Positions 1 through 64,000 of a DNA stretch of 64,000 bases are shown one piece after another (position 1 is the stretch's first letter; the number at the start of each line of letters is the position of its first letter). This stretch comes from Rhodovulum marinum (lineage in GTDB: Bacteria > Pseudomonadota > Alphaproteobacteria > Rhodobacterales > Rhodobacteraceae), in contig NZ_SLXP01000002.1 in NCBI RefSeq assembly GCF_004343075.1, forward strand, positions 62,001-126,000, read 5' to 3'. The notes below the pieces were generated by a model, which searched no databases, was not told the origin of the DNA, and saw nothing but the letters and a program-made list of their open reading frames with translations. The translations under genes and the position numbers were made by a program.

Positions 1-1583
1 AACACCGCCCGGTCCAGCACGCGGCGGATCGTCGGCGCGTTCGGGCGGTCGTCATCGATCACCCGAAACACCGTCGCCTGCGGCACGCCCGCCTGCCCGG
101 CCAGCCGCGCGGCGCTGTTCAACCCGCGGTCATAGGTCACCAACCCGTGCCCGGTCTCTCCGGCAAAGGCCACCATCTGCGCGGTCAGCGCCCGATCGTC
201 CTGGAACCCGCCCGAGGCCACGTCCAGAACCGCCACCGCCCGGTCGAGCAGCGCGCGCTGCGCGGTCAGCACGACCTCCAGGTCGCTCGGCACGGCCCCC
301 GCGGGCAACGCCGAGGCCAGCGCCACCACCTCGTAGCCCGCCGCCCGGTAGGCCGCCATCGCCTCGGCGGCATCGGGCCGAGTCGGGTCCACCGCAAAGG
401 TCACCGGGAACGAAAAGGTCATCAGCGTCTCGCGGTCCAGCCCCTGCTCGCCCGCGTCGATCAGGATCACCGAGAACAACGGCCGGTCGCTCTCGGTCTG
501 GAACGGGACCGCGTTGCGCGCCAGCGCCCCAAGCGCGATGGCCGGCTCTTCCGCAGGCGCGTCCGCGGCCTGAGCGCTTTCGGCGGGGGCCGCCGTGACC
601 ACCTCGGCCGCGGCCGGCGGTTCGGGCGCCGCCTCGTTCACCGTGGGCAGGCGGCCGATGCGGATATCGGTCGTTCCGACCGTCGCCCCGGGCGCCGGCA
701 CACGCAGCCCTGTCTCGCCCGCAACGTCCGACGGGTCCTCGGCGGTGTCCTGCGTCGGTGCATCGGCGGGAAGACCCGGCAGCGGCCGCACCCGCGGCTG
801 TTCCGCCACTCCAGGCCCGCCATCATCCGAAGACTGGGCAACCGGGGCGGCGCGCTCCGGTTCGACGGGCGGCGCCGTGTCGGCGGTCCGGGCGGCAGCG
901 GTATCCATGCGGGGCGCCGGCGCGGGATCGGTCACCGTTTCGGGCAGGTCCGGCTGCGGCGCGGGACTGCCCGGCGCCGCATCGGCCGCTTGGGCGGTCT
1001 GCGTCTCGCGCCGGGATTCGGCCGCCGGCCCGGGGGCACTACGCAACGCGGCGGGCGCATCGGCCCCGGGCGCCGGCACGAAGGGCTCTTCGGCGCCCAG
1101 ATCGGGCGGCGCCTCGGCGGTCAGCGGCGGGGCCAGCCCGTCGGGACCATCGGTCACCGGCTCGGGCGCGGCGGACGGCGCGGTGTCGGGCAACGGCGCC
1201 TCGGCCATCAGGTCGCCCGGTTCGGGGCCGCGCACCGGCGGCGCGCCGCGCGGCTCGGCCTCGGCATCGGGCAGGCTCGCCGCACGTTCGGGCGGCGGGC
1301 GGTTGAATTCCGACCCCGGCGGCAACTCGATATCGGTGGCCGGCCCGCCCAGCGGCGCGGGAACCGCCGGCCGGCCCGTCGACGCAGGCCCCCCCGACGG
1401 AACCGGGGGCGCCGCTTCGGGCATCAACGTGCCCTGGTCCGGCGCCTCGGGACGGGCGGCCATCTGCGGCGCGGGCGCCTCGCCCGGCCCGGTCGGCGCG
1501 GGCCCCACCAGCGCCAGCACGACCAGGCCCAGCCCGGTCACGACGATGCCCCAGACGATCCCGCTGAACAGCCCCCTGCCCAT
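1..1583 (-). CDS. Divergent polysaccharide deacetylase family protein (YibQ-like), 3' end cut by window edge
   Basis: The reading frame is open from a start at 1583 to the left edge (527 codons, no stop), so the C-terminus is missing. The start follows a clear ribosome site (AAGGAGCG). Residues about 5-30 form one hydrophobic membrane segment. A Pro/Ala/Glu-rich, low-complexity stretch of about 300 residues follows, then a globular C-terminal part with PLFSVILIDAGEQG, FAVDPTRPDA and LVTYDRGLNS. That arrangement is typical of the divergent polysaccharide deacetylase family, which keeps the NodB-like fold but generally lacks the metal-binding catalytic residues; its substrate is unknown. It probably acts in the periplasm as an anchored protein. 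It is divergent from trpG, 155 bases away. The long Pro/Ala region creates large open frames on the other strand, which I treat as artefacts. Confidence 0.8.
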   Translation of the reverse strand, partial: MGRGLFSGIVWGIVVTGLGLVVLALVGPAPTGPGEAPAPQMAARPEAPDQGTLMPEAAPPVPSGGPASTGRPAVPAPLGGPATDIELPPGSEFNRPPPERAASLPDAEAEPRGAPPVRGPEPGDLMAEAPLPDTAPSAAPEPVTDGPDGLAPPLTAEAPPDLGAEEPFVPAPGADAPAALRSAPGPAAESRRETQTAQAADAAPGSPAPQPDLPETVTDPAPAPRMDTAAARTADTAPPVEPERAAPVAQSSDDGGPGVAEQPRVRPLPGLPADAPTQDTAEDPSDVAGETGLRVPAPGATVGTTDIRIGRLPTVNEAAPEPPAAAEVVTAAPAESAQAADAPAEEPAIALGALARNAVPFQTESDRPLFSVILIDAGEQGLDRETLMTFSFPVTFAVDPTRPDAAEAMAAYRAAGYEVVALASALPAGAVPSDLEVVLTAQRALLDRAVAVLDVASGGFQDDRALTAQMVAFAGETGHGLVTYDRGLNSAARLAGQAGVPQATVFRVIDDDRPNAPTIRRVLDRAV

Positions 1584-1738
1584 GCCTCGCTCCTTCGGTA
1601 AAACGGCCTGCCGCCTCTTGCCTTCTGCCTTGCGCGCGGATCTGCCCGCGCCACCGCCCCTTGACCGGGGCGCACTGCTCTGAACATGTATAGCCCGACC
1701 CGCAAGCCGGTTCACCCCCTTTCGCTGATGGCGCGACC

Positions 1739-2320
1739 ATGCTGCTTCTGATCGACAACTACGACAGTTTTACCTACAACCTCGTCCATTACCTGGGTGA
1801 GTTGGGCGCCGAAACGCGCGTGGTCCGCAACGACGCGATGGACGTCCAGCAGGCGATGGCGCTGCGGCCTTCGGCGATCCTGCTCTCGCCCGGCCCGTGC
1901 GACCCGGCCCAGGCGGGCATCTGCCTGGCCCTGACCCGCGCCGCCGCCGAAACCGGCACGCCGCTGATGGGCGTCTGCCTGGGCCACCAGACCATCGGCG
2001 AGGCGTTCGGCGGCCGCGTGATCCGCGCCCCCGAGATCGTTCACGGCAAGATGGGCACGATCCACCATGATGCGACCGGCGTCTTTGCCGGGCTGCCCAG
2101 CCCGTTCCAGGCGACGCGGTATCATTCCCTGATCGTCGAACGCGAAAGCCTGCCCGACTGCCTGCTGGCCAATGCCTGGCTCGAGGATGGCACGATCATG
2201 GGCCTGCGCCACCGCGACCTGCCGATCCACGGGGTACAGTTCCACCCCGAAAGCATCGCGTCCGAACACGGCCATGCCCTTCTGAAATCCTTCCTCGACA
2301 CCGTGACGGAGCCCGCATGA
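1739..2320 (+). CDS. trpG: Anthranilate synthase component II (glutamine amidotransferase)
   Basis: A 193-residue class I glutamine amidotransferase that supplies ammonia from glutamine to the TrpE subunit, making anthranilate from chorismate in tryptophan synthesis. Visible motifs are [12 protein letters not shown] at the N-terminus, the nucleophile Cys80 in GVCLGHQ, and His169/Glu171 in FHPES, so the catalytic triad is intact. In many bacteria one TrpG also serves as PabA for folate synthesis. The stop overlaps the trpD start by 4 nt (ATGA), showing translational coupling. The TrpE subunit is not encoded in this window. The start is the only sensible one, although no strong ribosome site precedes it. 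Confidence 0.95.
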
Positions 2321-3336
2321 GCGACGCGCTGAAACCGCTGATCGGCATCGCCGCCGACCGCCCGCTGACGCGGCCCGAGGCCGAAACCGCCTTCGAGGCG
2401 CTGTTCGAGGGCGAAGCGACGCCCAGCCAGATCGGTGGCCTGTTGATGGCGCTGCGCACCCGCGGCGAAACCGTGGACGAATTCGCCGCCGCCGCCGCCG
2501 TCATGCGGTCCAAGTGCCGCAAGGTCGCCGCGCCCCAGGGCGCGATGGACATCGTCGGCACCGGGGGCGATGGCAAGGGCACGCTGAACATCTCGACCGC
2601 GACGGCCTTCGTGGTGGCGGGCGCGGGCGTGCCGGTGGCCAAGCATGGCAACCGCAACCTGTCGTCGAAATCAGGTGCGGCAGATGCACTGTCGCAGATG
2701 GGCATCAACGTGATGATCGGCCCGGATGTGGTTGAAAAGGCGCTAAAAGAGGTCGGTATCGGCTTCATGATGGCACCGATGCACCACCCCGCGATGGCCC
2801 ATGTCGGCCCGACGCGCGCGGAACTTGGCACGCGGACGATCTTCAACATCCTCGGGCCGCTGACCAACCCCGCGGGCGTCAAACGGCAGCTGACCGGGGC
2901 GTTCTCGCGCACGCTGATCCGTCCGATGGCCGAAACCCTGGGCGCGCTGGGCTCCGAGGCGGCCTGGCTGGTCCATGGCGGCGACGGCACCGACGAGCTG
3001 TCGATTTCCGGCATTTCCTTTGTCGCGATGCTGGACGGCGGCGAGGTAACCGAGCGCGAATTGCACCCCGAAGAGGCGGGCCTGCCCGAACATCCGTTCG
3101 AGTCCATCCTTGGCGGCACGCCCGAGCATAACGCGCGGGCGTTCGGCGCGCTGCTCGACGGCGAAGCGTCGGCCTATCGCGACGCGGTGCTGTTCAACGC
3201 CGCCGCCGCGCTGGTCGTTGCAGGCCGCGCGAAGACCCTGCGCGAAGGCGTTGAAATGGCCGCTGAAAGCATCGACTCGGGCCGCGCCCGCGCAAAGGTG
3301 CAGGGGCTTGCACAGATCACCTCGGAGGCGGCATGA
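2317..3336 (+). CDS. trpD: Anthranilate phosphoribosyltransferase
   Basis: A 339-residue enzyme of normal length that joins anthranilate to phosphoribosyl pyrophosphate, giving N-phosphoribosylanthranilate, the second tryptophan-specific step. The N-terminal helical domain (residues 1-70) is followed by the PRPP-binding signature DIVGTGGDG and the conserved [15 protein letters not shown]; later conserved blocks include GPLTNPA and [12 protein letters not shown]. It overlaps trpG by 4 nt at its start and trpC by 4 nt at its end, so the three genes form one tight operon. TrpD is not fused to TrpG as it is in enterics. Confidence 0.96.
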
Positions 3337-4142
3337 CCGAGACCATCCTGGACCGTATCAAGGCCTACAAGCTGGAGGAAGTGGCCGCCGACAAGGCCGC
3401 GCATCCGCTTTCGGAAGTCGAGGCCGCGGCCCGCGCCGCCGCCCCTGTCCGCCCCTTTGCCGAGGCGCTGCACAATGCCGCGAAAAAGGGCTATGGCCTG
3501 ATCGCCGAGATCAAGAAGGCAAGCCCGTCCAAGGGTCTCATCCGCGAGGATTTCGACGTGCCCGCGCTGGCCCGCGCCTATGCCGAGGGCGGCGCCACCT
3601 GCCTGTCGGTGCTGACCGACACGCCATCCTTCCAGGGCGCCAAGGACTATCTGACCCGGGCCCATGCCGAGGTGAAACTGCCCTGTCTGCGCAAGGATTT
3701 CATGTACGACCCCTACCAGGTCGCCGAGGCGCGCGCGCTGGGGGCGGATTGCATCCTGCTCATCATGGCCAGCCTCTCCGACGCCCAGGCCGCCGAACTG
3801 GAAGACGCCGCGCGGCATTGGGGCATGGACGTCCTGATCGAGGTGCACGACGCCGAGGAACTCGACCGCGCCTGCCGCCTGGAATCTCCCCTGATCGGGA
3901 TAAACAACCGCAATCTCAAGACCTTCGAGACCACTCTTGACACGACGCGGCACCTGGCCCGCCGGGTGCCCGAGGGCCGCCAGATCGTCAGTGAATCCGG
4001 CCTGACCACGCCCGCCGACCTGGCCGAGATGGCCCGCTATGGCGTGCGCAGCTTCCTGATCGGCGAAAGCCTGATGCGCCAGGACGACGTCGCCACGGCG
4101 ACCAAGACGCTGCTTGCCAACCCTGCGATGGGCGTCCAGTGA
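3333..4142 (+). CDS. trpC: Indole-3-glycerol phosphate synthase
   Basis: A 269-residue single-domain (beta/alpha)8 enzyme that closes the indole ring of CdRP to indole-3-glycerol phosphate. The conserved catalytic and phosphate-binding blocks are present: [47 protein letters not shown] and SESGL. There is no fused TrpF domain. It starts inside the trpD stop (ATGA) and its TGA overlaps the moaC ATG by one base, so trpGDC continues directly into the molybdenum cofactor genes. trpF, trpB and trpA are not in this window. Confidence 0.96.
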
Positions 4143-4621
4143 TGGCATCGCTCACCCATTTCGATGCCGAAGGCCATGCCCACATGGTCGACGTGTCGGA
4201 AAAGGCCGTGACGGCGCGGGTGGCGGTGGCCGAGGGCTACGTGAAGATGACCCCGGAAACCCTTGATCTTGTGACGGAAGGCCGGGCGAAAAAGGGCGAT
4301 GTCATGGGCGTGGCGCGGCTTGCCGGCATCATGGGTGCGAAACAGACCGCGTCGCTGATCCCGCTCTGCCATCCACTGCCGGTAACCAAGGTCGCCCTCG
4401 ACCTGGAGCCCGACCCCGCCCTGCCCGGCATCCGCATCACGGCCACCGTCAAGACCACCGGCCAGACCGGCGTCGAGATGGAGGCGCTGACCGCCGTCTC
4501 GGTCGCGGCGCTGACGGTCTACGACATGCTCAAGGCCGCCGAGAAGGGCATGCAGATCGGCGGCATCCGCCTCACGCTCAAGGAGGGCGGCAAATCCGGC
4601 CGCTACGAGGCAGCGACATGA
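4142..4621 (+). CDS. moaC: Cyclic pyranopterin monophosphate synthase
   Basis: MoaC converts the cyclic GTP derivative made by MoaA into cyclic pyranopterin monophosphate, the first committed molybdopterin intermediate. The 159-residue product has the family signatures [34 protein letters not shown] and KSGRYEA. I chose the ATG at 4142, which overlaps the trpC stop as TGATG; a GTG one codon earlier is possible. The stop overlaps moeA by 4 nt. MoaA is not encoded here. The coupling of trp and moa/moe genes is the conserved alphaproteobacterial arrangement rather than a functional pathway link. Confidence 0.95.
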
Positions 4622-5787
4622 TTTCCGTTGCCGAGGCGCTGGACAAGGTCTTCGCCCTCGTCGCGCCCACCCCGGTCGAAGAGGTCCCGCTGGCCGAGTG
4701 TGCCGGCCGCGTGCTGGCCCGCCCGGTCTCCGCGCGCCTGACCCAACCGCCCTTCGCGGCCTCGGCCATGGACGGCTACGCCGTGACCGCGGCAGATGCC
4801 CGACCCGGCGCCATGCTCACGGTGATCGGCACCGCGCGCGCGGGCGAGGGCTTCGCGGGCACGCTTGCCCCCGGGCAGGCCGTGCGCATCTTCACCGGCG
4901 CCCCGGTCCCCGCGGGGGCCGACCGCGTGGTGATCCAGGAGGACGTCACCCGCAACGGCGATCGCATCACCCTGACCGAGATCGGCAGCGGCCCGAACAT
5001 CCGCCCCGCTGGCGCCGATTTCGCACTGGGCGACACCATCGCCGCGCCGCGCCGCTTGCGCCCCGCCGACCTGGCGCTGGCCGCGGCGATGAACCTTCCC
5101 GCCCTGCCCGTCCACCGCCGCCCCGATGTCGCGATCATCGCCACCGGGGACGAACTCGTGATGCCGGGCGAAACCCCGGGGCCCGACCAGATCATCGCCT
5201 CGAACGCCTTCGGCCTGAAGGCCATGGTCGAGGCCGAGGGCGGGCATGCACGCCTCCTGCCCATCGCGCGCGACACCGAGGCCTCGCTCAGGGCCGTGTT
5301 CGAGTTGGCCGAGGGCACCGACCTGCTGGTGACCATCGGCGGCGCGTCGGTCGGCGATCACGACCTCGTCGGCAAGGTGGCCGCCGACCTGGGCATGGAC
5401 CAGGCCTTCTACAAGGTAGCGATGCGCCCCGGCAAACCGCTGATGGCGGGCCGCATGGGAACGGCCGCGATGATCGGCCTGCCCGGCAACCCGGTGTCGG
5501 CGTTGGTTTGTGCACAGCTTTTCCTGTTGCCCGCGCTGCGCGTGATGCTGGGCCTGCCCGCCGCCCCCGCCCCGCGGCGCACGGGCCGCCTTGCCCGCGA
5601 CCTCGACGCCAACGGCCCGCGCGAACATTACATGCGCGCCCGGATCACCGCCGACGGCATCGCCCCCTTCGACAGGCAGGACAGCGCGCTTCTGACCATT
5701 CTCAGCGAGGCCGACGCGCTGATCGTGCGCCCGGTCGGCGACGGCGCACGCCGGGCCGGCGAGACGGTCGCGTACATCCCGATCTGA
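4618..5787 (+). CDS. moeA: Molybdopterin molybdenumtransferase
   Basis: MoeA inserts molybdate into adenylylated molybdopterin to give active molybdenum cofactor in the cytoplasm. The 389-residue length is normal. Recognisable blocks are [34 protein letters not shown], the conserved TGDELV, a [12 protein letters not shown] nucleotide-binding region, KVAMRPGKP and LPGNPVSA. It overlaps moaC by 4 nt. About 10 nt after its stop comes the lexA promoter, so the trp-mo operon probably ends here or reads through into lexA. Confidence 0.95.
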
Positions 5788-5798
5788 CCAGCGAAAAC

Positions 5799-5827
5799 TT
5801 GACACAAAACGTGAACATGCCTAGAAC
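5799..5827 (+). promoter_or_regulatory. lexA promoter with overlapping SOS box
   Basis: A perfect -35 TTGACA (5799-5804) lies 17 nt from a -10 TAGAAC (5822-5827). The sequence GAACATGCCTAGAAC at 5813-5827 is an exact GAAC-N7-GAAC, the alphaproteobacterial LexA operator (the same as GTTC-N7-GTTC read on the other strand), and it covers the -10 box. LexA bound there would block polymerase, giving autorepression and SOS induction. A second GAAC at 5834-5837 follows after 6 nt and may extend the site. The predicted transcript start is near 5834. Confidence 0.8.
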
Positions 5828-5860
5828 ATGGGGGAACAAAGCCCATGGCGGGGATGGACC

Positions 5861-6553
5861 ATGCTTACGCGGAAACAGCTCGACCTTCTGGAATTCATCC
5901 ACAAGCGGACACAGCGTGACGGCGTGCCGCCCTCTTTCGACGAGATGAAAGAGGCGCTGGACCTGCGGTCCAAGTCGGGCATCCACCGCCTGATCACCGC
6001 GCTGGAAGAGCGCGGCTTCATCCGCCGGCTGGCCCACCGCGCCCGTGCCATCGAGATCGTCAAGCTGCCCGAGGCGCTGGAGGCCCGCGGCTTCCGCCCC
6101 ACGGTGATCGAGGGCGACGGCCCGCCGCCGCCCGCCCCGCCCGGCGCGATGGATGTCGAAACGGTGGGCGCGCTGGAACTGCCCGTCATGGGCCGCATCG
6201 CCGCCGGCACGCCGATCGAGGCGATTTCCCATGTCTCGCACCACGTCGCGGTGCCCGGCGGCATGGTCTCGGGGCGCGGCAAGCATTACGCGCTCGAGGT
6301 CAAGGGCGACTCGATGATCGAGGCCGGGATCAACGATGGCGACGTGGTGGTGATCCGCGAACAGACCACCGCCGAGAACGGCGAGATCGTGGTGGCCCTC
6401 GTCGACGACCACGAAGCGACGCTCAAGCGGTTCCGCCGCAAGGGCGACATGATCGCGCTCGAGGCGGCGAACCCGGCCTATGAAACCCGCATCCTGCGTT
6501 CGGACCAGGTCAAGGTTCAGGGCCGGCTCGTCGGGCTGATCCGCAGCTACTGA
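5861..6553 (+). CDS. lexA: SOS transcriptional repressor LexA
   Basis: A 230-residue LexA repressor and autopeptidase controlling the DNA-damage regulon. The N-terminal winged helix (residues 1-65; [13 protein letters not shown]) is followed by a Pro-rich linker and the S24 peptidase domain with the Ala115-Gly116 cleavage site in GRIAAGT, catalytic Ser151 in GDSMIEAG and Lys189 in EATLKRF. I chose the ATG at 5861: it gives the classic MLTRKQ start, whereas an in-frame ATG at 5828 would lie between the -10 box and the predicted transcript start. The 3' end overlaps the convergent comEC by 7 nt. Confidence 0.96.
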
Positions 6554-8577
6554 GTCCAGGGCCTGTCGCCCGCCACCCGCCGCGCCGCGACGATCCGGGG
6601 GCCGTCCGGCCCCGGATAGACGGCCAGCGCGCCGGTGCGCGCCAGCCGCCCCCGGTCCAGCAGCCGGCATCCCGCGGGCGCTTGCTCCACCTCTTGCGGG
6701 ACGACCACCCAGCCCGCCGCGCAGGCCGGGGCCAGCCGCTCGGCCCATCCGCGCCCCGTCACCAGCGTAAAGGTCTCGCCCGCCACCTCGGCACTCTGGC
6801 AACCGCGTTCGCCGCCCAGCCCCGGCCGCGCGAACGCCTCCTCCTGCCGCGCCCGGTCGCCGTCATTCTCCAGCCAGGATAGCGCGACGAACCCCTCGCC
6901 GCCCGGTTTCGACAGCGCCCGCCCCTCGGGCCCCAGCGCGCCGATCAGCCCGCCGCTTTCCGCGATCAGCAGCGCCGGGCGCTCGGTCTGCGCCCACAGA
7001 ACGAAGGCCGCCAGAATCGGCACCGCCCCCGCCGCCCGCGCCCGCCCCGTCCACAGGATCACCCAAAGCGCCCCCAGAGAAATCAGCGGCAAGACCCACG
7101 GCCCCGGCGCCACGACCGGCCAGACCGCACCCTCCAGCCCCGCCACCCATTCCGCCACGCCAAGGATCCACGCGATGCCCCAGCGCATCGGCTCCAGCCC
7201 CAGCACCGACAGCCCTATCGGGGCCAGGCAGGCCGCGGCCACCGCCGCCGGGATCACCAAAAGCCCCATCAGCGGCACGCTCAGCACATTGGCCAGCAGG
7301 CCGAATTGCGACACCTGGTTGAAATGCGCCGCACCAAAGGGCGCCGTGGCAAACCCCGCGATGGCCGAGGACAGCACCACCGCCAGCGCCCCCTGCGCCC
7401 AGCGCGGCGGGCGCCACATCCCCTCGGGCAGATCACGCAGCGCCCCGAACACCGCGATCAGCGCGGTCGTCGCGGCAAAGGACATCTGGAACCCCGCCTG
7501 CGTCAGGCTTTCGGGCGCGATCACCAGGATGATCAGCGCCGCGAAGGCCACCGCCCGCAGGGTCAGCGCGCGCCGGTCCGCCAGCACCGCCACCAGCACC
7601 ACGGCCACCATCACATAGGCCCGCTCCGTCGCCACGTTGCCGCCCGACAGGGCCAGGTAAACCGCCCCCGCGGCCAACGCGCCCACCGCCGCCAGTTTCT
7701 TGATCGGCAGGCGCAGCGCGACAGCCGGGATCATCGCCAGGCCAAAGCGCAGCGCGGCAAAGACCACGCCGGTCAGCAACCCCATGTGCAGCCCGGAAAT
7801 CGCCAGCAGGTGCGCCAGGTTCGAATCGCGCAACTCCTGCAACGTCTCGCGCGAGATCGCCGAGCGGTCCCCGGTCAGGATCGCGGCGGCGAACGCCCCC
7901 TGGTCGCCGGGGATCCGGTCGCGCAGCGCCGCCGACAGGTGCATCCGCGCCCGGTGCACGATCAACGTCAGCCCGCCCTCGGGCGGCTCCAGCGCCACCG
8001 CAGGCGTGCGCGCATAACCCACCGCGCCCAGCCCGTCGAACCAGGCATGCCGGCGGAAATCGAACCCGCCCGGTTCCGCGGGCGCCGAGGGCGGCGACAG
8101 GTGCGCCATCATCGCGATCCGCGTGCCCGGCGCCGGGTCGGTCACCCCGCCATCCCCGTGCAGCGAGATGCGCAGGCGGTGGGGCGTCTTTTCGGGGGGC
8201 ACACGCTCCAGCCAGACCCGGTCCAGCGTGATCCGCGGCGCGTCCGATAGCGACCGGTCCAGAACCAGCACGCGCGCCTCGACGACACCGTAGAAACGGT
8301 ACTCCAGCTTGGGTGCGGCCACCATCTGGGTGCGCGCCCCGGCCAGCAGCACCCCGAGACAGACCAGCGCCAGCGCCGTGAAGACCGGCCCCCAGATCTC
8401 GGGCAGGCGCCAGGCGCCCACCGCGGCCAGCCCCGCCATCGCCGCAACCGCGCCGTACCCCCACGGCGGGGGGTCGACCGGCAAGGCGAAATAGCCGCCG
8501 ATGCCAACCGCAAGCAGCACCGGCGTCCACGGGAAAAGATGCCCCCGCCGGGCTTCTAGCGCGCTGAGCGGCCCCAC
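6547..8577 (-). CDS. comEC: ComEC/Rec2 family competence membrane protein
   Basis: A 676-residue polytopic inner-membrane protein related to the ComEC channel that carries single-stranded DNA into the cytoplasm during transformation. There are N-terminal hydrophobic helices, then a soluble beta-rich segment (about 90-200, DUF4131-like), then a competence-domain membrane core starting around [14 protein letters not shown], a hallmark ComEC signature. The C-terminal about 130 residues are soluble, but I do not find the HxHxDH metal-binding motif of the beta-lactamase-like nuclease domain found in many ComEC proteins. It converges on lexA with a 7-nt overlap and is divergent from gltX. Confidence 0.88.
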
Positions 8578-8580
8578 CGC

Positions 8581-8609
8581 TTGTTCTCTCCCGAGCGATC
8601 TCCTAGACA
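8581..8609 (+). promoter_or_regulatory. Candidate gltX promoter
   Basis: TTGTTC (8581-8586) and TAGACA (8604-8609) are separated by 17 nt in the 71-base divergent gap between comEC and gltX. Predicted initiation near 8616 gives a leader of about 33 nt to the ATG at 8649. The call is by consensus only. Confidence 0.45.
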
Positions 8610-8648
8610 GGCGGCAACGCTATCTCCACCATGGTGAACAAAAGGTTA

Positions 8649-10064
8649 ATGCCCGTGTCCGACACCCCCGTCGTCACCCGCTTCGCCCCCTCTCCCACGG
8701 GCTTCCTGCATATCGGCGGCGCGCGCACGGCGCTGTTCAACTGGCTGTTCGCGCGCGGCCGCGGCGGGAAATTCCTGCTCAGGATCGAGGATACCGACCG
8801 CGCCCGCTCCACCCCCGAGGCGACCGAGGCGATCCTCAAGGGCTTGACCTGGCTGGGGCTCGACTGGGACGGCGACCCGGTCAGCCAGTTCGCCCGGGCC
8901 GACCGCCACGCCGAGGTGGCCCACCAGATGCTGGCCTCCGGCCATGCCTATAAATGCTTCGCCACCCAGGACGAGATCGCCGCGTTCCGCGAACAGGCCA
9001 AGGCCGAGGGCCGCTCGACGCTGTACCAAAGCCCCTGGCGCGACGCCGATCCCGCCAGCCACCCCGACGCGCCCTACGTCGTCCGGCTCAAGGCCCCGCG
9101 CGAAGGGGCAACGGTCATCGCGGACCGCGTGCAGGGCGACGTGACCATCGCCAACGACCAGCTTGACGACATGGTGCTGCTGCGCTCGGACGGCACGCCC
9201 ACCTACATGCTGGCCGTCGTGGTCGACGATCACGACATGGGCGTGACCCATGTGATCCGCGGCGACGACCACCTGAACAACGCCGCGCGGCAGATGCAGA
9301 TCTATGCCGCGATGGGCTGGGACGTGCCGGTCTGGGCGCATATCCCGCTGATCCACGGCCCCGACGGCAAGAAACTGTCGAAACGCCACGGCGCGCTGGG
9401 GGTCGAGGAATACCGCGACATGGGCTATCCGGCGGCGGGCATGCGCAATTACCTCGCGCGGCTCGGCTGGAGCCATGGCGACGACGAATTCTTCACCGAC
9501 GCCCAGGCGCAAGACTGGTTCGGGCTCGAGGGAATCGGCCGCTCGCCCGCGCGGTTCGACTTCAAGAAGCTGGAAAACCTGTCGGGCCAGCATATCGCCG
9601 CCATGGAGGATGCTGCGCTGCTGCGCGAATTGCAGGCGTTCCTGGCCGCCACCGGCCAGCCCGCCCTGACCGAGCGGCAGCGGACCGGCCTGGCCGCGGC
9701 GATGCCGCTGCTGAAAGGCGGCGTGAAGACATTGCCGCAACTTATTGAAAAGGCGAACTTCGTCCTTGCCGACCGCCCGATCGTGCCGGACGAGAAGGCG
9801 GCCAAGGCGCTCAATGATGTATCCCGTGGTATACTGGCTGAATTGACGCCGCATCTGCAAAGTGCTAGCTGGGAGCGCGACGCGCTGGAAGCGGCCGTCA
9901 AGCAGGTCGCCGAGGCCCATGAAACCAACCTCGGCAAGCTTGCAGGCCCGCTCCGGGCGGCGCTCGCCGGGCGCTCTGTCTCGCCCAGCGTCTTCGACAT
10001 GATGCTCGTCATCGGCCGGGAGGAAACGCTCACCCGGCTGGCTGACGCCCAGGGCCGAGGCTAA
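8649..10064 (+). CDS. gltX: Glutamate--tRNA ligase
   Basis: Class Ic aminoacyl-tRNA synthetase charging tRNA-Glu (471 residues from this start). The HIGH-type motif appears as HIGG (residues 21-24, after [10 protein letters not shown]) and the KMSKS-type motif as KKLSKRHG. The discriminator-like [11 protein letters not shown] and a helical anticodon-binding C-terminus are also present. The start is uncertain: an ATG at 8631 would add six residues, but AAAAGG lies just before the ATG at 8649 and homologues begin near the [11 protein letters not shown] block. Many alphaproteobacteria have two GltX paralogues, one charging tRNA-Gln for GatCAB; which role this one has cannot be read from sequence alone. 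Confidence 0.94.
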
Positions 10065-10146
10065 GGGAACGCCGCACGCCCCCGCACGCCACCCGACCGT
10101 GCCGCAGGGGAACGCGGCCCGGTCTCTCGAACGAAGAGGGACATCC

Positions 10147-11442
10147 ATGGCCGACAGCAGCAGAACCGCAACACTGACCCTGGGAGACAAGTCGCTGGAC
10201 CTGCCGGTGCTCAGCCCCACGGCCGGCCCCGACGTGATCGACATCCGCAAGCTGTATGGCGGGCTGAACGTGTTCACGCACGATCCCAGCTTTACCTCGA
10301 CCTCGTCCTGCGAAAGCTCGATCACCTTCATCGACGGCGAAAAGGGCGAGCTTCTGCATCGCGGCTACCCGATCGACCAGCTGGCCGAGAAATCGCACTT
10401 CCTCGAGGTCTGCTACCTGCTGCTTTACGGCGAACTGCCGACCGGCGCGCAGCTCGAGGATTTCGAGAACCGCGTCACCCGCCACACCATGGTGCACGAA
10501 CAGATGCACCGTTTCTTCACCGGCTTCCGGCGCGATGCGCACCCGATGGCGGTCATGGTGGGTGTCGTGGGCGCGATGTCGGCCTTCTACCACGACTCGA
10601 CCGACGTCAACGATCCCTGGCAGCGCGAAGTCGCCTCGATCCGGCTGATCGCCAAGATGCCGACGATCGCGGCGATGGCCTACAAGTACACCGTCGGCCA
10701 GCCCTTCGTCTATCCGCGCAACGATCTGGACTATGCCTCGAACTTCCTGCGCATGTGCTTTGCCGTGCCGGCCGAGGAATACGAGGTCGACCCGATCCTG
10801 ACCCGCGCGATGGACCGCATCCTGACGCTGCATGCCGACCACGAACAGAACGCGTCCACCTCGACGGTGCGGCTGGCCTCGTCGTCGGGCGCCAACCCCT
10901 TCGCCTGCATCGCCGCGGGTATCGCCTGCCTCTGGGGCCCGGCCCATGGCGGCGCCAACCAGGCCTGCCTGGAAATGCTGCGCGAAATCGGCACCGTGGA
11001 CCGCATTCCCGAATATGTCGCCAAGGCCAAGGACAAGAACGACCCCTTCCGCCTGATGGGCTTTGGCCACCGCGTCTACAAGAATTTCGACCCGCGCGCG
11101 AAGGTGATGAAACAGTCCGCCCACGAGGTGCTGGAACTTCTGGGGGTGGAGAACAACGAAACCCTCAAGGTCGCGATGCAGCTGGAGAAGATCGCGCTGG
11201 AGGACGAGTATTTCGTCAAGAAGAAGCTCTATCCCAACGTCGATTTCTACTCGGGCATCATCCTCGACGCGATGGGCTTCCCCACCTCTATGTTCACGCC
11301 GATCTTCGCGGTCAGCCGCACGGTGGGCTGGATCTCCCAGTGGAAAGAGATGATCGCCGATCCGAATATGCGGATCGGCCGGCCGCGCCAGCTTTATACC
11401 GGCCCGACCAAGCGCGACTATGTCGAGGTCGAGGACCGCTGA
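10147..11442 (+). CDS. gltA: Citrate synthase
   Basis: Type II citrate synthase (431 residues) condensing oxaloacetate with acetyl-CoA in the TCA cycle. The start at 10147 follows AGAGGGA at good spacing and gives [16 protein letters not shown]; an earlier ATG at 10099 lacks both a ribosome site and homology. Catalytic histidine regions are visible as [11 protein letters not shown] and [15 protein letters not shown], and the catalytic Asp region as [10 protein letters not shown]. The N-terminal beta domain typical of proteobacterial NADH-regulated forms is present. gltX lies 82 nt upstream; a strong terminator follows. Confidence 0.96.
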
Positions 11443-11451
11443 GACCAGCCT

Positions 11452-11475
11452 GGGCCGCCCCACGGGGCGGCCCTT
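11452..11475 (+). terminator. Rho-independent terminator after gltA
   Basis: A perfect 10-bp GC stem GGGCCGCCCC / GGGGCGGCCC with a 2-nt loop, starting 9 nt after the gltA stop and followed by only two T residues. It lies between two convergent genes, so it may act in both directions. Confidence 0.7.
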
Positions 11476-11508
11476 GCGCATTGCACGGCCACGATGGCCG
11501 ACCCCGCG

Positions 11509-12285
11509 CTAGCGCCCTTCGAACCGGGGCGCCCGCTTTTCCAGGAAGGCGACGACGCCCTCCTTGAAATCCCGCGTCGCGCCGCAATCGCCCTGCAACT
11601 GCGCCTCCAGCGACAGCTGCGCCTCCAGGTCGTTGCCATAGGACGCCCGGATCGCCGCCTTCAGCTTGGCATAGGCCACCGTCGGCCCCTTGGCCAATTG
11701 TGCCGCACGGGCCCGCCAATGCGCCTCGAACCCGTCCTCGGGGACTGCCTCCCAGATCATGCCCCATTCGGCCGCCTGCCGCGCGGGCACCGGTTCGGCG
11801 AACAGCGCCGCCCCCATCGCGCGGGCGAACCCCACCTGGCGCGGCAGCCAGTAGGTGCCGCCTGCGTCGGGGATCAACCCGATCCGGGTAAAGGCCTGCA
11901 GGAACATCGCCGCCTCGGAGGCGATCACCACGTCGGCGGCCAGCGCCAGGTTCGCCCCCGCCCCGGCCGCCGCGCCGTTCACCGCCGCGATGGTCGGGAT
12001 CGGGCAGTCGAAGATCGCTCGCAGCATCGGTTCGTATTCGTCCCGCAGGGTGCGTTCGAGGTCGATATCGGCCACATTCGCCCCGTCGCCCAGATCCTGC
12101 CCCGAGCAGAACGCCCGCCCGGCCCCGGTGATGACCAGCACCCGCGCCTCGTCGGGGGCATGGCGCACCGCGTCCAGGATCTCGGCCCGCATCTGGGTGT
12201 TCAGCGCGTTCATCACCTCGGGCCGGTTCAGCGCAAGAATGCCGATCCCGTCCTTCGCCTGCCAGTCGATCACCGTATAGACCAT
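11509..12285 (-). CDS. Enoyl-CoA hydratase/isomerase family protein, PaaG-like
   Basis: A crotonase-fold protein of 258 residues. NRPEVMNALNTQM, GAGRAFCSGQDL, NGAAAGAGANLAL and FTRIGLIPDAGGTYWLPR are typical, with the oxyanion-hole glycines present. The run SGQDLGD, LIPDAGGTYWLPR, AEWGMIW and KEGVVAFLEKRAPRF matches the pattern I know from PaaG, the 1,2-epoxyphenylacetyl-CoA isomerase, better than FadB-type hydratases. No other phenylacetate genes are nearby, so a general beta-oxidation hydratase remains possible. It is convergent with gltA, and no obvious operon partner is seen. Confidence 0.85.
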   Translation of the reverse strand: MVYTVIDWQAKDGIGILALNRPEVMNALNTQMRAEILDAVRHAPDEARVLVITGAGRAFCSGQDLGDGANVADIDLERTLRDEYEPMLRAIFDCPIPTIAAVNGAAAGAGANLALAADVVIASEAAMFLQAFTRIGLIPDAGGTYWLPRQVGFARAMGAALFAEPVPARQAAEWGMIWEAVPEDGFEAHWRARAAQLAKGPTVAYAKLKAAIRASYGNDLEAQLSLEAQLQGDCGATRDFKEGVVAFLEKRAPRFEGR

Positions 12286-12368
12286 GGCCGCTCCCTTCCG
12301 TTCCGCCTGGCCGCCACCTTACCGCGGCGCGCGGCGAGGGAAAGGGGAACGCGGCGGCGCGGGCCGCC

Positions 12369-13193
12369 TCAGAAGCCGGCCGCCTTGCGCAACATGTTGC
12401 CCGCCACCACGATGGCGAAAACCGCGAACACCCGGCGCAGCGGTTTCGGGTCCATCCGGTGCGCCAGCGCCACGCCCAGGGGCGTGGTGATCAGCGTCAT
12501 CCCCACGATCACCGCAAAGGCGGGCAGGTTCACCGCCCCCACGGTAAAGGGCGGCCGCCCCGCGGGCGCCACGTCGACCATCAGAAAGGCGATGACCGAG
12601 GGCACCGCGATCAGCACGCCGAACCCGGCGGCCGTCGCCACCGCGCGGTGGATCGGCTGGCCGTAGGCGGACATCAGCGGCACGCCGAACAGCCCGCCAC
12701 CGATCCCCATCAGCACCGCGAGAAAACCCACCACGCCGGACAGCCCCGCACGCAGCGCGCCCCCCGGCATCGCCTCGGCCAGCCGCCAGCCCGACCGGCC
12801 AAAGGCCAGGTAGCCCCCCGCCAGCACGCCCAGAACGCCGAAAATACCCTGCAACACGACCGAGCGCAGCCCCGCCGCGACCAGCACGCCCAGCACCGCC
12901 CCGGCCACCAGCCCGGGCGCCCATCCCTTCAGGATGCCCCAGTCCACCGCGCCCTTGGCATGATGCGCCAGCACCGAGCGGACCGAGGTCACGATGATCG
13001 TCGACAGCGACGTGGCCAGGCAGATCTGCATGATCTGCGGGCTGTCATAGCCCAGCACCCCGAAGGCGTAGAAGAAGGCCGGCACCAGGATCAGCCCGCC
13101 GCCCACGCCCAACAGCCCCGCGATCACGCCCGCCACGGCCCCGATCGCCAGCAGCAGCGCCAGCATCGGCAGGATCAGCGAAAGCTCGGGCAT
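12369..13193 (-). CDS. Sulfite exporter TauE/SafE family membrane protein
   Basis: A 274-residue inner-membrane protein with about eight hydrophobic segments and the duplicated glycine-rich signature of the TauE/SafE (DUF81) family: GVIAGLLGVGGGLILVPAFF near residue 22 and MGIGGGLFGVPLMSAYG in the second half. The family exports sulfite or organosulfur anions, or is of unknown substrate; nothing nearby fixes the substrate here. It lies between the PaaG-like gene and dusA on the same strand with gaps of 83 and 64 nt, so co-transcription with dusA is possible. Confidence 0.88.
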   Translation of the reverse strand: MPELSLILPMLALLLAIGAVAGVIAGLLGVGGGLILVPAFFYAFGVLGYDSPQIMQICLATSLSTIIVTSVRSVLAHHAKGAVDWGILKGWAPGLVAGAVLGVLVAAGLRSVVLQGIFGVLGVLAGGYLAFGRSGWRLAEAMPGGALRAGLSGVVGFLAVLMGIGGGLFGVPLMSAYGQPIHRAVATAAGFGVLIAVPSVIAFLMVDVAPAGRPPFTVGAVNLPAFAVIVGMTLITTPLGVALAHRMDPKPLRRVFAVFAIVVAGNMLRKAAGF

Positions 13194-13257
13194 GGCATGG
13201 GCCTCCGGTGCGGGTTTCCTGCCCCTTACCCCAGCGCCCCGCCCCGCGCCAGCGCGA

Positions 13258-14241
13258 TCACGCCGCGCGCGGCAGCGCGGCCAGCGCCGCGTCCAGCACC
13301 TCCAGACCCGCGCCGGGCCGCACGCCCTCCTCGCTCAGCACCCGCCGCCAGGCCCGCGCCCCGGGCTGCCCGGCGAACAGACCCAGCATGTGGCGCGTGA
13401 CATTGTGCAGCCGTCCGCCCGCGGCCAGGTGGCGCGCGATATAGGGTTTCATCTCCTCGACCACCTGCGTCCGGGTCTTGCGCCCGGGCACGCCGAAAAT
13501 CGTCTCGTCCGCGCCCAGCAGGATCGCCGCCGGGTCGTGATAGGCCGCCCGCCCGATCATCACCCCGTTCAGCCCCGCCTCCAGCAGGGCCCGCGCCGCC
13601 TCCAGCGTCTCGACGCCGCCATTGATCGAAACATGCAGCCCCGGAAAGGCCCGCTTCATCTCCAGCACCAGGTCGTAATCCAGCGGCGGGATATCCCGGT
13701 TCTCCTTGGGGCTCAGCCCCTGCAGCCACGCCTTGCGCGCATGGATGATGAACCGCGTCACGCCCGCCGCCGCGACGGTTTCCAGGAAGGCGGGCAACAC
13801 CTCGCGCGGGTCCTGCTCGTCGACGCCGATCCGGCATTTCACCGTGACCTCGACGCCCGAGGCCGCCCCCATCGCCGCCACGCAGTCGGCCACCACGTCC
13901 GGCGTCTTCATCAGCACCGCGCCGAAGGTCCCCGACTGCACCCGGTCCGACGGGCAGCCCACGTTCAGGTTCACCTCGTCATAGCCCTCGTCGCAGCACA
14001 TCCGCGTGGCCTGCGCCAGTTCCCCCGGGTCCGACCCGCCCAGCTGCACCGCCACCGGGTGTTCGGCCGGATCGAACGCCAGCAGATGCCGCGCACCGCC
14101 TTTGACCAGCGCAGGCGCGGTGACCATCTCGGTATAAAGCAGGGTCCGCGCGCTCAGCATCCGGTGGAAATACCGGCAATGGCGGTCGGTCCAGTCCATC
14201 ATGGGGGCCGCGGACAATCTAGCATGTTGTTTTATTTGCAT
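13258..14241 (-). CDS. dusA: tRNA-dihydrouridine synthase A
   Basis: An FMN-dependent TIM-barrel enzyme (327 residues) that reduces uridine 20/20a in the D-loop of tRNAs with NADPH. The N-terminal SAAPMMDWTDRHCRYF, LYTEMVTAPAL, VQLGGSDP, the NLNVGCPSDRVQSG block containing the catalytic Cys, and SINGGVETLEAA mark the DusA subfamily rather than DusB or DusC. The start is an ATG in an AT-rich stretch with only a weak GAAG ribosome site. The next ~250 bases upstream look like disturbed, horizontally affected DNA. Confidence 0.92.
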   Translation of the reverse strand: MQIKQHARLSAAPMMDWTDRHCRYFHRMLSARTLLYTEMVTAPALVKGGARHLLAFDPAEHPVAVQLGGSDPGELAQATRMCCDEGYDEVNLNVGCPSDRVQSGTFGAVLMKTPDVVADCVAAMGAASGVEVTVKCRIGVDEQDPREVLPAFLETVAAAGVTRFIIHARKAWLQGLSPKENRDIPPLDYDLVLEMKRAFPGLHVSINGGVETLEAARALLEAGLNGVMIGRAAYHDPAAILLGADETIFGVPGRKTRTQVVEEMKPYIARHLAAGGRLHNVTRHMLGLFAGQPGARAWRRVLSEEGVRPGAGLEVLDAALAALPRAA

Positions 14242-14498
14242 TTTTGTGTATCTTCAAACTGCTGGCGGCGGCGGTGGCTCACGCTGGAATACGCCCGGAT
14301 ATCCCCGAATTTTCCCCTTTGAGACGGCTCATTGCACGCATGAGCCGCACACGAAATGGCCACCATTTCCCAGCTTCCTTCCGGTGCCTGACCTCGGTCC
14401 AGATCAGACGAAAGGGTGGCTCACGCGAGCGAGACGTTCCTTCGCCGCCACAGCGCCCATCGCTGGGCCCGCCAGGCGGAGACCCGGGTCGATCAGGG

Positions 14499-14741
14499 GA
14501 TGGCGCCTACAAGCACGTCCGTTTCCAGACCTTTGGCGAGTTCATCGACCTTCCTATAGCCGATATGTGCGACGTAGGGAAACCGCCCCGGCGAAGCAAG
14601 TCCGCCATGCTGACCACGCTCAAGCGCGATCTCGGCAAGCAACGGATCGGCCACTTCGACCGCTCGAGCCTGACCGACTACGACAAGATGCGCGCGGAGC
14701 GACGAGCGGGTCCGGTGACGCTCGGGATCGACATCGGCAGC
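14499..14741 (+). pseudogene. Truncated site-specific integrase remnant
   Basis: About 81 codons encode a readable fragment with FGEFIDLPIADMCDVGK, RSKSAMLTTLKRDLGKQRIG and RAGPVTLGIDIGS. I recognise this as resembling the N-terminal SAM-like DNA-binding region of a tyrosine-type integrase common on Rhodobacteraceae islands. The similarity ends abruptly after GIDIGS (about 14741), where the core-binding and catalytic domains should follow; no Arg-His-Arg-Tyr catalytic part is found downstream. The upstream part of the same open frame (14244-14498) does not look like integrase. It is most likely a decayed end of a former genomic island next to dusA. The identification is from memory of the family, not a search. 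Confidence 0.5.
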
Positions 14742-14983
14742 AAAGGGTTCACGAGCAAGATCGCGGTTCTATTTCTTGCCTGCCGGCAACCGCGTCCGGT
14801 CCTGTCGATGGACACGAACTCCGCCGCTTTCCGGGGGCTTTGAGTTCAAGCAAAGCCAACGGCCAAACCGGGGCGATTCAGCCTTCGTTGTCGGCTGGCC
14901 AGGGCCTGATCCTCAAGGGCGGGGCTGTTGGTCTGCCCACGCAACCCGGATCCCACGCCGGATTCACGAGATGGCTCTCTTAC

Positions 14984-15003
14984 GGGAGCTGTGCAACAGA
15001 GCC
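14984..15003. mobile_element. Possible solo insertion-sequence end
   Basis: Read on the minus strand, the 20 bases begin GGCTCTGTTGCACAG, the pattern seen at termini of several IS families (IS6- and IS5-like elements begin GGCTCTGTTGCA). No transposase frame is found in 14742-15013, so at most a relic end remains. It sits 10 nt from the 3' end of dgkA. The rest of 14742-15013 holds no gene I can support. Confidence 0.3.
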
Positions 15004-15013
15004 GATCAAACGC

Positions 15014-15388
15014 CTAGGCCAGCAGGCCGTCGACCAGCGCGGCCAGCCAGACCATCGCCGCCAGCACCGAGGCCAGCAGCACCGCCAGCGACCCCAGGTC
15101 CTTGGCGATGCGCGACAATTCATGCCGCTCGGGGCCGATCCGGTCGACCACCGCCTCGACCGCCGTGTTCAGGACCTCGACGATCATCACCAAAAGGACG
15201 CTGGCGACCAGGATGGCGCCTTGAAACACGCTGTCGGCCAGCCACACGGCCGCCGGCACCGCCAGCATCAGCGCGGCTGCCTCCAGCCGGAACGCCTCTT
15301 CGTTGCGCCAGACGTCGCGCAGACCGGTCATCGAGTTCACGAAAGCGGCCCGAAGCCGGGCGAGGCCCTTGAGCGGTGTCTTTTGCAT
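15014..15388 (-). CDS. dgkA: Diacylglycerol kinase (prokaryotic DgkA family)
   Basis: A small integral-membrane kinase (124 residues, three hydrophobic helices) phosphorylating diacylglycerol to phosphatidic acid. The diagnostic block is LVMIVEVLNTAVEAVVDRI with Glu71 and Glu78 in the positions of the metal/catalytic glutamates, followed by KDLGSLAVLL. The start at 15388 follows AAGGGG at good spacing; an upstream ATG at 15436 adds an unlikely Gly/Pro tail. Downstream on the same strand of the phosphoesterase and glycosyltransferase genes, it would recycle the diacylglycerol they release or use. Confidence 0.92.
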   Translation of the reverse strand: MQKTPLKGLARLRAAFVNSMTGLRDVWRNEEAFRLEAAALMLAVPAAVWLADSVFQGAILVASVLLVMIVEVLNTAVEAVVDRIGPERHELSRIAKDLGSLAVLLASVLAAMVWLAALVDGLLA

Positions 15389-15498
15389 TGCCCCTTTCCC
15401 TGGTGGGTTGCCTGCGGTTCGCTGCGCCCCCGCCATATCCCTTGCCCCGTGGCGGGATCAACCGGGCACTGCGCCGGTCGTGCCCGCGGGCCGACCGC

Positions 15499-16491
15499 TC
15501 AGCGCATCGCGCCGCGGCCAGGCCAGCCACCGGCGGCCCGCACCGGCCCCTGGCCGCGCCGCCCCGCCGCGGCGGGGCGCGCCACCGCCCGCCCGGGCGG
15601 GGCCGTCCACAGCCGGTGGATCAGGCGCACCAGCCGGGCGGCATCGGGGTTGCGCGTGGCCGGGCGCTCGGGCGGCAGCGACCGGGGGCGCTCGACCCCC
15701 GGATCGCGGCGCATCGCCGGCCAGCGCACCATGTCCAGCCTGCCGTCCAGCGTCTCGACCACCGCGGTGTGACAGTCCCCCGGCCCGCGCGCCCCGGTCC
15801 ATGACCCGCAATTGGCAAAGACCAGCCCGCCCCGCCCGGACAGGCCCGGCACGTGGCTGTGGCCGCAGACGATGCCGTCCATCCCGTCCTCCCTGGCCCG
15901 GCGCAGCGCGCATTCGGTATAGCGCCCCACCAGCGACAGCGCGTTGGTGGCGATGGCCTTGCCCAGCGACCAGCGGATGCGCCGTCCGCCCACGACCGTG
16001 ATCTCGGCGCGCGGCCGGACCAGCGCCTTTTCGCCCAGCCACGACCATATCCGATCGGCAAGCTTGGACGTTCCCCGCACCAGCCCCCCGTCGAACTGGT
16101 CGCCATGCATCACCAGGTACCGCCGCCCGTCGCCGGCGCGATGCACCGCACGTTCCTCCACCCGGATGCCGAACCGGCGCAGCAGCACCGGCCGGAACAG
16201 CACCGCCAGCAGGTCGCGCAGCTTTTCGTCGTGGTTGCCGGTCAGCACGGTGATCCGCACCTGCCGCGCGGCCAGCTCCAGCAGCAGGTCCAGGAACGCG
16301 CTGTAGTCCTGCGACCAGTACCAGCGTTTCTCCAGCTTCCAGCCATCCAGGACGTCGCCCACCAGGTACAGGTTGTCGAACCGGTGGGCGCGCAGAAAGG
16401 CGTTCAGCGCGCGGATATCCGCCCCCTTGTAGCCCAGGTGCATGTCGGACACGAACACGCTGCGCACCCGGCGCGCGCCCTGCCCGGTCAC
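15499..16491 (-). CDS. PlcP/LpxH-like calcineurin-type metallophosphoesterase
   Basis: A 330-residue binuclear-metal phosphoesterase. The metal ligands are SDMHLG, GDVLDGW, TGNHDEKLRD, HGDQFD and CGHSH, all intact. The SDMHLGYKG and YLVGDVLDGW wording places it in the UDP-2,3-diacylglucosamine diphosphatase-like family, which includes PlcP, a phospholipase C releasing diacylglycerol from membrane phospholipids under phosphate limitation. The PlcP reading is favoured because the gene overlaps (GTGA, 4 nt) a GT4 glycosyltransferase and is followed by a diacylglycerol kinase. A true LpxH role is the alternative. The last ~70 residues are Arg/Ala/Pro-rich and probably disordered. Confidence 0.75.
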   Translation of the reverse strand: MTGQGARRVRSVFVSDMHLGYKGADIRALNAFLRAHRFDNLYLVGDVLDGWKLEKRWYWSQDYSAFLDLLLELAARQVRITVLTGNHDEKLRDLLAVLFRPVLLRRFGIRVEERAVHRAGDGRRYLVMHGDQFDGGLVRGTSKLADRIWSWLGEKALVRPRAEITVVGGRRIRWSLGKAIATNALSLVGRYTECALRRAREDGMDGIVCGHSHVPGLSGRGGLVFANCGSWTGARGPGDCHTAVVETLDGRLDMVRWPAMRRDPGVERPRSLPPERPATRNPDAARLVRLIHRLWTAPPGRAVARPAAAGRRGQGPVRAAGGWPGRGAMR

Positions 16492-17606
16492 CGCATCAAC
16501 TCCGACGCATGACGGCGGAAATCGCGGGCGACCTTTTCCCAGCCATAGCGCGTCCGCGCCACGGCGTGGCGGTCCTGCCGCGTGCCGGGACTGGCCAGCG
16601 CGCGGGCCACCGCCGCGCCCAGGTCGTCGTCGGCCGCGCCCAGCCGCGCGTCGCCCCCGATGATGTCCCGCGGTCCCGGCACGTCATAGGCCGCCAGCGC
16701 CAGCCCCGAGGCCAGCGCCTCCAGCAGCACGTTGCCAAAGGTGTCGGTGCGCGAGGGAAAGACGAACACATCCGCCGCGCGATAGGCCTCGGCCAGCGGC
16801 GCCCCGACCAGCATTCCGCGGAAGGTCACCTCGGGATGGGCCGCGCGCAGCGCCGGCAGCGACGGCCCGTCGCCCACCACGACCTTGCGCCCCGGCACCT
16901 TCAGCGACAGGAACGCCTCGATGTTCTTTTCCGGCGCCACCCGGCCGACATAAAGCAGGACCGGCTCGCCCCCTGCCCCGGCCTCGTCCGCGCGCGGGTG
17001 AAACAGCACCGGATCGACCCCGCGCGACAGCCGCACACAGCGATTGGCGAACCCCCAGCCCCCCAGTTGCGCCTCCAGCGCCGGGGTCGCGACATAGATG
17101 AACCGCGCGGGCGCGTGAAACCGCCTCAGCGCCGCGATCGCGCCCGCCTGCGCCCGGGCGCGCAGCGGGCGCGGCGCGCGCACCGCCACATAGGCGGGGA
17201 AATTGGTGTGGAACGCGGTCGAGAACGCCCGCCTGTTGCGCAGGCACCACCGCCGCGCCGCCCAGCCCAGCGGCCCCTCGACCGGGATATGGATCGCCTG
17301 CGGGTCGAACCGCTCGATCATCGCCCCAAGCTGGCCGGGACGCGGCAGCGCCAGCCGGATCTCGGGATAGGAGGGCAGCGCCGTGTTGGCGAAATCCGCC
17401 GGGCCGATGACGCGCATCTCGCAGTCGGTGCCGTCGAACTGGCGAATGATGTTTTCATAGGTGCGCACGACGCCGTTGACCTGCGGCGCCCAGGCATCGC
17501 TGACGATCAGGATGCGCCGGGGCAGCGCCGCATCCCCCTGCACCTGCGCCGGCCCGGTGGCCTCGCGCGGCCGGTTCGCGCCCGTTTCCGTCAGGAGTGT
17601 CGACAC
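16488..17606 (-). CDS. GT4-family glycosyltransferase, candidate diacylglycerol glycosyltransferase (Agt-like)
   Basis: A GT-B fold glycosyltransferase of 372 residues. The N-terminal half opens with RILIVSDAWAPQVNGVVRT; the C-terminal half has LLYVGRVAPEKNIEAFL, VVVGDGPSLPAL and the donor-binding region FVFPSRTDTFGNVLLEALAS. I chose the GTG at 17606, preceded by GGAGG, over an ATG at 17786 that adds 60 basic residues unlike the family. Its 4-nt overlap with the phosphoesterase suggests a plcP-agt type pair in which released diacylglycerol is glycosylated to replace phospholipids when phosphate is scarce. Sugar and acceptor cannot be read from sequence. Confidence 0.75.
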   Translation of the reverse strand: MSTLLTETGANRPREATGPAQVQGDAALPRRILIVSDAWAPQVNGVVRTYENIIRQFDGTDCEMRVIGPADFANTALPSYPEIRLALPRPGQLGAMIERFDPQAIHIPVEGPLGWAARRWCLRNRRAFSTAFHTNFPAYVAVRAPRPLRARAQAGAIAALRRFHAPARFIYVATPALEAQLGGWGFANRCVRLSRGVDPVLFHPRADEAGAGGEPVLLYVGRVAPEKNIEAFLSLKVPGRKVVVGDGPSLPALRAAHPEVTFRGMLVGAPLAEAYRAADVFVFPSRTDTFGNVLLEALASGLALAAYDVPGPRDIIGGDARLGAADDDLGAAVARALASPGTRQDRHAVARTRYGWEKVARDFRRHASELMR

Positions 17607-17948
17607 GGAACCTCCATTCCTTCGCTTGCCCCGGACCACCGCCGGTTTGTCGGCTTCGCATAAATCCGGTCTGTAACGCGGGTATGTCAGCGGTTGGCCG
17701 GCCGGCGTGGCGATTTCGGCATCCCGGGCGGCACCGCGGCGCAAACGTCGCAGGAATGGGCAGAACTCCGCCGACGCCTTTGGCAATACCCGGCATCGCG
17801 GCTTTGCGCCCTCCGCCTGTTTCGTTTTGTCGCTGACAATGAATGGGGCTTGAAATGACCACGTTTACTTTATTAACTTTGTAAAGCTTCGGAATTCCGC
17901 CGACGACCTCATAACACTGTTACGAAATTAATCTTCCAGCGATATGCA
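17607..17948. other. Divergent intergenic region, AT-rich on the right side
   Basis: This 342-base gap separates the glycosyltransferase (minus) from the XRE regulator (plus). I see no gene. It holds TTGTC-GCT-GACAA at 17827-17839, a TTTAC/GTAAA inverted repeat at 17864-17885 around an AT-rich core, a TTGAAA -35-like box at 17850-17855, and TAACA-C-TGTTA at 17912-17922. I found no clear Pho box (two CTGTCAT-like repeats), which would have supported phosphate control of the minus-strand genes. Confidence 0.6.
17912..17922. promoter_or_regulatory. Candidate operator of the XRE regulator
   Basis: TAACACTGTTA is a perfect odd palindrome (5-1-5) 26 nt before the XRE gene start. Small XRE regulators commonly bind such sites at their own promoter; assigning it is inference. 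Confidence 0.35.
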
Positions 17949-18206
17949 ATGAACAAACCATTCGACCGCATGCAGAAAATAGACGCTGTTCAGTCCCGAA
18001 TGGCGCGCGCTGCCACCGGCCTCGGGGTGCGCGACCTGGCCAAGGCCGCCGGCGTCTCGCCCGACACGATCGCACGTCTCGAACGGGGCGAGCGGCTGAA
18101 GCCCAAAACCCTGGCGATCATCCGCCAGGCGCTCGAGGCGGCAGGCGTGGATTTCTTCGAGGAAGAAGACGGGACCGTGGGCGTCCGGCTTCGCAATAAC
18201 AAGTAA
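17949..18206 (+). CDS. Small XRE-family helix-turn-helix regulator
   Basis: An 85-residue protein consisting almost only of one HTH_3 domain: VRDLAKAAGVSPDTIARLERGERLKP is the classic helix-turn-helix, followed by AIIRQALEAAGVDFFEEED, the usual end of such single-domain regulators. An alternative start is the internal Met at codon 8. Its base composition and AT-rich leader differ somewhat from the neighbours. It is 576 nt from the large regulator downstream and is not obviously in an operon. Target unknown; autoregulation is likely by analogy. Confidence 0.85.
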   Translation: MNKPFDRMQKIDAVQSRMARAATGLGVRDLAKAAGVSPDTIARLERGERLKPKTLAIIRQALEAAGVDFFEEEDGTVGVRLRNNK

Positions 18207-18782
18207 AACCCGACCGTTAGCCAATATCGCATTGGCGGCGCATCGCGGATCGCCCGCGTCCGCCGCCCAGGGACGGGGCCGATCCGAACGCCGCGCCCGG
18301 CGAAACGAAACGGCCGACGCTTTGCGGACATCTTGCAGACCTTATTCAGGCGTGCCCCGCCCACGGCCCGCAATCGCCTTTGCAAGTCCGCAGTGCGACC
18401 TGTCATCGAAGAAAGATCGTTCAAAGCTGAACAAATGTCCCCAACCGGCGCGATCGTGTCCCCGGGAATACAGGCATTCGAATTTTTCTAAAAGGTCAAG
18501 GGGATCGCACACCCCGTGGGAAAGGCAATGGAGACCCGGCGAAACCTGTTTTCCGCGACAGGATTTGGCGCAACTTCCCTTTCCCGCTTATTCCCGCCTT
18601 GCATGCACAAGATCTTTTTTTCCTTCCCGCACAGGTACTTTCCGATTTCCCGGCAGCGGGTGCCGTTACGTCACTTTCGCCCGGAAACGGTGCCCCCTCC
18701 CGGCCCCGGGGCCGGATGGCAACGCTTTACTCGGGCGGCCGGTTGCGGGAACCTGTCCCGATCCCCAGGAGACGCGGTTCCA
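18207..18782. other. Long intergenic region upstream of the AAA regulator
   Basis: I find no convincing gene in these 576 bases. GCCAAT-ATCGC-ATTGGC (18220-18236) could be a weak hairpin after the XRE gene, and CCTGT/ACAGG arms lie at 18545-18562. The frame of the downstream regulator stays open back to 18516, but the extension has no family similarity and no ribosome site, so I keep it non-coding. Confidence 0.55.
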
Positions 18783-21700
18783 ATGGCCTACCGGTTCCTG
18801 ACCTTCGAGCTCGACACCGGGCGGCGCGAGCTTCTGGCCCGGGGCCATCCCGTCGCGCTGCCGCCCAAGGCGTTCGACCTGCTGGCCTATCTGGTGACCC
18901 ATCACGACCGTATGGTGCCCAAGGCCGAGCTGATGGACCGGTTCTGGCCCGCCAACACGACCGAGGCGGCGTTGCAAAAGGCAATCAGCCAGGTGCGCAA
19001 GGCGCTGGGCACGGCCGATCCCGGGGGCGGCGCGGCGCTGCGCACCTATCACGGCCGCGGCATCCGGTTCGCCGCGCCCGTCACCGACACCGCGCCGCCG
19101 CCCGCCGCCCTGCCGCCGCCCGGCGACCCCCGCCCCGACGCCCTGCCGCTGGACGAACGCCACCCCGCCACGGTGCTCTGCGTGACGCTCGAAACGGGTG
19201 CCGGCCCCGCGGCCGCGGTCGAGACGCTGCTGGCCCGGGCCCGCGACATGGTCGAGCGTCACCAGGGCCGGCTGTTGCGGATGATGCTGGACGGGTTCAC
19301 CGCCGCCTTCGGCCTCGACCCGCTTTACGAGGACGGGGCGCGGCGGGCGGTGCATTGCGCCGCCGCGCTGGCCGCGCTCGATACCGTGCCGGACGGCGTC
19401 GACTGGCGCTTCGGGCTGGACAGCGGCGCGCTGCGCCCGGCCGACAGGGGCGCCTGGGCCCTGCCCGGCGAGATCGAGCGCGGCGCCATCGCGCTGGCCG
19501 AGGCCGCGCAGCCCCGCCATGTCCTGCTCAGCGCCGCGGTGCGCGACCAGCTGCGCGGCGAGGCCGACACCGCGCCCGCCCGCACCGGGTTCCGCCTGGT
19601 CTCGGTCGCGCCGATGCGCGCAGGCATCCCCGCCCGCCCCCGCGCCCGCCCGCCCCGCTTCGTCGGCCGCACCGCCGAGATGACCTTCCTCGCCGCCCAG
19701 CGCGACATGCTGCTGGCCGGGCACGGCCAGGCGGTGGTGCTGTGCGGGCCGGCGGGCATCGGCAAGACCCGGCTGGTGGCGGAATTCCTCGCCGGGCTGG
19801 ACGGGGCGGCGCTGCGCATCGAGACGGTGCATTGCCTGCCCGCGCTGTCCAACACGCCCCTTGCCCCGATCCGGGCGCTTTGCCGCGCGCTCTGCGCGCT
19901 GCCGCCCGCGGGCACGGTGACCGACGCGGTCGACGCGGCCCTCTTGCAGGATCTCCTGGGCGCCGCCCCGCCCGAGTCCCCCGCGCTTCAGACCTTGTCC
20001 GACCACCAGCGCCGCCAGCGCGGCCGCGCGCTTGTCGACCGCATCCTGACGACCCATGGCGCCGACCGCCCGCTGGTCATCGTGTTCGAGGATGTCCACT
20101 GGCTGGATGCGACCTCGCGCGATTACCTCGACCACCTGCTGGCCGGGATCGACGGCAAACGGCTGATGGTGGTGCTGACGACCCGCCCGACCGAGGCCCC
20201 GCCGCCGGCCGAAACCGTGCTGAACCTGTCCTCGCTGGGCCGCGCGGAAAGCCTCGCGCTCCTGCGCGAGACCTGCCCCGAGGCGGACCTCGCCGCCGAG
20301 GCCGCGCAAATCCTGGTGGACCGCGCCCAGGGCAACCCGTTCTTCATCGAGGAACTGGCGCTTGCCGCGCGCGCCGGGGGCGATCCGGCGGTCGATCTTC
20401 CCGGCACCGTGCAGGCGGTGATCGCGGTGCGCATCGGCGCGCTCGACCCGTGGCTGCGCCGGCTGGTCTATGTCATCGCGGTGATCGGACCGCCCGCGCC
20501 GCCTGCACTGGTCGCGCATCTTCTGGGCCAGGACCCGGCCCGGATCGCGCCCGGCATCGCCGATCTGGTGCGCCGCGGCTTCGTCCATGACGGCCCGGCG
20601 GGGCTGGGCTTTCGCCACATCCTGATCGCCGACGCCGCCTATGCCATGGTCGCGCCCGCCGACCGCACGCGCCTGCATGGCCGGATCGCCGCCCACCAGG
20701 AAACCGCGGGAACCGACCCGCCGCCCGACCCCGAGCGGCTGGCCTGGCACCACCAGGAGGCGGGCGCGCGCGACCGGGCGATCCCCTGCTGGATCGCGGC
20801 CAGCCGCGCGGCGCTGCACCGCTCCGCCCGGACCGAGGCGGTCGCCTTCGCCGAAAGCGGGCTTGCGCTGATCGACCCCGACACGCCCGACGACGCGCGC
20901 CACGAACTGGACCTGCTGTTGTGCCTTGCCCCCGCGCTGACCGCGCTGCGCGGTTTCGGCTCCCAGGATGTCGGGCGCACCTATGCCCGCGCCGACCGGC
21001 TGAACCGGCGGGTCGGCACGGTGCGTTCGGAAATCCGCGTCCGGGTGGGGCTGTGGATCCACACATGGGTGCGCGGCCGGCTGGCCCAGTCGCTGCGCCA
21101 TGCCGACAGGCTTCTGGCGCTGGCCGACCGGATCGGGGATCCCGCGCTGACCCTTCAGGCCCATGCCAGCCGGGGCCAGGTGCTGATGCATCGCGGCACG
21201 CTGGCCACGGCGCTGAATCACCTCGCCACCGGGCTGGCCGCGATCGAGACCGCGCCGCCCGCCACCATGCCCGCCCAGAACGCGGCCACCTCCTGCGCGG
21301 CCTACGCGTCCTGGGTGGCGCGGATGATGGGCCGCCAGGCCCAGGCGGCGGCGTTCCTCGACCGCTCGCGCGCGTTGGCCGAGCTGCAGGAAAACCCCTT
21401 CGCCGCGGCGATCCATTTCGCGCTCTGTTCCGAAAGCTACATGGTCGCCGATGACGTGCCGGCCTGCCTCGACTATGCCGACCGCGCCGTTGCCCTCAGC
21501 CGCGACCATGATTTCGCGTTCTGGCTGGGCACCGGGCTGGTGATGCGCGGCTGGGCGCTGGGCCGGCAGGGCGCGCATCACGCCGCCTTCGCCGCCTATG
21601 ACGAGGGCATCGCCGTGTTCGAGGCGACGGATGCGCGGGTGCAACTGGCCAACTGGCACGGGCTGCGCGCCGAAACCCTGCTGGCGGCGGGCCGCGACAG

Positions 21701-21911
21701 GGCGGCACTGGGGGCCGCGCAGCACGCGCTGACCTGCGCCAGGCGGGCCGAGGATGTGTATTTCACCCCCCGCATCCACGCCGTCGCGGCCCGCGCGCAG
21801 GCCCGGCTGGGCCACCCGGACCGGGCCGCCGACCATGACCGCCAGGCCGCCGCGCTGGCGCGCCGCTTCGGCATGGGCGCCCATGTGCTGAACCTGGCCC
21901 TGCCCAACTGA
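18783..21911 (+). CDS. Winged-helix / cyclase-like / AAA ATPase / TPR transcriptional regulator
   Basis: A 1042-residue regulator. Residues 1-100 are an OmpR/CadC-type winged helix (RFLTFELDTGRRELL, LPPKAFDLLAYLV, AISQVRKALG). Residues about 125-290 resemble a class III nucleotide cyclase domain, but the first metal-binding Asp is absent, so catalysis is unlikely. A signalling ATPase follows with Walker A GPAGIGKT (322-329) and Walker B VIVFEDVHWLD. The C-terminal ~450 residues are helical, TPR-like repeats (LAWHHQEAGARDRAI and similar). No response-regulator receiver or membrane segment is visible. I chose the start at 18783 because it gives the canonical wing N-terminus after AGGAG. Just downstream lie three GGTCAG repeats and an exported-protein operon, its likely target. 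Confidence 0.85.
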   Translation: MAYRFLTFELDTGRRELLARGHPVALPPKAFDLLAYLVTHHDRMVPKAELMDRFWPANTTEAALQKAISQVRKALGTADPGGGAALRTYHGRGIRFAAPVTDTAPPPAALPPPGDPRPDALPLDERHPATVLCVTLETGAGPAAAVETLLARARDMVERHQGRLLRMMLDGFTAAFGLDPLYEDGARRAVHCAAALAALDTVPDGVDWRFGLDSGALRPADRGAWALPGEIERGAIALAEAAQPRHVLLSAAVRDQLRGEADTAPARTGFRLVSVAPMRAGIPARPRARPPRFVGRTAEMTFLAAQRDMLLAGHGQAVVLCGPAGIGKTRLVAEFLAGLDGAALRIETVHCLPALSNTPLAPIRALCRALCALPPAGTVTDAVDAALLQDLLGAAPPESPALQTLSDHQRRQRGRALVDRILTTHGADRPLVIVFEDVHWLDATSRDYLDHLLAGIDGKRLMVVLTTRPTEAPPPAETVLNLSSLGRAESLALLRETCPEADLAAEAAQILVDRAQGNPFFIEELALAARAGGDPAVDLPGTVQAVIAVRIGALDPWLRRLVYVIAVIGPPAPPALVAHLLGQDPARIAPGIADLVRRGFVHDGPAGLGFRHILIADAAYAMVAPADRTRLHGRIAAHQETAGTDPPPDPERLAWHHQEAGARDRAIPCWIAASRAALHRSARTEAVAFAESGLALIDPDTPDDARHELDLLLCLAPALTALRGFGSQDVGRTYARADRLNRRVGTVRSEIRVRVGLWIHTWVRGRLAQSLRHADRLLALADRIGDPALTLQAHASRGQVLMHRGTLATALNHLATGLAAIETAPPATMPAQNAATSCAAYASWVARMMGRQAQAAAFLDRSRALAELQENPFAAAIHFALCSESYMVADDVPACLDYADRAVALSRDHDFAFWLGTGLVMRGWALGRQGAHHAAFAAYDEGIAVFEATDARVQLANWHGLRAETLLAAGRDRAALGAAQHALTCARRAEDVYFTPRIHAVAARAQARLGHPDRAADHDRQAAALARRFGMGAHVLNLALPN

Positions 21912-21932
21912 CCGCCGCGCTCGGGCAACCAT

Positions 21933-21965
21933 GGTCAGAACCCGGTCAGGATTCGGTCAGGACTC
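21933..21965 (+). repeat. Three 11-bp direct repeats (GGTCAG-N5), probable regulator binding site
   Basis: GGTCAG occurs at 21933, 21944 and 21955, with exactly 11 bp from start to start: GGTCAGAACCC, GGTCAGGATTC, GGTCAGGACTC. One helical turn spacing of direct repeats is how OmpR/PhoB and SARP-type winged helices bind DNA. The array lies 22 nt after the stop of the winged-helix regulator and about 215 nt before the exported-protein gene. Assignment to that regulator is inference. Confidence 0.7.
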
Positions 21966-22177
21966 CGCGCCGCCGTTCCCCCTACCCTTTCCCAGCGTCG
22001 CCCCCCCGGCGCAGGGGCGCCGGCGGGGCGGGAGGAAGGGGCCAGACCATGACCATGTCGAACCACCCGGACAGGACCACCGCGCCAACCACCGGCACCG
22101 CCGTGTCGGCCCTGACGCCCCGGGCGCCGACGCCCTCGCCCGGCTGGAAACCGTCACATCATTTCCGCGAGACCCGT

Positions 22178-23194
22178 ATGAAACACCTGATTGCCTCTGC
22201 CACCGTGCTGGCCGCACTGGCCACCGCCCCCGCCGCCCGCGCCGCCCCCATCGATGCGCTCAGCTACCTTCAGGTCCGGCACGGCTTTGCCATCGCCGGC
22301 GGCGCCGCGCCCGCGGGCATCGTGTCTTCCGTCTCGGGCCCGACCATCGACCGCAGCAATCACAGCATGATCGGCGATGCCGCCGCCACGCTGGCCGCCG
22401 ACAGCCTGACCGCCACCGTCGGCTGCGCCACCTGCGATCCGCCCTACCCCTACGAGGAAACCGGCCAACACCGCACCAACCGGCCCGACCCCACCGAATT
22501 CGCCGATGCCCGCCACGACATCGACTCGCTGATCGTTCAGGACACCGGCGCCGCCTTCTTCGCCATCGGCGAACGCCAGATCACGGCCAGCGGTCTTGCC
22601 CAGGCGCGCCTCACCTCGACCCCCGCCCCGGCCGCGGCCCAATCGTCCTTCACGAATGCCCGGGTGAACAGCTTTTCGAACCAGGGCAGCCAGACGGTGG
22701 CCTTCAACATCCTGGGCCATTTCGACGTCGACCTTCTGGCCCGCTATAGCGGCGCGGACGGGTTCGCGCGCACCAGCACGGTGATCGAGCTGCTGTTCTC
22801 CGGCATCGCGGCCGATGCGCTGACCTACCTGCCGCTGGATACCTATTTCCTCACGACCGACGACACCGCCCCCGGCGCCAGCGTGACCGAGGCGCTGGTC
22901 GCGAACCAGCCCGGCACGCTGGGGCTGCGCTTCTCGGCCAGCACGACGGCGCTGGGCGATGGCGGCTTTACCGAGGCCACGCTGGAGGCCGAACATGCCT
23001 TCCTTCTGCGCCTCAGCCTCGCCCCGGGCGAAACCGCGCTCATGACCACCGCCTATACCCAGGCGAATGCGGTCGAATACCTGCCCGCGCCGGTGCCGCT
23101 TCCGGCGGGGATCGGGCTTCTGGGGGGCGCGCTGGGGCTTTTGTCGCTGCTTCGGGCGCGGCGCGCCCCGCACGCGCCCGGTTTTTCGCACTGA
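22178..23194 (+). CDS. Exported protein with VPLPA-CTERM sorting signal
   Basis: A 338-residue secreted protein of unknown function. It has an N-terminal signal peptide (MKHLIASATVLAALATA, cleavage near ARA-AP), then a soluble domain with a Cys-x2-Cys (CATC) and an all-beta look (alternating Thr/Ala/Leu strands). The C-terminus has the tripartite sorting signal: VPLPAGIGLLGG, a hydrophobic helix, and an RARRAP basic tail. This is the VPLPA variant of PEP-CTERM, handled by an exosortase-type system. The start at 22178 was preferred over 22049 because it begins the signal peptide. The serine hydrolase gene follows after 16 nt with a strong ribosome site, so the two form an operon. Confidence 0.8.
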   Translation: MKHLIASATVLAALATAPAARAAPIDALSYLQVRHGFAIAGGAAPAGIVSSVSGPTIDRSNHSMIGDAAATLAADSLTATVGCATCDPPYPYEETGQHRTNRPDPTEFADARHDIDSLIVQDTGAAFFAIGERQITASGLAQARLTSTPAPAAAQSSFTNARVNSFSNQGSQTVAFNILGHFDVDLLARYSGADGFARTSTVIELLFSGIAADALTYLPLDTYFLTTDDTAPGASVTEALVANQPGTLGLRFSASTTALGDGGFTEATLEAEHAFLLRLSLAPGETALMTTAYTQANAVEYLPAPVPLPAGIGLLGGALGLLSLLRARRAPHAPGFSH

Positions 23195-23210
23195 CCAAGT
23201 GGAGGAGACC

Positions 23211-24497
23211 ATGTTCCGCGCCAGGATCCTGACCGTCCTCGCGGCATTCGGCCTGGCCGGCCCGGCCCTTGCCTGCGACCTGCCCGCCACCCGGCCATCC
23301 TTCGTCGATACCGCGCCGCGCGCCGGGTTCGACACCGCGCGTTTCGCCGACGAGGTGGCCGAGGCGCTGGGCGACCGCTTCATGGGCTATGCCGTGACGC
23401 TGCGCGCGCGCTCGGGCGCGGTCATCGCCCAGGTCAATCGCGGCTATGCCCGCACCCCCTGCGAGGACGGCGGCGCCAAGACATTCAATGGCCGCACCGT
23501 CTCGCCCATCGGGTCTGTGTCCAAGGCGCTGACCGCGGCGACCGTCATCCACCGCGCCGAAACCCTGGACAGCGTCTCGCTGGACGATCCGTTCCGCGAC
23601 TACCTGCCCGCGCGCTGGCGCCCGGCGTTGCACGCCTCGCTGGACCCGGTCACGCTGCGCAACCTGCTGGAACATCGCGGCGGCTTCGCCAAGTCGGGCA
23701 AGACGCTCTGGGGCCACGAATTCACCCTCGAGGAACGCTATGCGCTGGGCGAGGAAAGCTATCTCGTCCGCGCCCAGGACATCGCCAAGGGCAGCCGCAC
23801 CTGCGTGCCCGCCCCGGTCACCCGACGCTGCTATGCCAACACGTCCTTCGCGCTGTGGAACGTCAGCACCGCCTCGCTGACGCCGCGCAAATGGGCCACG
23901 ATCGAGGCCGCCTATCAGCCCGGCGAAATCACCTATGACAGCTACCTTCTGGTGCATGCCTACCGGCTTTATCGCGAGACGGTCGAAAAGGTGCTGTTCG
24001 ACCCGCTGGACGTTTCGGGGGGCTGCAACGTCTATACCGACCCGATGCACCGCGCCTTTACCTATGACGGACCCGACAGCGAACGCGGCACCGACCGGGC
24101 GGACCCGGGCCGGCCCTGCGCCATCGGCGGCTGGTTCATGTCCACCCGCGACCTGTCGGCGGTGATCCACCGCATCGCCACCACGCGCGAGGTGATCGAC
24201 GCCAATCACGACCTGATGTTCTCGTCCGGCGACGACCGGCTGGTCTTTGCCAGCCGCACCCGCGTCGCCGACGGCTTTGCCGTGGCCCATAACGGCAGCC
24301 GCTGGGGCGGCGACGCCAAGGCCGAGGTGATCGTGTTCCCGAACGGCTATGTCGCCGCCGCCATCGCGAATTCCTCGGCCGGGGGCGCCGGTCCCAACCT
24401 CCGCGGCGCGCTGGTGCGGGGCTATGACGCCGCGGTGACGCCGACCGTCCGGGTGCCCACCCCCGGCGATATCGGCCTGGCCCGGCCCACGCCCTAG
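23211..24497 (+). CDS. Exported serine hydrolase, beta-lactamase/penicillin-binding (S12) family
   Basis: A 428-residue protein with a signal peptide (residues 1-21; cleavage near ALA-C). The three S12 active-site motifs can be read: Ser102-Val-Ser-Lys105 in SPIGSVSKAL, Tyr-Ala-Asn in RCYANTSFAL, and a His-Asn-Gly motif in AHNGSRWGG. It should therefore be a periplasmic or outer-surface serine acyl-enzyme hydrolase: esterase, D-aminopeptidase or peptidoglycan-related. Cysteines in the middle (CVPAPVTRRC) suggest a disulfide. It is translated from GGAGGAG 16 nt after the VPLPA-CTERM gene, implying a shared function. The true substrate is unknown. Confidence 0.85.
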   Translation: MFRARILTVLAAFGLAGPALACDLPATRPSFVDTAPRAGFDTARFADEVAEALGDRFMGYAVTLRARSGAVIAQVNRGYARTPCEDGGAKTFNGRTVSPIGSVSKALTAATVIHRAETLDSVSLDDPFRDYLPARWRPALHASLDPVTLRNLLEHRGGFAKSGKTLWGHEFTLEERYALGEESYLVRAQDIAKGSRTCVPAPVTRRCYANTSFALWNVSTASLTPRKWATIEAAYQPGEITYDSYLLVHAYRLYRETVEKVLFDPLDVSGGCNVYTDPMHRAFTYDGPDSERGTDRADPGRPCAIGGWFMSTRDLSAVIHRIATTREVIDANHDLMFSSGDDRLVFASRTRVADGFAVAHNGSRWGGDAKAEVIVFPNGYVAAAIANSSAGGAGPNLRGALVRGYDAAVTPTVRVPTPGDIGLARPTP

Positions 24498-24510
24498 CCC
24501 GCGCCGCCCG

Positions 24511-25392
24511 CTACAGGCCCAGCCCCCGCCAGGCATCGTTGATCGCGCCCGCCGTCGTCCACCACACCGCATCGCCCCCCCGTTCGCGCATGTGGCCCAG
24601 CGCGCGGTCCAGGTGCTTCAGCCGGTGCGGATGCCCCATCAGGTAACCATGCAGCGCGATGCCCATCACCAGCGGCCGGCGCGCGCTTTCCTCCAGCATC
24701 ACGTCGAAGGCATCGCAGATCATGTCGGCGAACTCGGCGCCCTCGCGCTTGCGCCCGACGATCTGGGGAATGTCGTTCAGCTCTTGCGGATAGGGCACCG
24801 ACAGGATGCGGCCCGACCGTGTCGCCATCCAGACCGGCTGATCGTCGTGGCACCAGTCCAGGAGGTAGTCATACCCCGCCTCCTGCAGCAGGTCGGGCGT
24901 GACCGCGCTCTGGCTGATCCACGGGCCCAGCCAGCCCTTGGGCGCCCGCCCCTCGCGCGCCGTTAGGATGCGGGTCGCCTCTTCGATCAGCGCGCGTTCC
25001 TCGGACTCGGCCAGCACGCCCTGCCGTTCCGCGTTGGTCCGCCCATGGCCCGCGATCTCGTCACCGCGGGCGCGGAACGCCTCGACCAGCCCCGGCGCCT
25101 CGTCATACAGCCACGCATTGGCCAGCACCGTGGCGGGCACCCCGTGCCGGTCGAACAGCTCCAGCATCCGCGGCGCGCCCACCCGGTTGCCGTAATCCCG
25201 CCAGGCATAGTTCAGCACGTCGGGCTGCGGCCCGCCCGGTGCCAGTTCCGCCCCCAGCCCCTCGCCGAAGGCGAAGCATTCCAGGTTCATGCCCAGGTAA
25301 ACCGCCAGCCGCCGCCCGCCCGGCCAGTCGAAATCCGGGCGGTCCGTGATCGCCGAATAGGCATAGCGGCCGTGATGGGGCAGCCGTGGCAT
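24511..25392 (-). CDS. Polysaccharide deacetylase family protein (PuuE-like)
   Basis: A 293-residue NodB-fold metal hydrolase. It begins MPRLPHHGRYAYSAI and contains LAVYLGMNLECFAFGEG, RMLELFDRHGVPATV, the metal-site region GDEIAGHGRTNAERQG, the LGPWISQSAVTPDLL block and a late LHGYLMGHPHRL. The wording is closest to the allantoinase-like PuuE branch rather than chitin deacetylases. It is cytoplasmic (no signal peptide). I chose the start at 25392, preceded by AGGAGG at 7 nt, over 25608, which would run through the control region. It is divergent from the TRAP transporter, which may import its substrate or a related one; this link is inference. Confidence 0.82.
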   Translation of the reverse strand: MPRLPHHGRYAYSAITDRPDFDWPGGRRLAVYLGMNLECFAFGEGLGAELAPGGPQPDVLNYAWRDYGNRVGAPRMLELFDRHGVPATVLANAWLYDEAPGLVEAFRARGDEIAGHGRTNAERQGVLAESEERALIEEATRILTAREGRAPKGWLGPWISQSAVTPDLLQEAGYDYLLDWCHDDQPVWMATRSGRILSVPYPQELNDIPQIVGRKREGAEFADMICDAFDVMLEESARRPLVMGIALHGYLMGHPHRLKHLDRALGHMRERGGDAVWWTTAGAINDAWRGLGL

Positions 25393-25461
25393 GGCGCGTC
25401 CTCCTGTCGCACAACGTCTCCCCGCGTAGTGCCATCGCCCCGCCCCGAAGTCCTGCGAAAG

Positions 25462-25489
25462 TTTTGCGCAAAAGCCGTATTTTTCGGCT
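25462..25489. promoter_or_regulatory. Palindromes in the deacetylase/TRAP divergent promoter region
   Basis: TTTTGCGCAAAA (25462-25473) is a perfect 12-bp palindrome, and AGCCG/CGGCT arms (25473-25489) follow directly. Both lie in the 227-base gap between two divergent transcription units. A regulator bound there could control both. No regulator gene is adjacent, so the factor is unknown. Confidence 0.4.
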
Positions 25490-25619
25490 GAAATCCGGGG
25501 CGCTTTACGATTTTCGCCGCCTCGGACCATCCGAATTCCGGCCCTCGCCTCGCCGCCGCGCGGCGAAACGTTAAGCCCAACCCCATCGCAGGACATCCAT
25601 AACGACAAGGGGACCGAAC

Positions 25620-26702
25620 ATGGAGCGTCGCAAGTTTCTGACCACCGCGGGGATCGGCATCGGGGGCGCGGCGCTGGCCGCCCCGTCCGTCGCCCGCGCC
25701 CAGACCATCAGCTGGAAGATGACCACCGCCTTCCCGCCGGGCCAGCCGTTCTATTCCACCGGCCCCGGCTCGCTGACCGATTTCACCGACCGGGTGCGCG
25801 CCATGTCCGGCGGCGCGCTGGATATCCAGGTCTACCACGCCGGCGAACTGGTCCCCGCCTTCGAAGGCTTCGACGCCGTCCGCCAGGGCATCGTCGAGAT
25901 GAACGGCTGGGTCAGCTATTTCGGCGCGGGCAAGGTGCCCGCCGCCCAGTTCTTCGGCGCGGTCCCCTTCGGCATGTCGACCCAGGGCCAGAACGCGTGG
26001 TTCTACATCGGCGACGGCATCGACCTGTGGAACGAGACCTATGAACCCCTTGGCCTCGTCGCCATGCCCGTGGGCGCGACCGGCGTCCAGATGACCGGCT
26101 GGTTCAACAAGGAAATCAACTCGCTCGACGACCTTCAGGGCCTGCGCATGCGCATCCCGGGCCTCGCCGCCAAGGCCTATGCCCGCGTCGGCGTCGACGT
26201 GAAACTCCTGCCGGGGGGCGAGATCTTCCCCGCCCTCGAACGCGGCGTGATCGACGCGGCCGAATGGGTGGGCCCCGCGCAGGACAAGATCCTCGGCCTG
26301 AACAACGCCGCGAAATACTACTACACCACCGGCTGGCACGAACCGACCACCGTCACCGAACTGGCCATCAACAAGGCGAAATGGGACAGCCTCGGGTCCG
26401 AGCTTCAGGCCATCGTCACCAACGCCGCGGCCGCCTGCAACGTCATCTCGCACAGTTGGGCCGAGGCGAACAACGCCGCCGCGCTGGAAGAGTTCAAGGC
26501 GAGCGGGACCGAACTGCGCGTGCTGCCCGCCGACGTGGTCGCCGCCCTGAAACGCGAGATGGGCCCGGTCTACGACGAACTCGCCGCCCAGGACCCGCAG
26601 TTCAAGAAGGTGATGGAGAACTACTTCGCCTTCAAGGAACAGCACGACATCTGGGCCGCCGCCTCGGAACAGGTCTGGCATTCGGAACTGCGCGACGCCT
26701 GA
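25620..26702 (+). CDS. TRAP transporter substrate-binding protein (DctP/TakP family)
   Basis: Periplasmic binding subunit (360 residues). The N-terminus has a twin-arginine-like signal MERRKFLTTAGIGIGGAAL with cleavage near ARAQ, as in the 2-oxo-acid binder TakP of Rhodobacter. The body has YHAGELVPAFEGFDAV, TGVQMTGWFNKEI, GLRMRIPGLAAK, LPGGEIFPALERGVIDAAEW and YYTTGWHEP, very like TakP-type proteins. The arginine in RMRIPG is at the usual carboxylate-binding place, so a keto- or hydroxy-acid ligand is likely but unproven. It heads a three-gene operon; a strong stem-loop separates it from dctQ. Confidence 0.92.
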   Translation: MERRKFLTTAGIGIGGAALAAPSVARAQTISWKMTTAFPPGQPFYSTGPGSLTDFTDRVRAMSGGALDIQVYHAGELVPAFEGFDAVRQGIVEMNGWVSYFGAGKVPAAQFFGAVPFGMSTQGQNAWFYIGDGIDLWNETYEPLGLVAMPVGATGVQMTGWFNKEINSLDDLQGLRMRIPGLAAKAYARVGVDVKLLPGGEIFPALERGVIDAAEWVGPAQDKILGLNNAAKYYYTTGWHEPTTVTELAINKAKWDSLGSELQAIVTNAAAACNVISHSWAEANNAAALEEFKASGTELRVLPADVVAALKREMGPVYDELAAQDPQFKKVMENYFAFKEQHDIWAAASEQVWHSELRDA

Positions 26703-26717
26703 GCGGCGCGGGAGGAC

Positions 26718-26746
26718 CGGCCCGGGCGGCATCCCCGCCCGGGCCG
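26718..26746 (+). other. Intercistronic stem-loop after the TRAP binding-protein gene
   Basis: A perfect 12-bp stem CGGCCCGGGCGG / CCGCCCGGGCCG with a 5-nt loop, not followed by T residues, lies between the binding-protein and small-permease genes. Such hairpins usually protect the upstream message from 3' exonucleases and partly terminate, giving excess binding protein over membrane subunits. Confidence 0.7.
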
Positions 26747-26768
26747 ATAACACGGAACGGGGCAGGAC

Positions 26769-27278
26769 ATGACACGGGCACTCGCCATCGCGGATGGCAT
26801 CGACAGGCTGACGCGCCTGGCCGGCCGGCTGGCCGCGGCGCTGTTGCTGGCCCTGGTGGCGCTGGTCTTCTTCAACGTCTTCGGGCGCTACGTGATCGGC
26901 GGCAGCCCGGTCTGGGCGCAGGAACTGGAATGGCACCTGATGGCGCCCATCGCGCTCTTGGGCATCACGGTGCTGATGCTGGAAAACGGCCATGTCCGCG
27001 TCGACATGGTGTTCGAACGCCTGCCCGAGCGCGCGCGCCACGCGCTCGACCTGTTCTCGATGCTGGTGGGCGCGGTGATCGCGCTTTTGCTCATCAAGTA
27101 TTCGCTGGGCTTCGTCGACAGCGCCTGGTCGATCCGCGAAGGCTCGCCCGACCCGGGCGGGCTGCCCGGGCGCTGGCTGCTCAAGGGGATGATCCCGGTC
27201 GCCTTCGGGCTGTTCGCGCTGCAATGCCTGGCCAACGCCATCCGGCACGCCGCGGCGCTGCGCGGCCGGGGGGCGTAA
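26769..27278 (+). CDS. TRAP transporter small permease (DctQ)
   Basis: A 169-residue membrane protein with four hydrophobic helices, containing FNVFGRYVIGGSPVWAQELEWHL, split here as FNVFGRYVIGG then WAQELEWHL, the hallmark of DctQ subunits. It partners the large permease in Na+-driven uptake of organic acids delivered by the binding protein. The gene follows the stem-loop by 22 nt and ends 3 nt before dctM. Confidence 0.9.
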   Translation: MTRALAIADGIDRLTRLAGRLAAALLLALVALVFFNVFGRYVIGGSPVWAQELEWHLMAPIALLGITVLMLENGHVRVDMVFERLPERARHALDLFSMLVGAVIALLLIKYSLGFVDSAWSIREGSPDPGGLPGRWLLKGMIPVAFGLFALQCLANAIRHAAALRGRGA

Positions 27279-27281
27279 GAC

Positions 27282-28601
27282 ATGGGCGAACTCTTGGCCG
27301 TCCTGATGATCCTGGGCTTCATGCTGGCGCTGTTGATCGGCATGCCCGTGGGCATCGGCATCGCGCTGTCGGGCTTCCTGTTCGGCTGGATGGGGTTCGG
27401 GGATTTCCTGTTCAACCTGGTCCCCGCCCGCATCTACGGCGTTGTCACCAAGTACGAATTCCTCGCCATTCCCCTCTTCGTCTACATGGGCGTGATGCTG
27501 GAGAAATCCCGCGTGGCCGAGGACATGCTGGACGTCATCGGCCGGCTGTCGGGGCGGCTCCATGGCGGCATGGCGGTGGCGCTGATCGTCGTCGGCGTGC
27601 TGATGGGGGCCTCGACCGGCATCGTGGGCGCCACGGTCGTCACGCTGACCATGCTCACCATGCCGGTGCTGTTGAAACGCAACTATGACGGCGGCCTTGC
27701 CTCGGGCGCGATCTGCGCGTCCGGCACGCTGGGCCAGATCATCCCGCCCTCGCTGGTGCTGATCCTTCTGGCCGACATCATGGGCGAAAGCGTGGGCACC
27801 CTGTTTGCCGCGGCGATGGGGCCGGGGCTGATGCTGGCACTGCTCTATATCGCCTTCATCCTGGCGCTGGGCCATTTCCGCCCCGCCCTGATGCCCCCCA
27901 TCCCCGAGGCCGAACGCAACGACATTCGCGGCCTTGCGCTGGCCCGCAAGGCCGTCCTCGCCCTCGCCCCCCCGCTCCTGCTGGTGGGTGGCGTCCTGGG
28001 CACGATCATCGGCGGCCTTGCCGCCCCGACCGAGGCCGCGGGCGTCGGCGCCGCGCTCTCGATCCTGATCGCCGCGCTTTACCGCCGCCTGACCCTGCGG
28101 ATGATCTGGGACGCCGCCCAGTCGGCGCTGCGAATCTCGGCGATGATCTTCTTCATCCTGATCGCGGCGCAGGTGTTTTCGGTGGCATTCCGCGGCCTGC
28201 ATGGCGAGGATCTCGTGAAGGACACGCTCGCCCTCCTGCCCGGCGGCGAGACCGGGGCGCTCCTGTTCCTGATGCTGCTTCTCTTCGTCCTCGGCTTCTT
28301 CCTCGAATGGATCGAGATCAGCTATATCGCGCTGCCGCTCCTGCTGCCGTTCTTCGTCGAGGCGGGCACCGACATGGTCTGGCTCGCAGCCCTCATCGCG
28401 CTGAACCTGCAGACCTCGTTCCTGACGCCGCCCTTCGGCTGGGCGCTGTTCTTCCTGAAAGGTGCCGCGCCGCCCGGCGTGACGACGCGGATGATCTATC
28501 GTGGCGTGCTGCCCTTCATCGCGATCCAGGTCGTCGCGCTGGTGCTGTTGTTCCTGGTGCCCGGCATCGCCACCTGGCTGCCGAACGCCATCGGCTGGTA
28601 G
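27282..28601 (+). CDS. TRAP transporter large permease (DctM)
   Basis: A 439-residue polytopic transport subunit with about twelve hydrophobic segments. Signature blocks are LIGMPVGIGIALSGF, FLAIPLFVYMG, GASTGIVGATVVTL, SGTLGQIIPPSLVLILL and FLTPPFGWALFFLKG, the last near the C-terminus as in other DctM proteins. It forms the ion-coupled channel of the TRAP system. It converges on hemP, whose stop is only 7 nt away; no terminator is seen in the gap. Confidence 0.93.
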   Translation: MGELLAVLMILGFMLALLIGMPVGIGIALSGFLFGWMGFGDFLFNLVPARIYGVVTKYEFLAIPLFVYMGVMLEKSRVAEDMLDVIGRLSGRLHGGMAVALIVVGVLMGASTGIVGATVVTLTMLTMPVLLKRNYDGGLASGAICASGTLGQIIPPSLVLILLADIMGESVGTLFAAAMGPGLMLALLYIAFILALGHFRPALMPPIPEAERNDIRGLALARKAVLALAPPLLLVGGVLGTIIGGLAAPTEAAGVGAALSILIAALYRRLTLRMIWDAAQSALRISAMIFFILIAAQVFSVAFRGLHGEDLVKDTLALLPGGETGALLFLMLLLFVLGFFLEWIEISYIALPLLLPFFVEAGTDMVWLAALIALNLQTSFLTPPFGWALFFLKGAAPPGVTTRMIYRGVLPFIAIQVVALVLLFLVPGIATWLPNAIGW

Positions 28602-28607
28602 CGCCCG

Positions 28608-28772
28608 TCACTTGGTCAGGATCAGCTTGCCGCCACGGGTGATGCGCAAGGTATAGGCCGTGCCGTCCAGCACGATCCGCGCGCATACCCCGCCGCCGGT
28701 CAGCACCCGCGCATCATGCGCGGGCAGCGGCGGCGGGCAGTCCTCTTCCGTCGGCTCGGGGGTCTGGCTCAT
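28608..28772 (-). CDS. hemP: Hemin uptake protein HemP family
   Basis: A 54-residue protein ending ARIVLDGTAYTLRITRGGKL followed by ILTK, with PAHDARVLTGGG before it: the compact signature of HemP/HmuP proteins, which act in haem uptake, in some bacteria by promoting transcription of haem receptor genes. The N-terminal 20 residues are Pro/Glu-rich. It starts 19 nt after the stop of the small upstream gene and probably shares its iron-box-controlled promoter. No haem receptor or ABC transporter is in this window. Confidence 0.82.
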   Translation of the reverse strand: MSQTPEPTEEDCPPPLPAHDARVLTGGGVCARIVLDGTAYTLRITRGGKLILTK

Positions 28773-28791
28773 CCGTGCGCTCCGCGCGGGC

Positions 28792-28974
28792 TCAGGGGCG
28801 GTGCTCGACACGGTCCAGCATGTGCTCCAGCACACGCGAACCCGAGGACACCTCGAACAGGCCCATCGCGGCCATCTCGTGCAGCAGGTCGCGCAAATCG
28901 CCGAACTCGGGCGAGACGCGGGCGGGACGGGACGGGCGCCGGGCGGCGCCGGGGCAGGTTTCGGCAAGGCTCAT
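28792..28974 (-). CDS. Small uncharacterised protein co-transcribed with hemP
   Basis: A 60-residue open frame with an excellent ribosome site (GGAGGAG, 6 nt before ATG). The sequence has a basic, Pro-rich start and a helical second half, DLRDLLHEMAAMGLFEVSSG and RVLEHMLDRVEHRP. I do not recognise a named family, though the gene order small-ORF then hemP seems familiar in Rhodobacteraceae. Its position just behind the iron-responsive-like operator suggests a role in iron or haem homeostasis. Confidence 0.65.
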   Translation of the reverse strand: MSLAETCPGAARRPSRPARVSPEFGDLRDLLHEMAAMGLFEVSSGSRVLEHMLDRVEHRP

Positions 28975-29045
28975 GGTCAACTCCTCCTGGAACGGTGGAC
29001 TCCGGGCTGGTCCCGAGGGGTTGGCTGGGAATCTGCCCCCTAAAA

Positions 29046-29062
29046 CTGACTTAAACTGTCAG
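29046..29062. promoter_or_regulatory. Candidate iron-responsive operator upstream of the hemP operon
   Basis: CTGAC-TTAAACT-GTCAG is a perfect 5-bp inverted repeat with an AT-rich core; it also reads TGA-N9-TCA. This resembles the iron-responsive motifs of alphaproteobacteria (RirA-type IRO and the Rhodobacterales iron box attributed to IscR). It lies 72 bases before the small gene ahead of hemP. Which regulator binds is not decidable here. Confidence 0.6.
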
Positions 29063-29123
29063 GTATGTAAAGCCCCGGCCGCACCACCAGGCCGGTCACG
29101 ATCCCGTCAGCGGCACGCCGCCC

Positions 29124-29153
29124 TTGGCGCCGCCCCCGCCCCGCGGCTAGGCT
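29124..29153 (+). promoter_or_regulatory. Promoter directly abutting the CocE gene (probable leaderless transcript)
   Basis: TTGGCG (29124-29129), 18-nt spacer, TAGGCT (29148-29153). Initiation 7 nt after the -10 would fall at or next to the A of the ATG at 29160, and no ribosome site precedes that ATG. The mRNA is therefore predicted to be leaderless. Confidence 0.5.
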
Positions 29154-29159
29154 GGCCCC

Positions 29160-31157
29160 ATGCGCACCCGCACCCGGTTCCCCCACCCCGTCACCGTCCA
29201 TGACGACATCGCCATCCCCATGCCCGATGGCACCCGCCTGTCCGCCCGGCTCTGGCGGCCCGAGGGCACCGATGACCCGGTGCCGCTGATCCTCGAACAC
29301 CTGCCCTACCGCAAGCGCGACGGCACCATCGCGCGCGACAGCCTGACCCACCCGTGGTTCGCGGGCCATGGCTATGCCTGCCTGCGCGTCGACATGCGCG
29401 GCAACGGCGACAGCGACGGGCTGATGGCCGACGAATACACCGAAACCGAATTGCAGGACGCCTGCGACGTCATCGCCTGGGCGCGGGCACAGGACTGGTG
29501 CACGGGCGATTGCGGGATGATGGGCATCTCCTGGGGCGGGTTCAACGCGCTGCAGGTCGCGGCGCGGCGCCCGCCGGGGCTCAAGGCCATCGTCACCCTT
29601 TGTTCCAGCGCTGACCGCTTCGCCGACGACATCCATTACAAGGGCGGCTGCCTGCTGGGCGAGAACCTGGGTTGGGCGACGACCATGCTGGGCTATTCCG
29701 CGCGCCCGCCCGACCCGGCGGTGGTGGGCGACCGCTGGCGCGCGATGTGGCTCAACCGGCTGGAACACCAGCCCTTCCACCTGTCCGACTGGCTCGCCCA
29801 CCAGCGCCGCGACGCCTATTGGCGGCACGGCTCGGTCTGCGAGGACTGGGGCGCGATAAAGGCCGCGGTTCTGGCCATCGGCGGCTGGCATGACGGCTAT
29901 CGGAACACGGTGGCAAAGCTGGTCGAAAACCTCGACGCCCCGGCCAGGGGCATCGTCGGCCCCTGGAACCACAAGTATCCCCATATCGCCGAACCCGGCC
30001 CGACCATCGGCTTCCTGCAAGAGGCGCTGCGCTGGTGGGATCACTGGCTGAAAGGCCGCGACACCGGCGTGGACCGCGACCCCGCGATGCGCCTGTGGCT
30101 GATGGACAGCGTGCCGCCGGCCCGCCACCTGACCCACCGCCCCGGCCGCTGGATCGCCGAGGCCGACTGGCCCGCCCCCGGCATCGCCCCGCGAACGCTC
30201 CACCTGACCGATGCGGGGCTGGCGGCGGCGCCCGCCCCCCTTTCCGCCCGCGTCGCCTCCCCCGCCGATTGCGGCGCGGCGGCGGGCGAGTTCTTCCCCT
30301 TCGCCTATGGCCCGGAACTGCCCGACGCGCAGAACGCCGACGACGCCCGCTCCGCCTGTTTCGACGCCCCGCCCGCCGCGGCCGAGACCGACATCGTCGG
30401 CGCCCCGCGGATCGCGCTGACCGTGTCGTCGGACCGGCCGCAGGGCCAGATTGCCGTGCGCCTGTGCGATGTCTTTCCCGACGGCACCTCGGCGCTCATC
30501 ACCCACGGCGTGCTGAACCTCGCGCACCGCGCCTCCCACGCCGCGCCCGAACCGCTGCCGCCCGGCGACCCGGTCGCGGTGGAACTCGACCTCGACCAGA
30601 TCGCCTATCGCCTGCCCGCGGGCCACCGGCTGCGGGTGGCGATTTCCACCGCCTGTTGGCCCTTCCTCTGGCCCGCGCCCGAGGCGGCAACGCTGACGCT
30701 CCACGCGGGCCATGTCGCGATCCCGATCCGCCCCACCGCCACCGGCGACGAATGGGCCTTCGAACCCGCCGAGGGCGCCCCGCCCTGGCCCGCCGAGACC
30801 CTGCGCGCCCCCGCCTTCACGCGCGAGACGTCACAAGACCTCGCCACCGGCGAAACCCGCCTGGCGATCACCCATGACGCGGGCGCGATGCGCGATGCCG
30901 GCCATGGGCTCGCCACCTCGTCGATCACGCGCGAGCGCTGGACGATCCGCCCCGACGATCCACTGTCGGCCACCGCCGAGATGCAGATCGAGAAAGAGAT
31001 GTCGCGCGGCGACTGGGCCGTGCGCACCCGGGGCACCACCCGGCTGACCGCCGATGCGACCGATTTCCACCTCTCCGCGCGGCTCAGGACCTACGAGGGC
31101 GAGCGGCTGATCTTCGACAAGAGTTTCGACGGCACGATCCCGCGCGACAACCTGTGA
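29160..31157 (+). CDS. CocE/NonD family (S15-like) alpha/beta hydrolase
   Basis: A 665-residue cytoplasmic hydrolase of the X-Pro dipeptidyl-peptidase/cocaine esterase family. The alpha/beta-hydrolase core has the nucleophile Ser124 in GISWGG, the oxyanion region EHLPYRKRD, and GGWHDGY and GPWNHKYP where the catalytic Asp and His are expected. The second half is the beta-jellyroll XPD_BAC domain (ARSACFDAPP, ALTVSSDRPQGQIAVRLCDV). No signal peptide is seen. Substrate could be an acyl ester or a proline-containing peptide; the peptide ABC transporter next door makes peptides plausible. Convergent with the peptide-binding-protein gene, with a hairpin between. Confidence 0.9.
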   Translation: MRTRTRFPHPVTVHDDIAIPMPDGTRLSARLWRPEGTDDPVPLILEHLPYRKRDGTIARDSLTHPWFAGHGYACLRVDMRGNGDSDGLMADEYTETELQDACDVIAWARAQDWCTGDCGMMGISWGGFNALQVAARRPPGLKAIVTLCSSADRFADDIHYKGGCLLGENLGWATTMLGYSARPPDPAVVGDRWRAMWLNRLEHQPFHLSDWLAHQRRDAYWRHGSVCEDWGAIKAAVLAIGGWHDGYRNTVAKLVENLDAPARGIVGPWNHKYPHIAEPGPTIGFLQEALRWWDHWLKGRDTGVDRDPAMRLWLMDSVPPARHLTHRPGRWIAEADWPAPGIAPRTLHLTDAGLAAAPAPLSARVASPADCGAAAGEFFPFAYGPELPDAQNADDARSACFDAPPAAAETDIVGAPRIALTVSSDRPQGQIAVRLCDVFPDGTSALITHGVLNLAHRASHAAPEPLPPGDPVAVELDLDQIAYRLPAGHRLRVAISTACWPFLWPAPEAATLTLHAGHVAIPIRPTATGDEWAFEPAEGAPPWPAETLRAPAFTRETSQDLATGETRLAITHDAGAMRDAGHGLATSSITRERWTIRPDDPLSATAEMQIEKEMSRGDWAVRTRGTTRLTADATDFHLSARLRTYEGERLIFDKSFDGTIPRDNL

Positions 31158-31183
31158 CGGGCGCGACGCAAACGCCGCGCCCG
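31158..31183. terminator. Bidirectional hairpin between convergent genes
   Basis: CGGGCGCG / CGCGCCCG arms (8 bp, 10-nt loop) start immediately after the CocE stop and end 8 nt before the stop of the convergent binding-protein gene. No T run; probably terminates or stabilises both messages. Confidence 0.5.
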
Positions 31184-31191
31184 CGTCCCGA

Positions 31192-32805
31192 TCAGGCGAA
31201 CCACCAGCGTTCCACCGACTTGTAGCCGTCGTTCTCCCAGTTCCCGGCGATCACCTCGGGCGTCTGCACGCCCCGGCCCGCGCCCATGATGTAATTGGCG
31301 AACATCGGCACGATGGACCCGCCATCATCATGGATCAGGCGCTGGCACTCGAAATACATCTCGGCGCGCCTGGCCTCGTCCAGTTCCGCGCGGGCCTCGA
31401 CCACCAGGGCGTTGAACCGGTCCGCGGCCTCGGTGCCGCGCCAGGCGGTGTCGTTCCATTCCTGGTCTTCGACATAGCCCGAGGAGAACATCCAGTCACA
31501 GGTCGGCCGCCCACCCCAGTAGCAGGCGCACCAGCCCTTCTTGTTCCAGACGTTCGACCAATACCCGTCGCTGGGTTCGCGCACGATCTCGACCTCGATC
31601 CCGCATTCCGCCGCCGAGGCCTGCAACAGCTGCGCCGCGTCCAGCGCACCCGCAAAGGCCGCGGTCGATGCCGAAAGCTGGATCGGGCCGGAATGGCCGG
31701 ATTTCTCGTAGTGGAACTTCGCCTTGTCGGCATCGAACTCGCGCTGTTCCAGCCCCTCGGCATGGAACGGCACGATGGGCGAAATCGGGTGGTCGTTGCC
31801 GATCGTGCCGTGGCCCAGCAGGATCTTGTCGACCATCTCCTGCTTTTTCACCGCGTATTTCAGCGCCATCCGCAGGTCGTAATCGCCGAAGGGCGCCGTA
31901 TCCAGCCGCATCGGGAAGGTATAGTGCAGGTACCCAACCTGCTCGATGATGTTGACGTTCGGCGCGCGCTGCAGCAGCGCAACGGTCTTGGGGTCCAGCC
32001 GGTCGGCGGCACTCACCTCGCCCGACATCAGCGCGTTCTGCCGCGCGGTGACATCGATGATCGAGACCAGTTCCACCTCGTCGAAGAACGCCGCATCCTC
32101 CTTGAAATAGTTCGGGTTGCGCGTCGCCTGCATCCGCACGCCCGGCTCGAAGTTCCGGATCACGTAGCCGCCCGTGCCGATCCCCGCCGTGGGGTCGATT
32201 TCGCCGTCCTCGCTGGGCAGGATAAGCAGGTGGTAATCGGTGATGACAAAGGGGAAATCGGCGTTCGGCGCGTCCAGGTCGAACACCACCACGTCCTCGC
32301 CGTCCTTGCGGATGTCGGTGATCGACGTCAGCAACCCCTTGGCCGCCGATTTCGACGCTTCGCCCCGGTGATAGTTGATCGAGGCGATCACGTCGTCGGC
32401 GGTCATCGTCTTGGCGTTGTGGAACTCCACCCCCTTGCGGATGCGGAACGCCCAGCTCTTGCCACCGTCCAGCGCCTCGTAGCTTTCGGCCAGTTCCGGG
32501 CGCAGCGACCCGTCGGGGGCGACCTCGATCAGGTTGTTGCCATAGGTGAACCCGGTATTGGTCATCATCCCGTTTTCATAGGTCGCCGGGTCCAGGCTGT
32601 CGGTGGTCGACCCGTGCGCCATGCCCAGGCGGAACGTCCCACCGCGCTGTGGCGTCGCCGCCCGGGCCCGATCGGCCATCGACAGCGCGGCCGGCACCGC
32701 CACGCCCGCGGCCACCAGCGAGGTGATGAAGCTGCGCCGGTCGATGCGGCCCCGGGCAAGCTGTGCCTTGCGCTGCGCAATGAACGCGTCTTTCCGATCG
32801 GTCAT
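31192..32805 (-). CDS. ABC transporter substrate-binding protein, family 5 (peptide type)
   Basis: A 537-residue periplasmic binding protein. It has an unusual N-terminus: about 20 charged residues (LARGRID) before a Tat-type signal RRSFITSLVAAGVAVPAAL. The mature part is of the DppA/OppA class: RGGTFRLGMAHG, LDPATYENG, WAFRIRKGVEFHNAKT, MTADDVIASI, and DLRMALKYAVKKQEMVDKIL. The start at 32805 follows GGAGG. It is transcribed divergently from its presumed permeases, 249 bases away, so SBP level is controlled separately. Ligand unknown; the family binds peptides, nickel complexes, opines and others. Confidence 0.9.
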   Translation of the reverse strand: MTDRKDAFIAQRKAQLARGRIDRRSFITSLVAAGVAVPAALSMADRARAATPQRGGTFRLGMAHGSTTDSLDPATYENGMMTNTGFTYGNNLIEVAPDGSLRPELAESYEALDGGKSWAFRIRKGVEFHNAKTMTADDVIASINYHRGEASKSAAKGLLTSITDIRKDGEDVVVFDLDAPNADFPFVITDYHLLILPSEDGEIDPTAGIGTGGYVIRNFEPGVRMQATRNPNYFKEDAAFFDEVELVSIIDVTARQNALMSGEVSAADRLDPKTVALLQRAPNVNIIEQVGYLHYTFPMRLDTAPFGDYDLRMALKYAVKKQEMVDKILLGHGTIGNDHPISPIVPFHAEGLEQREFDADKAKFHYEKSGHSGPIQLSASTAAFAGALDAAQLLQASAAECGIEVEIVREPSDGYWSNVWNKKGWCACYWGGRPTCDWMFSSGYVEDQEWNDTAWRGTEAADRFNALVVEARAELDEARRAEMYFECQRLIHDDGGSIVPMFANYIMGAGRGVQTPEVIAGNWENDGYKSVERWWFA

Positions 32806-33054
32806 CGGGGGATCCTCCCGTTGGATGGATGTCGTTTTTTGGCTTCCGAAAGACTGCGCCCAAACGCGCCGCCATGGCAAGCCGATATCGGCACCCGCGC
32901 CCCATCCCCATCAACCCCTTGTTTCATATGGATTTCGATGCCGTTGCCATTCCGGCCCGACGTGGTCTACCCTGCACCCGCCGTTCGGGCAGTAATACAA
33001 AAGCGACACGGCCCGCACCCGGTGCAGGCCGCAACAACAGGGAGAGAGCAGCCG

Positions 33055-34035
33055 GTGCACCCGGTTCTGACCACCGTGATCCAGCGCCTCGCGCTGGGGC
33101 TTCTGACGCTGTTCCTGGTCTCGCTGCTGATCTTCAGCGCGGTCGAATTCCTGCCGGGCGATTTCACCCAGGCCGTGCTGGGCCAGTCCGCGACCGAGGA
33201 AACCGTCGCCGCCTTCCGCCGCGAACTCGGCCTCGATCAGCCGGCCTGGGCCCGCTATCTCGACTGGATCGGCGGCGTGGTGCAGGGCGATTTCGGCACG
33301 TCCTTCTCGGGCCGCGCCGCCTCGGGCGTCAACCGCTCGCGCGAGGTGGTGGACCTCGTCGCGCCCCGGCTGATGAACACGCTGTTCCTGGCGGGGATGA
33401 CCGCGCTGGTCGCCGTGCCGCTGGCGCTGTTCCTGGGCATTACCGCGGCGCTCTGGCGCAATTCGCTCTACGATCGGGCGGTGAACGCGGCGACGCTGTC
33501 GACCATCTCGATGCCCGAATTCTTCGTGGCCTATATCTTGATCCTGGTCTTCGGCTCGCTGGTCCCGATCTTCCCCTCGCTCGCCAACGTCACGCCGGAA
33601 ATGCCGCTCGGCGAACGCATCTGGCGCTGTATCCTGCCGTCCGCCACGCTGATGCTGGTGATCGTGGCGCACATGATGCGGATGACGCGGGCGGCCATCA
33701 TCAACCTGCTGGCCTCCCCCTATATCGAGATGGCCCGGCTCAAGGGGCTGTCCGCGCGCCGGGTGATCCTCTATCACGCGCTGCCCAACGCCTGGGCGCC
33801 CATCGTCAACGTGATCGCCTTCAACCTGGCCTATCTCGTCGTGGGCGTCGTCGTGGTCGAGGTGGTGTTCGTCTATCCCGGCATCGGCCAGCTCATGGTC
33901 GACGCGGTGACCAGCCGCGACATTCCCGTGGTGCAGGCCTGCGCGCTGATCTTCGCGGGCACCTACATCACGCTGAACCTGATCGCCGACATCCTCTCGA
34001 TCGTCACCAACCCCAGGCTCTTGCACCCGCGATGA
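33055..34035 (+). CDS. ABC transporter permease, DppB/OppB type
   Basis: A 326-residue inner-membrane permease with six hydrophobic helices. It has a GTG start after a GGAGAGA ribosome site. Conserved blocks include FLPGDFTQAVLGQ, ELGLDQPAWARYLDWIGG, the periplasmic-loop GDFGTSFSGR and the cytoplasmic coupling motif EMARLKGLSARRVILYHALPNA with EAA-type spacing (split here as EMARLKGLSARR and HALPNAW). First gene of the permease-ATPase operon; its stop overlaps the next start (ATGA). Confidence 0.9.
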   Translation: MHPVLTTVIQRLALGLLTLFLVSLLIFSAVEFLPGDFTQAVLGQSATEETVAAFRRELGLDQPAWARYLDWIGGVVQGDFGTSFSGRAASGVNRSREVVDLVAPRLMNTLFLAGMTALVAVPLALFLGITAALWRNSLYDRAVNAATLSTISMPEFFVAYILILVFGSLVPIFPSLANVTPEMPLGERIWRCILPSATLMLVIVAHMMRMTRAAIINLLASPYIEMARLKGLSARRVILYHALPNAWAPIVNVIAFNLAYLVVGVVVVEVVFVYPGIGQLMVDAVTSRDIPVVQACALIFAGTYITLNLIADILSIVTNPRLLHPR

Positions 34036-34952
34036 CCGACACGCCCGAAACCTATTCGGCCGCGGCCGAAATCGGCGCCCCACGCACCCGGCGCGGCCCC
34101 GGCACACGCGCCTGGCTCGCCCTGAAAAAGGCCCCCGTCTCGGCCTGGTTCGGCCTGGTCGTGATCTGCGCCTACGCGCTGGTGGCGATCTTCGCGCCGC
34201 TGCTGGCCCCCCATGGCGAGGCGCAGGTCTTCGCCCAGCCCTACGCCCCATGGACGGCCAACCATCCGCTGGGCACCGACCAGATCGGGCGCGATATCCT
34301 CTCGCGGCTGATCTACGGCGCGCGCAACACCATCGGCATCGCGCTGACAACCACGTTGCTCGCCTTTCTGATCGGCGGCGGGCTGGCGCTGGTGGCGGCC
34401 ATCGCGCGCGGCTGGACCGACCAGATCCTGTCCCGCCTCGTCGACGTGCTCATGGCGATCCCGTCGCTGATCTTCGCGCTGATGCTGTTGTCGATCTTCG
34501 GCGCCTCGGTGCTGTCGCTCATCGTGATCATCGCGGTTCTGGATTCCACCCGCGTGTTCCGCATCACCCGCGCGGTCGCGATGAACGTGGTCGTGATGGA
34601 ATATGTCGAGGCCGCGCGGCTCAGGGGCGAGGGCACCTGGTGGATCATGCGCCGCGAGATCCTGCCCAACATCATGCCGCCGCTGGTGGCCGAGTTCGGC
34701 CTGCGCTTCTGCTTCGTGTTCCTCACGATCGCCGCGCTCTCCTTCCTCGGCCTCGGCATCCAGCCGCCCACCGCCGACTGGGGCTCGATGGTGCGCGAGA
34801 ACGCGTCCCTCATCCAGTTCGCGCAATACGACCTCAAGGCGGGGATCACGCCCCTTTTGCCGGCGGCGGCGATCGCGCTGCTGACCGTGGGCGTGAATTT
34901 CGTGGTCGACTGGTTCCTGATGCAGACAAGCGGGCTCAAGGATGAACACTGA
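34032..34952 (+). CDS. ABC transporter permease, DppC/OppC type
   Basis: A 306-residue second permease. An N-terminal cytoplasmic tail and one helix are followed by HPLGTDQIGRDILSRLIYG, a signature of DppC proteins, and the coupling motif EAARLRGEGTWWIMRREILPN (written here in two parts, EAARLRGEG and REILPN). PPTADWGSM near the end is also conserved. It overlaps the preceding gene by 4 nt and the following ATPase gene by 11 nt, so the subunits are translationally coupled. Confidence 0.92.
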   Translation: MTDTPETYSAAAEIGAPRTRRGPGTRAWLALKKAPVSAWFGLVVICAYALVAIFAPLLAPHGEAQVFAQPYAPWTANHPLGTDQIGRDILSRLIYGARNTIGIALTTTLLAFLIGGGLALVAAIARGWTDQILSRLVDVLMAIPSLIFALMLLSIFGASVLSLIVIIAVLDSTRVFRITRAVAMNVVVMEYVEAARLRGEGTWWIMRREILPNIMPPLVAEFGLRFCFVFLTIAALSFLGLGIQPPTADWGSMVRENASLIQFAQYDLKAGITPLLPAAAIALLTVGVNFVVDWFLMQTSGLKDEH

Positions 34953-36561
34953 CACCCCGCTTCTGACCATGCGCGGCGTGCGCATCGACGGGTTCGCCGA
35001 CGAACGCTGGACCCCCATCGTCAAGGGCGTGGACCTGACGCTTCATCGTGGGCAGGTGCTGGGCCTGATCGGCGAATCCGGCGCGGGGAAGTCCACGCTG
35101 GGGCTGGCCGCGATGGGCTTTGCGCGCCCCGGCTGCCGCATCTCGGGCGGCGAGATCCTGTTCGACGGCATCGACCTGATGCGCGCGAGCGAGGCCGAGA
35201 AACAGGCGCTGCGCGGCGTGCGCATCGCCTATGTCGCGCAATCGGCCGCCGCCGCCTTCAACCCCGCGCATACCCTTCTGGAACAGACCATCGAGGCCCC
35301 CGTGCGCCACGGCCTCATGTCCGCGGCCGAGGCCGCCGATTATGCCCGCACGCTTTACGCCGCGATGGACCTGCCCGACCCCGACACCATCGGCGACCGT
35401 TACCCGCACCAGGTCTCGGGCGGCCAGCTTCAGCGCGCGATGACCGCCATGGCGATGTGCGCGAAACCCGATCTCATCATCTTCGATGAACCGACCACCG
35501 CGCTCGACGTGACCACCCAGGTCAACGTGCTGGCCGCCATGCGCAAGGCGATCAGGGAATTCGGCACGGCCGCCATCTACATCACCCACGACCTCGCCGT
35601 GGTCGCCCAGATGGCCGACCGCATCAAGGTCCTGCGCTACGGCGAAGAGGTCGAGGAGGCGCCCACCGAAACCATGCTGGCCGCGCCGAAACACCCCTAC
35701 ACCAAATCGCTCTGGGCGGTGCGCGCGATCCGGAAACCGGGCGAGACCGGCCCCGACAAGGTGCTGGAACTCAACGGCATCACCGCCGCCTACGGCACCA
35801 TCCCGGTGCTGAGGGATATCAGCCTCGCGGTGCCGCGCGGCAAGACCGTGGCGCTGGTGGGCGAAAGCGGCTCGGGCAAGTCGACCACCGCGCGGGTCAT
35901 CACCGGCCTTCTGCCCCCCGTCGCGGGCGAGGTGCGGTTCGAGGGCGCGCCGCTTCCCCCGGCGCTCAGGGGCCGCAGCCGCGACCAGCTGCGCCGCATC
36001 CAGATGATCTACCAGAGCGCCGACACCGCGATGAACCCGCGCCACACCGTGCACGAGATCATCGGCCGCCCGGTTCAGTTCTACCTGGGCAAGTCGGGGG
36101 CCGAGGTCACCGCGCGGGTGTCGCAACTGCTCGACATGATCGAACTCGACGACAGTTTCATGGACCGCCTGCCGGGCGAGCTTTCGGGCGGCCAGAAACA
36201 GCGCATCTGCATCGCGCGCGCGCTGGCCGCCGAACCCGACGTCATCATCTGCGACGAGGTCACCTCGGCGCTCGACCAGATCGTGCAGGAAGGCATCCTG
36301 AAACTCCTGATGAAGCTGCAGCGCACGCTTGGCCTCAGCTACATCTTCATCACCCATGACATCGACACGGTCCGCGCCATCGCCGACGAGGTGGTGGTGA
36401 TGTTCCAGGGCGAAGTGGTCGAACAGGGGCTCAAGGAACAGATATTCGCGCCGCCCCACCCCGCCTATACCGAACTTCTGCTGTCCTCGGTGCCGAAGAT
36501 GGAAACCGGCTGGCTGGAAGACCGGATCGCCGCCCAGGCCCGAACCGCGTCCGGCGGCTGA
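34942..36561 (+). CDS. Fused double ATP-binding protein of the peptide-type ABC transporter (DppD-DppF fusion)
   Basis: A 539-residue protein with two complete nucleotide-binding domains. Domain 1: Walker A GESGAGKST, VSGGQ signature and Walker B IFDEPTTALD. Domain 2: Walker A GESGSGKST, LSGGQ and IICDEVTSALD. Each has its own H-loop (YITHD, FITHD). The usual separate DppD and DppF subunits are thus one polypeptide, as in several OppDF-like systems. Domain 1 ends with the CxxC-free oligopeptide-transporter extension (KHPYTKSLWAV). It probably drives import of the ligand of the divergently encoded binding protein. Confidence 0.93.
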   Translation: MNTDTPLLTMRGVRIDGFADERWTPIVKGVDLTLHRGQVLGLIGESGAGKSTLGLAAMGFARPGCRISGGEILFDGIDLMRASEAEKQALRGVRIAYVAQSAAAAFNPAHTLLEQTIEAPVRHGLMSAAEAADYARTLYAAMDLPDPDTIGDRYPHQVSGGQLQRAMTAMAMCAKPDLIIFDEPTTALDVTTQVNVLAAMRKAIREFGTAAIYITHDLAVVAQMADRIKVLRYGEEVEEAPTETMLAAPKHPYTKSLWAVRAIRKPGETGPDKVLELNGITAAYGTIPVLRDISLAVPRGKTVALVGESGSGKSTTARVITGLLPPVAGEVRFEGAPLPPALRGRSRDQLRRIQMIYQSADTAMNPRHTVHEIIGRPVQFYLGKSGAEVTARVSQLLDMIELDDSFMDRLPGELSGGQKQRICIARALAAEPDVIICDEVTSALDQIVQEGILKLLMKLQRTLGLSYIFITHDIDTVRAIADEVVVMFQGEVVEQGLKEQIFAPPHPAYTELLLSSVPKMETGWLEDRIAAQARTASGG

Positions 36562-36567
36562 CCCCGC

Positions 36568-38826
36568 TCAGGCCCGAGCCGCCGCCCGATCCCCGGCGCG
36601 CTCCAGGTCCGGCGCGGGTGTGTCGGCCAGCAACCCGCGCAGCTGCGCGCGCGACACCGGCTTGCAGCCCACCGCATCCATCCCCGCCGCCCGGAACCGC
36701 GCGACCTCCTCGGGCAGGGCATGCGCGGTCAGCCCGATGATCCGCGCGTGCCGCGACCGCCCGCCCAGCCGGATGCGCCGCGTGGCCTCCACCCCGTCGA
36801 GCCGGGGCATCGAGACATCCATCAGGATCGCGTCATAGGCCCCGTGAAACGCCATTTCGACCCCCTCCAGCCCGTCCTCGGCCTCGGTCACCCGGTGGCC
36901 CAGCTTTTCCAGCATCGCGCGGGCCACGCGCCGGTTCACCCGGTTGTCCTCGACCAGCAACAGGTTCAACGGGGCCGCCGCGCCCGGCGCGTCCTCCGCC
37001 TCGGGCGCCAGCGCCGGGGCGTCGCCCGCCGCCACCGGCAGCGGCAGGCGCAGGGTGAACACGCTGCCCGCGCCGGGGCGGCTGTCCACCGCGATCTCGC
37101 CCCCCATCAGCCGCACCAGCCGCGCGGTGATCGCCAGGCCCAGCCCGGTGCCGCCCGCCTCGCGCCCATAGGTCGGATCGCCGGTATAGAACTCGTCGAA
37201 GATGCGCACCCGGTCCTCGGCCGGAATGCCCCGCCCGGTATCCTCGACCGCGATCTCGACCCGGTCGCCCGCCCGCGCCGCGCGCACCGTCACCCGCCCG
37301 CCCCGCGTGAATTTCAGCGCGTTGCCGACCAGGTTCACCAGCACCTGGCGCAGCCGCGGCGCGTCACCCGTCACCGGCCCCAGACCCGCGCCCGGCTCCA
37401 GCACCAGCCGGTTGTCGTTCACCGCCGCCAGCGCCCGGTGCATCGACACGGTTTCCTCCAGCAGCGCGCTCAGGTCGAACCGTTCGGCCCGCGCCGCCGC
37501 CTGCCCGGAATCGAGATGCGCCAGGTCCAGCACGTCGTTGACATGGTGCAGTAACAGCCGCCCCGCCGACTCCATGATCGCCAGGTGCTCGCGCTGGACC
37601 CGGTCCAGCCCGGTGTCGCGCATCAACTCCATCGTGCCCAACAGCCCGTTCAGCGGCGTGCGCATCTCGTGGCTCATCACCGCCAGCAGGGTCGCCTTGG
37701 CCCGTTCGCCCGCCAGCGCCTCGTCGCGCGCCCGCATCAGTTCGGCCTCGGCCGCCTTGCGCGCCGAGATATCGCGCAGGAACGACACCAGGATCACGCC
37801 GCTTTCGCTTTCGGCGGTGCTGACCGACACCTCGGCCGGGAACACCTCGCCGTTGCGCCGGCGCGCCTCCATCTCGACCCGGCCCTCGGCGAACCGGCGC
37901 AACTGGCCGGTCTCGCGGAACCGCTCCATCCCGGCGCGCAGCGCGGGGCGGGCATGGGCGGGCACGATCATCTCGTCCATCGGCCGGCCCAGGACCTCGT
38001 CCCGGCGATAGCCGAAGATCTCTTCGGCGGCGGGGTTGAAATCCAGGATCCGGCCCTCTGTATCGGCCACGATCACCGCGTCGATCGCGCTGCCCACCGT
38101 CGCGCACAGCCGCGAGGTGGTCATCTGCAACGCCCGCGTCCGTTCCCCCATGTCGCGGTTCAGCCGCCCCAGGACCCACAGCGCCCCCAACAACAGCACC
38201 ACCAGCCCCGAGGTCACCGCCGCCAGCCGGCTCAGCAGGTCCACCACCGCGCCGCGCTGGCGGTCGGCCTCGGCCGCCATCAGGTCAACCCCGCCCATCG
38301 CCAGCGCCCGGAACGGCCCGGCCAGCCCGCCGATCCGGGCGCGCAGCGCGGGCAGCGCCGCGGCCAGCGCCGCGTCGGGCCCGTCGATCAGCGGGATTGC
38401 CCCGTCCAGCACGGCGCGGATATGCGCGGCCTCCGGCTCCAGCCCCGCCTGCGCGATCATCGCCGCGTAGATGCCCCCGCTCGTGGCGATATCGGCGCGG
38501 TTGTAAAGGATATCGAACCGGCGCCGCACCTCGTCCAGCGGCAGCCCCTCGTGCTCGGCCCGCAACAGCGCCGAATGCAACTCGACCAGTTCCACCCGCA
38601 CCGCCGAATAGGTCCATTGCACGTTGTCCGACCGCGCCGTGGCCAGCGCATCGATCCGGCCCATGACATGCAGCGACAGGAACCCGATCACCCCCAGCAG
38701 CAGCGCCAGCATGCCCGCCACCGCCGCCATCCGCACCGGGCGCGCGGGCCAGGGCCGGAACGGGCCACCGGTGCAATCCCGGCGGAACGGCGGCGCCGAC
38801 GGGCCCATCGCCTCAGCGCCCGACAT
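36568..38826 (-). CDS. Hybrid sensor histidine kinase with PAS and receiver domains
   Basis: A 752-residue membrane sensor. Two transmembrane helices (about 33-55 and 202-221) enclose a ~145-residue helical periplasmic domain. A PAS domain (about 240-355; DTEGRILDFNPAAEEIFGY), a HisKA domain with phospho-accepting His386 in MSHEMRTPLNG, an HATPase with N-box GNALKF and G-boxes DTGRGIP and GTGLGLA, and a receiver with Asp670 in ILMDVSMPRLDG follow. No separate Hpt or response regulator is adjacent. Its start overlaps the end of the molybdopterin-fold gene by 14 nt, suggesting that exported protein helps sensing. It converges on the ABC ATPase gene. Confidence 0.93.
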   Translation of the reverse strand: MSGAEAMGPSAPPFRRDCTGGPFRPWPARPVRMAAVAGMLALLLGVIGFLSLHVMGRIDALATARSDNVQWTYSAVRVELVELHSALLRAEHEGLPLDEVRRRFDILYNRADIATSGGIYAAMIAQAGLEPEAAHIRAVLDGAIPLIDGPDAALAAALPALRARIGGLAGPFRALAMGGVDLMAAEADRQRGAVVDLLSRLAAVTSGLVVLLLGALWVLGRLNRDMGERTRALQMTTSRLCATVGSAIDAVIVADTEGRILDFNPAAEEIFGYRRDEVLGRPMDEMIVPAHARPALRAGMERFRETGQLRRFAEGRVEMEARRRNGEVFPAEVSVSTAESESGVILVSFLRDISARKAAEAELMRARDEALAGERAKATLLAVMSHEMRTPLNGLLGTMELMRDTGLDRVQREHLAIMESAGRLLLHHVNDVLDLAHLDSGQAAARAERFDLSALLEETVSMHRALAAVNDNRLVLEPGAGLGPVTGDAPRLRQVLVNLVGNALKFTRGGRVTVRAARAGDRVEIAVEDTGRGIPAEDRVRIFDEFYTGDPTYGREAGGTGLGLAITARLVRLMGGEIAVDSRPGAGSVFTLRLPLPVAAGDAPALAPEAEDAPGAAAPLNLLLVEDNRVNRRVARAMLEKLGHRVTEAEDGLEGVEMAFHGAYDAILMDVSMPRLDGVEATRRIRLGGRSRHARIIGLTAHALPEEVARFRAAGMDAVGCKPVSRAQLRGLLADTPAPDLERAGDRAAARA

Positions 38827-39367
38827 GCAGCCGGTCCAGCTGCCAGATGCTGCGCGAATAGATCACCTCGGACCGATAGGCCGGGTCGCTGTCGAACGGG
38901 TAGACCACCCAAAGCGGCCCCCGCTTGCGCCGCGCCATCGGCTGGCCGTTCTCCAGGTAGGCCACGATCGGCCCGCCCGGCACCGCGTCCGATACCGGGA
39001 TCTCGATGGCGTAATCGTTGATCGCGGTCGCCGTCAGCCGCCCGCCCGCGACCCCCAGCCGCGCCAGCAGCGCCTGCAGCGGAACGCCGGTCAGTTCCAG
39101 CTCGCCCTCGGTCCAGATCGTCGTGGTGCGGATCGTGCGCACGGGCAACGCGCGCAGCATCTCCAGGTCGAACTCCGCCGCCGCCCCCGCATTGGCGACC
39201 GCGATCTCGCCGGTCACGCTCAGGATCACCGGGCCCGCCGGCACCGGCAGCGGCACAGGCTCGGCCCGCGCGGCGCCCAGCGCGGCCAGCCCAGCCACCA
39301 GCCCGGCAAGGGCAAGGCGGGCCAGACCGGCCAGCGGGCGGGCAAGGGGCATCAACGCATCGGGCAT
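38813..39367 (-). CDS. Exported molybdopterin-oxidoreductase-fold protein, partner of the sensor kinase
   Basis: A 184-residue protein with a signal peptide (residues 1-34, cleavage near ARAEP). The rest resembles the oxidoreductase molybdopterin-binding fold: LSVTGEIAVANAG, FDLEMLRALP, GVPLQALLARLGV, ATAINDYAIEIPVSD and PLWVVYPFDSDPAYRS. It is too short for, and lacks the cofactor-ligating Cys of, sulfite-oxidase-type enzymes, so it is probably a ligand-binding version. The start at 39367 has GGAGG upstream. It precedes the histidine kinase with a 14-nt overlap; I infer that the two form one periplasmic sensing unit. Confidence 0.75.
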   Translation of the reverse strand: MPDALMPLARPLAGLARLALAGLVAGLAALGAARAEPVPLPVPAGPVILSVTGEIAVANAGAAAEFDLEMLRALPVRTIRTTTIWTEGELELTGVPLQALLARLGVAGGRLTATAINDYAIEIPVSDAVPGGPIVAYLENGQPMARRKRGPLWVVYPFDSDPAYRSEVIYSRSIWQLDRLHVGR

Positions 39368-39683
39368 CGCTCCGATCCTCCAGTCCAACACGCCCCCGGC
39401 CCCCGGACGCCACCGCGCAGGACACGCCCAGGGACCGGCCAAGGATAGCCACTATGTCGCCGCCGGCAGGCCTGGACGTGGCAATTTGGTTAAATCGTTT
39501 CCCGGCCGGAAACGTAGACAAGAAAATTAAAATTGTACCAAACCTCTGTTTCGGGATCGCGCGCAAACCGCCCGTCCGGCGGCACGGGGCATCGGCCCGC
39601 CCCGCCGAATCGCCTGTCCTGCGCCGTCCGGGCTTGAACCCCTCACCGATCCGGCTAAGCCTTTCCCCAACACGGAGGCCCCG
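39368..39683. other. Divergent intergenic region with inverted repeat
   Basis: In these 316 bases no gene is evident. An AT-rich part (39482-39545) holds CGTTTCC-CGGCC-GGAAACG at 39496-39514. Nearer the peptidase gene there is a promoter-like TTGAAC (39634-39639), 16-nt spacer, TAAGCC (39656-39661), placing initiation roughly 15 nt before the GGAGG-preceded ATG at 39684. Confidence 0.5.
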
Positions 39684-41711
39684 ATGACCAATCCCCTGCT
39701 CGCAGACCGCACCCTGCCCTTCGACCTGCCCGATTTCGCCGCGCTGTCCGACGACGCCTTCGCGCCCGCCTTCGACACCGCGCTGGCCCAGGCCCGGGCC
39801 GAGATCGACGCCATCGCCGCCGACCCCGCGCCCGCCGATTTCGAGAACACGATTCATGCGCTGGAACGCTCGGGCCGGGCGCTCTCCGACGTGCTGTCGG
39901 TGTTCTTCCTGCTGGCCTCGGTCGACGCGACGCCGGAACGCGAGGCGCTGCAACGCGCGTTTTCGCCGAAACTCGCCGAGTTCTCCTCCGACGTTACCCT
40001 GAACGCCGCCCTCTTCGCCCGGATCGAGGCGCTATGGCAGACCCGTGACACCCTCGACCTAACCCCCGAACAGGCCCGCCTGCTGGAGATCAAGCGCCGC
40101 GATTTCGTCCGCGCGGGCGCGGCGCTGGAAGGGGCCGACCGCGACCGGCTGCGCGCGATCAACACGCGCCTTGCGGAACTGGGCACCGCCTTCGCCCAGA
40201 ACCTCCTGGCCGATGAACGCGACTGGGCGATGCCCCTGCCCCAAGACGCCCTCGCCGCCCTGCCCGGCTTCGTGGCCGACGCCGCCCGCGCCGCCGGTGC
40301 CGAACGCGGCGCCGATGGCCCCGTGGTCACGCTGTCCCGCTCGGTCATCGTGCCCTTCCTGCAATTCTCCCCCCACCGTGACTTGCGCCGCCGCGCCTAC
40401 GAGGCGTGGACCGCGCGCGGCGCCCGGGGCGGGGCCACCGACAACCGCGCCATCGTCGCCGAAACGCTGGCGCTGCGCGCCGAACGCGCCGCACTTCTGG
40501 GCTATGACAACTTCGCCGCCTACAAGCTGGAAACCGAGATGGCCAAGACGCCCGCCGCGGTGCGCGAGTTGCTGATGGCCGTCTGGGGCCCTGCCCGCGC
40601 CCGCGCCGAGGCCGATGCCGGGCAGCTCGAACAGATGCTGCAAGACGACGGCCATCCCGCCCCCCTCGAACCCTGGGACTGGCATTTCTACGCCGAGAAA
40701 CGCCGCCGCGCGCTGCACGACCTCGATGAGGCCGAACTGAAACCCTACCTTCAGCTCGACCGGATGATCGAGGCCGCCTTCGACTGCGCGCACCGCCTGT
40801 TCGGCCTCGACTTCGCCCCGCTCGACATCCCCCTTCACCACCCCGACGCCCGCGCCTGGGAAGTCACCCGCGACGGCCGCCACATGGGCGTCTTCATCGG
40901 CGATTACTTCGCCCGCGCGGGCAAGCGGTCGGGCGCCTGGTGCTCGGCGCTGCGCAGCCAGCAAAAGCTTGCCGGCGAGATCCGGCCCCATGTGCTCAAC
41001 GTCTGCAACTTCGCCAAACCCGCCGCCGGGCGCCCCGCGCTTTTGTCCTGGGACGACGCGCGAACCCTGTTCCACGAATTCGGCCACGCGCTGCACCAGA
41101 TGCTCAGCGACGTGACCTACGAAAGCCTCTCGGGCACCTCGGTCGCCCGCGATTTCGTGGAACTGCCCAGCCAGCTTTACGAACACTGGCTCGAGGTGCC
41201 CGAGGTCCTGCAGACCTTCGCCACCCATGCCGACACCGGCGAGGCGATGCCCCAGGCGCTGCTGACCCGGCTGATCGAGGCCGCGACCTACGACATGGGC
41301 TTCCAGACGGTCGAGTTCATCGCCTCTGCGCTGGTCGATCTCGACTTCCACGACGGCCCGCCCCCCGCCGACCCGATGCAGCGCCAGGCCGAGGTGCTGG
41401 AATCGATCGGCATGCCGCGCGCGATCCGCATGCGCCACGCCACGCCCCATTTCGCCCATGTCTTCGCCGGCGGCGGCTATGCCTCGGGCTACTACTCCTA
41501 CATGTGGTCCGAGGTGATGGACGCCGACGCCTTCGCCGCCTTCGAGGAAACGGGCGACCCGTTCGACCCGGAAACCGCCCGGGCGCTGGAACGGCACGTG
41601 CTGTCCACCGGCGGCACCGCCGATCCCGAGGCGCTTTATACCGGCTTCCGCGGCCGCCTGCCCGGCGTCGAGGCGCTGCTGAAAGGGCGCAAGCTGGTCC
41701 CCGCGGCCTGA
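39684..41711 (+). CDS. M3 family zinc metallopeptidase (peptidyl-dipeptidase Dcp / oligopeptidase A type)
   Basis: A 675-residue cytoplasmic peptidase. The zinc motif is H464-E-F-G-H468 in LFHEFGHALHQM, with the third ligand region FVELPSQLYEHW downstream. The wording SGTSVARDFVELPSQ and PHVLNVCNFAKP is closer to Dcp than to PrlC. Members trim oligopeptides of about 5-20 residues, for example products of ATP-dependent proteases or imported peptides. No signal peptide. It starts after GGAGG. Downstream is the secreted lysozyme-like gene, 83 nt away. Confidence 0.93.
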   Translation: MTNPLLADRTLPFDLPDFAALSDDAFAPAFDTALAQARAEIDAIAADPAPADFENTIHALERSGRALSDVLSVFFLLASVDATPEREALQRAFSPKLAEFSSDVTLNAALFARIEALWQTRDTLDLTPEQARLLEIKRRDFVRAGAALEGADRDRLRAINTRLAELGTAFAQNLLADERDWAMPLPQDALAALPGFVADAARAAGAERGADGPVVTLSRSVIVPFLQFSPHRDLRRRAYEAWTARGARGGATDNRAIVAETLALRAERAALLGYDNFAAYKLETEMAKTPAAVRELLMAVWGPARARAEADAGQLEQMLQDDGHPAPLEPWDWHFYAEKRRRALHDLDEAELKPYLQLDRMIEAAFDCAHRLFGLDFAPLDIPLHHPDARAWEVTRDGRHMGVFIGDYFARAGKRSGAWCSALRSQQKLAGEIRPHVLNVCNFAKPAAGRPALLSWDDARTLFHEFGHALHQMLSDVTYESLSGTSVARDFVELPSQLYEHWLEVPEVLQTFATHADTGEAMPQALLTRLIEAATYDMGFQTVEFIASALVDLDFHDGPPPADPMQRQAEVLESIGMPRAIRMRHATPHFAHVFAGGGYASGYYSYMWSEVMDADAFAAFEETGDPFDPETARALERHVLSTGGTADPEALYTGFRGRLPGVEALLKGRKLVPAA

Positions 41712-41794
41712 GCCGCGCGGGCCGGCGGCAACGAAATGTGAACCTCTTGCGGCGAGGCTCGCCGGAACCGACTTGCTCTCAGAACGAGGACAGG

Positions 41795-42655
41795 ATGATT
41801 CCGACCGGCCGCACCCGCGCGCTTGCCCTGGTCACCGCGCTGGCAACCGCCCCGCCGCCGGCGGCGGCGGAACCGGTCTCGCTCTTGGCGGGCAGCTCGC
41901 TTTTCGCCGCGCGCGGCGCGCTGGTGCCCGCCGCCCAGCCCATTCCCCAACCCGCCGCGCCGGCCGACATCGCCCCGGCCGCCTATCCCACGGCCGCCCC
42001 GGCCGCCTATCCCGCGGCCGCCCCGGCCGACCCCGCCCCCACGGCACACGGCGCCAGCCTGTTCGCCGGGCGCGCGGGCACCGGCCTGTTCGCCCCACGC
42101 GCACCCCGCCCCCCCGCGCCCGAGGCCGCGATGCGCACCAGCCTGCGCGCCGCACTGCACGCCCCGGGCCCCACGGCCGACGCCGCCGCGCGCATCCGCC
42201 ACCTGATCGCGCGGGCCGAGGCCGGGCGCGACGGCTATGACGCGGTCCAGCACGGCGCACGGGTGCGCCCGGCCAAACCGCCGACCCGGATGACCATCGC
42301 CGAAATCTATGCCTGGATCGCCGCCACGCCGGGCCAGCCGCACGCCATCGGCCGCTACCAGTTCATCCCCTCGACGCTGCGCCAGCTGGTGCGCGAGCTG
42401 GGGATCGACCTGAACACCGTTTTCTCGCCCGGGATCCAGGACCGTCTCGCCGACCTGCTGCTCGAGGATGCCGGGTTCGCCGAGTTCACCGCCGGGCGGA
42501 TCACCCGCACCCGCTTCATGAACAACCTCGCCCAGATCTGGGCCGGGCTGCCCACCTCCAGCGGCAAGTCGCATTACCACGGCTTCGCCGGAAACCGCGC
42601 CACCATGACCTGGGCCCGCTTCGACGCCGAGATGGCGCAGATCTTCCCCGGCTAG
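41795..42655 (+). CDS. Secreted lysozyme-like protein with low-complexity linker
   Basis: A 286-residue exported protein. Signal peptide at residues 1-25 (ALALVTALATAPPPAAA). An Ala/Pro-rich linker (about 26-125) has repeats AAYPTAAP / AAYPAAAP and three copies of a SLFA-R-like motif (SSLFAARG, ASLFAGRAG, GLFAPRAP). The C-terminal domain (about 130-286) looks like a lysozyme fold: IRHLIARAEAGRDGYDAV, MTIAEIYAWI and the typical GRYQFIPSTL, with a Glu in ARAEAG as candidate catalytic acid. It may cleave peptidoglycan. It is followed by a perfect hairpin. Confidence 0.7.
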   Translation: MIPTGRTRALALVTALATAPPPAAAEPVSLLAGSSLFAARGALVPAAQPIPQPAAPADIAPAAYPTAAPAAYPAAAPADPAPTAHGASLFAGRAGTGLFAPRAPRPPAPEAAMRTSLRAALHAPGPTADAAARIRHLIARAEAGRDGYDAVQHGARVRPAKPPTRMTIAEIYAWIAATPGQPHAIGRYQFIPSTLRQLVRELGIDLNTVFSPGIQDRLADLLLEDAGFAEFTAGRITRTRFMNNLAQIWAGLPTSSGKSHYHGFAGNRATMTWARFDAEMAQIFPG

Positions 42656-42660
42656 GGTGC

Positions 42661-42678
42661 GTCCGGCCGGGGCCGGAC
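42661..42678 (+). terminator. Hairpin after the lysozyme-like gene
   Basis: GTCCGGCC / GGCCGGAC, a perfect 8-bp stem with a 2-nt loop, begins 5 nt after the stop. There is no T run. It may also form the end of the adjacent extragenic repeat element. Confidence 0.5.
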
Positions 42679-42680
42679 CA

Positions 42681-42745
42681 AAGGGGGGCGCTGCCCCCCG
42701 TCCTTCGGACTCCCCCCTGGATATTTGTGGCCAGAAGAAGACACA
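42681..42745 (-). repeat. Extragenic hairpin element, copy 1 (minus orientation)
   Basis: Read on the minus strand it begins TTCTTCTGGCCACAAATATC, then a G-run, the mini-hairpin GTCC-GAA-GGAC, and GGGGGGC-AGC-GCCCCCC. The order (AT-containing head, G-run, GC hairpin) matches the two other copies at 42751 and 45071. It faces copy 2 head to head. Confidence 0.6.
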
Positions 42746-42750
42746 GGGTT

Positions 42751-42830
42751 CTTCTTCTTGGTACAAGTACACTGGGGGGTCTGGGGGGCAAAGCCCCCCA
42801 GCCGGTCGCCTTGGCGCAGCCAAGGCGAAA
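42751..42830 (+). repeat. Extragenic hairpin element, copy 2
   Basis: TTCTTGGTACAAGTACACTG is the head, followed by two perfect hairpins: CTGGGGGGC-AAA-GCCCCCCAG (42781-42801) and TCGCCTTGGC-GCA-GCCAAGGCGA (42806-42828), then GAAACCCGAA. It is collinear with the copy at 45071, with compensating base changes in the stems. It lies between convergent genes and could terminate transcription. Confidence 0.65.
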
Positions 42831-42868
42831 CCCGAAGGGCGATGGGCGCGCGATTGCCCGCCATGCGC

Positions 42869-44083
42869 CTAGCCGCCCCTGACGATGCCCGCGTCGAACA
42901 GCCGGGCGATCTCGCCCTCCGGGAGCCCGGCCACGTCGGCCAGGATTTCCTCGGTATGTTGGCCCAGCGCTGGGGCGGGCGCGGGCGCCTCTCGCGGCGC
43001 GGCCGAAAAGCCGAAGGGCGAGCCCGGCACCGGGTAGCGGCCGATCCCCGGCTGGTCCAGATCCGTGAACAACGCCGCCTCGCCCGGCGCGAAATCGGGA
43101 TCCTCGCGCAGCGCGCGGGCAAAGCTGCGGAAGGTCGACCAGGTGACGCCCGCCGCCTCGAAGGCGTCGGCGAACTCGGCCACCCGGCGCGCGGCGAACC
43201 ACGGCGCCAGCACCGCGCTGATCCGCGCCCGGTGCAGCCAGCGCTGGCCTTCCTCGGCCAGGCTCACGCCGAGTTCCGCCTCCAGCGCGGCCATCGCCTC
43301 GGCCGTGCCCGTGACCTTGACGAGATTGTGCCACTGCCGCTCGGTCAGGCCGATCACCATCACCCGCTCGCCGTCGGCGCAAAGGAAATCCTGCCCGTAG
43401 GCGCCGTAAAGGGCGTTGCCGCCCTTGGGCCGGTCGACCCCGTTCACCGCGACCTCGCCGATGATCCCGAGATTGCCCAGCATCGCCGCGGCCACGTCCT
43501 TCAGCGCGATCTCGACCAGCTGGCCCCGACTGGTGCGCAGCCGGTGGCGCTCGGCCGCCAACAGGCCCGTCACCGCCATGTTCCCCGCGATGCAGTCCCA
43601 GGCGGGCAGGACATGGGCCACCGGATCGGTGCTGCCCTCGGGGCCGGTGGCGTCGGGAAAGCCCACCGAGGGGTTCACCGTGTAATCCACCGCCGGCCGC
43701 CCGTGCCGGTCGCCCAACAGCGAGACCATCACCAGGTCCGCCCGCCGCGCCGACAGCGTCGGGTAGTCGAGGAACCCGCGCACCGCGAGGTTGGTCAGGA
43801 ACAGCCCCGCGTCGTCGCCCGGCGCGCAGATGATCTCGGTGATGATCTCGCGGCCCCTCGGGTGCTTCATGTCGATGGCGATCGAGCGTTTGCCCTTGTT
43901 CAGCCCCGCCCAGAACAGGCTGCGTCCGTCCTTCGTCACCGGCCAGCGCGTGGCGTCCAGCCCGCCCTCCAGCCGGTCGAACCGGATCACGTCCGCGCCC
44001 ATCTGCGCCAGCGTCATCCCCGCCAGCGGGATCGCCACGAAGGCCGAGCCCTCGACCACCCGCATGCCCTTCAGGATGCCCAT
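42869..44083 (-). CDS. mct: CaiB/BaiF-type CoA transferase, probable mesaconyl-CoA C1-C4 CoA transferase
   Basis: A 404-residue family III CoA transferase. The sequence MGILKGMRVVEGSAF, LAGMTLAQMGADVIRFD, FWAGLNKGKRSIAID, DYTVNPSVGFP, HVLPAWD and the C-terminal GQHTEEILADVAGL closely follows my memory of Mct of Chloroflexus, which moves CoA within mesaconate from C1 to C4 (3-hydroxypropionate bi-cycle). Asp163 in LPAWD sits where the family's catalytic Asp is expected. The call is strengthened by the adjacent mesaconyl-C4-CoA hydratase-like gene, whose TGA overlaps this ATG by one base. An unrelated CaiB/BaiF substrate is the alternative. Confidence 0.75.
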   Translation of the reverse strand: MGILKGMRVVEGSAFVAIPLAGMTLAQMGADVIRFDRLEGGLDATRWPVTKDGRSLFWAGLNKGKRSIAIDMKHPRGREIITEIICAPGDDAGLFLTNLAVRGFLDYPTLSARRADLVMVSLLGDRHGRPAVDYTVNPSVGFPDATGPEGSTDPVAHVLPAWDCIAGNMAVTGLLAAERHRLRTSRGQLVEIALKDVAAAMLGNLGIIGEVAVNGVDRPKGGNALYGAYGQDFLCADGERVMVIGLTERQWHNLVKVTGTAEAMAALEAELGVSLAEEGQRWLHRARISAVLAPWFAARRVAEFADAFEAAGVTWSTFRSFARALREDPDFAPGEAALFTDLDQPGIGRYPVPGSPFGFSAAPREAPAPAPALGQHTEEILADVAGLPEGEIARLFDAGIVRGG

Positions 44084-44943
44084 CACGCCAGCTCCAGCCG
44101 GGCCTGCAGGCATTGATGCCCTGATCCCGCCGCCCCGGTGCACAGCTCCAGCGCGCCGTCCTCGCCCCGCGTGCCCGTCAGCGTCATGTCCTCGTCGGCG
44201 AACATCGGGTGCACGCCCCGGAACCGGAAGGCGCGGGGCGTGCCGCCCGCGTGGCGCAGCGCGGCCTCCATCACCAGCGTGGCCTGCATCGGCCCATGCA
44301 CCACCAGCGCGGGGTATTTCTCGATCTCGCGCGCATAGGGCAGGTCGTAATGGATGCGATGCGCGTTGTAGGTCGCCGCCGAATAGCGGAACAGCCGCGC
44401 CTCGTTCACCGGCACCGTCTCGGTGAAATCGGCGCCCCCGGGCACGGGGATCTTCTTCGGCGGGGTAAACCGCTCGGGGATGTCGAGATAGACGATGTCC
44501 TGTTCCTCGTCGATCCAACCGCCATGCGCGCCCTCGATGCGATGGCCCACGCGGACAAAGACCATCGGCCCCGTCGCCCCGCGCTTTTCGTCCACTGCCA
44601 GGATTTCCGAGCGTTTGCGCAGCGCCTCGCCGATGGCAAATCCCCCCTCGAACCGCAGCCGCCCGCCGGCCCACATCCGCCGCGAATAGGGCAAGGGCGG
44701 CAGAAAGCCGCCCAGCCGCGGGTGCCCATCCGTTCCCAACTCGCCCAGCGGCACGAATTCGGGAAACGCCGCCCAGTGCCACAGCGTGGGCATCGGCGCC
44801 CCGGGCGCAAGCGCCGGCACCGGCGCGGCCGGATGGCCCAGCGCGCCCGCCAACATGCCGGCCAGGTTCGGCGTCAGGCACCCCTCGCGGGTCTCGACCC
44901 GCCCGATCCAGTCCCGCCCGTCGACATTCGCAATGGCTTCCAT
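44083..44943 (-). CDS. meh: MaoC/HTD2-type hydratase, probable mesaconyl-C4-CoA hydratase
   Basis: A 286-residue protein made of two hot-dog halves: an N-terminal FAS1-like half (WIGRVETREG, GELGTDGHPRLGGF, RMWAGGRLRFEG) and a C-terminal half with the hydratase motif YNAHRIHYDLPYA, then VHGPMQATLVMEA. This is the HTD2 layout shared with mesaconyl-C4-CoA hydratase (Meh), which hydrates mesaconyl-C4-CoA to citramalyl-CoA. With mct next door the pair would convert mesaconyl-C1-CoA to citramalyl-CoA, cleavable to acetyl-CoA plus pyruvate. A citramalyl-CoA lyase is not in the window. Itaconate-type CoA hydration is another possibility. Confidence 0.75.
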   Translation of the reverse strand: MEAIANVDGRDWIGRVETREGCLTPNLAGMLAGALGHPAAPVPALAPGAPMPTLWHWAAFPEFVPLGELGTDGHPRLGGFLPPLPYSRRMWAGGRLRFEGGFAIGEALRKRSEILAVDEKRGATGPMVFVRVGHRIEGAHGGWIDEEQDIVYLDIPERFTPPKKIPVPGGADFTETVPVNEARLFRYSAATYNAHRIHYDLPYAREIEKYPALVVHGPMQATLVMEAALRHAGGTPRAFRFRGVHPMFADEDMTLTGTRGEDGALELCTGAAGSGHQCLQARLELA

Positions 44944-44991
44944 GCCCCCTCCCTTGTTCGGCGCCGCGGCCGCCCGGCCCGCAGCCTTGGC

Positions 44992-45021
44992 AGCCTAGTC
45001 CGCCGCCCCGACCCTGTGCAA
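44992..45021 (-). promoter_or_regulatory. Candidate promoter of the meh-mct operon
   Basis: On the minus strand TTGCAC (45021-45016), an 18-nt spacer and TAGGCT (44997-44992). The -10 is the same hexamer seen at 29148 and 61330. The predicted leader is about 40 nt. Confidence 0.45.
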
Positions 45022-45070
45022 GATTGTTGCGCACGGCCCCGCCCGGCCGCGACGCCACCGCGCAGCCCCG

Positions 45071-45158
45071 TGCTTTTTCTTGGCCGAAATACTCCGGGGG
45101 GTCGCGGGGGGCAGCGCCCCCCGCGCGGGTCGCCCCGGCGTCAGCCGGGGCGAAACCC
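45071..45158 (+). repeat. Extragenic hairpin element, copy 3
   Basis: Head TTTTTCTTGGCCGAAATACT, then two perfect hairpins, CGCGGGGGGC-AGC-GCCCCCCGCG (45103-45125) and CGCCCCGGC-GTCA-GCCGGGGCG (45131-45152), ending AAACCCGAAA. Same order and spacing as copy 2. It sits just downstream of betA (minus strand) and upstream of the meh promoter, so it may insulate the two operons. Confidence 0.65.
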
Positions 45159-45168
45159 GAAATCCGGC

Positions 45169-46827
45169 TCAGCGCTGGCGCGTTTCCCATTCCGGGTGGA
45201 TCCAGACCGGCGTCTCTTCACGCGGCAGGGCCGCGCGGCCCAGGATGTGGTCGCTCGCCTTCTCGGCCAGCATGATCGTGGGCGCGTTCAGGTTGCCGTT
45301 GGGGATGCGCGGGAACACCGCGCTGTCGGCCACCCGCAGCCCCTCGACCCCGATCACCCGCGTCTCGGGGTCGACCACCGCGCCTGGATCGTCCGCCGCC
45401 CCCATCCGGCAGGTGCCGCAGGGGTGATAGGCGCTTTCGACATGCTGGCGGACGTAATCGTCGATCTCGTCGTCGCTCTGCACCCCCGCCCCCGGCGCGA
45501 TCTCGTGGCGGGTGAAGGGGCGGAACGCCTCCTGGGCAAAGATCTCGCGGGTCAGCCGGATGCAGGTGCGGAAGTCGCGCCAGTCCTGCTCCGTCGACAT
45601 GTAGTTGAACCGGATGCGCGGCGGCTCGGCCGGGTCGCAACCGGCCAGCGTGACCTGCCCGCGCGAGGGGCTGCGCATCGGCCCCACATGGGCCTGGAAC
45701 CCGTGCCCCTCGGCCGCGGCCTGCCCGTCATAGCGCACCGCGATGGGCAGGAAATGGTACTGGATATCGGGGTAATCCACGCCCGCGCGCGACCGGATGA
45801 AGGCCGCGCTTTCGAAATTGTTCGACGCCCCCGGCCCCTGCCGGGTGAACAGCCACCGCGCGCCGACCAGCGCCTTGCCGAACAGGTTCCAATAACGATA
45901 AAGCGTCACCGGCTGGCTGGCGGCCATCTGGATATACAGCTCCAGGTGGTCCTGCAGGTTCGCGCCCACGCCGGGCCGGTCGGCGATCACCTCGATGCCA
46001 TGCTGGGCCAGGTCCGCCCCCGGCCCGATCCCCGACAGCATCAGCAGTTTCGGCGAGTTGATCGCCGAGGCCGCGACGATCACCTCGCGCGCGGCGCGGA
46101 TCACCTCGATGCGCCCGCCGCGCTCGATCTCGACGCCCACCGCGCGGCGCCCCTCGAAAACCACGCGCCGCGCCAGCCCGCGCACCAGCCCGCAATTCGC
46201 CCGTTTCAACGCCGGTTTCAGATAGGCATTCGCCGCCGACCAGCGCCGCCCGCGCCAGACGGTCTGCTCCATCGGGCCAAAGCCCTCTTGCTGCGCGCCG
46301 TTATAGTCGTCGGTCAGCTGATAGCCCGCCTGCCGCCCCGCCTCGACAAAGGCGTGGTACAGCGGGTTGGCCCGCGGCCCCCGCGTGACATGCAGCGGCC
46401 CCGACCGGCCGCGCCAGGCCGCGTCCCCGCCATGCCCGCCGGAATGCCAATGCTCCATCCGCTTGAAATAGGGCAGCACGTCGGCATAGGCCCAGCCCGC
46501 CGCGCCCGCCTGCGCCCAGTGGTCGAAGTCGCGCGCGTGCCCCCGGACATAGACCATGCCGTTGATACTGGACGACCCCCCGATCACCTTGCCCCGCGGA
46601 CAGGCCAGCCGCCGCCCGCCCAGGTGCGGCTCGGGCTCGGTGCGATAGCCCCAGTCGTAACGCGCCATGTTCATCGGATAGCTCAGCGCGCCGGGCATCT
46701 GGATCAGCGGCCCGGCATCCGTCCCGCCATACTCGATCACCAGCACCCGCGCCCCGCCCTCGGACAGCCGGTTGGCCAGCACGCAGCCCGCGGACCCCGC
46801 GCCCACGATGACGAAATCGGCCTCCAT
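45169..46827 (-). CDS. betA: Choline dehydrogenase (GMC oxidoreductase)
   Basis: A 552-residue FAD enzyme oxidising choline to betaine aldehyde at the membrane. The dinucleotide-binding motif is [17 protein letters not shown] at the N-terminus; the GMC signatures [18 protein letters not shown] and [16 protein letters not shown] follow, and HPCGTCRMG near the C-terminus contains the conserved active-site His region. The ATG at 46827 has AGGGGG upstream. It is the last gene of betI-betB-betA and lies 11 nt after betB. Confidence 0.94.
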
Positions 46828-46838
46828 GCGATGCCCCC

Positions 46839-48296
46839 TCAGAACGGCGCCTCGACACGGCCCATGCGGACATAGACCGATTTCAGCTGCGAATAATGCG
46901 CGATGGCGGCGGCCGCGTTCTCGCGCCCCACGCCCGACATCTTGACGCCCCCGAAGGGCACCTCGACCGGCGCATCGTTGTAGGAATTGACGAAACACGT
47001 CCCCGCCTGCAGCCGCGCCACCACCCGGTGCGCGCGGGAAATGTCGCGGGTGAATACCCCCGCCGACAGGCCGTATTCCGTGGCGTTCGCCCGCGCGATG
47101 GCCTCCTCCTCGTCCTCGAAGTCGAGGACGCACATCACCGGGCCGAAGATTTCCTCGCGCGCGATGGTCATCGCGTCGGTCACGTCGGCAAAGACGGTCG
47201 GTTCCACCCAGAATCCCGGGCCCTCGGGCAGGCCGCCGCCCGCCACCAGCCGCGCGCCCTCGGCGATGCCTTTCTCGATATAGCCCCTGACGATGTCGCG
47301 CTGCGCGGCACTCGCCATCGGGCCGATATTGGTGGCCTCGTCCAGCGGGTCGCCCATCCGCGCGCCGGCCAGCCGCGCGGTCAGCCGGGCCAGGAACGCC
47401 TCCTTGATGCCCTTCTGCACGAAAACCCGCGTGCCGTTCGAACAGACCTGCCCGGTGGAGTAGAAATTCCCCAGGATCGCGCCCCCCACCGCGTCGTCCA
47501 GGTCGGCATCGTCAAAGATCAGCAAGGGCGACTTGCCGCCCAGTTCCATGGTGACATGCTTCATCCCCTCGGCCGCCGCGGCATAGACGCGGCGCCCCGT
47601 GGGCACCGAGCCGGTCAGCGACACCTTGGCCACCCGCGGGTCCGCGACCAGCGCACCGCCCACGGTACCCGCCCCCTGCACCACGTTGAACAGGCCCGCG
47701 GGCGCCCCCGCCTCGACCAGGATTTCCGCGATCTTCAGCGCGCAAAGCGGCGTCACCTCGGACGGCTTGAACACCATCGCGTTGCCGCAGGCCAGGGCCG
47801 GCGCCCCCTTCCAGCAGGCGATCTGCGTGGGATAGTTCCACGCCCCGATGCCCACGCAGACCCCCAGCGGTTCGCGGATCGTATAGGCCCAGTCCGCGCC
47901 CAGCGGGATATGCTGGCCGGTCAGCGTGGCGGCCATGCCCCCGAAATATTCCAGCGCGTCCGCCCCGCTGGTCGCATCTGCCACCAGCGTTTCCTGCAAC
48001 GGCTTGCCGGTATCCAGCGTCTCCAGCCGCGACAATTCCCGGTTGCGCGCGCGGATGATGTCGGCCGCCCGGCGCAGCACCCGGCCCCGCTCGGTCCCCG
48101 AGCGTTGCGCCCACTCGGCCTGCGCCGCCACGGCACCCGCCAGCGCCGCCTCGATCACCGCCGGGGTGGCGGCGTGGACGGTCGCGATCACCGCGCCGGT
48201 GGCAGGGTAGATCACCGGGATCGGCGCGCCCGCGGTATCCTCCAGGTAGGCGCCGTTGACGAAATGGCTGGCGGTGGGCTGGGCGTCATGGGTCAT
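46839..48296 (-). CDS. betB: Betaine-aldehyde dehydrogenase
   Basis: An NAD(P)-dependent aldehyde dehydrogenase (485 residues) converting betaine aldehyde to glycine betaine. Conserved regions: [27 protein letters not shown], the catalytic Glu in [11 protein letters not shown], the nucleophile Cys in [13 protein letters not shown], and EEIFGPVM. The tryptophan and tyrosine pattern fits BetB. The start overlaps the betI stop by 4 nt. Product glycine betaine serves as osmoprotectant and methyl source. Confidence 0.95.
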
Positions 48297-48889
48297 CGCT
48301 GGGATCCTTTCTCGGGGCGGCTCAGTTCGAGGTCGAGATAGGCCAGGACATGGGCCGCCGCGCCCGCCCCGTCGGGCGGCGCCTCGCCCAGCCCCTCGTT
48401 CAGGTAGGCCCCGTCGATCAGGAAGGCGACGCGATCCGCCACGCCCGCCGCCCGCGCGCCCACCAGGGGCCGCAGGTCATGGCGCAGGTTCGACCGCAGC
48501 CGCCGGCGATAGATCTCCAGCAGGCGCCGCGCCACCGGGTGGGCATGAGCCAGCGCATAGAAATTCATCCAGGCGCTGATCGTGCCGCGCTGGAAATGGC
48601 CGGGCGCGAAACTTTGCGCGACGATCGCGCGCAACCGCGCCCGCGGGCCGTCCGCCGCGGCCAGGGCCTGCACCACGTCGGCACGGTACCGGGCCAGCGT
48701 GTGGCGCATCGCGGTCAGGAACATCTGTTCCTTGGACCCCAGGTAATGATGCGCCAGCGCGCTGGACACGCCCGCCCGGCGCGCGATGCGCGCCACCGGC
48801 ACGTCCAGCGTGCCCGCCTCGCCGATCTCGGCGATGATGGCGTTGATAAGCGCCTCGCGCCTGATAGGCTCCATTCCGACCTTGGGCAT
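48293..48889 (-). CDS. betI: TetR-family choline-responsive repressor BetI
   Basis: A 198-residue regulator. The N-terminal TetR helix-turn-helix ([51 protein letters not shown]) is specific in wording to BetI, and the ligand-binding part has [17 protein letters not shown]. It represses the bet genes and is relieved by choline. It is the first gene of betIBA, divergent from choX, with an inverted repeat operator in the 81-base gap. Confidence 0.95.
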
Positions 48890-48933
48890 GGGTCCGCCTC
48901 TTGGGGTTGCCCCGGGAGGATAAATTTGTTTTT

Positions 48934-48949
48934 GATTGATCAGTCAATC
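48934..48949. promoter_or_regulatory. BetI-type operator between betI and choX
   Basis: GATTGA-TCAG-TCAATC is a perfect 6-bp inverted repeat with a 4-nt centre, in an AT-rich 81-base divergent gap. BetI operators in other proteobacteria carry similar ATTGA/TCAAT arms. One site could repress both the betIBA and choXWV units and couple choline uptake to oxidation. Confidence 0.75.
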
Positions 48950-48970
48950 TAAAAAAACGGGGAGGAAGCG

Positions 48971-49897
48971 ATGCGCTTCACAACGACTTTGGCCGCCGGG
49001 ATTCTTGCACTGGCGGCAACGCCCGCCCTGGCCGACTGCGACACGGTGGTGTTCTCGGACGTGGGCTGGACCGACATCACCGCGACCACCGCCGCCACCA
49101 CCGCCGTTCTCGAGGCGCTGGGCTATGACACCGACACCAAGCTGCTGGCGGTGCCGGTGACCTACAATTCGCTGGCCGCAGGCGATATCGACGTGTTCCT
49201 GGGCAACTGGATGCCCACGATGGAGGGCGACATCGCCCCCTATCGCGAGGCCGGCACCGTCGACACGGTGCGCGCCAACCTGACGGGGGCGAAATACACG
49301 CTGGCCGTCAACAAGGCCGCGGCAGACCTCGGCATCGCCGATTTCGCCGACATCGCCGCCCATCGCGACGCGCTGGACGCCAAGATCTACGGCATCGAGC
49401 CGGGCAATGACGGCAACCGCCTGATCCTCGACATGATCGCGCAGGACGCCTTCGGGCTGACGGGCTTCGACGTGGTGGAAAGCTCGGAACAGGGGATGCT
49501 GGCGCAGGTCGCCCGCGCCGACCGGCGGGGCGAGCCGGTGGTGTTCCTCGGCTGGGAACCGCACCCGATGAATGCCAATTTCGACATGACCTACCTCACC
49601 GGCGGCGACGATTTCTTCGGCCCCGATTTCGGCGGCGCGACGGTCTATACCAACACGCGCGCGGGCTATGTCGCGGACTGCCCGAATGTCGGCAAGCTTC
49701 TGACCAACCTGGAATTCTCGCTGGCCATGGAAAACGAGATCATGGCCGCGATCCTGGATGACGGGCAGGACGCGCGCGCCGCGGCCGAGGCCTGGCTGAC
49801 CGCCCATCCGCAGGTGCTGGACGGCTGGCTGGACGGCGTGACCACCCGCGATGGCGGCGACGCGCTGGCGGCGGTCAAGGCGGCGCTGGGACTTTAA
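48971..49897 (+). CDS. choX: Choline ABC transporter substrate-binding protein
   Basis: A 308-residue periplasmic protein with signal peptide MRFTTTLAAGILALAATPALA. The mature sequence has VVFSDVGWTDITATTAATT, DVFLGNWMPTME, IYGIEPGNDGNRL and VVFLGWEPHPMN, in line with ChoX, where aromatic residues (Trp in GNWMP and GWEPH) form the cage for the trimethylammonium group. The adjacent bet operon supports choline rather than betaine as ligand. Followed by a stem-loop and choW. Confidence 0.93.
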   Translation: MRFTTTLAAGILALAATPALADCDTVVFSDVGWTDITATTAATTAVLEALGYDTDTKLLAVPVTYNSLAAGDIDVFLGNWMPTMEGDIAPYREAGTVDTVRANLTGAKYTLAVNKAAADLGIADFADIAAHRDALDAKIYGIEPGNDGNRLILDMIAQDAFGLTGFDVVESSEQGMLAQVARADRRGEPVVFLGWEPHPMNANFDMTYLTGGDDFFGPDFGGATVYTNTRAGYVADCPNVGKLLTNLEFSLAMENEIMAAILDDGQDARAAAEAWLTAHPQVLDGWLDGVTTRDGGDALAAVKAALGL

Positions 49898-49910
49898 GGC
49901 ACGGCACAAG

Positions 49911-49951
49911 GCGGGCGGCGGGCACGGCCACCCCGGCCCCGCGCCGCCCGC
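49911..49951 (+). other. Stem-loop after choX
   Basis: GCGGGCGGCG / CGCCGCCCGC, a perfect 10-bp stem with a 21-nt loop, 14 nt after the choX stop and about 130 nt before choW. It is the second of three binding-protein genes in this window followed by such a hairpin, which suggests differential expression within the operon. Confidence 0.6.
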
Positions 49952-50083
49952 ATCGCCGCAGGGGCGAAACCGCCCCGCGACACCGGGGCGCGAAAGGCGC
50001 TAGGATCGGCCATCGGGGCGGCCCGCGCGCGGCCCGGGCCAGGGCGCGCGCGCCCACGCAACCGGCAAGGGTGAAGGAACCGC

Positions 50084-50917
50084 ATGAACTGGGTGGAACA
50101 GACCAAGATTCCCGTCGGCCGGGTCGCGTCGGACGTTTTCGACTGGTTCCAGGTCAATGGCGCCTGGTTCTTCGACGGGCTGTCCGACGCGATGGAGGCG
50201 CTGATCGAGGGCGTCTTGTGGGTGTTGCAGACCCCGCCGCCGCTGGCCGTGGTCGCCGCCTTCGCCGCGCTGGCCTTTGCCCTGCAACGCAGCTGGAAAC
50301 CCGCCGCGCTGGTCGCGCTGGGCTTCCTGTTCATCCTCAACCAGGGCTACTGGGAGGAAACCACCGAAAGCCTGACGCTGGTGCTGTCGGCCTGCGTCGT
50401 CTGCATGAGCGTCGGCGTGCCCATCGGCATCGCCGCGGCGCACCGGCCCGGTCTTTACCGCGCGATGCGGCCCGTGCTCGACCTGATGCAGACCCTGCCC
50501 ACCTTCGTCTACCTGATCCCGGCCATCGTGTTCTTCGGCATCGGCATGGTGCCCGGCCTGATCGCGACGGTCATCTTCGTGCTGCCCGCGCCGATCCGGC
50601 TGACGCATCTGGGCGTGTCCTCCACCCCCGTCGCGCTGCTCGAGGCGGCGCGCGCCTTCGGCGCCACGCCGTGGCAGACGCTCTGGCGCGTGGAACTGCC
50701 CTCGGCTTTTCCGCAGATCATGGCCGGGCTGAACCAGACCATCATGCTGTCGCTGTCCATGGTGGTGATCGCCGCGCTGGTGGGCGCCGACGGGCTGGGC
50801 GTGCCGGTGGTGCGCGCGCTGAACCAGGTCAACACGTCGCTGGGGTTCGAAAGCGGCTTTGTCATCGTGGTCGTGGCCATCATGCTCGACCGGATGCTGC
50901 GGGTGGACCGGAAATGA
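50084..50917 (+). CDS. choW: Choline ABC transporter permease
   Basis: A 277-residue inner-membrane permease of the ProW/ChoW type with six helices after an amphipathic N-terminus (MNWVEQTKIPVGRVASD). Conserved: TLPTFVYLIPAIVFFGIG, the coupling loop EAARAFGATPWQTLWRVELP, and GLNQTIMLSLSMVVIAALVG. It overlaps choV by 4 nt. Confidence 0.93.
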   Translation: MNWVEQTKIPVGRVASDVFDWFQVNGAWFFDGLSDAMEALIEGVLWVLQTPPPLAVVAAFAALAFALQRSWKPAALVALGFLFILNQGYWEETTESLTLVLSACVVCMSVGVPIGIAAAHRPGLYRAMRPVLDLMQTLPTFVYLIPAIVFFGIGMVPGLIATVIFVLPAPIRLTHLGVSSTPVALLEAARAFGATPWQTLWRVELPSAFPQIMAGLNQTIMLSLSMVVIAALVGADGLGVPVVRALNQVNTSLGFESGFVIVVVAIMLDRMLRVDRK

Positions 50918-51933
50918 CCGCGGTTTCCTTCGACAACGTCTCGATCGTCTTCGGCGACCGCCCCGGGGCGGCCCTGCCCCTGATGGACCGCGGGCTGGAC
51001 CGGGCCGAGATCCAGCGCGAAACCGGCCAGGTGCTGGGCGTGCACGATTGTTCCCTCGACGTGGCGACCGGCGAAATCCTCGTTCTGATGGGCCTGTCGG
51101 GCTCGGGCAAGTCAACGCTGTTGCGCGCGGTCAACGGGCTGAACCCGGTCGCCCGCGGCGAGGTGCGCATCGCACATCGGGGCGGCACGGTCTCGGTGAC
51201 GCATGCCGACCGCAAGACGCTGCGCGATATCCGGCTCAACAGCATCTCGATGGTGTTCCAGCAATTCGGCCTTCTGCCCTGGCGCAGCGTGCGCGAGAAC
51301 GTCGGCCTGGGCCTCGAACTGGGCGGTGTGCCGGCCCGCGCGCGCACCGAGCGCGTCGACCGCCAGCTCGACCTGGTGGGCCTCACCGACTGGGCCGAAC
51401 ACAAGGTGGGCGAGCTGTCGGGCGGCATGCAACAGCGCGTGGGCCTGGCCCGCGCCTTCGCCACCGAGGCGCCGATCCTCCTGATGGACGAGCCTTTTTC
51501 GGCGCTCGACCCGCTGATCCGCACCCATCTCCAGGACGAACTCATCGCCCTGCAGAAACAGCTCTCGCGCACCATCATCTTCGTCAGCCACGACCTGGAC
51601 GAGGCGTTCAAGCTGGGCGACCGCATCGCCATCATGGAGGACGGCCGCATCGTGCAATGCGGCAGCCCGCGCGACATCTTCAACAACCCGGTGAACGACT
51701 ACGTCGCCGATTTCGTGGCCCACATGAACCCGCTGGGCGTCTTTTGCGCCCGCGACGTGATGGAACCGGGCGCGGCCCCCGCCGCCGCCTCGGTCGACCC
51801 CGACATGACCGTGGCCGATGTGATCGACCTTCTGTCCCGGGCGGGCGAGCCGCTGAACGTCACCGAGAACGGCCGCGTCCTGGGCCGCATCTCGCGGCAA
51901 AGCGTGCTGACCCGGCTGCGGGGCGCGGATTAG
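50914..51933 (+). CDS. choV: Choline ABC transporter ATP-binding protein
   Basis: A 339-residue ProV/ChoV-type ATPase. Walker A GLSGSGKST, Q-loop VFQQFGLLPWRSV, signature ELSGGMQQRVGLARA, Walker B LLMDEPFSALDP and H-loop FVSHDLDEAF. The N-terminal extension before Walker A (residues 1-60, RGLDRAEIQRETGQ) is typical of this branch. The C-terminus holds only a short CBS-like stretch (ADVIDLLSRAGEPLNV), shorter than the two CBS domains of OpuA ATPases, so ionic-strength gating of that type is unlikely. Confidence 0.94.
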   Translation: MTAVSFDNVSIVFGDRPGAALPLMDRGLDRAEIQRETGQVLGVHDCSLDVATGEILVLMGLSGSGKSTLLRAVNGLNPVARGEVRIAHRGGTVSVTHADRKTLRDIRLNSISMVFQQFGLLPWRSVRENVGLGLELGGVPARARTERVDRQLDLVGLTDWAEHKVGELSGGMQQRVGLARAFATEAPILLMDEPFSALDPLIRTHLQDELIALQKQLSRTIIFVSHDLDEAFKLGDRIAIMEDGRIVQCGSPRDIFNNPVNDYVADFVAHMNPLGVFCARDVMEPGAAPAAASVDPDMTVADVIDLLSRAGEPLNVTENGRVLGRISRQSVLTRLRGAD

Positions 51934-52008
51934 GGCGCCCGCCCAGTGCGGCCAAGGGTCCGAAGAATCCGGTAACGCTTTCGGCGCGGGCCATGGCAAA
52001 CTGGTCCC

Positions 52009-54738
52009 ATGGAAGCGCTGATCGCCCTGATCTTTCTGCTGCTCGGCCTGTTCTTCCTGGTGCTGCCGCTGGTCGCCCTGCTCTGGGCGCGCGATGCGGG
52101 GCGCAAGGCCGACGCGCTGCGCCACGAGGTGACGGAGCTCCTGCGCCGGATCGAGGACCTGGAAGCCGCCGCCGAGACCAAGGCCCCGCGCCCGCCCCCG
52201 GTCACCCCCGACCTCGAACCAGAACCCGAACCCGAACCCGAACCCGAAGCGCCGGAGCCCGAACCCCTCCCCGCCGCCGAACCGTCCGAACCGCCGATCG
52301 CCGCCCGCGCGGCCCCGCCCGAGGCCCCCGCCCGCAGCGTCGAGGAAACCCTGACCTCGCAATGGATGATCTGGCTGGGCGCCGTCGCCGTGGCGCTGAG
52401 TGCGGTGTTCCTGTTCCGCTATGCCATCGACCAGGGCTGGCTGACACCGCTGGCCCGCGTGCTCGCAGGCCTCGCCCTCGGCGGCCTTCTGCTTGCCGCC
52501 GGCGAATGGACCGAACGCCGCCCCGTCCACGGCGTCGCCCGCGCCATGAACCCCGATTACGTGCCCCCCGCGCTGACCGCCTCGGGCATCTTCGCGGTCT
52601 ACGCCGCGCTTTTCGCCGCGCATGGCCTCTTCGGGCTGATGGGCCCCGCGACCGCCTTCGTCGCGCTGGGGCTCACCTCCTATGCGGCGCTCGGCCTTGC
52701 GCTGCGGCAGGGCTGGTTCGTGGCGCTGATCGGGCTGGCGGGCGGCTACCTGACGCCCGCCCTGATCGACAGCCCCGCGCCCCGGGCGCTTCCGCTGTTC
52801 CTCTATCTCGGCCTGCTCTCCGCGGGCTGCCTCGGGCTGATGGTCTGGCGGCGCTGGTGGTGGTTCGCCGCGCTCACGCTGATCGGCGCGCTGGCCTGGC
52901 CGCTCCTCTGGCTGCTCACACAGGACCGGCCCCAGGACCAGGGCGTGCTCTCGGCCTATGCGCTCGGCCTCGCCGCGCTGTTCGCACTTCTGTCCACGCG
53001 GCTGCCGCTCAAGGCCCCCGACACGCCGATGTGGCGCTGGATGGCGGCGATGCTGGCCGACACCTCGGGGCTGGGCTTCACGCTGTCGGGGATGCTGCTT
53101 CTGGCCTGCGCGCTGCGCTACGATTTCAACGCGCCCGCCTTTGTCTTCCTCGGGCTTTACGGCGCGCTCGCGCTTGGCCTCGGCGCCTGGCGCGGGCGGC
53201 TGGAAAGCCTTGCCGTCGCCGCCGCCCTGATCGGGCTGGCCGCCTTCCTGCTCTGGCCCGCACCGGCCGAGATCACCCCGCCCCAACGCCTTCAGGAACT
53301 GGGCCTCGGGGCCGCCGACACCGCCTTCGGTCCCTTCCTGATGCCGGCCGAGTTCCACGTCTTCGCCCGCGCGCTGTGGGGCTTTGCGGCGTTGTTCGGG
53401 CTGGGCGGTTTCCTCGCCCTGCCGCGCGGGCGCACGGCGGCGGTCTGGGCGGGGCTGTCGGCGGCCATGCCGGTGATCCTGTTCGCCATCGCCTACTGGC
53501 GCATCGGCGCGTTCGAAATCGACATCGGCTGGGCGGGCCTCGGCCTTGGGCTGGCCGGGCTGCTGGTGCTGGCCGCGACCCTCATCGCCCGCCGCGCTGC
53601 GGGCCGCGACCGCGACGTGGCGCTGGCGTTCTATGCGGCGGGGGCGACGGCGGCCATCGCGCTGGCCTTTGCCTGCCTCTTGCGCGAGGCCTGGCTGACC
53701 GTGGCCCTGGCCGCCGAGGTCTTGGCGCTGGCCTGGATCTGGGACCGGCTGCGCGTGGCCGAAATCCGCGCCGTGGCCGCCCTGACCGCCGGGGTCGTTT
53801 TGGTCCGCCTCGTCCTCAACCCCGCCATCCTCGACTACCGGGGCGGGTTTGCGAACCTGGTGGGCTGGGTGATCTACGGCTACGGCCTGCCGGCGGCGGC
53901 GATGGCAGGCGCCGCACGGATTTTCGCGCGCGGCCCCGAAGGCCCCCGCGCCCCGGTGGCGCTCTTGTGCGAGATCCTGGCCGCGGGCTTCGCCTTCCTG
54001 ATGGTCGCCTTCCAGCTGAAACTCTGGACCTCGGGCACGCTGCGGCCCCAGGGCTGGGACCTGTTCGATTCCGCCGTCCAGGTCGCATGGTGGAGCGTGG
54101 CCACGATGCTCTTGCTCGACCGCCGGGTCACCGCCCTGCGCCCCTGGCCCCGGCCCGCGGGGCTATTGGTGCTGCTGGCGGCGGGGCTGGCGGTGGGTCT
54201 GGGCCACGTTCTGTCGCTGAACCCGCTATGGACCGGCGAGGCGGTGGGCACCCTGCCGCTGCTGAACCTTCTGGGCCTCGCCTATCTCTTGCCCGCCCTC
54301 ATCTTCTGGGCGCTCGGCGCGCTGTCCCGGTTCGATATTCCCACCCCTGCCCGCCGTGCCCTGTTGCCGGGCGCGCTGGGGCTGGTGTTCCTCTACCTGA
54401 CACTGGAAACCCGGCGCAGCTTCTGGGGGCCGTGGCTCTTGGATGTCCAGCGCGTGTTCTCGGGCAATGCCGAGATCTACGCCTATTCGGCGGTCTGGCT
54501 GGTCTTCGCGCTGACGCTTCTGGCGCTGGGCATCTGGCGGCACTCGCAGGGTTTGCGCTACGGCTCGCTCGCGGTGCTGATCGTGACCGTGGTCAAGGTG
54601 TTCCTCTACGACATGTCCGATCTGACCGGGCTCTACCGGGTGGTGTCCTTCCTGGGGCTCGGCCTCGTGCTGATCGGCATCGGCCGGGTCTACCAGCGCC
54701 ATGTCTTCCGCCCCCGTCCCGCCCCCGAGGACGGCTGA
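52009..54738 (+). CDS. DUF2339 domain-containing giant membrane protein
   Basis: A 909-residue protein with about 24-28 predicted hydrophobic helices. An N-terminal helix (residues 1-25) and a coiled charged stretch come first, then an acidic Glu-Pro repeat encoded by GAACCC hexamers at 52216-52251. The main body starts at TSQWMIWLGAVAVALSAVFL and includes NPDYVPPALTASGIFA and LGGGYLTPAL-like stretches seen in DUF2339. It ends with LGIGRVYQRHVF. Function is unknown; the fold is purely membrane. No ribosome site precedes the ATG and the upstream CTGGTCCC resembles the leaderless CocE context. It stands alone between the choline and polyamine operons. Confidence 0.85.
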   Translation: MEALIALIFLLLGLFFLVLPLVALLWARDAGRKADALRHEVTELLRRIEDLEAAAETKAPRPPPVTPDLEPEPEPEPEPEAPEPEPLPAAEPSEPPIAARAAPPEAPARSVEETLTSQWMIWLGAVAVALSAVFLFRYAIDQGWLTPLARVLAGLALGGLLLAAGEWTERRPVHGVARAMNPDYVPPALTASGIFAVYAALFAAHGLFGLMGPATAFVALGLTSYAALGLALRQGWFVALIGLAGGYLTPALIDSPAPRALPLFLYLGLLSAGCLGLMVWRRWWWFAALTLIGALAWPLLWLLTQDRPQDQGVLSAYALGLAALFALLSTRLPLKAPDTPMWRWMAAMLADTSGLGFTLSGMLLLACALRYDFNAPAFVFLGLYGALALGLGAWRGRLESLAVAAALIGLAAFLLWPAPAEITPPQRLQELGLGAADTAFGPFLMPAEFHVFARALWGFAALFGLGGFLALPRGRTAAVWAGLSAAMPVILFAIAYWRIGAFEIDIGWAGLGLGLAGLLVLAATLIARRAAGRDRDVALAFYAAGATAAIALAFACLLREAWLTVALAAEVLALAWIWDRLRVAEIRAVAALTAGVVLVRLVLNPAILDYRGGFANLVGWVIYGYGLPAAAMAGAARIFARGPEGPRAPVALLCEILAAGFAFLMVAFQLKLWTSGTLRPQGWDLFDSAVQVAWWSVATMLLLDRRVTALRPWPRPAGLLVLLAAGLAVGLGHVLSLNPLWTGEAVGTLPLLNLLGLAYLLPALIFWALGALSRFDIPTPARRALLPGALGLVFLYLTLETRRSFWGPWLLDVQRVFSGNAEIYAYSAVWLVFALTLLALGIWRHSQGLRYGSLAVLIVTVVKVFLYDMSDLTGLYRVVSFLGLGLVLIGIGRVYQRHVFRPRPAPEDG

Positions 54739-54826
54739 GGCGCGATCTGGCAGTTTGCGGCGGGCCGACAACAGGGAATCGGGCGTCGACCGGGGGCCGG
54801 GGCGCGCGGCCGGGGTCCGATAAAAG

Positions 54827-54872
54827 TCATATGGAATTCATATGCGATTCATATGGAATTCATATTGCCGAT
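54827..54872. repeat. Four tandem 11-bp repeats (TCATATGNNAT)
   Basis: TCATATGGAAT, TCATATGCGAT, TCATATGGAAT and a decayed fourth copy TCATATTGCCGAT run head to tail from 54827. The 11-bp period is one helical turn, and each intact unit carries the palindrome CATATG. It stands out as an AT island in high-GC DNA, about 150 nt before the polyamine-type operon. No gene uses it convincingly. Confidence 0.75.
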
Positions 54873-54936
54873 TCCGGCGGTTTCGACCCCTGCCCGCGGC
54901 CCCGCCGCGCCAGCCCGGCAGCCCCGTAAACCGCGT

Positions 54937-54950
54937 TTTCCGGCCGGAAA
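54937..54950. promoter_or_regulatory. Palindrome before the polyamine-type ABC operon
   Basis: TTTCCGGCCGGAAA is a perfect 14-bp palindrome, 4 nt before a TTGACG -35-like box (54955-54960). A related CCGGCCGGAAA sequence occurs at 39501-39512 before the M3 peptidase gene. Possible operator; regulator unknown. Confidence 0.4.
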
Positions 54951-55022
54951 GAAATTGACGACCCGCGCGCCGCGGCCCAGATTGAGGGCGCGAAATTGCA
55001 AAACAATCCGACAGGGATACCC

Positions 55023-56093
55023 ATGACACAACGCAAAGCGGTTGCTTCGTCCACCTTTGCCTTGACCCTCGCGGTCCTTGCCGTGCCGGCCTCGGCCGAC
55101 ACGCTGCGCCTGCTGACCTGGGGGGGTTATGCGCCCGAGAACGTGGTCGCCAAGTTCGAGGAAGAGACCGGCCACACGGTCGAGGTGACCTTGTCCAACA
55201 ACGAGGAAATGATCGCCAAGCTGCGCGCCACCGGCGGCGGCGGCTTCGACCTCGCCCAGCCCAGCCAGGACCGCATCGCCGGCCCGCAGGAGGAATTCGG
55301 CATCTACAAGCCGATCGACCTGTCGAAAATCGACACCTCGCTGTTCATCCCCTCGATGCTCGAGGCGACCAAGGCCAACACCACTGTGGGCGGCGAAATC
55401 TACGGCGTGCCGCATGTCTGGGGCACCAGCGGCCTGGTGGTGAACACCGCCGCGGCGCCGGGCGTCAAGGATTACACCGATCTCTGCGCACCCGAGGTGG
55501 CGGGCAAGGTGTCCTACCGGCTGAAACGGCCCACGCTGATCGGTTTCGCCTTCGCGATGGGCGAAGACCCGTTCGCCGCCTATGGCGACGAGGCCGCCTA
55601 TACCGAGATCATGGACAAGGTCGAGGCCAAGCTGATCGAGTGCAAGCCCGGCGTGAAGACCTACTGGAGCGGTGGCGACGAGTTGATGAACCTCGTTCGC
55701 TCGGGCGAGGTCGTGGCCTCGATGGCATGGGACACCGGCGGCTGGAAGCTGAACGCCGACAACCCCGACATCACCTTCGTGGCGCCCGCCTCGGGCGCGC
55801 TGGGCTGGGTCGATACCTTCGTGCTGCCCGCCAAGGGCAAGGCCGATGACGTGGCCTATGAATGGATCAACTTCGTGATGCGCCCCGAGATCGCCGCCAT
55901 GATCACCGAGGCCGCCGGCAACTTCACCGCGTCCAAGGGCGCCGACGAATACGCCGCCGACGACCTCAAGGCGCGCTACCAGGCCAGCTTCCCGCCCGAG
56001 GCGCTGGACAACATCAAGTGGTACCCGCCGGTGCCCGCGGGGCTCGAGGCCATCGAGGGCGGCGTTCTGGACCGCGTGAAGGCCGCCAACTGA
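55023..56093 (+). CDS. ABC transporter substrate-binding protein, polyamine (PotD/PotF) type
   Basis: A 356-residue periplasmic protein with signal peptide (residues 1-30; LTLAVLAVPASA). The mature part begins DTLRLLTWGGYAPENVVAKF, a hallmark of spermidine/putrescine-binding proteins, followed by FDLAQPSQDRI, GVPHVWGTSGLVVN and WGALGWVDTFVLP-like stretches. The start at 55023 (AGGG 7 nt before) was preferred over 54996. It heads a four-gene operon. The family also binds other small cations or amines, so spermidine/putrescine is likely but not certain. Confidence 0.85.
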   Translation: MTQRKAVASSTFALTLAVLAVPASADTLRLLTWGGYAPENVVAKFEEETGHTVEVTLSNNEEMIAKLRATGGGGFDLAQPSQDRIAGPQEEFGIYKPIDLSKIDTSLFIPSMLEATKANTTVGGEIYGVPHVWGTSGLVVNTAAAPGVKDYTDLCAPEVAGKVSYRLKRPTLIGFAFAMGEDPFAAYGDEAAYTEIMDKVEAKLIECKPGVKTYWSGGDELMNLVRSGEVVASMAWDTGGWKLNADNPDITFVAPASGALGWVDTFVLPAKGKADDVAYEWINFVMRPEIAAMITEAAGNFTASKGADEYAADDLKARYQASFPPEALDNIKWYPPVPAGLEAIEGGVLDRVKAAN

Positions 56094-56103
56094 CGACAGG
56101 AGC

Positions 56104-56135
56104 GCGGCATCCGGGGGACCGCCCCCGGGTGCCGC
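56104..56135 (+). other. Intercistronic stem-loop after the polyamine binding-protein gene
   Basis: A 14-bp stem (13 Watson-Crick pairs plus one G-T) with loop ACCG: left arm 56104-56117, right arm 56122-56135. No T run follows. It lies between the binding-protein gene and the ATPase gene, as in the TRAP and choline operons. Confidence 0.7.
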
Positions 56136-56153
56136 CCTTCGACCGGGAGTCCC

Positions 56154-57248
56154 ATGACACTTCCTGACCTCGAATGCACGGGCCTGACCAAGCGGTTCGG
56201 CACGGCGACCGCCGTAGATGCGGTGTCCTTCGACGTGCCGCCGGGCTCGTTCTTCTCGATCCTCGGCCCCTCGGGCTGCGGCAAGACCACGATCATGCGA
56301 GTGATCGCGGGTTTCCTGGACCCGGACGCGGGCGACATCCTGATCCGCGGCCGCTCGATCCTGAACACGCCGCCGAACAAGCGACCGGTGAACATGGTGT
56401 TCCAGCACCTCGCCCTGTTCCCGATGATGACCATCGCGGAAAACATCGGCTATGGCCTGCGCCGGCAGGGCATGGCCAAGGCCGAGATCGCCCGCAAGGT
56501 CGACGCGGCGCTGGACCGGATCGGCCTGCCGGGGATCGGCGCGCGCAAGATCGACGAGCTGTCGGGCGGCCAGAAACAGCGCGTGGCGATTGCCCGCTGC
56601 ATGGTGCTGGAACCCGACGTGCTGCTGCTGGACGAACCCCTGGGCGCGCTGGACCTGAAGCTGCGCGAACGGATGAAGGTCGAACTGAAGGAGATGCAGG
56701 CGGCCTTTGATACCACCTTCGTCTACATCACACATGACCAGTCCGAGGCGCTGGTGATGTCGGACCGGATCGCGGTGATGAACCAGGGCCGGTTCGAACA
56801 GATGGGCACCGGGCGCGAATTGTATTATCGCCCCGAAACCGCCTTCGTCGCGGGGTTCGTGGGCGATACCAACCGCTGGCACGGGCGGATCGAGCGGGTC
56901 GAGGGCGACGCGCTGCAGTTGGTCACCGACAGCGGGCTGACCCTGCGCGGCGCACGCCACGGCCGGGCGTTGTCCCCGGGCGGCCGGGCCGAGATTTTCG
57001 TCCGCCCCGAGGCGATCCGCCTGACCCGCAGCGCGGGGGAACTGGCGCATTTCGACAACCGGATGTCGGGGCGGGTGACCGCGCTTCTTTTCAACGGCGC
57101 GGCAAGCCGGGTGCTGGTGCAGGCCGGCCGCGAAGAGATCGAGGTGAACCTGCCCCAGTCGGGCGAGTTCGCCGACCTGGCCCGGGGCGCCGAGGTGCAT
57201 ATCGGCTGGGCGGGCGACCAGGGCAACTGCTTTGCGGGGACGCCATGA
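56154..57248 (+). CDS. ABC transporter ATP-binding protein, PotA type
   Basis: A 364-residue ATPase. Walker A GPSGCGKTT, Q-loop VFQHLALFPMMTI, signature ELSGGQKQRVAIARC, Walker B LLLDEPLGALDLKLR, H-loop YITHDQSEAL. The C-terminal ~120 residues are the TOBE/MalK-like regulatory domain (IFVRPEAIRLTR). This layout is standard for spermidine/putrescine importers. It overlaps the next permease by 4 nt. Confidence 0.92.
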   Translation: MTLPDLECTGLTKRFGTATAVDAVSFDVPPGSFFSILGPSGCGKTTIMRVIAGFLDPDAGDILIRGRSILNTPPNKRPVNMVFQHLALFPMMTIAENIGYGLRRQGMAKAEIARKVDAALDRIGLPGIGARKIDELSGGQKQRVAIARCMVLEPDVLLLDEPLGALDLKLRERMKVELKEMQAAFDTTFVYITHDQSEALVMSDRIAVMNQGRFEQMGTGRELYYRPETAFVAGFVGDTNRWHGRIERVEGDALQLVTDSGLTLRGARHGRALSPGGRAEIFVRPEAIRLTRSAGELAHFDNRMSGRVTALLFNGAASRVLVQAGREEIEVNLPQSGEFADLARGAEVHIGWAGDQGNCFAGTP

Positions 57249-58102
57249 AGGCCGAGGCGCGGATCGGGCTGATCCTGCTGCTGACGCCGCTTTTGCTGTG
57301 GCTGTCGCTGCTGATCGTGATCCCGCATATCGACATGTTCCTGGTGTCGCTGAGGGAACGTGTGGGGGTGGGCGAATACCGCATTAGCCCCGCCAACTAC
57401 CTGACTTTCCTGACAGAACCGCTTTACCTGCGGACCTTTGCGCGCACCGCGATCATGGCGATGCTGGCCACGCTCATAACCCTGCTGATCGCCTTCCCCG
57501 TTTCCTACTACATCGCCAAGATGGCCCGCGGGCGCACACGCTCGGCGCTGTTCCTGTTGTGCCTCGTGCCGTTCTGGGTGTCGGAACTGGTGCGCACCTT
57601 CGGGTGGATGATCCTGCTGCGGGAAACCGGGCTGATTTCCACCCTTCTGCAATGGGCGGGGCTGGCCGATCAGCCGGTCGAGATGCTGTATAACGACGCC
57701 GCGATCATGGTGGGGCTGGTCTATACCTCGATGCTGTTCATGGTGGTGCCGCTGGTCACCACGCTGGAAAGCCTGCCCGACGAGGTGATCGAGGCGGGCT
57801 ATGATTTGGGCGGCACCAATGTCAGCGTGATGCGGGAAATCGTCATTCCGCACGCCACGCCCGGCATCGTCTCGGGCTGTATCGTGGTGTTCATGCTGTC
57901 CCTGGGCAACTACCTGACGCCCACCATGCTGGGCGGCAAGGACAGCCTGTGGTTCACCGAGTTGATCTATTCGCAGTTCATCGTGCGCTTCAACTGGGAA
58001 CTCGGCGCGGCCTTCGGCTTCCTGCTGTTGCTGCTGTCATCGCTGATCGTCTGGGGGATGCTGCGGCTGACCGGGCATACGCTGGAACGGACGATGGGGT
58101 GA
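57245..58102 (+). CDS. ABC transporter permease, PotB type
   Basis: A 285-residue inner-membrane permease with six helices. It begins with a hydrophobic segment (IGLILLLTPLLLWLSLLIV), contains FPVSYYIAKMARGRTRS and LVPFWVSELVRTFGWMILL typical of PotB, and the coupling loop EAGYDLGGTNVSVMREIVIP. PotC follows after 4 nt. Confidence 0.92.
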   Translation: MKAEARIGLILLLTPLLLWLSLLIVIPHIDMFLVSLRERVGVGEYRISPANYLTFLTEPLYLRTFARTAIMAMLATLITLLIAFPVSYYIAKMARGRTRSALFLLCLVPFWVSELVRTFGWMILLRETGLISTLLQWAGLADQPVEMLYNDAAIMVGLVYTSMLFMVVPLVTTLESLPDEVIEAGYDLGGTNVSVMREIVIPHATPGIVSGCIVVFMLSLGNYLTPTMLGGKDSLWFTELIYSQFIVRFNWELGAAFGFLLLLLSSLIVWGMLRLTGHTLERTMG

Positions 58103-58106
58103 ACCG

Positions 58107-58958
58107 ATGATCCCCACGATCCCTCAGCCCCGCCTGCTGACCGCCGCCTACACCGCCTACGTGGTCACTTTCTTCGTGTTCCTCGCGCTGCCGCTGGTCG
58201 TCGTCGCGGTCTTCGCCTTCAACGACAGCCAGTTCCCCTCGCTGCCGTGGGAGGGATTCACCTGGGGCTGGTTCTTCGGCGAGGAACGCCCGGTGATCGG
58301 CGTTTTTCACGAACGGCCCATCCTGCGGGCCATCGGCACCTCGGCCTTCGTGGCGGTCTGCGTGTCGATCCTGTCGGTGGGCGTGGGCCTGTCGAACGCG
58401 TTCCTGTTCAACCGCTACCGCTTTCCGGGCCAAGGCATCCTTTACGTCTTCATGCTGTTGCCGCTGGTGATCCCGGGCATCGTTCTGGGCATCTCGATCC
58501 TGGTGTTTTCCTCGCGTATCGCGAACGGCGCCTGGGACATCGCCGAATGGGATATCGAGGCGCTGCGCCCCGGTCTGACGCTGGTGATCCTGGGCCAGTT
58601 CTCGTTCATCGCGACGATTTCCACGCTGGTGATCGCCGCGCGGCTGCAAAAATTCGACCGTTCGCTGGAAGAGGCCGCGCTGAACCTCGGCGCAAGCCGG
58701 CTGACCGCGGTGCGCACCGTGACGTTACCCTACCTCGCGCCCGCGATGATCGGGGCCTTCGTCGTGGCCTTCCTGATGAGCTTCGAGAATTTCAACACGA
58801 CGCTGATGCTGGTGGGCTCGGACGCGCCGCTGACCATCGCGATGTTCGACCGGCTGAAAGAGGGCTCGACCCCGCTTCTGAACGCCGTGTCGCTCTTGCT
58901 GATGCTGGGCTCGTCGCTCCTGGCGCTGGTGATGATCGCGTTCCAGCGGCGGGGCTGA
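58107..58958 (+). CDS. ABC transporter permease, PotC type
   Basis: A 283-residue second permease. Blocks seen are VVVAVFAFNDSQFPSLPWEG, FLFNRYRFPGQGIL, LPLVIPGIVLGISILV and the coupling loop EEAALNLGASRLTAVRTVTLP. It completes the importer. The OmpA-family gene downstream has its own promoter in the 80-base gap, so the operon probably ends here, though no terminator hairpin is obvious. Confidence 0.92.
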   Translation: MIPTIPQPRLLTAAYTAYVVTFFVFLALPLVVVAVFAFNDSQFPSLPWEGFTWGWFFGEERPVIGVFHERPILRAIGTSAFVAVCVSILSVGVGLSNAFLFNRYRFPGQGILYVFMLLPLVIPGIVLGISILVFSSRIANGAWDIAEWDIEALRPGLTLVILGQFSFIATISTLVIAARLQKFDRSLEEAALNLGASRLTAVRTVTLPYLAPAMIGAFVVAFLMSFENFNTTLMLVGSDAPLTIAMFDRLKEGSTPLLNAVSLLLMLGSSLLALVMIAFQRRG

Positions 58959-58975
58959 CGCGCCCGCTGCGCGAA

Positions 58976-59004
58976 TTGATCCATGCCGCGCTATGCCGTA
59001 GGGT
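58976..59004 (+). promoter_or_regulatory. Candidate promoter of the OmpA-family gene
   Basis: TTGATC (58976-58981), 17-nt spacer, TAGGGT (58999-59004), predicted start near 59011 and a leader of about 28 nt. Same TAGG-type -10 as others in this window. Confidence 0.45.
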
Positions 59005-59038
59005 GATCGCGGGACTGGATGGGTTCGGGGGGATGGCG

Positions 59039-59761
59039 ATGCGCGGAATTCTTGGAATGGTGCTGGGCCTTGCGATCGGCACGGCCGGCCTGCCCGCCGC
59101 GGCCCAGCAGGTCAGTGATGCCGAGTTGCTGCGCCTGTTCGAAGCGCAGCGCGACGCCTTTCGCGCGGCCGCGGAAAGCGGCACGGGCCGGGCGCGCGGG
59201 GTGACGCTGGTGCCGCTGGGGGCCGGTGCCGCGCCCCGGGCCGAACCTGCCCGGCCCGCCCCCACGCCGGCGTTGCGCGCCGCGCCCTCCCGGCAAGGCG
59301 CCCAGGCACCTCTGACGCGCCAGCTGGTGCCGCAGCGCGTCCCGGCGCCCACCGCGCCCGAGGCCATGATCGCCGCCGCGCCGCCGCCTGCCGCAACCCG
59401 TCCCGTGTTCGGCCAGTTCGCCCCCGAATTGCAGGTCAATGTCCGCATCGAATTCGCCGTAAACTCCGCCGCGCTGGTGCCCGCGCAAAAGCCGCGCCTG
59501 GAACAGCTGTGCCGCGTGATGAAGGCCAGCGACATCCGCCAGTTCCGCATCGTCGGCCATACCGACGCCTCGGGCAGCGACAGTTACAACCAGCGCCTGT
59601 CGGAGGACCGCGCCGAGGCGGTGCGGGGCTATTTCGTCACCGAATGCGGCATCGACCCGGCCCGGCTGGAGGCGGTGGGCATGGGCGAACGCTTCCTGCT
59701 CGATACTGCCGACCCGGACGCCGAGGCGAACCGCCGGGTGGAATTCCAGGCGATCGGCTGA
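59039..59761 (+). CDS. OmpA-family peptidoglycan-binding protein
   Basis: A 240-residue exported protein. Signal peptide residues 1-23 (MVLGLAIGTAGLPAAA, cleavage before QQV). A helical stretch with SDAELLRLFEAQRDAFRAA and an Ala/Pro-rich linker lead to the C-terminal OmpA domain: VRIEFAVNSAALVPAQKPRL, FRIVGHTDASGSDSYNQRLS and ARLEAVGMGERFLLDTADPD with EANRRVEF, which contains the Asp and Arg that bind diaminopimelate. I chose 59039 because the G-run is then at proper spacing; an ATG at 59033 adds two residues. Convergent with the caspase-like gene. Confidence 0.9.
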   Translation: MRGILGMVLGLAIGTAGLPAAAQQVSDAELLRLFEAQRDAFRAAAESGTGRARGVTLVPLGAGAAPRAEPARPAPTPALRAAPSRQGAQAPLTRQLVPQRVPAPTAPEAMIAAAPPPAATRPVFGQFAPELQVNVRIEFAVNSAALVPAQKPRLEQLCRVMKASDIRQFRIVGHTDASGSDSYNQRLSEDRAEAVRGYFVTECGIDPARLEAVGMGERFLLDTADPDAEANRRVEFQAIG

Positions 59762-59773
59762 ACCCGGCCGCGC

Positions 59774-61234
59774 CTATTCCTCCAGCCCATAGGCCGCGCG
59801 CAACCCGCGTTGCGTGCCCGGTCCGAAATCGCCGTCAATGGCGCCTGCATAGAAATCATGTTCGCGCAGCAGCGCCTGCAACGCCCGGCGCGTGTCGGGT
59901 TTGAACATGGTCGGCCGCTCTGTCAGGATCTGCAAGACATCCTCGCTGCCCGACCGCAAGGCACCGTAAAGATACCCCGCCGCCGCCTCGGCCCCCTTGC
60001 CCGGGACCAGCCCGTCGTCGATCAGCGCGGCATAGTTGAACATCGCCTGCGGGTGACGCTGTTCGGCGGCACGCTGGAAAAACCCCAGCGCGCGCTGCGG
60101 GTCGCGCGGCAGGCCCAGCCCGCCCTGGTAATACATGAAGGCAAGGTCGTTCAGCGCATCGGCGAAATCCTGCGCCGCCGCCTGCCGGTAAAGGTCCAGC
60201 GCCCGCGCCTCGTCCTGCGGCACGCCCAAGCCGGTCTCGTAAAGCTTGGCCAGTTCGAACTGCGCCTCGGGCGAGCCCGCCTCGGCCGCGCGCGCGAACA
60301 GCCGGGCGGCATCGGCGGGGTCGAACCGCGCCGCCTCGGGGTTCAGCCGCATGTAGGCCAGCCCCAGGATCGACCGGGTGTCTCCCTCTTCGGCGAGGCC
60401 GGCCAGTTGTAATTCCTGGTCGGGGCGCAGGCTGGACCACGCGACGGGGCGATTGGCGGCGTCCAGCCGGTCCCCGGCGGCGCCGGGACCGGCCAGGTAG
60501 AACGGCGCGCCCGGCAGGGCGCCGTAGGTATGCGGCTCCTGCCGGTTGCCCGTTCGCGCCAGCACCTGATCGCGCACCTGCCGGAACATCAGCGATATTT
60601 CCAGCCCGGGCCGGGTCAGCCTGTCGATCAGCGCCAGCGCAAAGGGGCTGTTGCGGCCCTCGCCGTCCAGCGCCACCTGCCCGTCGCGCGCGGCATAGGC
60701 CACCAGCGTGCCGCGTTCGGGCGAGGGCGGCGCCAGCCCCGCCTGCCCGGCGGCAAGCGGCGTATCCATGTCGATCAGGTCGCCGAACGGGTTGTCGCGG
60801 CAGGAATCCAGGATCACGATCCGCATTCGCCGCGCCCGGTCCACCGCGCGCAGGAAATCGTCGAGCGAGACCGCCTGGGTCTGGATATCCCGGTTCGAGC
60901 GCACCGCCGCATCGGCCGGGATCAGGAAATTCCTGCCCTGCACCTCGACCCCGTGGCCCGCGAAATAGATCAGCGCCAGGTCGGCCGTTTCGGCCTGGAA
61001 GGCAAAACGATCAAGCACCGCGCGCAGATCGGCGGCGCCGGGGTTCACAACCGTTCGGACATCGAATCCGATACCGGCCAGCGCCTCTGCCAGCGCGGTG
61101 GCGTCGTTCACCGTGTTCTTGAGCCGCGGGATCGTCGCGTAATCGGCCACGCCAACCACCAGCGCCACGCGGTCGGCGGCGCGCGCCGGGACGGCGGCGA
61201 AGAGGATGGCGATTGCCAGCCACAGGATGCGCAT
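59774..61234 (-). CDS. Exported caspase-like (C14) peptidase with Sel1 repeats
   Basis: A 486-residue protein: signal peptide (1-20, VPARAA), caspase-like domain (about 21-255) with catalytic His94 in YFAGHGVEVQG and Cys145 in ILDSCRDNPF, then Sel1/TPR-like repeats (about 275-430; AEAGSPEAQFELAKLYETG, LNDLAFMYYQGGLGLPRDP) and a C-terminal peptidoglycan-binding-like tail (AIDGDFGPGTQRGLRAAYG). Both catalytic residues are intact. Bacterial orthocaspases usually cut after basic residues; the target here is unknown. Export makes a periplasmic or cell-wall role more likely than cytoplasmic cell death. Divergent from the tandem paralogue genes. Confidence 0.87.
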   Translation of the reverse strand: MRILWLAIAILFAAVPARAADRVALVVGVADYATIPRLKNTVNDATALAEALAGIGFDVRTVVNPGAADLRAVLDRFAFQAETADLALIYFAGHGVEVQGRNFLIPADAAVRSNRDIQTQAVSLDDFLRAVDRARRMRIVILDSCRDNPFGDLIDMDTPLAAGQAGLAPPSPERGTLVAYAARDGQVALDGEGRNSPFALALIDRLTRPGLEISLMFRQVRDQVLARTGNRQEPHTYGALPGAPFYLAGPGAAGDRLDAANRPVAWSSLRPDQELQLAGLAEEGDTRSILGLAYMRLNPEAARFDPADAARLFARAAEAGSPEAQFELAKLYETGLGVPQDEARALDLYRQAAAQDFADALNDLAFMYYQGGLGLPRDPQRALGFFQRAAEQRHPQAMFNYAALIDDGLVPGKGAEAAAGYLYGALRSGSEDVLQILTERPTMFKPDTRRALQALLREHDFYAGAIDGDFGPGTQRGLRAAYGLEE

Positions 61235-61264
61235 CGAACTCCCCCGACCGTTTGCCTGGGTGCC

Positions 61265-61335
61265 ATGTTAGCCGAAATCCGCGCGCCGCTGAACCGGACC
61301 GTCGATTGGCCGAAGGGCGCGGATCGTGCTAGGCT
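61265..61335. promoter_or_regulatory. Divergent promoters of the caspase gene and the paralogue pair
   Basis: Minus strand: TTCAGC (61293-61288), 17-nt spacer, TAACAT (61270-61265), 30 nt before the caspase gene. Plus strand: TTGGCC (61306-61311), 18-nt spacer, TAGGCT (61330-61335), about 112 nt before 61448. The two promoters stand back to back, allowing shared control. Confidence 0.4.
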
Positions 61336-61447
61336 GGTCCTGTGCAAGGGGGGGATCCGTTCGCATGCCGGGTGGCGCGTCGCTGTCGATCTCTCGGGGT
61401 TGGTTGGCCACCCCCTCCCCCGCGCCGTGCCCGTCCCAGGAGGCCCG

Positions 61448-62077
61448 ATGACCCGCCGTGCCCTTGTCCCGCTGATCGCACTGATGGGGTGTGCCGCGGC
61501 GCTGTCGGCCGAGGCCCAGGGTGTCAGTACCCCGCGGGATCAGCAGGGCACGCGGTCCGCGAATGGCGGGGACTCCGGCTTCGTGACGCCTGAATTCTAC
61601 CCGGCGCCCCCGGGCTTGCCGCGGGGCAGCCTCTCGGACGGTGTTACGGGCCTGATCGTCCGCGACCTGTCCGAGGCCCGGGATTTCTGCATCCGCAGCC
61701 CACGCGTGGAATATGTCATCGACTGTCTGTCGGAAGAATACGGCCGGATCGCCGAAAAAATGCCGCGCGGCGATTACGAGGCCGCGAAATCGGCCGTCGC
61801 GGAGGCCGCGCGCGGCCTGGGCGCGCTGGCGGGGGCCAATGCCGACCCGCGGTTGCCGCGCGCGCGGCTGAAACGGCCGGGCGGTGCCGCGACGCCACCG
61901 CTGACCCCGGTGCGCAGCACGGCGGTGAACCGGCTGAACGCGGCCGCCGCAGAGATCGTGGAAGAGGCCGAAACCGTACTGTTGCGCGCGGCCGAACGGT
62001 CCGACCGGCGCCGGGCCCACTACCAGCGGATCGCGGCGGCCATCGGCTCGACCAAGGTCCTGCTGCGCGCGCTGTAA
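61448..62077 (+). CDS. Exported protein of unknown function, tandem paralogue 1
   Basis: A 209-residue protein with a signal peptide (ALVPLIALMGCAAALSAEAQ) and AGGAGG before the start. The mature part has two cysteines, ARDFCIRSPRVEYVIDCLSE, then helical segments and a conserved end AHYQRIAAAIGSTKVLLRAL. The next gene shares the Cys pattern and the end almost exactly, so they are duplicates. A long Met-to-Met extension from 61265 is possible but would hide the signal peptide. I recognise no family; probably periplasmic and helical, possibly disulfide-bonded. Confidence 0.75.
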   Translation: MTRRALVPLIALMGCAAALSAEAQGVSTPRDQQGTRSANGGDSGFVTPEFYPAPPGLPRGSLSDGVTGLIVRDLSEARDFCIRSPRVEYVIDCLSEEYGRIAEKMPRGDYEAAKSAVAEAARGLGALAGANADPRLPRARLKRPGGAATPPLTPVRSTAVNRLNAAAAEIVEEAETVLLRAAERSDRRRAHYQRIAAAIGSTKVLLRAL

Positions 62078-62130
62078 TATGGCGGATGACCCAGCCGCCC
62101 GAGACATCGACACCAGGAGGACCGGCGACC

Positions 62131-62769
62131 ATGACCCAGTTCCGAAACGCCCCTTGCACGGCCGCGCTGGCCGCGCTTGTCGCGCTTTCCGCCCCGGCCC
62201 ATGCGCAGGCCGCCGCCCTGCCCTATACCGCCGCAAAACCGGCGCCGGCGACATATGCCCCCGACCTTGTGCAGGTCCGGGCGCAGGGGGCGGCCCCCGC
62301 GGTGCCGGGCGCAACCTCTGCGTTCTCGACCGCGAATACCGACCGCATCCTCCGGCGGATCGAGGCCGGGCGTGAATTCTGCGCCGGGATCGCCCAGCGG
62401 GAATACGTGATCGACTGTCTCGCAGCCCAGTTCGAGCGCGTGGCTCGCGCCCTGCCCGGCCCCGATTATCGACAGGTCGGACAGATCATCGGCACCGCCG
62501 CGGCCGACCTGCGCCGCCTGGCCGAGGCCAATGCCGCCCCCGACCTGCCGCGCGGCCGGGTGCGGATCGGTGGGACGACCTCGCCACGCGCGCTGACGCC
62601 GGTACGCCGCGACGGGCTGGCACGGCTGAACCGGCAGGCGTCCGGCATCCTGCAGGAAGCCGAAACACAGCTGTTGCGCGCGGCAGAGGGATCAGCACGG
62701 CGCCAGGTTCATTACCAGCGGATCGCGGCGGCCATCGGCTCGACCAAGGTCTTGCTGCGCTCGGTCTGA
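62131..62769 (+). CDS. Exported protein of unknown function, tandem paralogue 2
   Basis: A 212-residue protein with a signal peptide (AALAALVALSAPAHAQ) and AGGAGG upstream. The core REFCAGIAQREYVIDCLAAQ and the terminal VHYQRIAAAIGSTKVLLRSV mirror paralogue 1, while the N-terminal 60 residues differ (Ala/Pro-rich here). The shared part of about 140 residues covers both cysteines (each FC...YVIDC) and a LNR-x-ASGILQEAE / LNAAAAEIVEEAE helix. 53 nt after paralogue 1 on the same strand; probably one operon. Function unknown. Confidence 0.75.
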   Translation: MTQFRNAPCTAALAALVALSAPAHAQAAALPYTAAKPAPATYAPDLVQVRAQGAAPAVPGATSAFSTANTDRILRRIEAGREFCAGIAQREYVIDCLAAQFERVARALPGPDYRQVGQIIGTAAADLRRLAEANAAPDLPRGRVRIGGTTSPRALTPVRRDGLARLNRQASGILQEAETQLLRAAEGSARRQVHYQRIAAAIGSTKVLLRSV

Positions 62770-62862
62770 CCCCGGCCAGGGCGCGGACGAACTGTCGCAA
62801 TCCCGTTCGATTCCGGGGGCTTGGCAGAAAAGACCCGTCATCGTGGGCGATCGCTTGCAAAA

Positions 62863-62892
62863 AATACGAATGAAGGACTCGTATTTTCATTC
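62863..62892. other. Two interleaved inverted repeats upstream of the peroxidase gene
   Basis: AATACGA (62863-62869) pairs with TCGTATT (62879-62885), and GAATGAA (62868-62874) pairs with TTCATTC (62886-62892); both are perfect 7-bp repeats that overlap and so exclude each other. They sit just upstream of the FNR-type site. They may be an operator or alternative RNA folds. Confidence 0.45.
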
Positions 62893-62896
62893 TGAC

Positions 62897-62910
62897 TTGA
62901 TTCAGGTCAA
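62897..62910. promoter_or_regulatory. FNR-type (FnrL/CRP-FNR) binding site
   Basis: TTGATTCAGGTCAA matches TTGAT-N4-ATCAA with one mismatch (G for A). It lies 66 nt before the cytochrome c peroxidase start. Peroxidases of this class are commonly switched on by FNR proteins when oxygen is low, so FnrL control is likely. Confidence 0.7.
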
Positions 62911-62975
62911 AGCGCCCATTTGGAAGGATTCTAAGGTTTCACGGACGCGTGAACCTTGGAAAAACGGTGTTACCC

Positions 62976-64000
62976 ATGAAACGTCTTCTCGCAACTGCGC
63001 TTTTGACCACCGCGATGGCGGTGCCTGCCGCGGCCTCCGAACTTCGGGAGATGGCGCTTGATTATTTCGAGCCGCTGCCCTCGACCATCCCGCAGATCGC
63101 GGACAACCGCATCACGCCCGAGAAGATCGAACTGGGCAAGGCGCTGTTCTTCGACCCGCGGCTGTCGGCCTCGGGGGTGTTCTCGTGCTACTCGTGCCAC
63201 AACCTGACCACCGGCGGCGACGACAACATGGAAACCTCGGTCGGCCATGGCTGGCAAAAGGGACCGCGCAACTCGCCCACCGTGCTGAACGCGGTGCTGA
63301 ACGAGGCGCAGTTCTGGGATGGCCGGGCCGAAGACCTCAAGGCGCAGGCCAAGGGCCCGGTGCAGGCCGGCGTCGAGATGGCCAACACCCCCGACAACGT
63401 GGTGGCCACGCTGAAATCCATGCAGGCCTACCAGGACTGGTTCTCGGCCGCCTTCCCCGATGAGGCCGACGCGGTGACCTTCGACAACATGGCCCGCGCG
63501 ATCGAGGCCTTCGAGGCCACGCTGATCACGCCCTCGCCCTTCGACGCCTTCCTGAACGGCGACGACATGGCGCTGACCGATATCCAGAAAGAGGGGCTGG
63601 AACTCTTCGTCGATAAGGGCTGCACCACCTGCCACAACGGCGTGAACCTGGGTGGCAACGGCTATTACCCGTTCGGCCTGGTGGAAAAACCCGGCGGCGA
63701 CATCCTGCCCGAAAACGACAAGGGCCGGTTTGCCGTCACCGAAACCGCCTATGACGAATACGTCTTCCGCGCCGCGCCCTTGCGCAACATCGCGGAAACC
63801 GCGCCCTACTTCCATTCGGGCAAGGTCTGGGATCTGAAGGTGGCCGTGCAGGTCATGGGCATCGCCCAGCTGGGCGAAGAGGTCAGCGACGAGGAAGCCG
63901 ACAAGATCGTGGCCTTCCTCGAAAGCCTGACCGGCGAGGTGCCCGAGGTGACGCTGCCCGTGCTGCCGGCCGAAACCGCCACCACGCCGCGGCCCGACAT
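62976..64000 (+). CDS. ccpA: Di-haem cytochrome c peroxidase (3' end beyond window)
   Basis: The frame is open to the right edge (341 full codons), close to the family length. Signal peptide MKRLLATALLTTAMAVPAAA. Two haem-binding motifs are present, C71-Y-S-C74-H75 and C216-T-T-C219-H220, the low- and high-potential haems of bacterial CcpA/MauG-family peroxidases. Other family blocks are LGKALFFDPRLSASG, GPRNSPTVLNAVLN, FWDGRAEDLKAQA, and LRNIAETAPYFHSGKVWDL. It reduces hydrogen peroxide to water in the periplasm with electrons from cytochrome c or cupredoxin. An FNR-type site lies upstream. Confidence 0.93.
   Translation, partial: MKRLLATALLTTAMAVPAAASELREMALDYFEPLPSTIPQIADNRITPEKIELGKALFFDPRLSASGVFSCYSCHNLTTGGDDNMETSVGHGWQKGPRNSPTVLNAVLNEAQFWDGRAEDLKAQAKGPVQAGVEMANTPDNVVATLKSMQAYQDWFSAAFPDEADAVTFDNMARAIEAFEATLITPSPFDAFLNGDDMALTDIQKEGLELFVDKGCTTCHNGVNLGGNGYYPFGLVEKPGGDILPENDKGRFAVTETAYDEYVFRAAPLRNIAETAPYFHSGKVWDLKVAVQVMGIAQLGEEVSDEEADKIVAFLESLTGEVPEVTLPVLPAETATTPRPD

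Follow-up and report, generated by a model that had tools for sequence, protein, structure and literature searches.

The overlapping gene pair at 42869–44943 of the window (the whole stretch of 64,000 nucleotides analysed) probably encodes an Mct and Meh that serve the glyoxylate half of the 3-hydroxypropionate bi-cycle, rearranged around an ATP-dependent malate:CoA ligase and fed by the ethylmalonyl-CoA pathway. This reading was given a probability of about two in three, and was based on homology, residues, clade, gene linkage and co-occurrence. What the enzymes catalyse, which way the flow runs and which lyase would cleave citramalyl-CoA are all inferred from these.

The transferase and hydratase genes

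The overlapping pair described in an earlier note on this DNA was confirmed as two intact ORFs on the minus strand (Table 1). The two genes share 1 base within a TGATG, an arrangement consistent with translational coupling of meh and mct. Within the window, no malate:CoA ligase or lyase gene adjoined the pair, and a one-frame Pfam scan of the convergent ORF downstream of mct (40940–42655) gave no match.

Table 1. Features of the meh-mct region (window coordinates)
Feature	Position	Strand	Remarks
mct-like family III CoA transferase	42869..44083	-	intact ORF, 404 aa, ATG at 44083
meh, mesaconyl-C4-CoA hydratase / itaconyl-CoA hydratase-like protein	44083..44943	-	intact ORF, 286 aa
TGATG, meh stop / mct start overlap	44081..44085	-	seen in sequence
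GGGAGG, ribosome-binding-like, 5' of meh	44948..44953	-	seen in sequence; putative
Hairpin element between betA and meh	45128..45158		dispersed repeat copy
Hairpin element, second copy, downstream of mct	42804..42833		same repeat

The closest solved relatives of the transferase were the Roseiflexus/Chloroflexus Mct enzymes (PDB 7xkg, 8e-154; 8apq, 2e-152). With a query one residue longer, these scored 517 and 513 bits, against 102 bits (3e-28) for the next-best solved family III protein. The hydratase matched PDB 8khg, named itaconyl-CoA hydratase (8e-51), and a second chain (1e-49); no further solved chain was matched up to E = 10. It also matched PF13452 (1.3e-08) and was homologous to hydratases acting on mesaconyl-C4-CoA, with which it had the N-x-H-x-I-H motif in common. 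The window hydratase and 75 of 76 loci carried this motif; the match at the remaining locus, L052, did not extend far enough to include it. Such hydratases are described as accepting both itaconyl-CoA and mesaconyl-C4-CoA (PMC12290011, partial text). As judged by these comparisons, the match of both genes to their solved relatives is far above chance.

Against TIGR04253 the window transferase scored 540.6 bits, under the curated cut-off of 725, and it was therefore named Mct-like, membership not being claimed as proven. The cut-off was reached in none of the 295 genomes from the family, all 48 with Mct falling below it. Across 101 genomes the matches formed two groups, full-length sequences of at least 448 bits and others of at most 128 bits; two fragments of 376 and 275 bits lay at contig ends, both in one genome. 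Phylogenetic analysis of 93 Mct rows (including 2 PDB enzymes) and 13 other CaiB/BaiF sequences placed Mct and both solved enzymes on one side of a branch with an SH-aLRT of 100, in a quick search with long outgroup branches and without bootstrap. Placement of the transferase in other CaiB/BaiF clades, which had been set beforehand as refuting the assignment, did not occur with these 13 outgroup rows.

Residues were compared in an alignment of 98 Mct rows (91 distinct sequences, one being the window's own copy) with 13 CaiB-type sequences, and their roles were taken from the accessible parts of PMC9813914 and PMC9196870. Arg47 and Tyr136 were identical in all 98 Mct rows, but occurred in only 4 and 3 of the 13 other sequences, respectively. 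Position 43 was Leu in 94 Mct rows and Met in 4, while the others had Asp (12) or Gly (1); Leu43 and Arg47 have been linked to intramolecular transfer (PMC9813914 and PMC9196870, partial texts). In both sets Asp165 occurred in every row, and Asn100 and Asp135 were absent from only a few; these positions therefore do not discriminate between Mct and the others. Judging from the alignment, the window transferase conserves the residues that surround the mesaconyl group. Relative to the Chloroflexus-type enzyme, changes were found at the CoA end: Phe101 was replaced by Leu in 96 of 98 rows (window included), Glu133 by Ala in the window and in 59 of 98 rows, Arg314 by Gly in 94 of 98 rows, and Arg75 by Lys in the window transferase, which retained Arg104. 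A sealed, purely intramolecular mode may therefore not hold. The earlier assignment of the two genes as Mct-like and Meh-like was thus supported by PDB matches, residues and tree.

Gene neighbourhood and partner genes

In 74 of the 80 best related loci, meh was the gene immediately before mct and had the same orientation. In 13 of the 80 the pair stood at the end of an operon in the order aminotransferase-mclA-mtkA-mtkB-meh-mct, with scfR facing away from it, and 2 more loci had this operon without a recognised aminotransferase. These operons, in which mclA is the malyl-CoA lyase gene, belong to other genera than that of the window; Mameliella alba (L017) and Roseibaca ekhonensis (L005) are examples with the full set of genes. 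The aminotransferase beside mclA-mtkAB matched BhcA (L-aspartate:glyoxylate aminotransferase) at 588 bits, where the cut-off is 650; the NCBIfam name for mtkB is succinate:CoA ligase alpha, and its role as a malate:CoA ligase subunit was read from its position. A RipC-like lyase (165 bits, cut-off 375; PDB 8khl, 1e-55) followed mct immediately in 3 of the 80 loci, and in 2 gammaproteobacteria (L065, L071) a lyase gene lay between meh and mct. Outside these groups, the majority of the 80 loci had none of the partners searched for, the counts coming from tblastn with named queries on draft contigs that can conceal linkage. An Mct-like gene was also present in two class-level genomes, G071 (77% complete) and G084 (86%), in which no ccr scored above cut-off and no meh lay within 1.5 kb either side of that gene. 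RamB, a regulator of the ScfR family, binds esters of the ethylmalonyl-CoA pathway, seemingly beta-methylmalyl-CoA best (PMC10370305, partial text). The earlier note did not mention these recurring neighbours, namely malate:CoA ligase, malyl-CoA lyase and ScfR-type regulator.

In the window's own genome, malate:CoA ligase, lyase, aminotransferase and ScfR-family regulator genes occurred together on contig C5, apart from the contig carrying the pair. The ligase beta subunit, mtkA, scored 682 bits over an equivalog cut-off of 604. The C5 lyase was nearest to PDB 5ugr, and a further malyl-CoA-lyase-type protein, on contig C1, was nearest to PDB 4l9y (8e-186). In line with the earlier note, part of an ethylmalonyl-CoA pathway gene set was seen: ccr (619 bits, cut-off 378.55), mch (PF19315 at 50.2 bits over 26.5, yet below the NCBIfam equivalogs), the malyl-CoA-lyase-type genes and a mutase. 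The mutase was named only methylmalonyl-CoA-mutase-like and was read as ecm because of its position next to ccr. As a discriminating partner ccr was dropped, for it is present in most genomes of the family and therefore says little about the pair.

Of the four PF03328 proteins in this genome, three (all but L081) were scored on the RipC model; at 154–190 bits against a cut-off of 375, none was recognised as a dedicated citramalyl-CoA lyase. The Rhodobacter malyl-CoA lyase can handle citramalyl-CoA (PMC3832036). Isocitrate lyase was not found above cut-off in the own genome; it was found in 6 of 101 genomes, none of the 6 belonging to the family. Weaker matches of 83–113 bits, which may represent a different type, were present in G001, G004, G033 and G041.

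Mct was found in 48 of the 295 family genomes. Malate:CoA ligase of the own type, defined by at least 72% identity (a bar chosen after the list was seen), was present in 23 of these 48, the window's genome included, compared with 11 of the 247 others (Fisher p = 3e-13, a value that, like the next, ignores shared ancestry among the 295 genomes). When the 11 cases within 6 kb were removed, the association persisted (12/37 against 11/247, p = 2e-06). The other ligase type (<72% identity) showed no such association (5/48 against 31/247, p = 0.8). The own-type ligase was missing from 25 of the 48 Mct genomes, and 11 genomes had it without Mct. Within the same genus, Mct was present in 6 of 16 genomes and the ligase in the same 6; on a two-gene tree of the genus the trait required 3 changes (3–4 in bootstraps). 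A single gain within the genus is possible, and co-occurrence at genus level counts for little as an independent line of evidence.

The pair was also claimed to stand in a noteworthy position after betIBA, separated from it by a hairpin element. Both were indeed present, betIBA lying upstream of meh across a gap of 225 bp, but no special meaning was retained for either. The exact hairpin pattern occurred in 35 copies in the genome (reversed control, 0) and was rejected as a pair-specific element because it is dispersed; no Rfam match above gathering score was found in the window. Similarly, a meaning for the betIBA neighbourhood was rejected, since bet genes adjoined meh-mct in none of the 80 related loci and in neither of two further congeneric stretches (L123, L124), at identity bars of 45% or more for betA, 55% for betB and 40% for betI and with many contigs short. 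Weaker betB relatives, aldehyde dehydrogenases of 42% and 35% identity, were close to mct in L007 and L026. Both the neighbourhood and the hairpin look incidental. Of the earlier pathway reading, the gene families and partner pathway genes therefore stood, the meaning of betIBA and hairpin did not, and the activities are those inferred above.

The proposed route and its alternatives

Mesaconyl-C1-CoA would come either out of the ethylmalonyl-CoA pathway or from propionyl-CoA together with glyoxylate. Mct would convert it to mesaconyl-C4-CoA by intramolecular CoA transfer via the catalytic aspartate, Meh would add water to give (S)-citramalyl-CoA, and a malyl-CoA-lyase-type enzyme would cleave this to acetyl-CoA and pyruvate. 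Malate:CoA ligase would make malyl-CoA at the cost of ATP, in the role played in Chloroflexus by succinyl-CoA:malate CoA transferase, and would thus supply glyoxylate. The whole would represent the glyoxylate-assimilating second half of the 3-hydroxypropionate bi-cycle joined onto the ethylmalonyl-CoA pathway. A tentative and rather doubtful extension is that the ethylmalonyl-CoA pathway, Mct, Meh and lyase form a cycle for the net carboxylation of acetyl-CoA to pyruvate with NADPH. In that cycle 2 acetyl-CoA and CO2 would give mesaconyl-CoA, and this acetyl-CoA and pyruvate, acetyl-CoA being both primer and substrate; neither ferredoxin nor an oxygen-sensitive pyruvate synthase would be involved. 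With malate:CoA ligase and lyase added, these enzymes would also convert malate and propionyl-CoA to pyruvate and 2 acetyl-CoA.

Alternatively, the pair might degrade free C5 dicarboxylates (itaconate, mesaconate, methylsuccinate) to acetyl-CoA and pyruvate, the transferase using a CoA donor to activate the free acid, after which the hydratase would form citramalyl-CoA for cleavage by a lyase. The name of the closest solved hydratase relative, the dual substrate use of such hydratases (PMC12290011, partial text), the 3 loci with a RipC-like lyase after mct, and CoA-end residues unlike those of Chloroflexus Mct all point this way. Nevertheless, this was considered unlikely, given that the transferase falls within the Mct clade and retains Leu43 and Arg47, tied to intramolecular transfer, and that the commonest partners were malate:CoA ligase and malyl-CoA lyase (of itaconate genes, only hydratase and lyase were searched for). 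The persistence of co-occurrence beyond 6 kb, and the lack of association between Mct and the second ligase type, argue against the view that the ligase/lyase module and meh-mct are separate functions merely sharing an operon in some genera, with the module serving the serine cycle or glyoxylate/glycine and meh-mct only draining mesaconyl-CoA. What favours such a separation, itself rather improbable, is the match of the aminotransferase to BhcA, the serine-cycle role of ligase and lyase in Methylobacterium (PMC2948502, partial text), and the number of genomes with one of ligase and Mct but not the other.

A different family III activity on another branched dicarboxylyl-CoA, the protein being Mct-like only by descent, seems very improbable. 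It would accord with the score below the TIGR04253 cut-off, with CoA-end residues that differ in almost every proteobacterial member, and with the example of ThnP, an intramolecular family III transferase for another substrate (PMC11659651, partial text). Set against it are Arg47, Tyr136 and Asp165, invariant around the mesaconyl part, and the Meh-type gene as a constant neighbour. The bi-cycle half joined to the ethylmalonyl-CoA pathway was retained as the preferred reading.

Relation to known systems

The pair resembles Mct-Meh of Chloroflexus and Roseiflexus in its Mct clade, in Asp165, Arg47, Tyr136 and Leu43, and in having a Meh-type hydratase directly upstream. It differs in its score under cut-off, in the replacement of Phe101, Glu133 and Arg314, in a host with ethylmalonyl-CoA genes, and, at those loci that have a linked source of malyl-CoA, in this source being malate:CoA ligase. 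The known ethylmalonyl-CoA pathway ends in propionyl-CoA and glyoxylate. As in Rhodobacter and Methylobacterium, ccr, mch and the mutase beside ccr are present here, but Mct and Meh would add a branch to acetyl-CoA and pyruvate.

Mct is used to recognise the autotrophic 3-hydroxypropionate bi-cycle, and in one survey a TIGR04253 match of E < 1e-99 was the first filter, followed by a check of pathway completeness (PMC9802188, partial text). The best TIGR04253 match in all 48 Mct genomes of the family passes this value (weakest 1.9e-112, as single-genome E-values); these genomes are not known to run the bi-cycle, and the marker alone could therefore mislead.

A partial bi-cycle has been reported in Kentron, Thiosymbion, Competibacter, Riegeria and Accumulibacter, where Mct and Meh are likewise retained without the full autotrophic cycle (PMC6593406, partial text). 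In the available main text of that paper the word Rhodobacter is absent and Rhodobacteraceae are not named. A related Contendobacter locus (L065) fell within the same tree as the window transferase, but the gammaproteobacterial loci L065 and L071 differ in the lyase between meh and mct and had no malate:CoA ligase of at least 60% identity within 17 kb. Itaconate/methylsuccinate degradation (PMC12290011, partial text) has a hydratase of this family in common with the pair, as well as the RipC-like lyase seen at 3 loci; the transferase here belongs to the Mct clade. The serine-cycle ligase and lyase of Methylobacterium (PMC2948502, partial text) are matched by an mtkA above equivalog cut-off; a difference from that cycle is that 13 of 80 loci have ligase and lyase within the meh-mct operon, next to an ScfR-type regulator.

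Bi-cycle enzymes, including the Mct isomerase, have been reported in Alphaproteobacteria (PMC9802188, partial text), and the pair as such is therefore not new. No report of a malate:CoA ligase-lyase-Meh-Mct operon was found in the literature searched, which was partial in coverage and included few subscription papers. The new element is the genomic context, which suggests a combination with a malate:CoA ligase module into a variant route. If the net carboxylation cycle were true, an aerobic and apparently undescribed route from acetyl-CoA to pyruvate would exist in about one-sixth of sampled Rhodobacteraceae genera; if the pathway reading is true, acetyl-CoA, propionyl-CoA and glyoxylate would be connected with pyruvate by an oxygen-tolerant route in a common bacterial group.

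The meh-mct locus

The putative genes for mesaconyl-C4-CoA hydratase (meh) and mesaconyl-CoA C1-C4 transferase (mct) overlapped by one base within TGATG. The window spans positions 62001-126000 of contig C2, in a genome of 3.95 Mb with a completeness of 99.99%, and the nearest named genomes among the matches listed were Rhodovulum steppense, R. strictum and R. tesquicola, with 85% transferase identity. The pair followed betA, betB and betI on the same strand, with a hairpin in the 225 bp gap between the end of betA and meh; the earlier note had described the position after betIBA and the hairpin. Choline ABC transporter genes lay farther out in divergent orientation. A convergent ORF downstream of mct, ending at 42655, had no match in a Pfam search. 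The hairpin was a dispersed repeat (GGTCGCC..GGCG..GCC..GGCGAAACCC) found at 35 places in the genome (G000), on both strands, and changes in its stem compensated each other (TT/AA, CC/GG, CT/AG).

Coordinates of features in the window, on contig C5 of the same genome and in other genomes
Feature	Position	Strand	Remarks
meh	44083-44943	minus	ORF, 286 aa
mct	42869-44083	minus	ORF, 404 aa
Oligopeptidase A / Dcp-type gene	39684-41711		downstream of and convergent to mct
Hairpin repeat copy	42804-42833		flanks meh-mct
Hairpin repeat copy	45128-45158		flanks meh-mct, other side
ScfR-family regulator	L117:9457-10857		contig C5, beside ligase module
Second Mct-like copy	G087:C1:292169-293335		
Second Mct-like copy	G195:C4:26546-27679		
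Second Mct-like copy	G305:C1:659504-660610		
Second Mct-like copy	G236:C59:12548-13750		

Identity of the transferase and hydratase

The two solved proteins most similar to the transferase were the Mct of Roseiflexus (8e-154) and Chloroflexus (2e-152); the third match stood at 3e-28. The NCBIfam model for 2-methylfumaryl-CoA isomerase gave 540.6 bits against a cut-off of 725, with the runner-up model at 120.5 bits, and none of 295 Rhodobacteraceae genomes, drawn evenly with one per genus, reached that cut-off. Ninety-eight Mct sequences (91 distinct, one being the window's own copy) were aligned with 13 other family III (CaiB/BaiF) proteins, and residue roles were taken from PMC9813914 and PMC9196870. 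In this alignment Arg47, Asn100, Asp135, Tyr136 and Asp165 were invariant across Mct; among the other 13 proteins, Asp165 was carried by all, Asn100 by 12, Asp135 by 11, Arg47 by four and Tyr136 by three. Position 43, where Leu or Ile is given as common to intramolecular transferases (same papers), was Leu in 94 and Met in four Mct sequences, and Asp or Gly in the others. The CoA end differed from the Chloroflexus enzyme: Phe101 was replaced by Leu in 96/98 and Arg314 by Gly in 94/98, Glu133 by Ala in the window transferase and 59/98, and Arg75 by Lys in the window transferase.

In a quick maximum-likelihood tree of 106 sequences, whose outgroup branches were long, a branch with an SH-aLRT value of 100 separated 93 Mct sequences, both solved enzymes among them, from the other 13; a position among other CaiB/BaiF clades, named in the earlier note as contrary to its proposed Mct/Meh pair, was not observed. 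Two alphaproteobacterial Mct-like genes (L087 in genome G084, L095 in G071) clustered with the Chloroflexi enzymes (SH-aLRT 90). Meh was not found within 1.5 kb either side of them, and a ccr search gave no match over cut-off in these genomes (86% and 77% complete, respectively).

The hydratase matched only two solved proteins, 8khg (named itaconyl-CoA hydratase; 8e-51) and 8huc (1e-49), and no NCBIfam model at a threshold of 0.001. Hydratases of the itaconyl-CoA type also accept mesaconyl-C4-CoA, according to PMC12290011. The motif N-x-H-x-I-H was present in 75 of 76 hydratase homologues near mct, the exception being a match too short to span it.

Distribution and genomic neighbours

At least 519 mct relatives were confirmed, and neighbours were surveyed at the best 80 loci. 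A hydratase homologue was found near mct in 76 of these; meh immediately preceded mct on the same strand in 74, while in two gammaproteobacterial loci a lyase-cluster gene separated them. The high-score Mct group (at least 448 bits, or two contig-end fragments in one genome) comprised 17 of 101 genomes (100 relatives plus R. marinum), the next match scoring 128 bits. Within the genus, Mct occurred in 6/16 genomes; at 1e-90 or better it occurred in 48 of the 295 family genomes, R. marinum included, and in none of 14 control genomes. Four genomes carried a second Mct-like copy (345 to 507 bits).

Partner genes at the best 80 loci were located with named query sequences, and their counts are lower bounds because many contigs were short. 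Thirteen loci (L005, L006, L007, L010, L014, L015, L017, L018, L020, L022, L024, L025, L053) had a divergent regulator followed by genes for an aminotransferase, malyl-CoA lyase and both malate:CoA ligase subunits, and then by meh and mct; L031 and L049 had the same operon without a recognised aminotransferase. Ligase genes alone preceded meh near a contig end in L011 and L021, and followed mct on the opposite strand in L016. An ScfR-family regulator directly adjoined meh-mct, without ligase, in L004 and L009. In L038, L048 and L050 a lyase followed mct, closest to 8khl/9nzb and, below cut-off, the RipC model. Genes named by reading of the sequence were a malic-enzyme-like gene ahead of meh at six loci and, at three of these (L012, L019 and L027), a propionyl-CoA-synthetase-like gene after mct, an arrangement that hints at propionate use. 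The remaining loci had none of the partners searched for.

Malate:CoA ligase was counted at E <=1e-150 in the 295 family genomes, and two types were separated by a bar of 72% identity to the R. marinum gene, chosen after inspection of the list: at or above it, 34 genomes (own-type), and below it, 36. The own-type ligase occurred in 23/48 Mct genomes vs 11/247 others (Fisher 3e-13, shared ancestry ignored), and in 23 vs 8 with the bar at 75%. The lower-identity type, a useful internal control, occurred in 5/48 vs 31/247 (p = 0.8, shared ancestry ignored); of the two ligase-like beta classes, only the own-like one was associated with Mct. The own-type ligase lay within 6 kb of Mct in 11 of the 23 genomes; when these were dropped the association was 12/37 vs 11/247 (2e-06), contig breaks possibly concealing further linkage. 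The own-type ligase was absent from 25/48 Mct genomes. Within the genus, the six Mct genomes were exactly the six ligase genomes; on the genus tree this trait needed three changes, a single change being also possible.

Partner genes in R. marinum and the proposed route

Contig C5 carried the regulator-aminotransferase-lyase-ligase module without meh-mct. Its regulator belonged to the ScfR family (PF09856, 193 bits) and scored 352.7 with the RamB model (cut-off 700); together with those of L004 and L009, all far below the RamB cut-off, it may represent an undescribed ScfR subgroup. The aminotransferase scored 588 with the BhcA model (cut-off 650), the lyase was nearest to 5ugr (2e-117), the malate:CoA ligase beta subunit scored 682.5 (cut-off 604), and the second subunit was named succinate:CoA ligase alpha by NCBIfam. 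The earlier note had suggested looking for ccr and mch; contig C9 carried ccr (619 bits), with an adjoining B12-dependent mutase read as ethylmalonyl-CoA mutase, and a probable mesaconyl-CoA hydratase (PF19315). A lyase on contig C1 was nearest to the R. sphaeroides malyl-CoA lyase 4l9y (8e-186). PF03328 had four matches in the genome, including L081 and L082; the latter, the third lyase-like protein, is presumably the malyl-CoA thioesterase Mcl2. No isocitrate lyase reached its cut-off (best 55.7 bits).

Mct and Meh are known beyond Chloroflexi (PMC6593406 and PMC9802188), Alphaproteobacteria being already mentioned in the latter; no publication linking the pair with malate:CoA ligase and a regulator of the ScfR type was found among the matches listed. 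The steps and direction of the route are inferred as follows. Mesaconyl-C1-CoA would be supplied by the ethylmalonyl-CoA pathway or would form out of propionyl-CoA and glyoxylate via beta-methylmalyl-CoA; Mct would shift CoA from C1 to C4, Meh would hydrate mesaconyl-C4-CoA to (S)-citramalyl-CoA, and a lyase would cleave this to acetyl-CoA and pyruvate, while malate:CoA ligase and lyase would supply glyoxylate from malate. An ScfR-type regulator is consistent with this pathway: its family member RamB binds esters of the ethylmalonyl-CoA pathway, and PMC10370305 suggests beta-methylmalyl-CoA as the preferred ligand.
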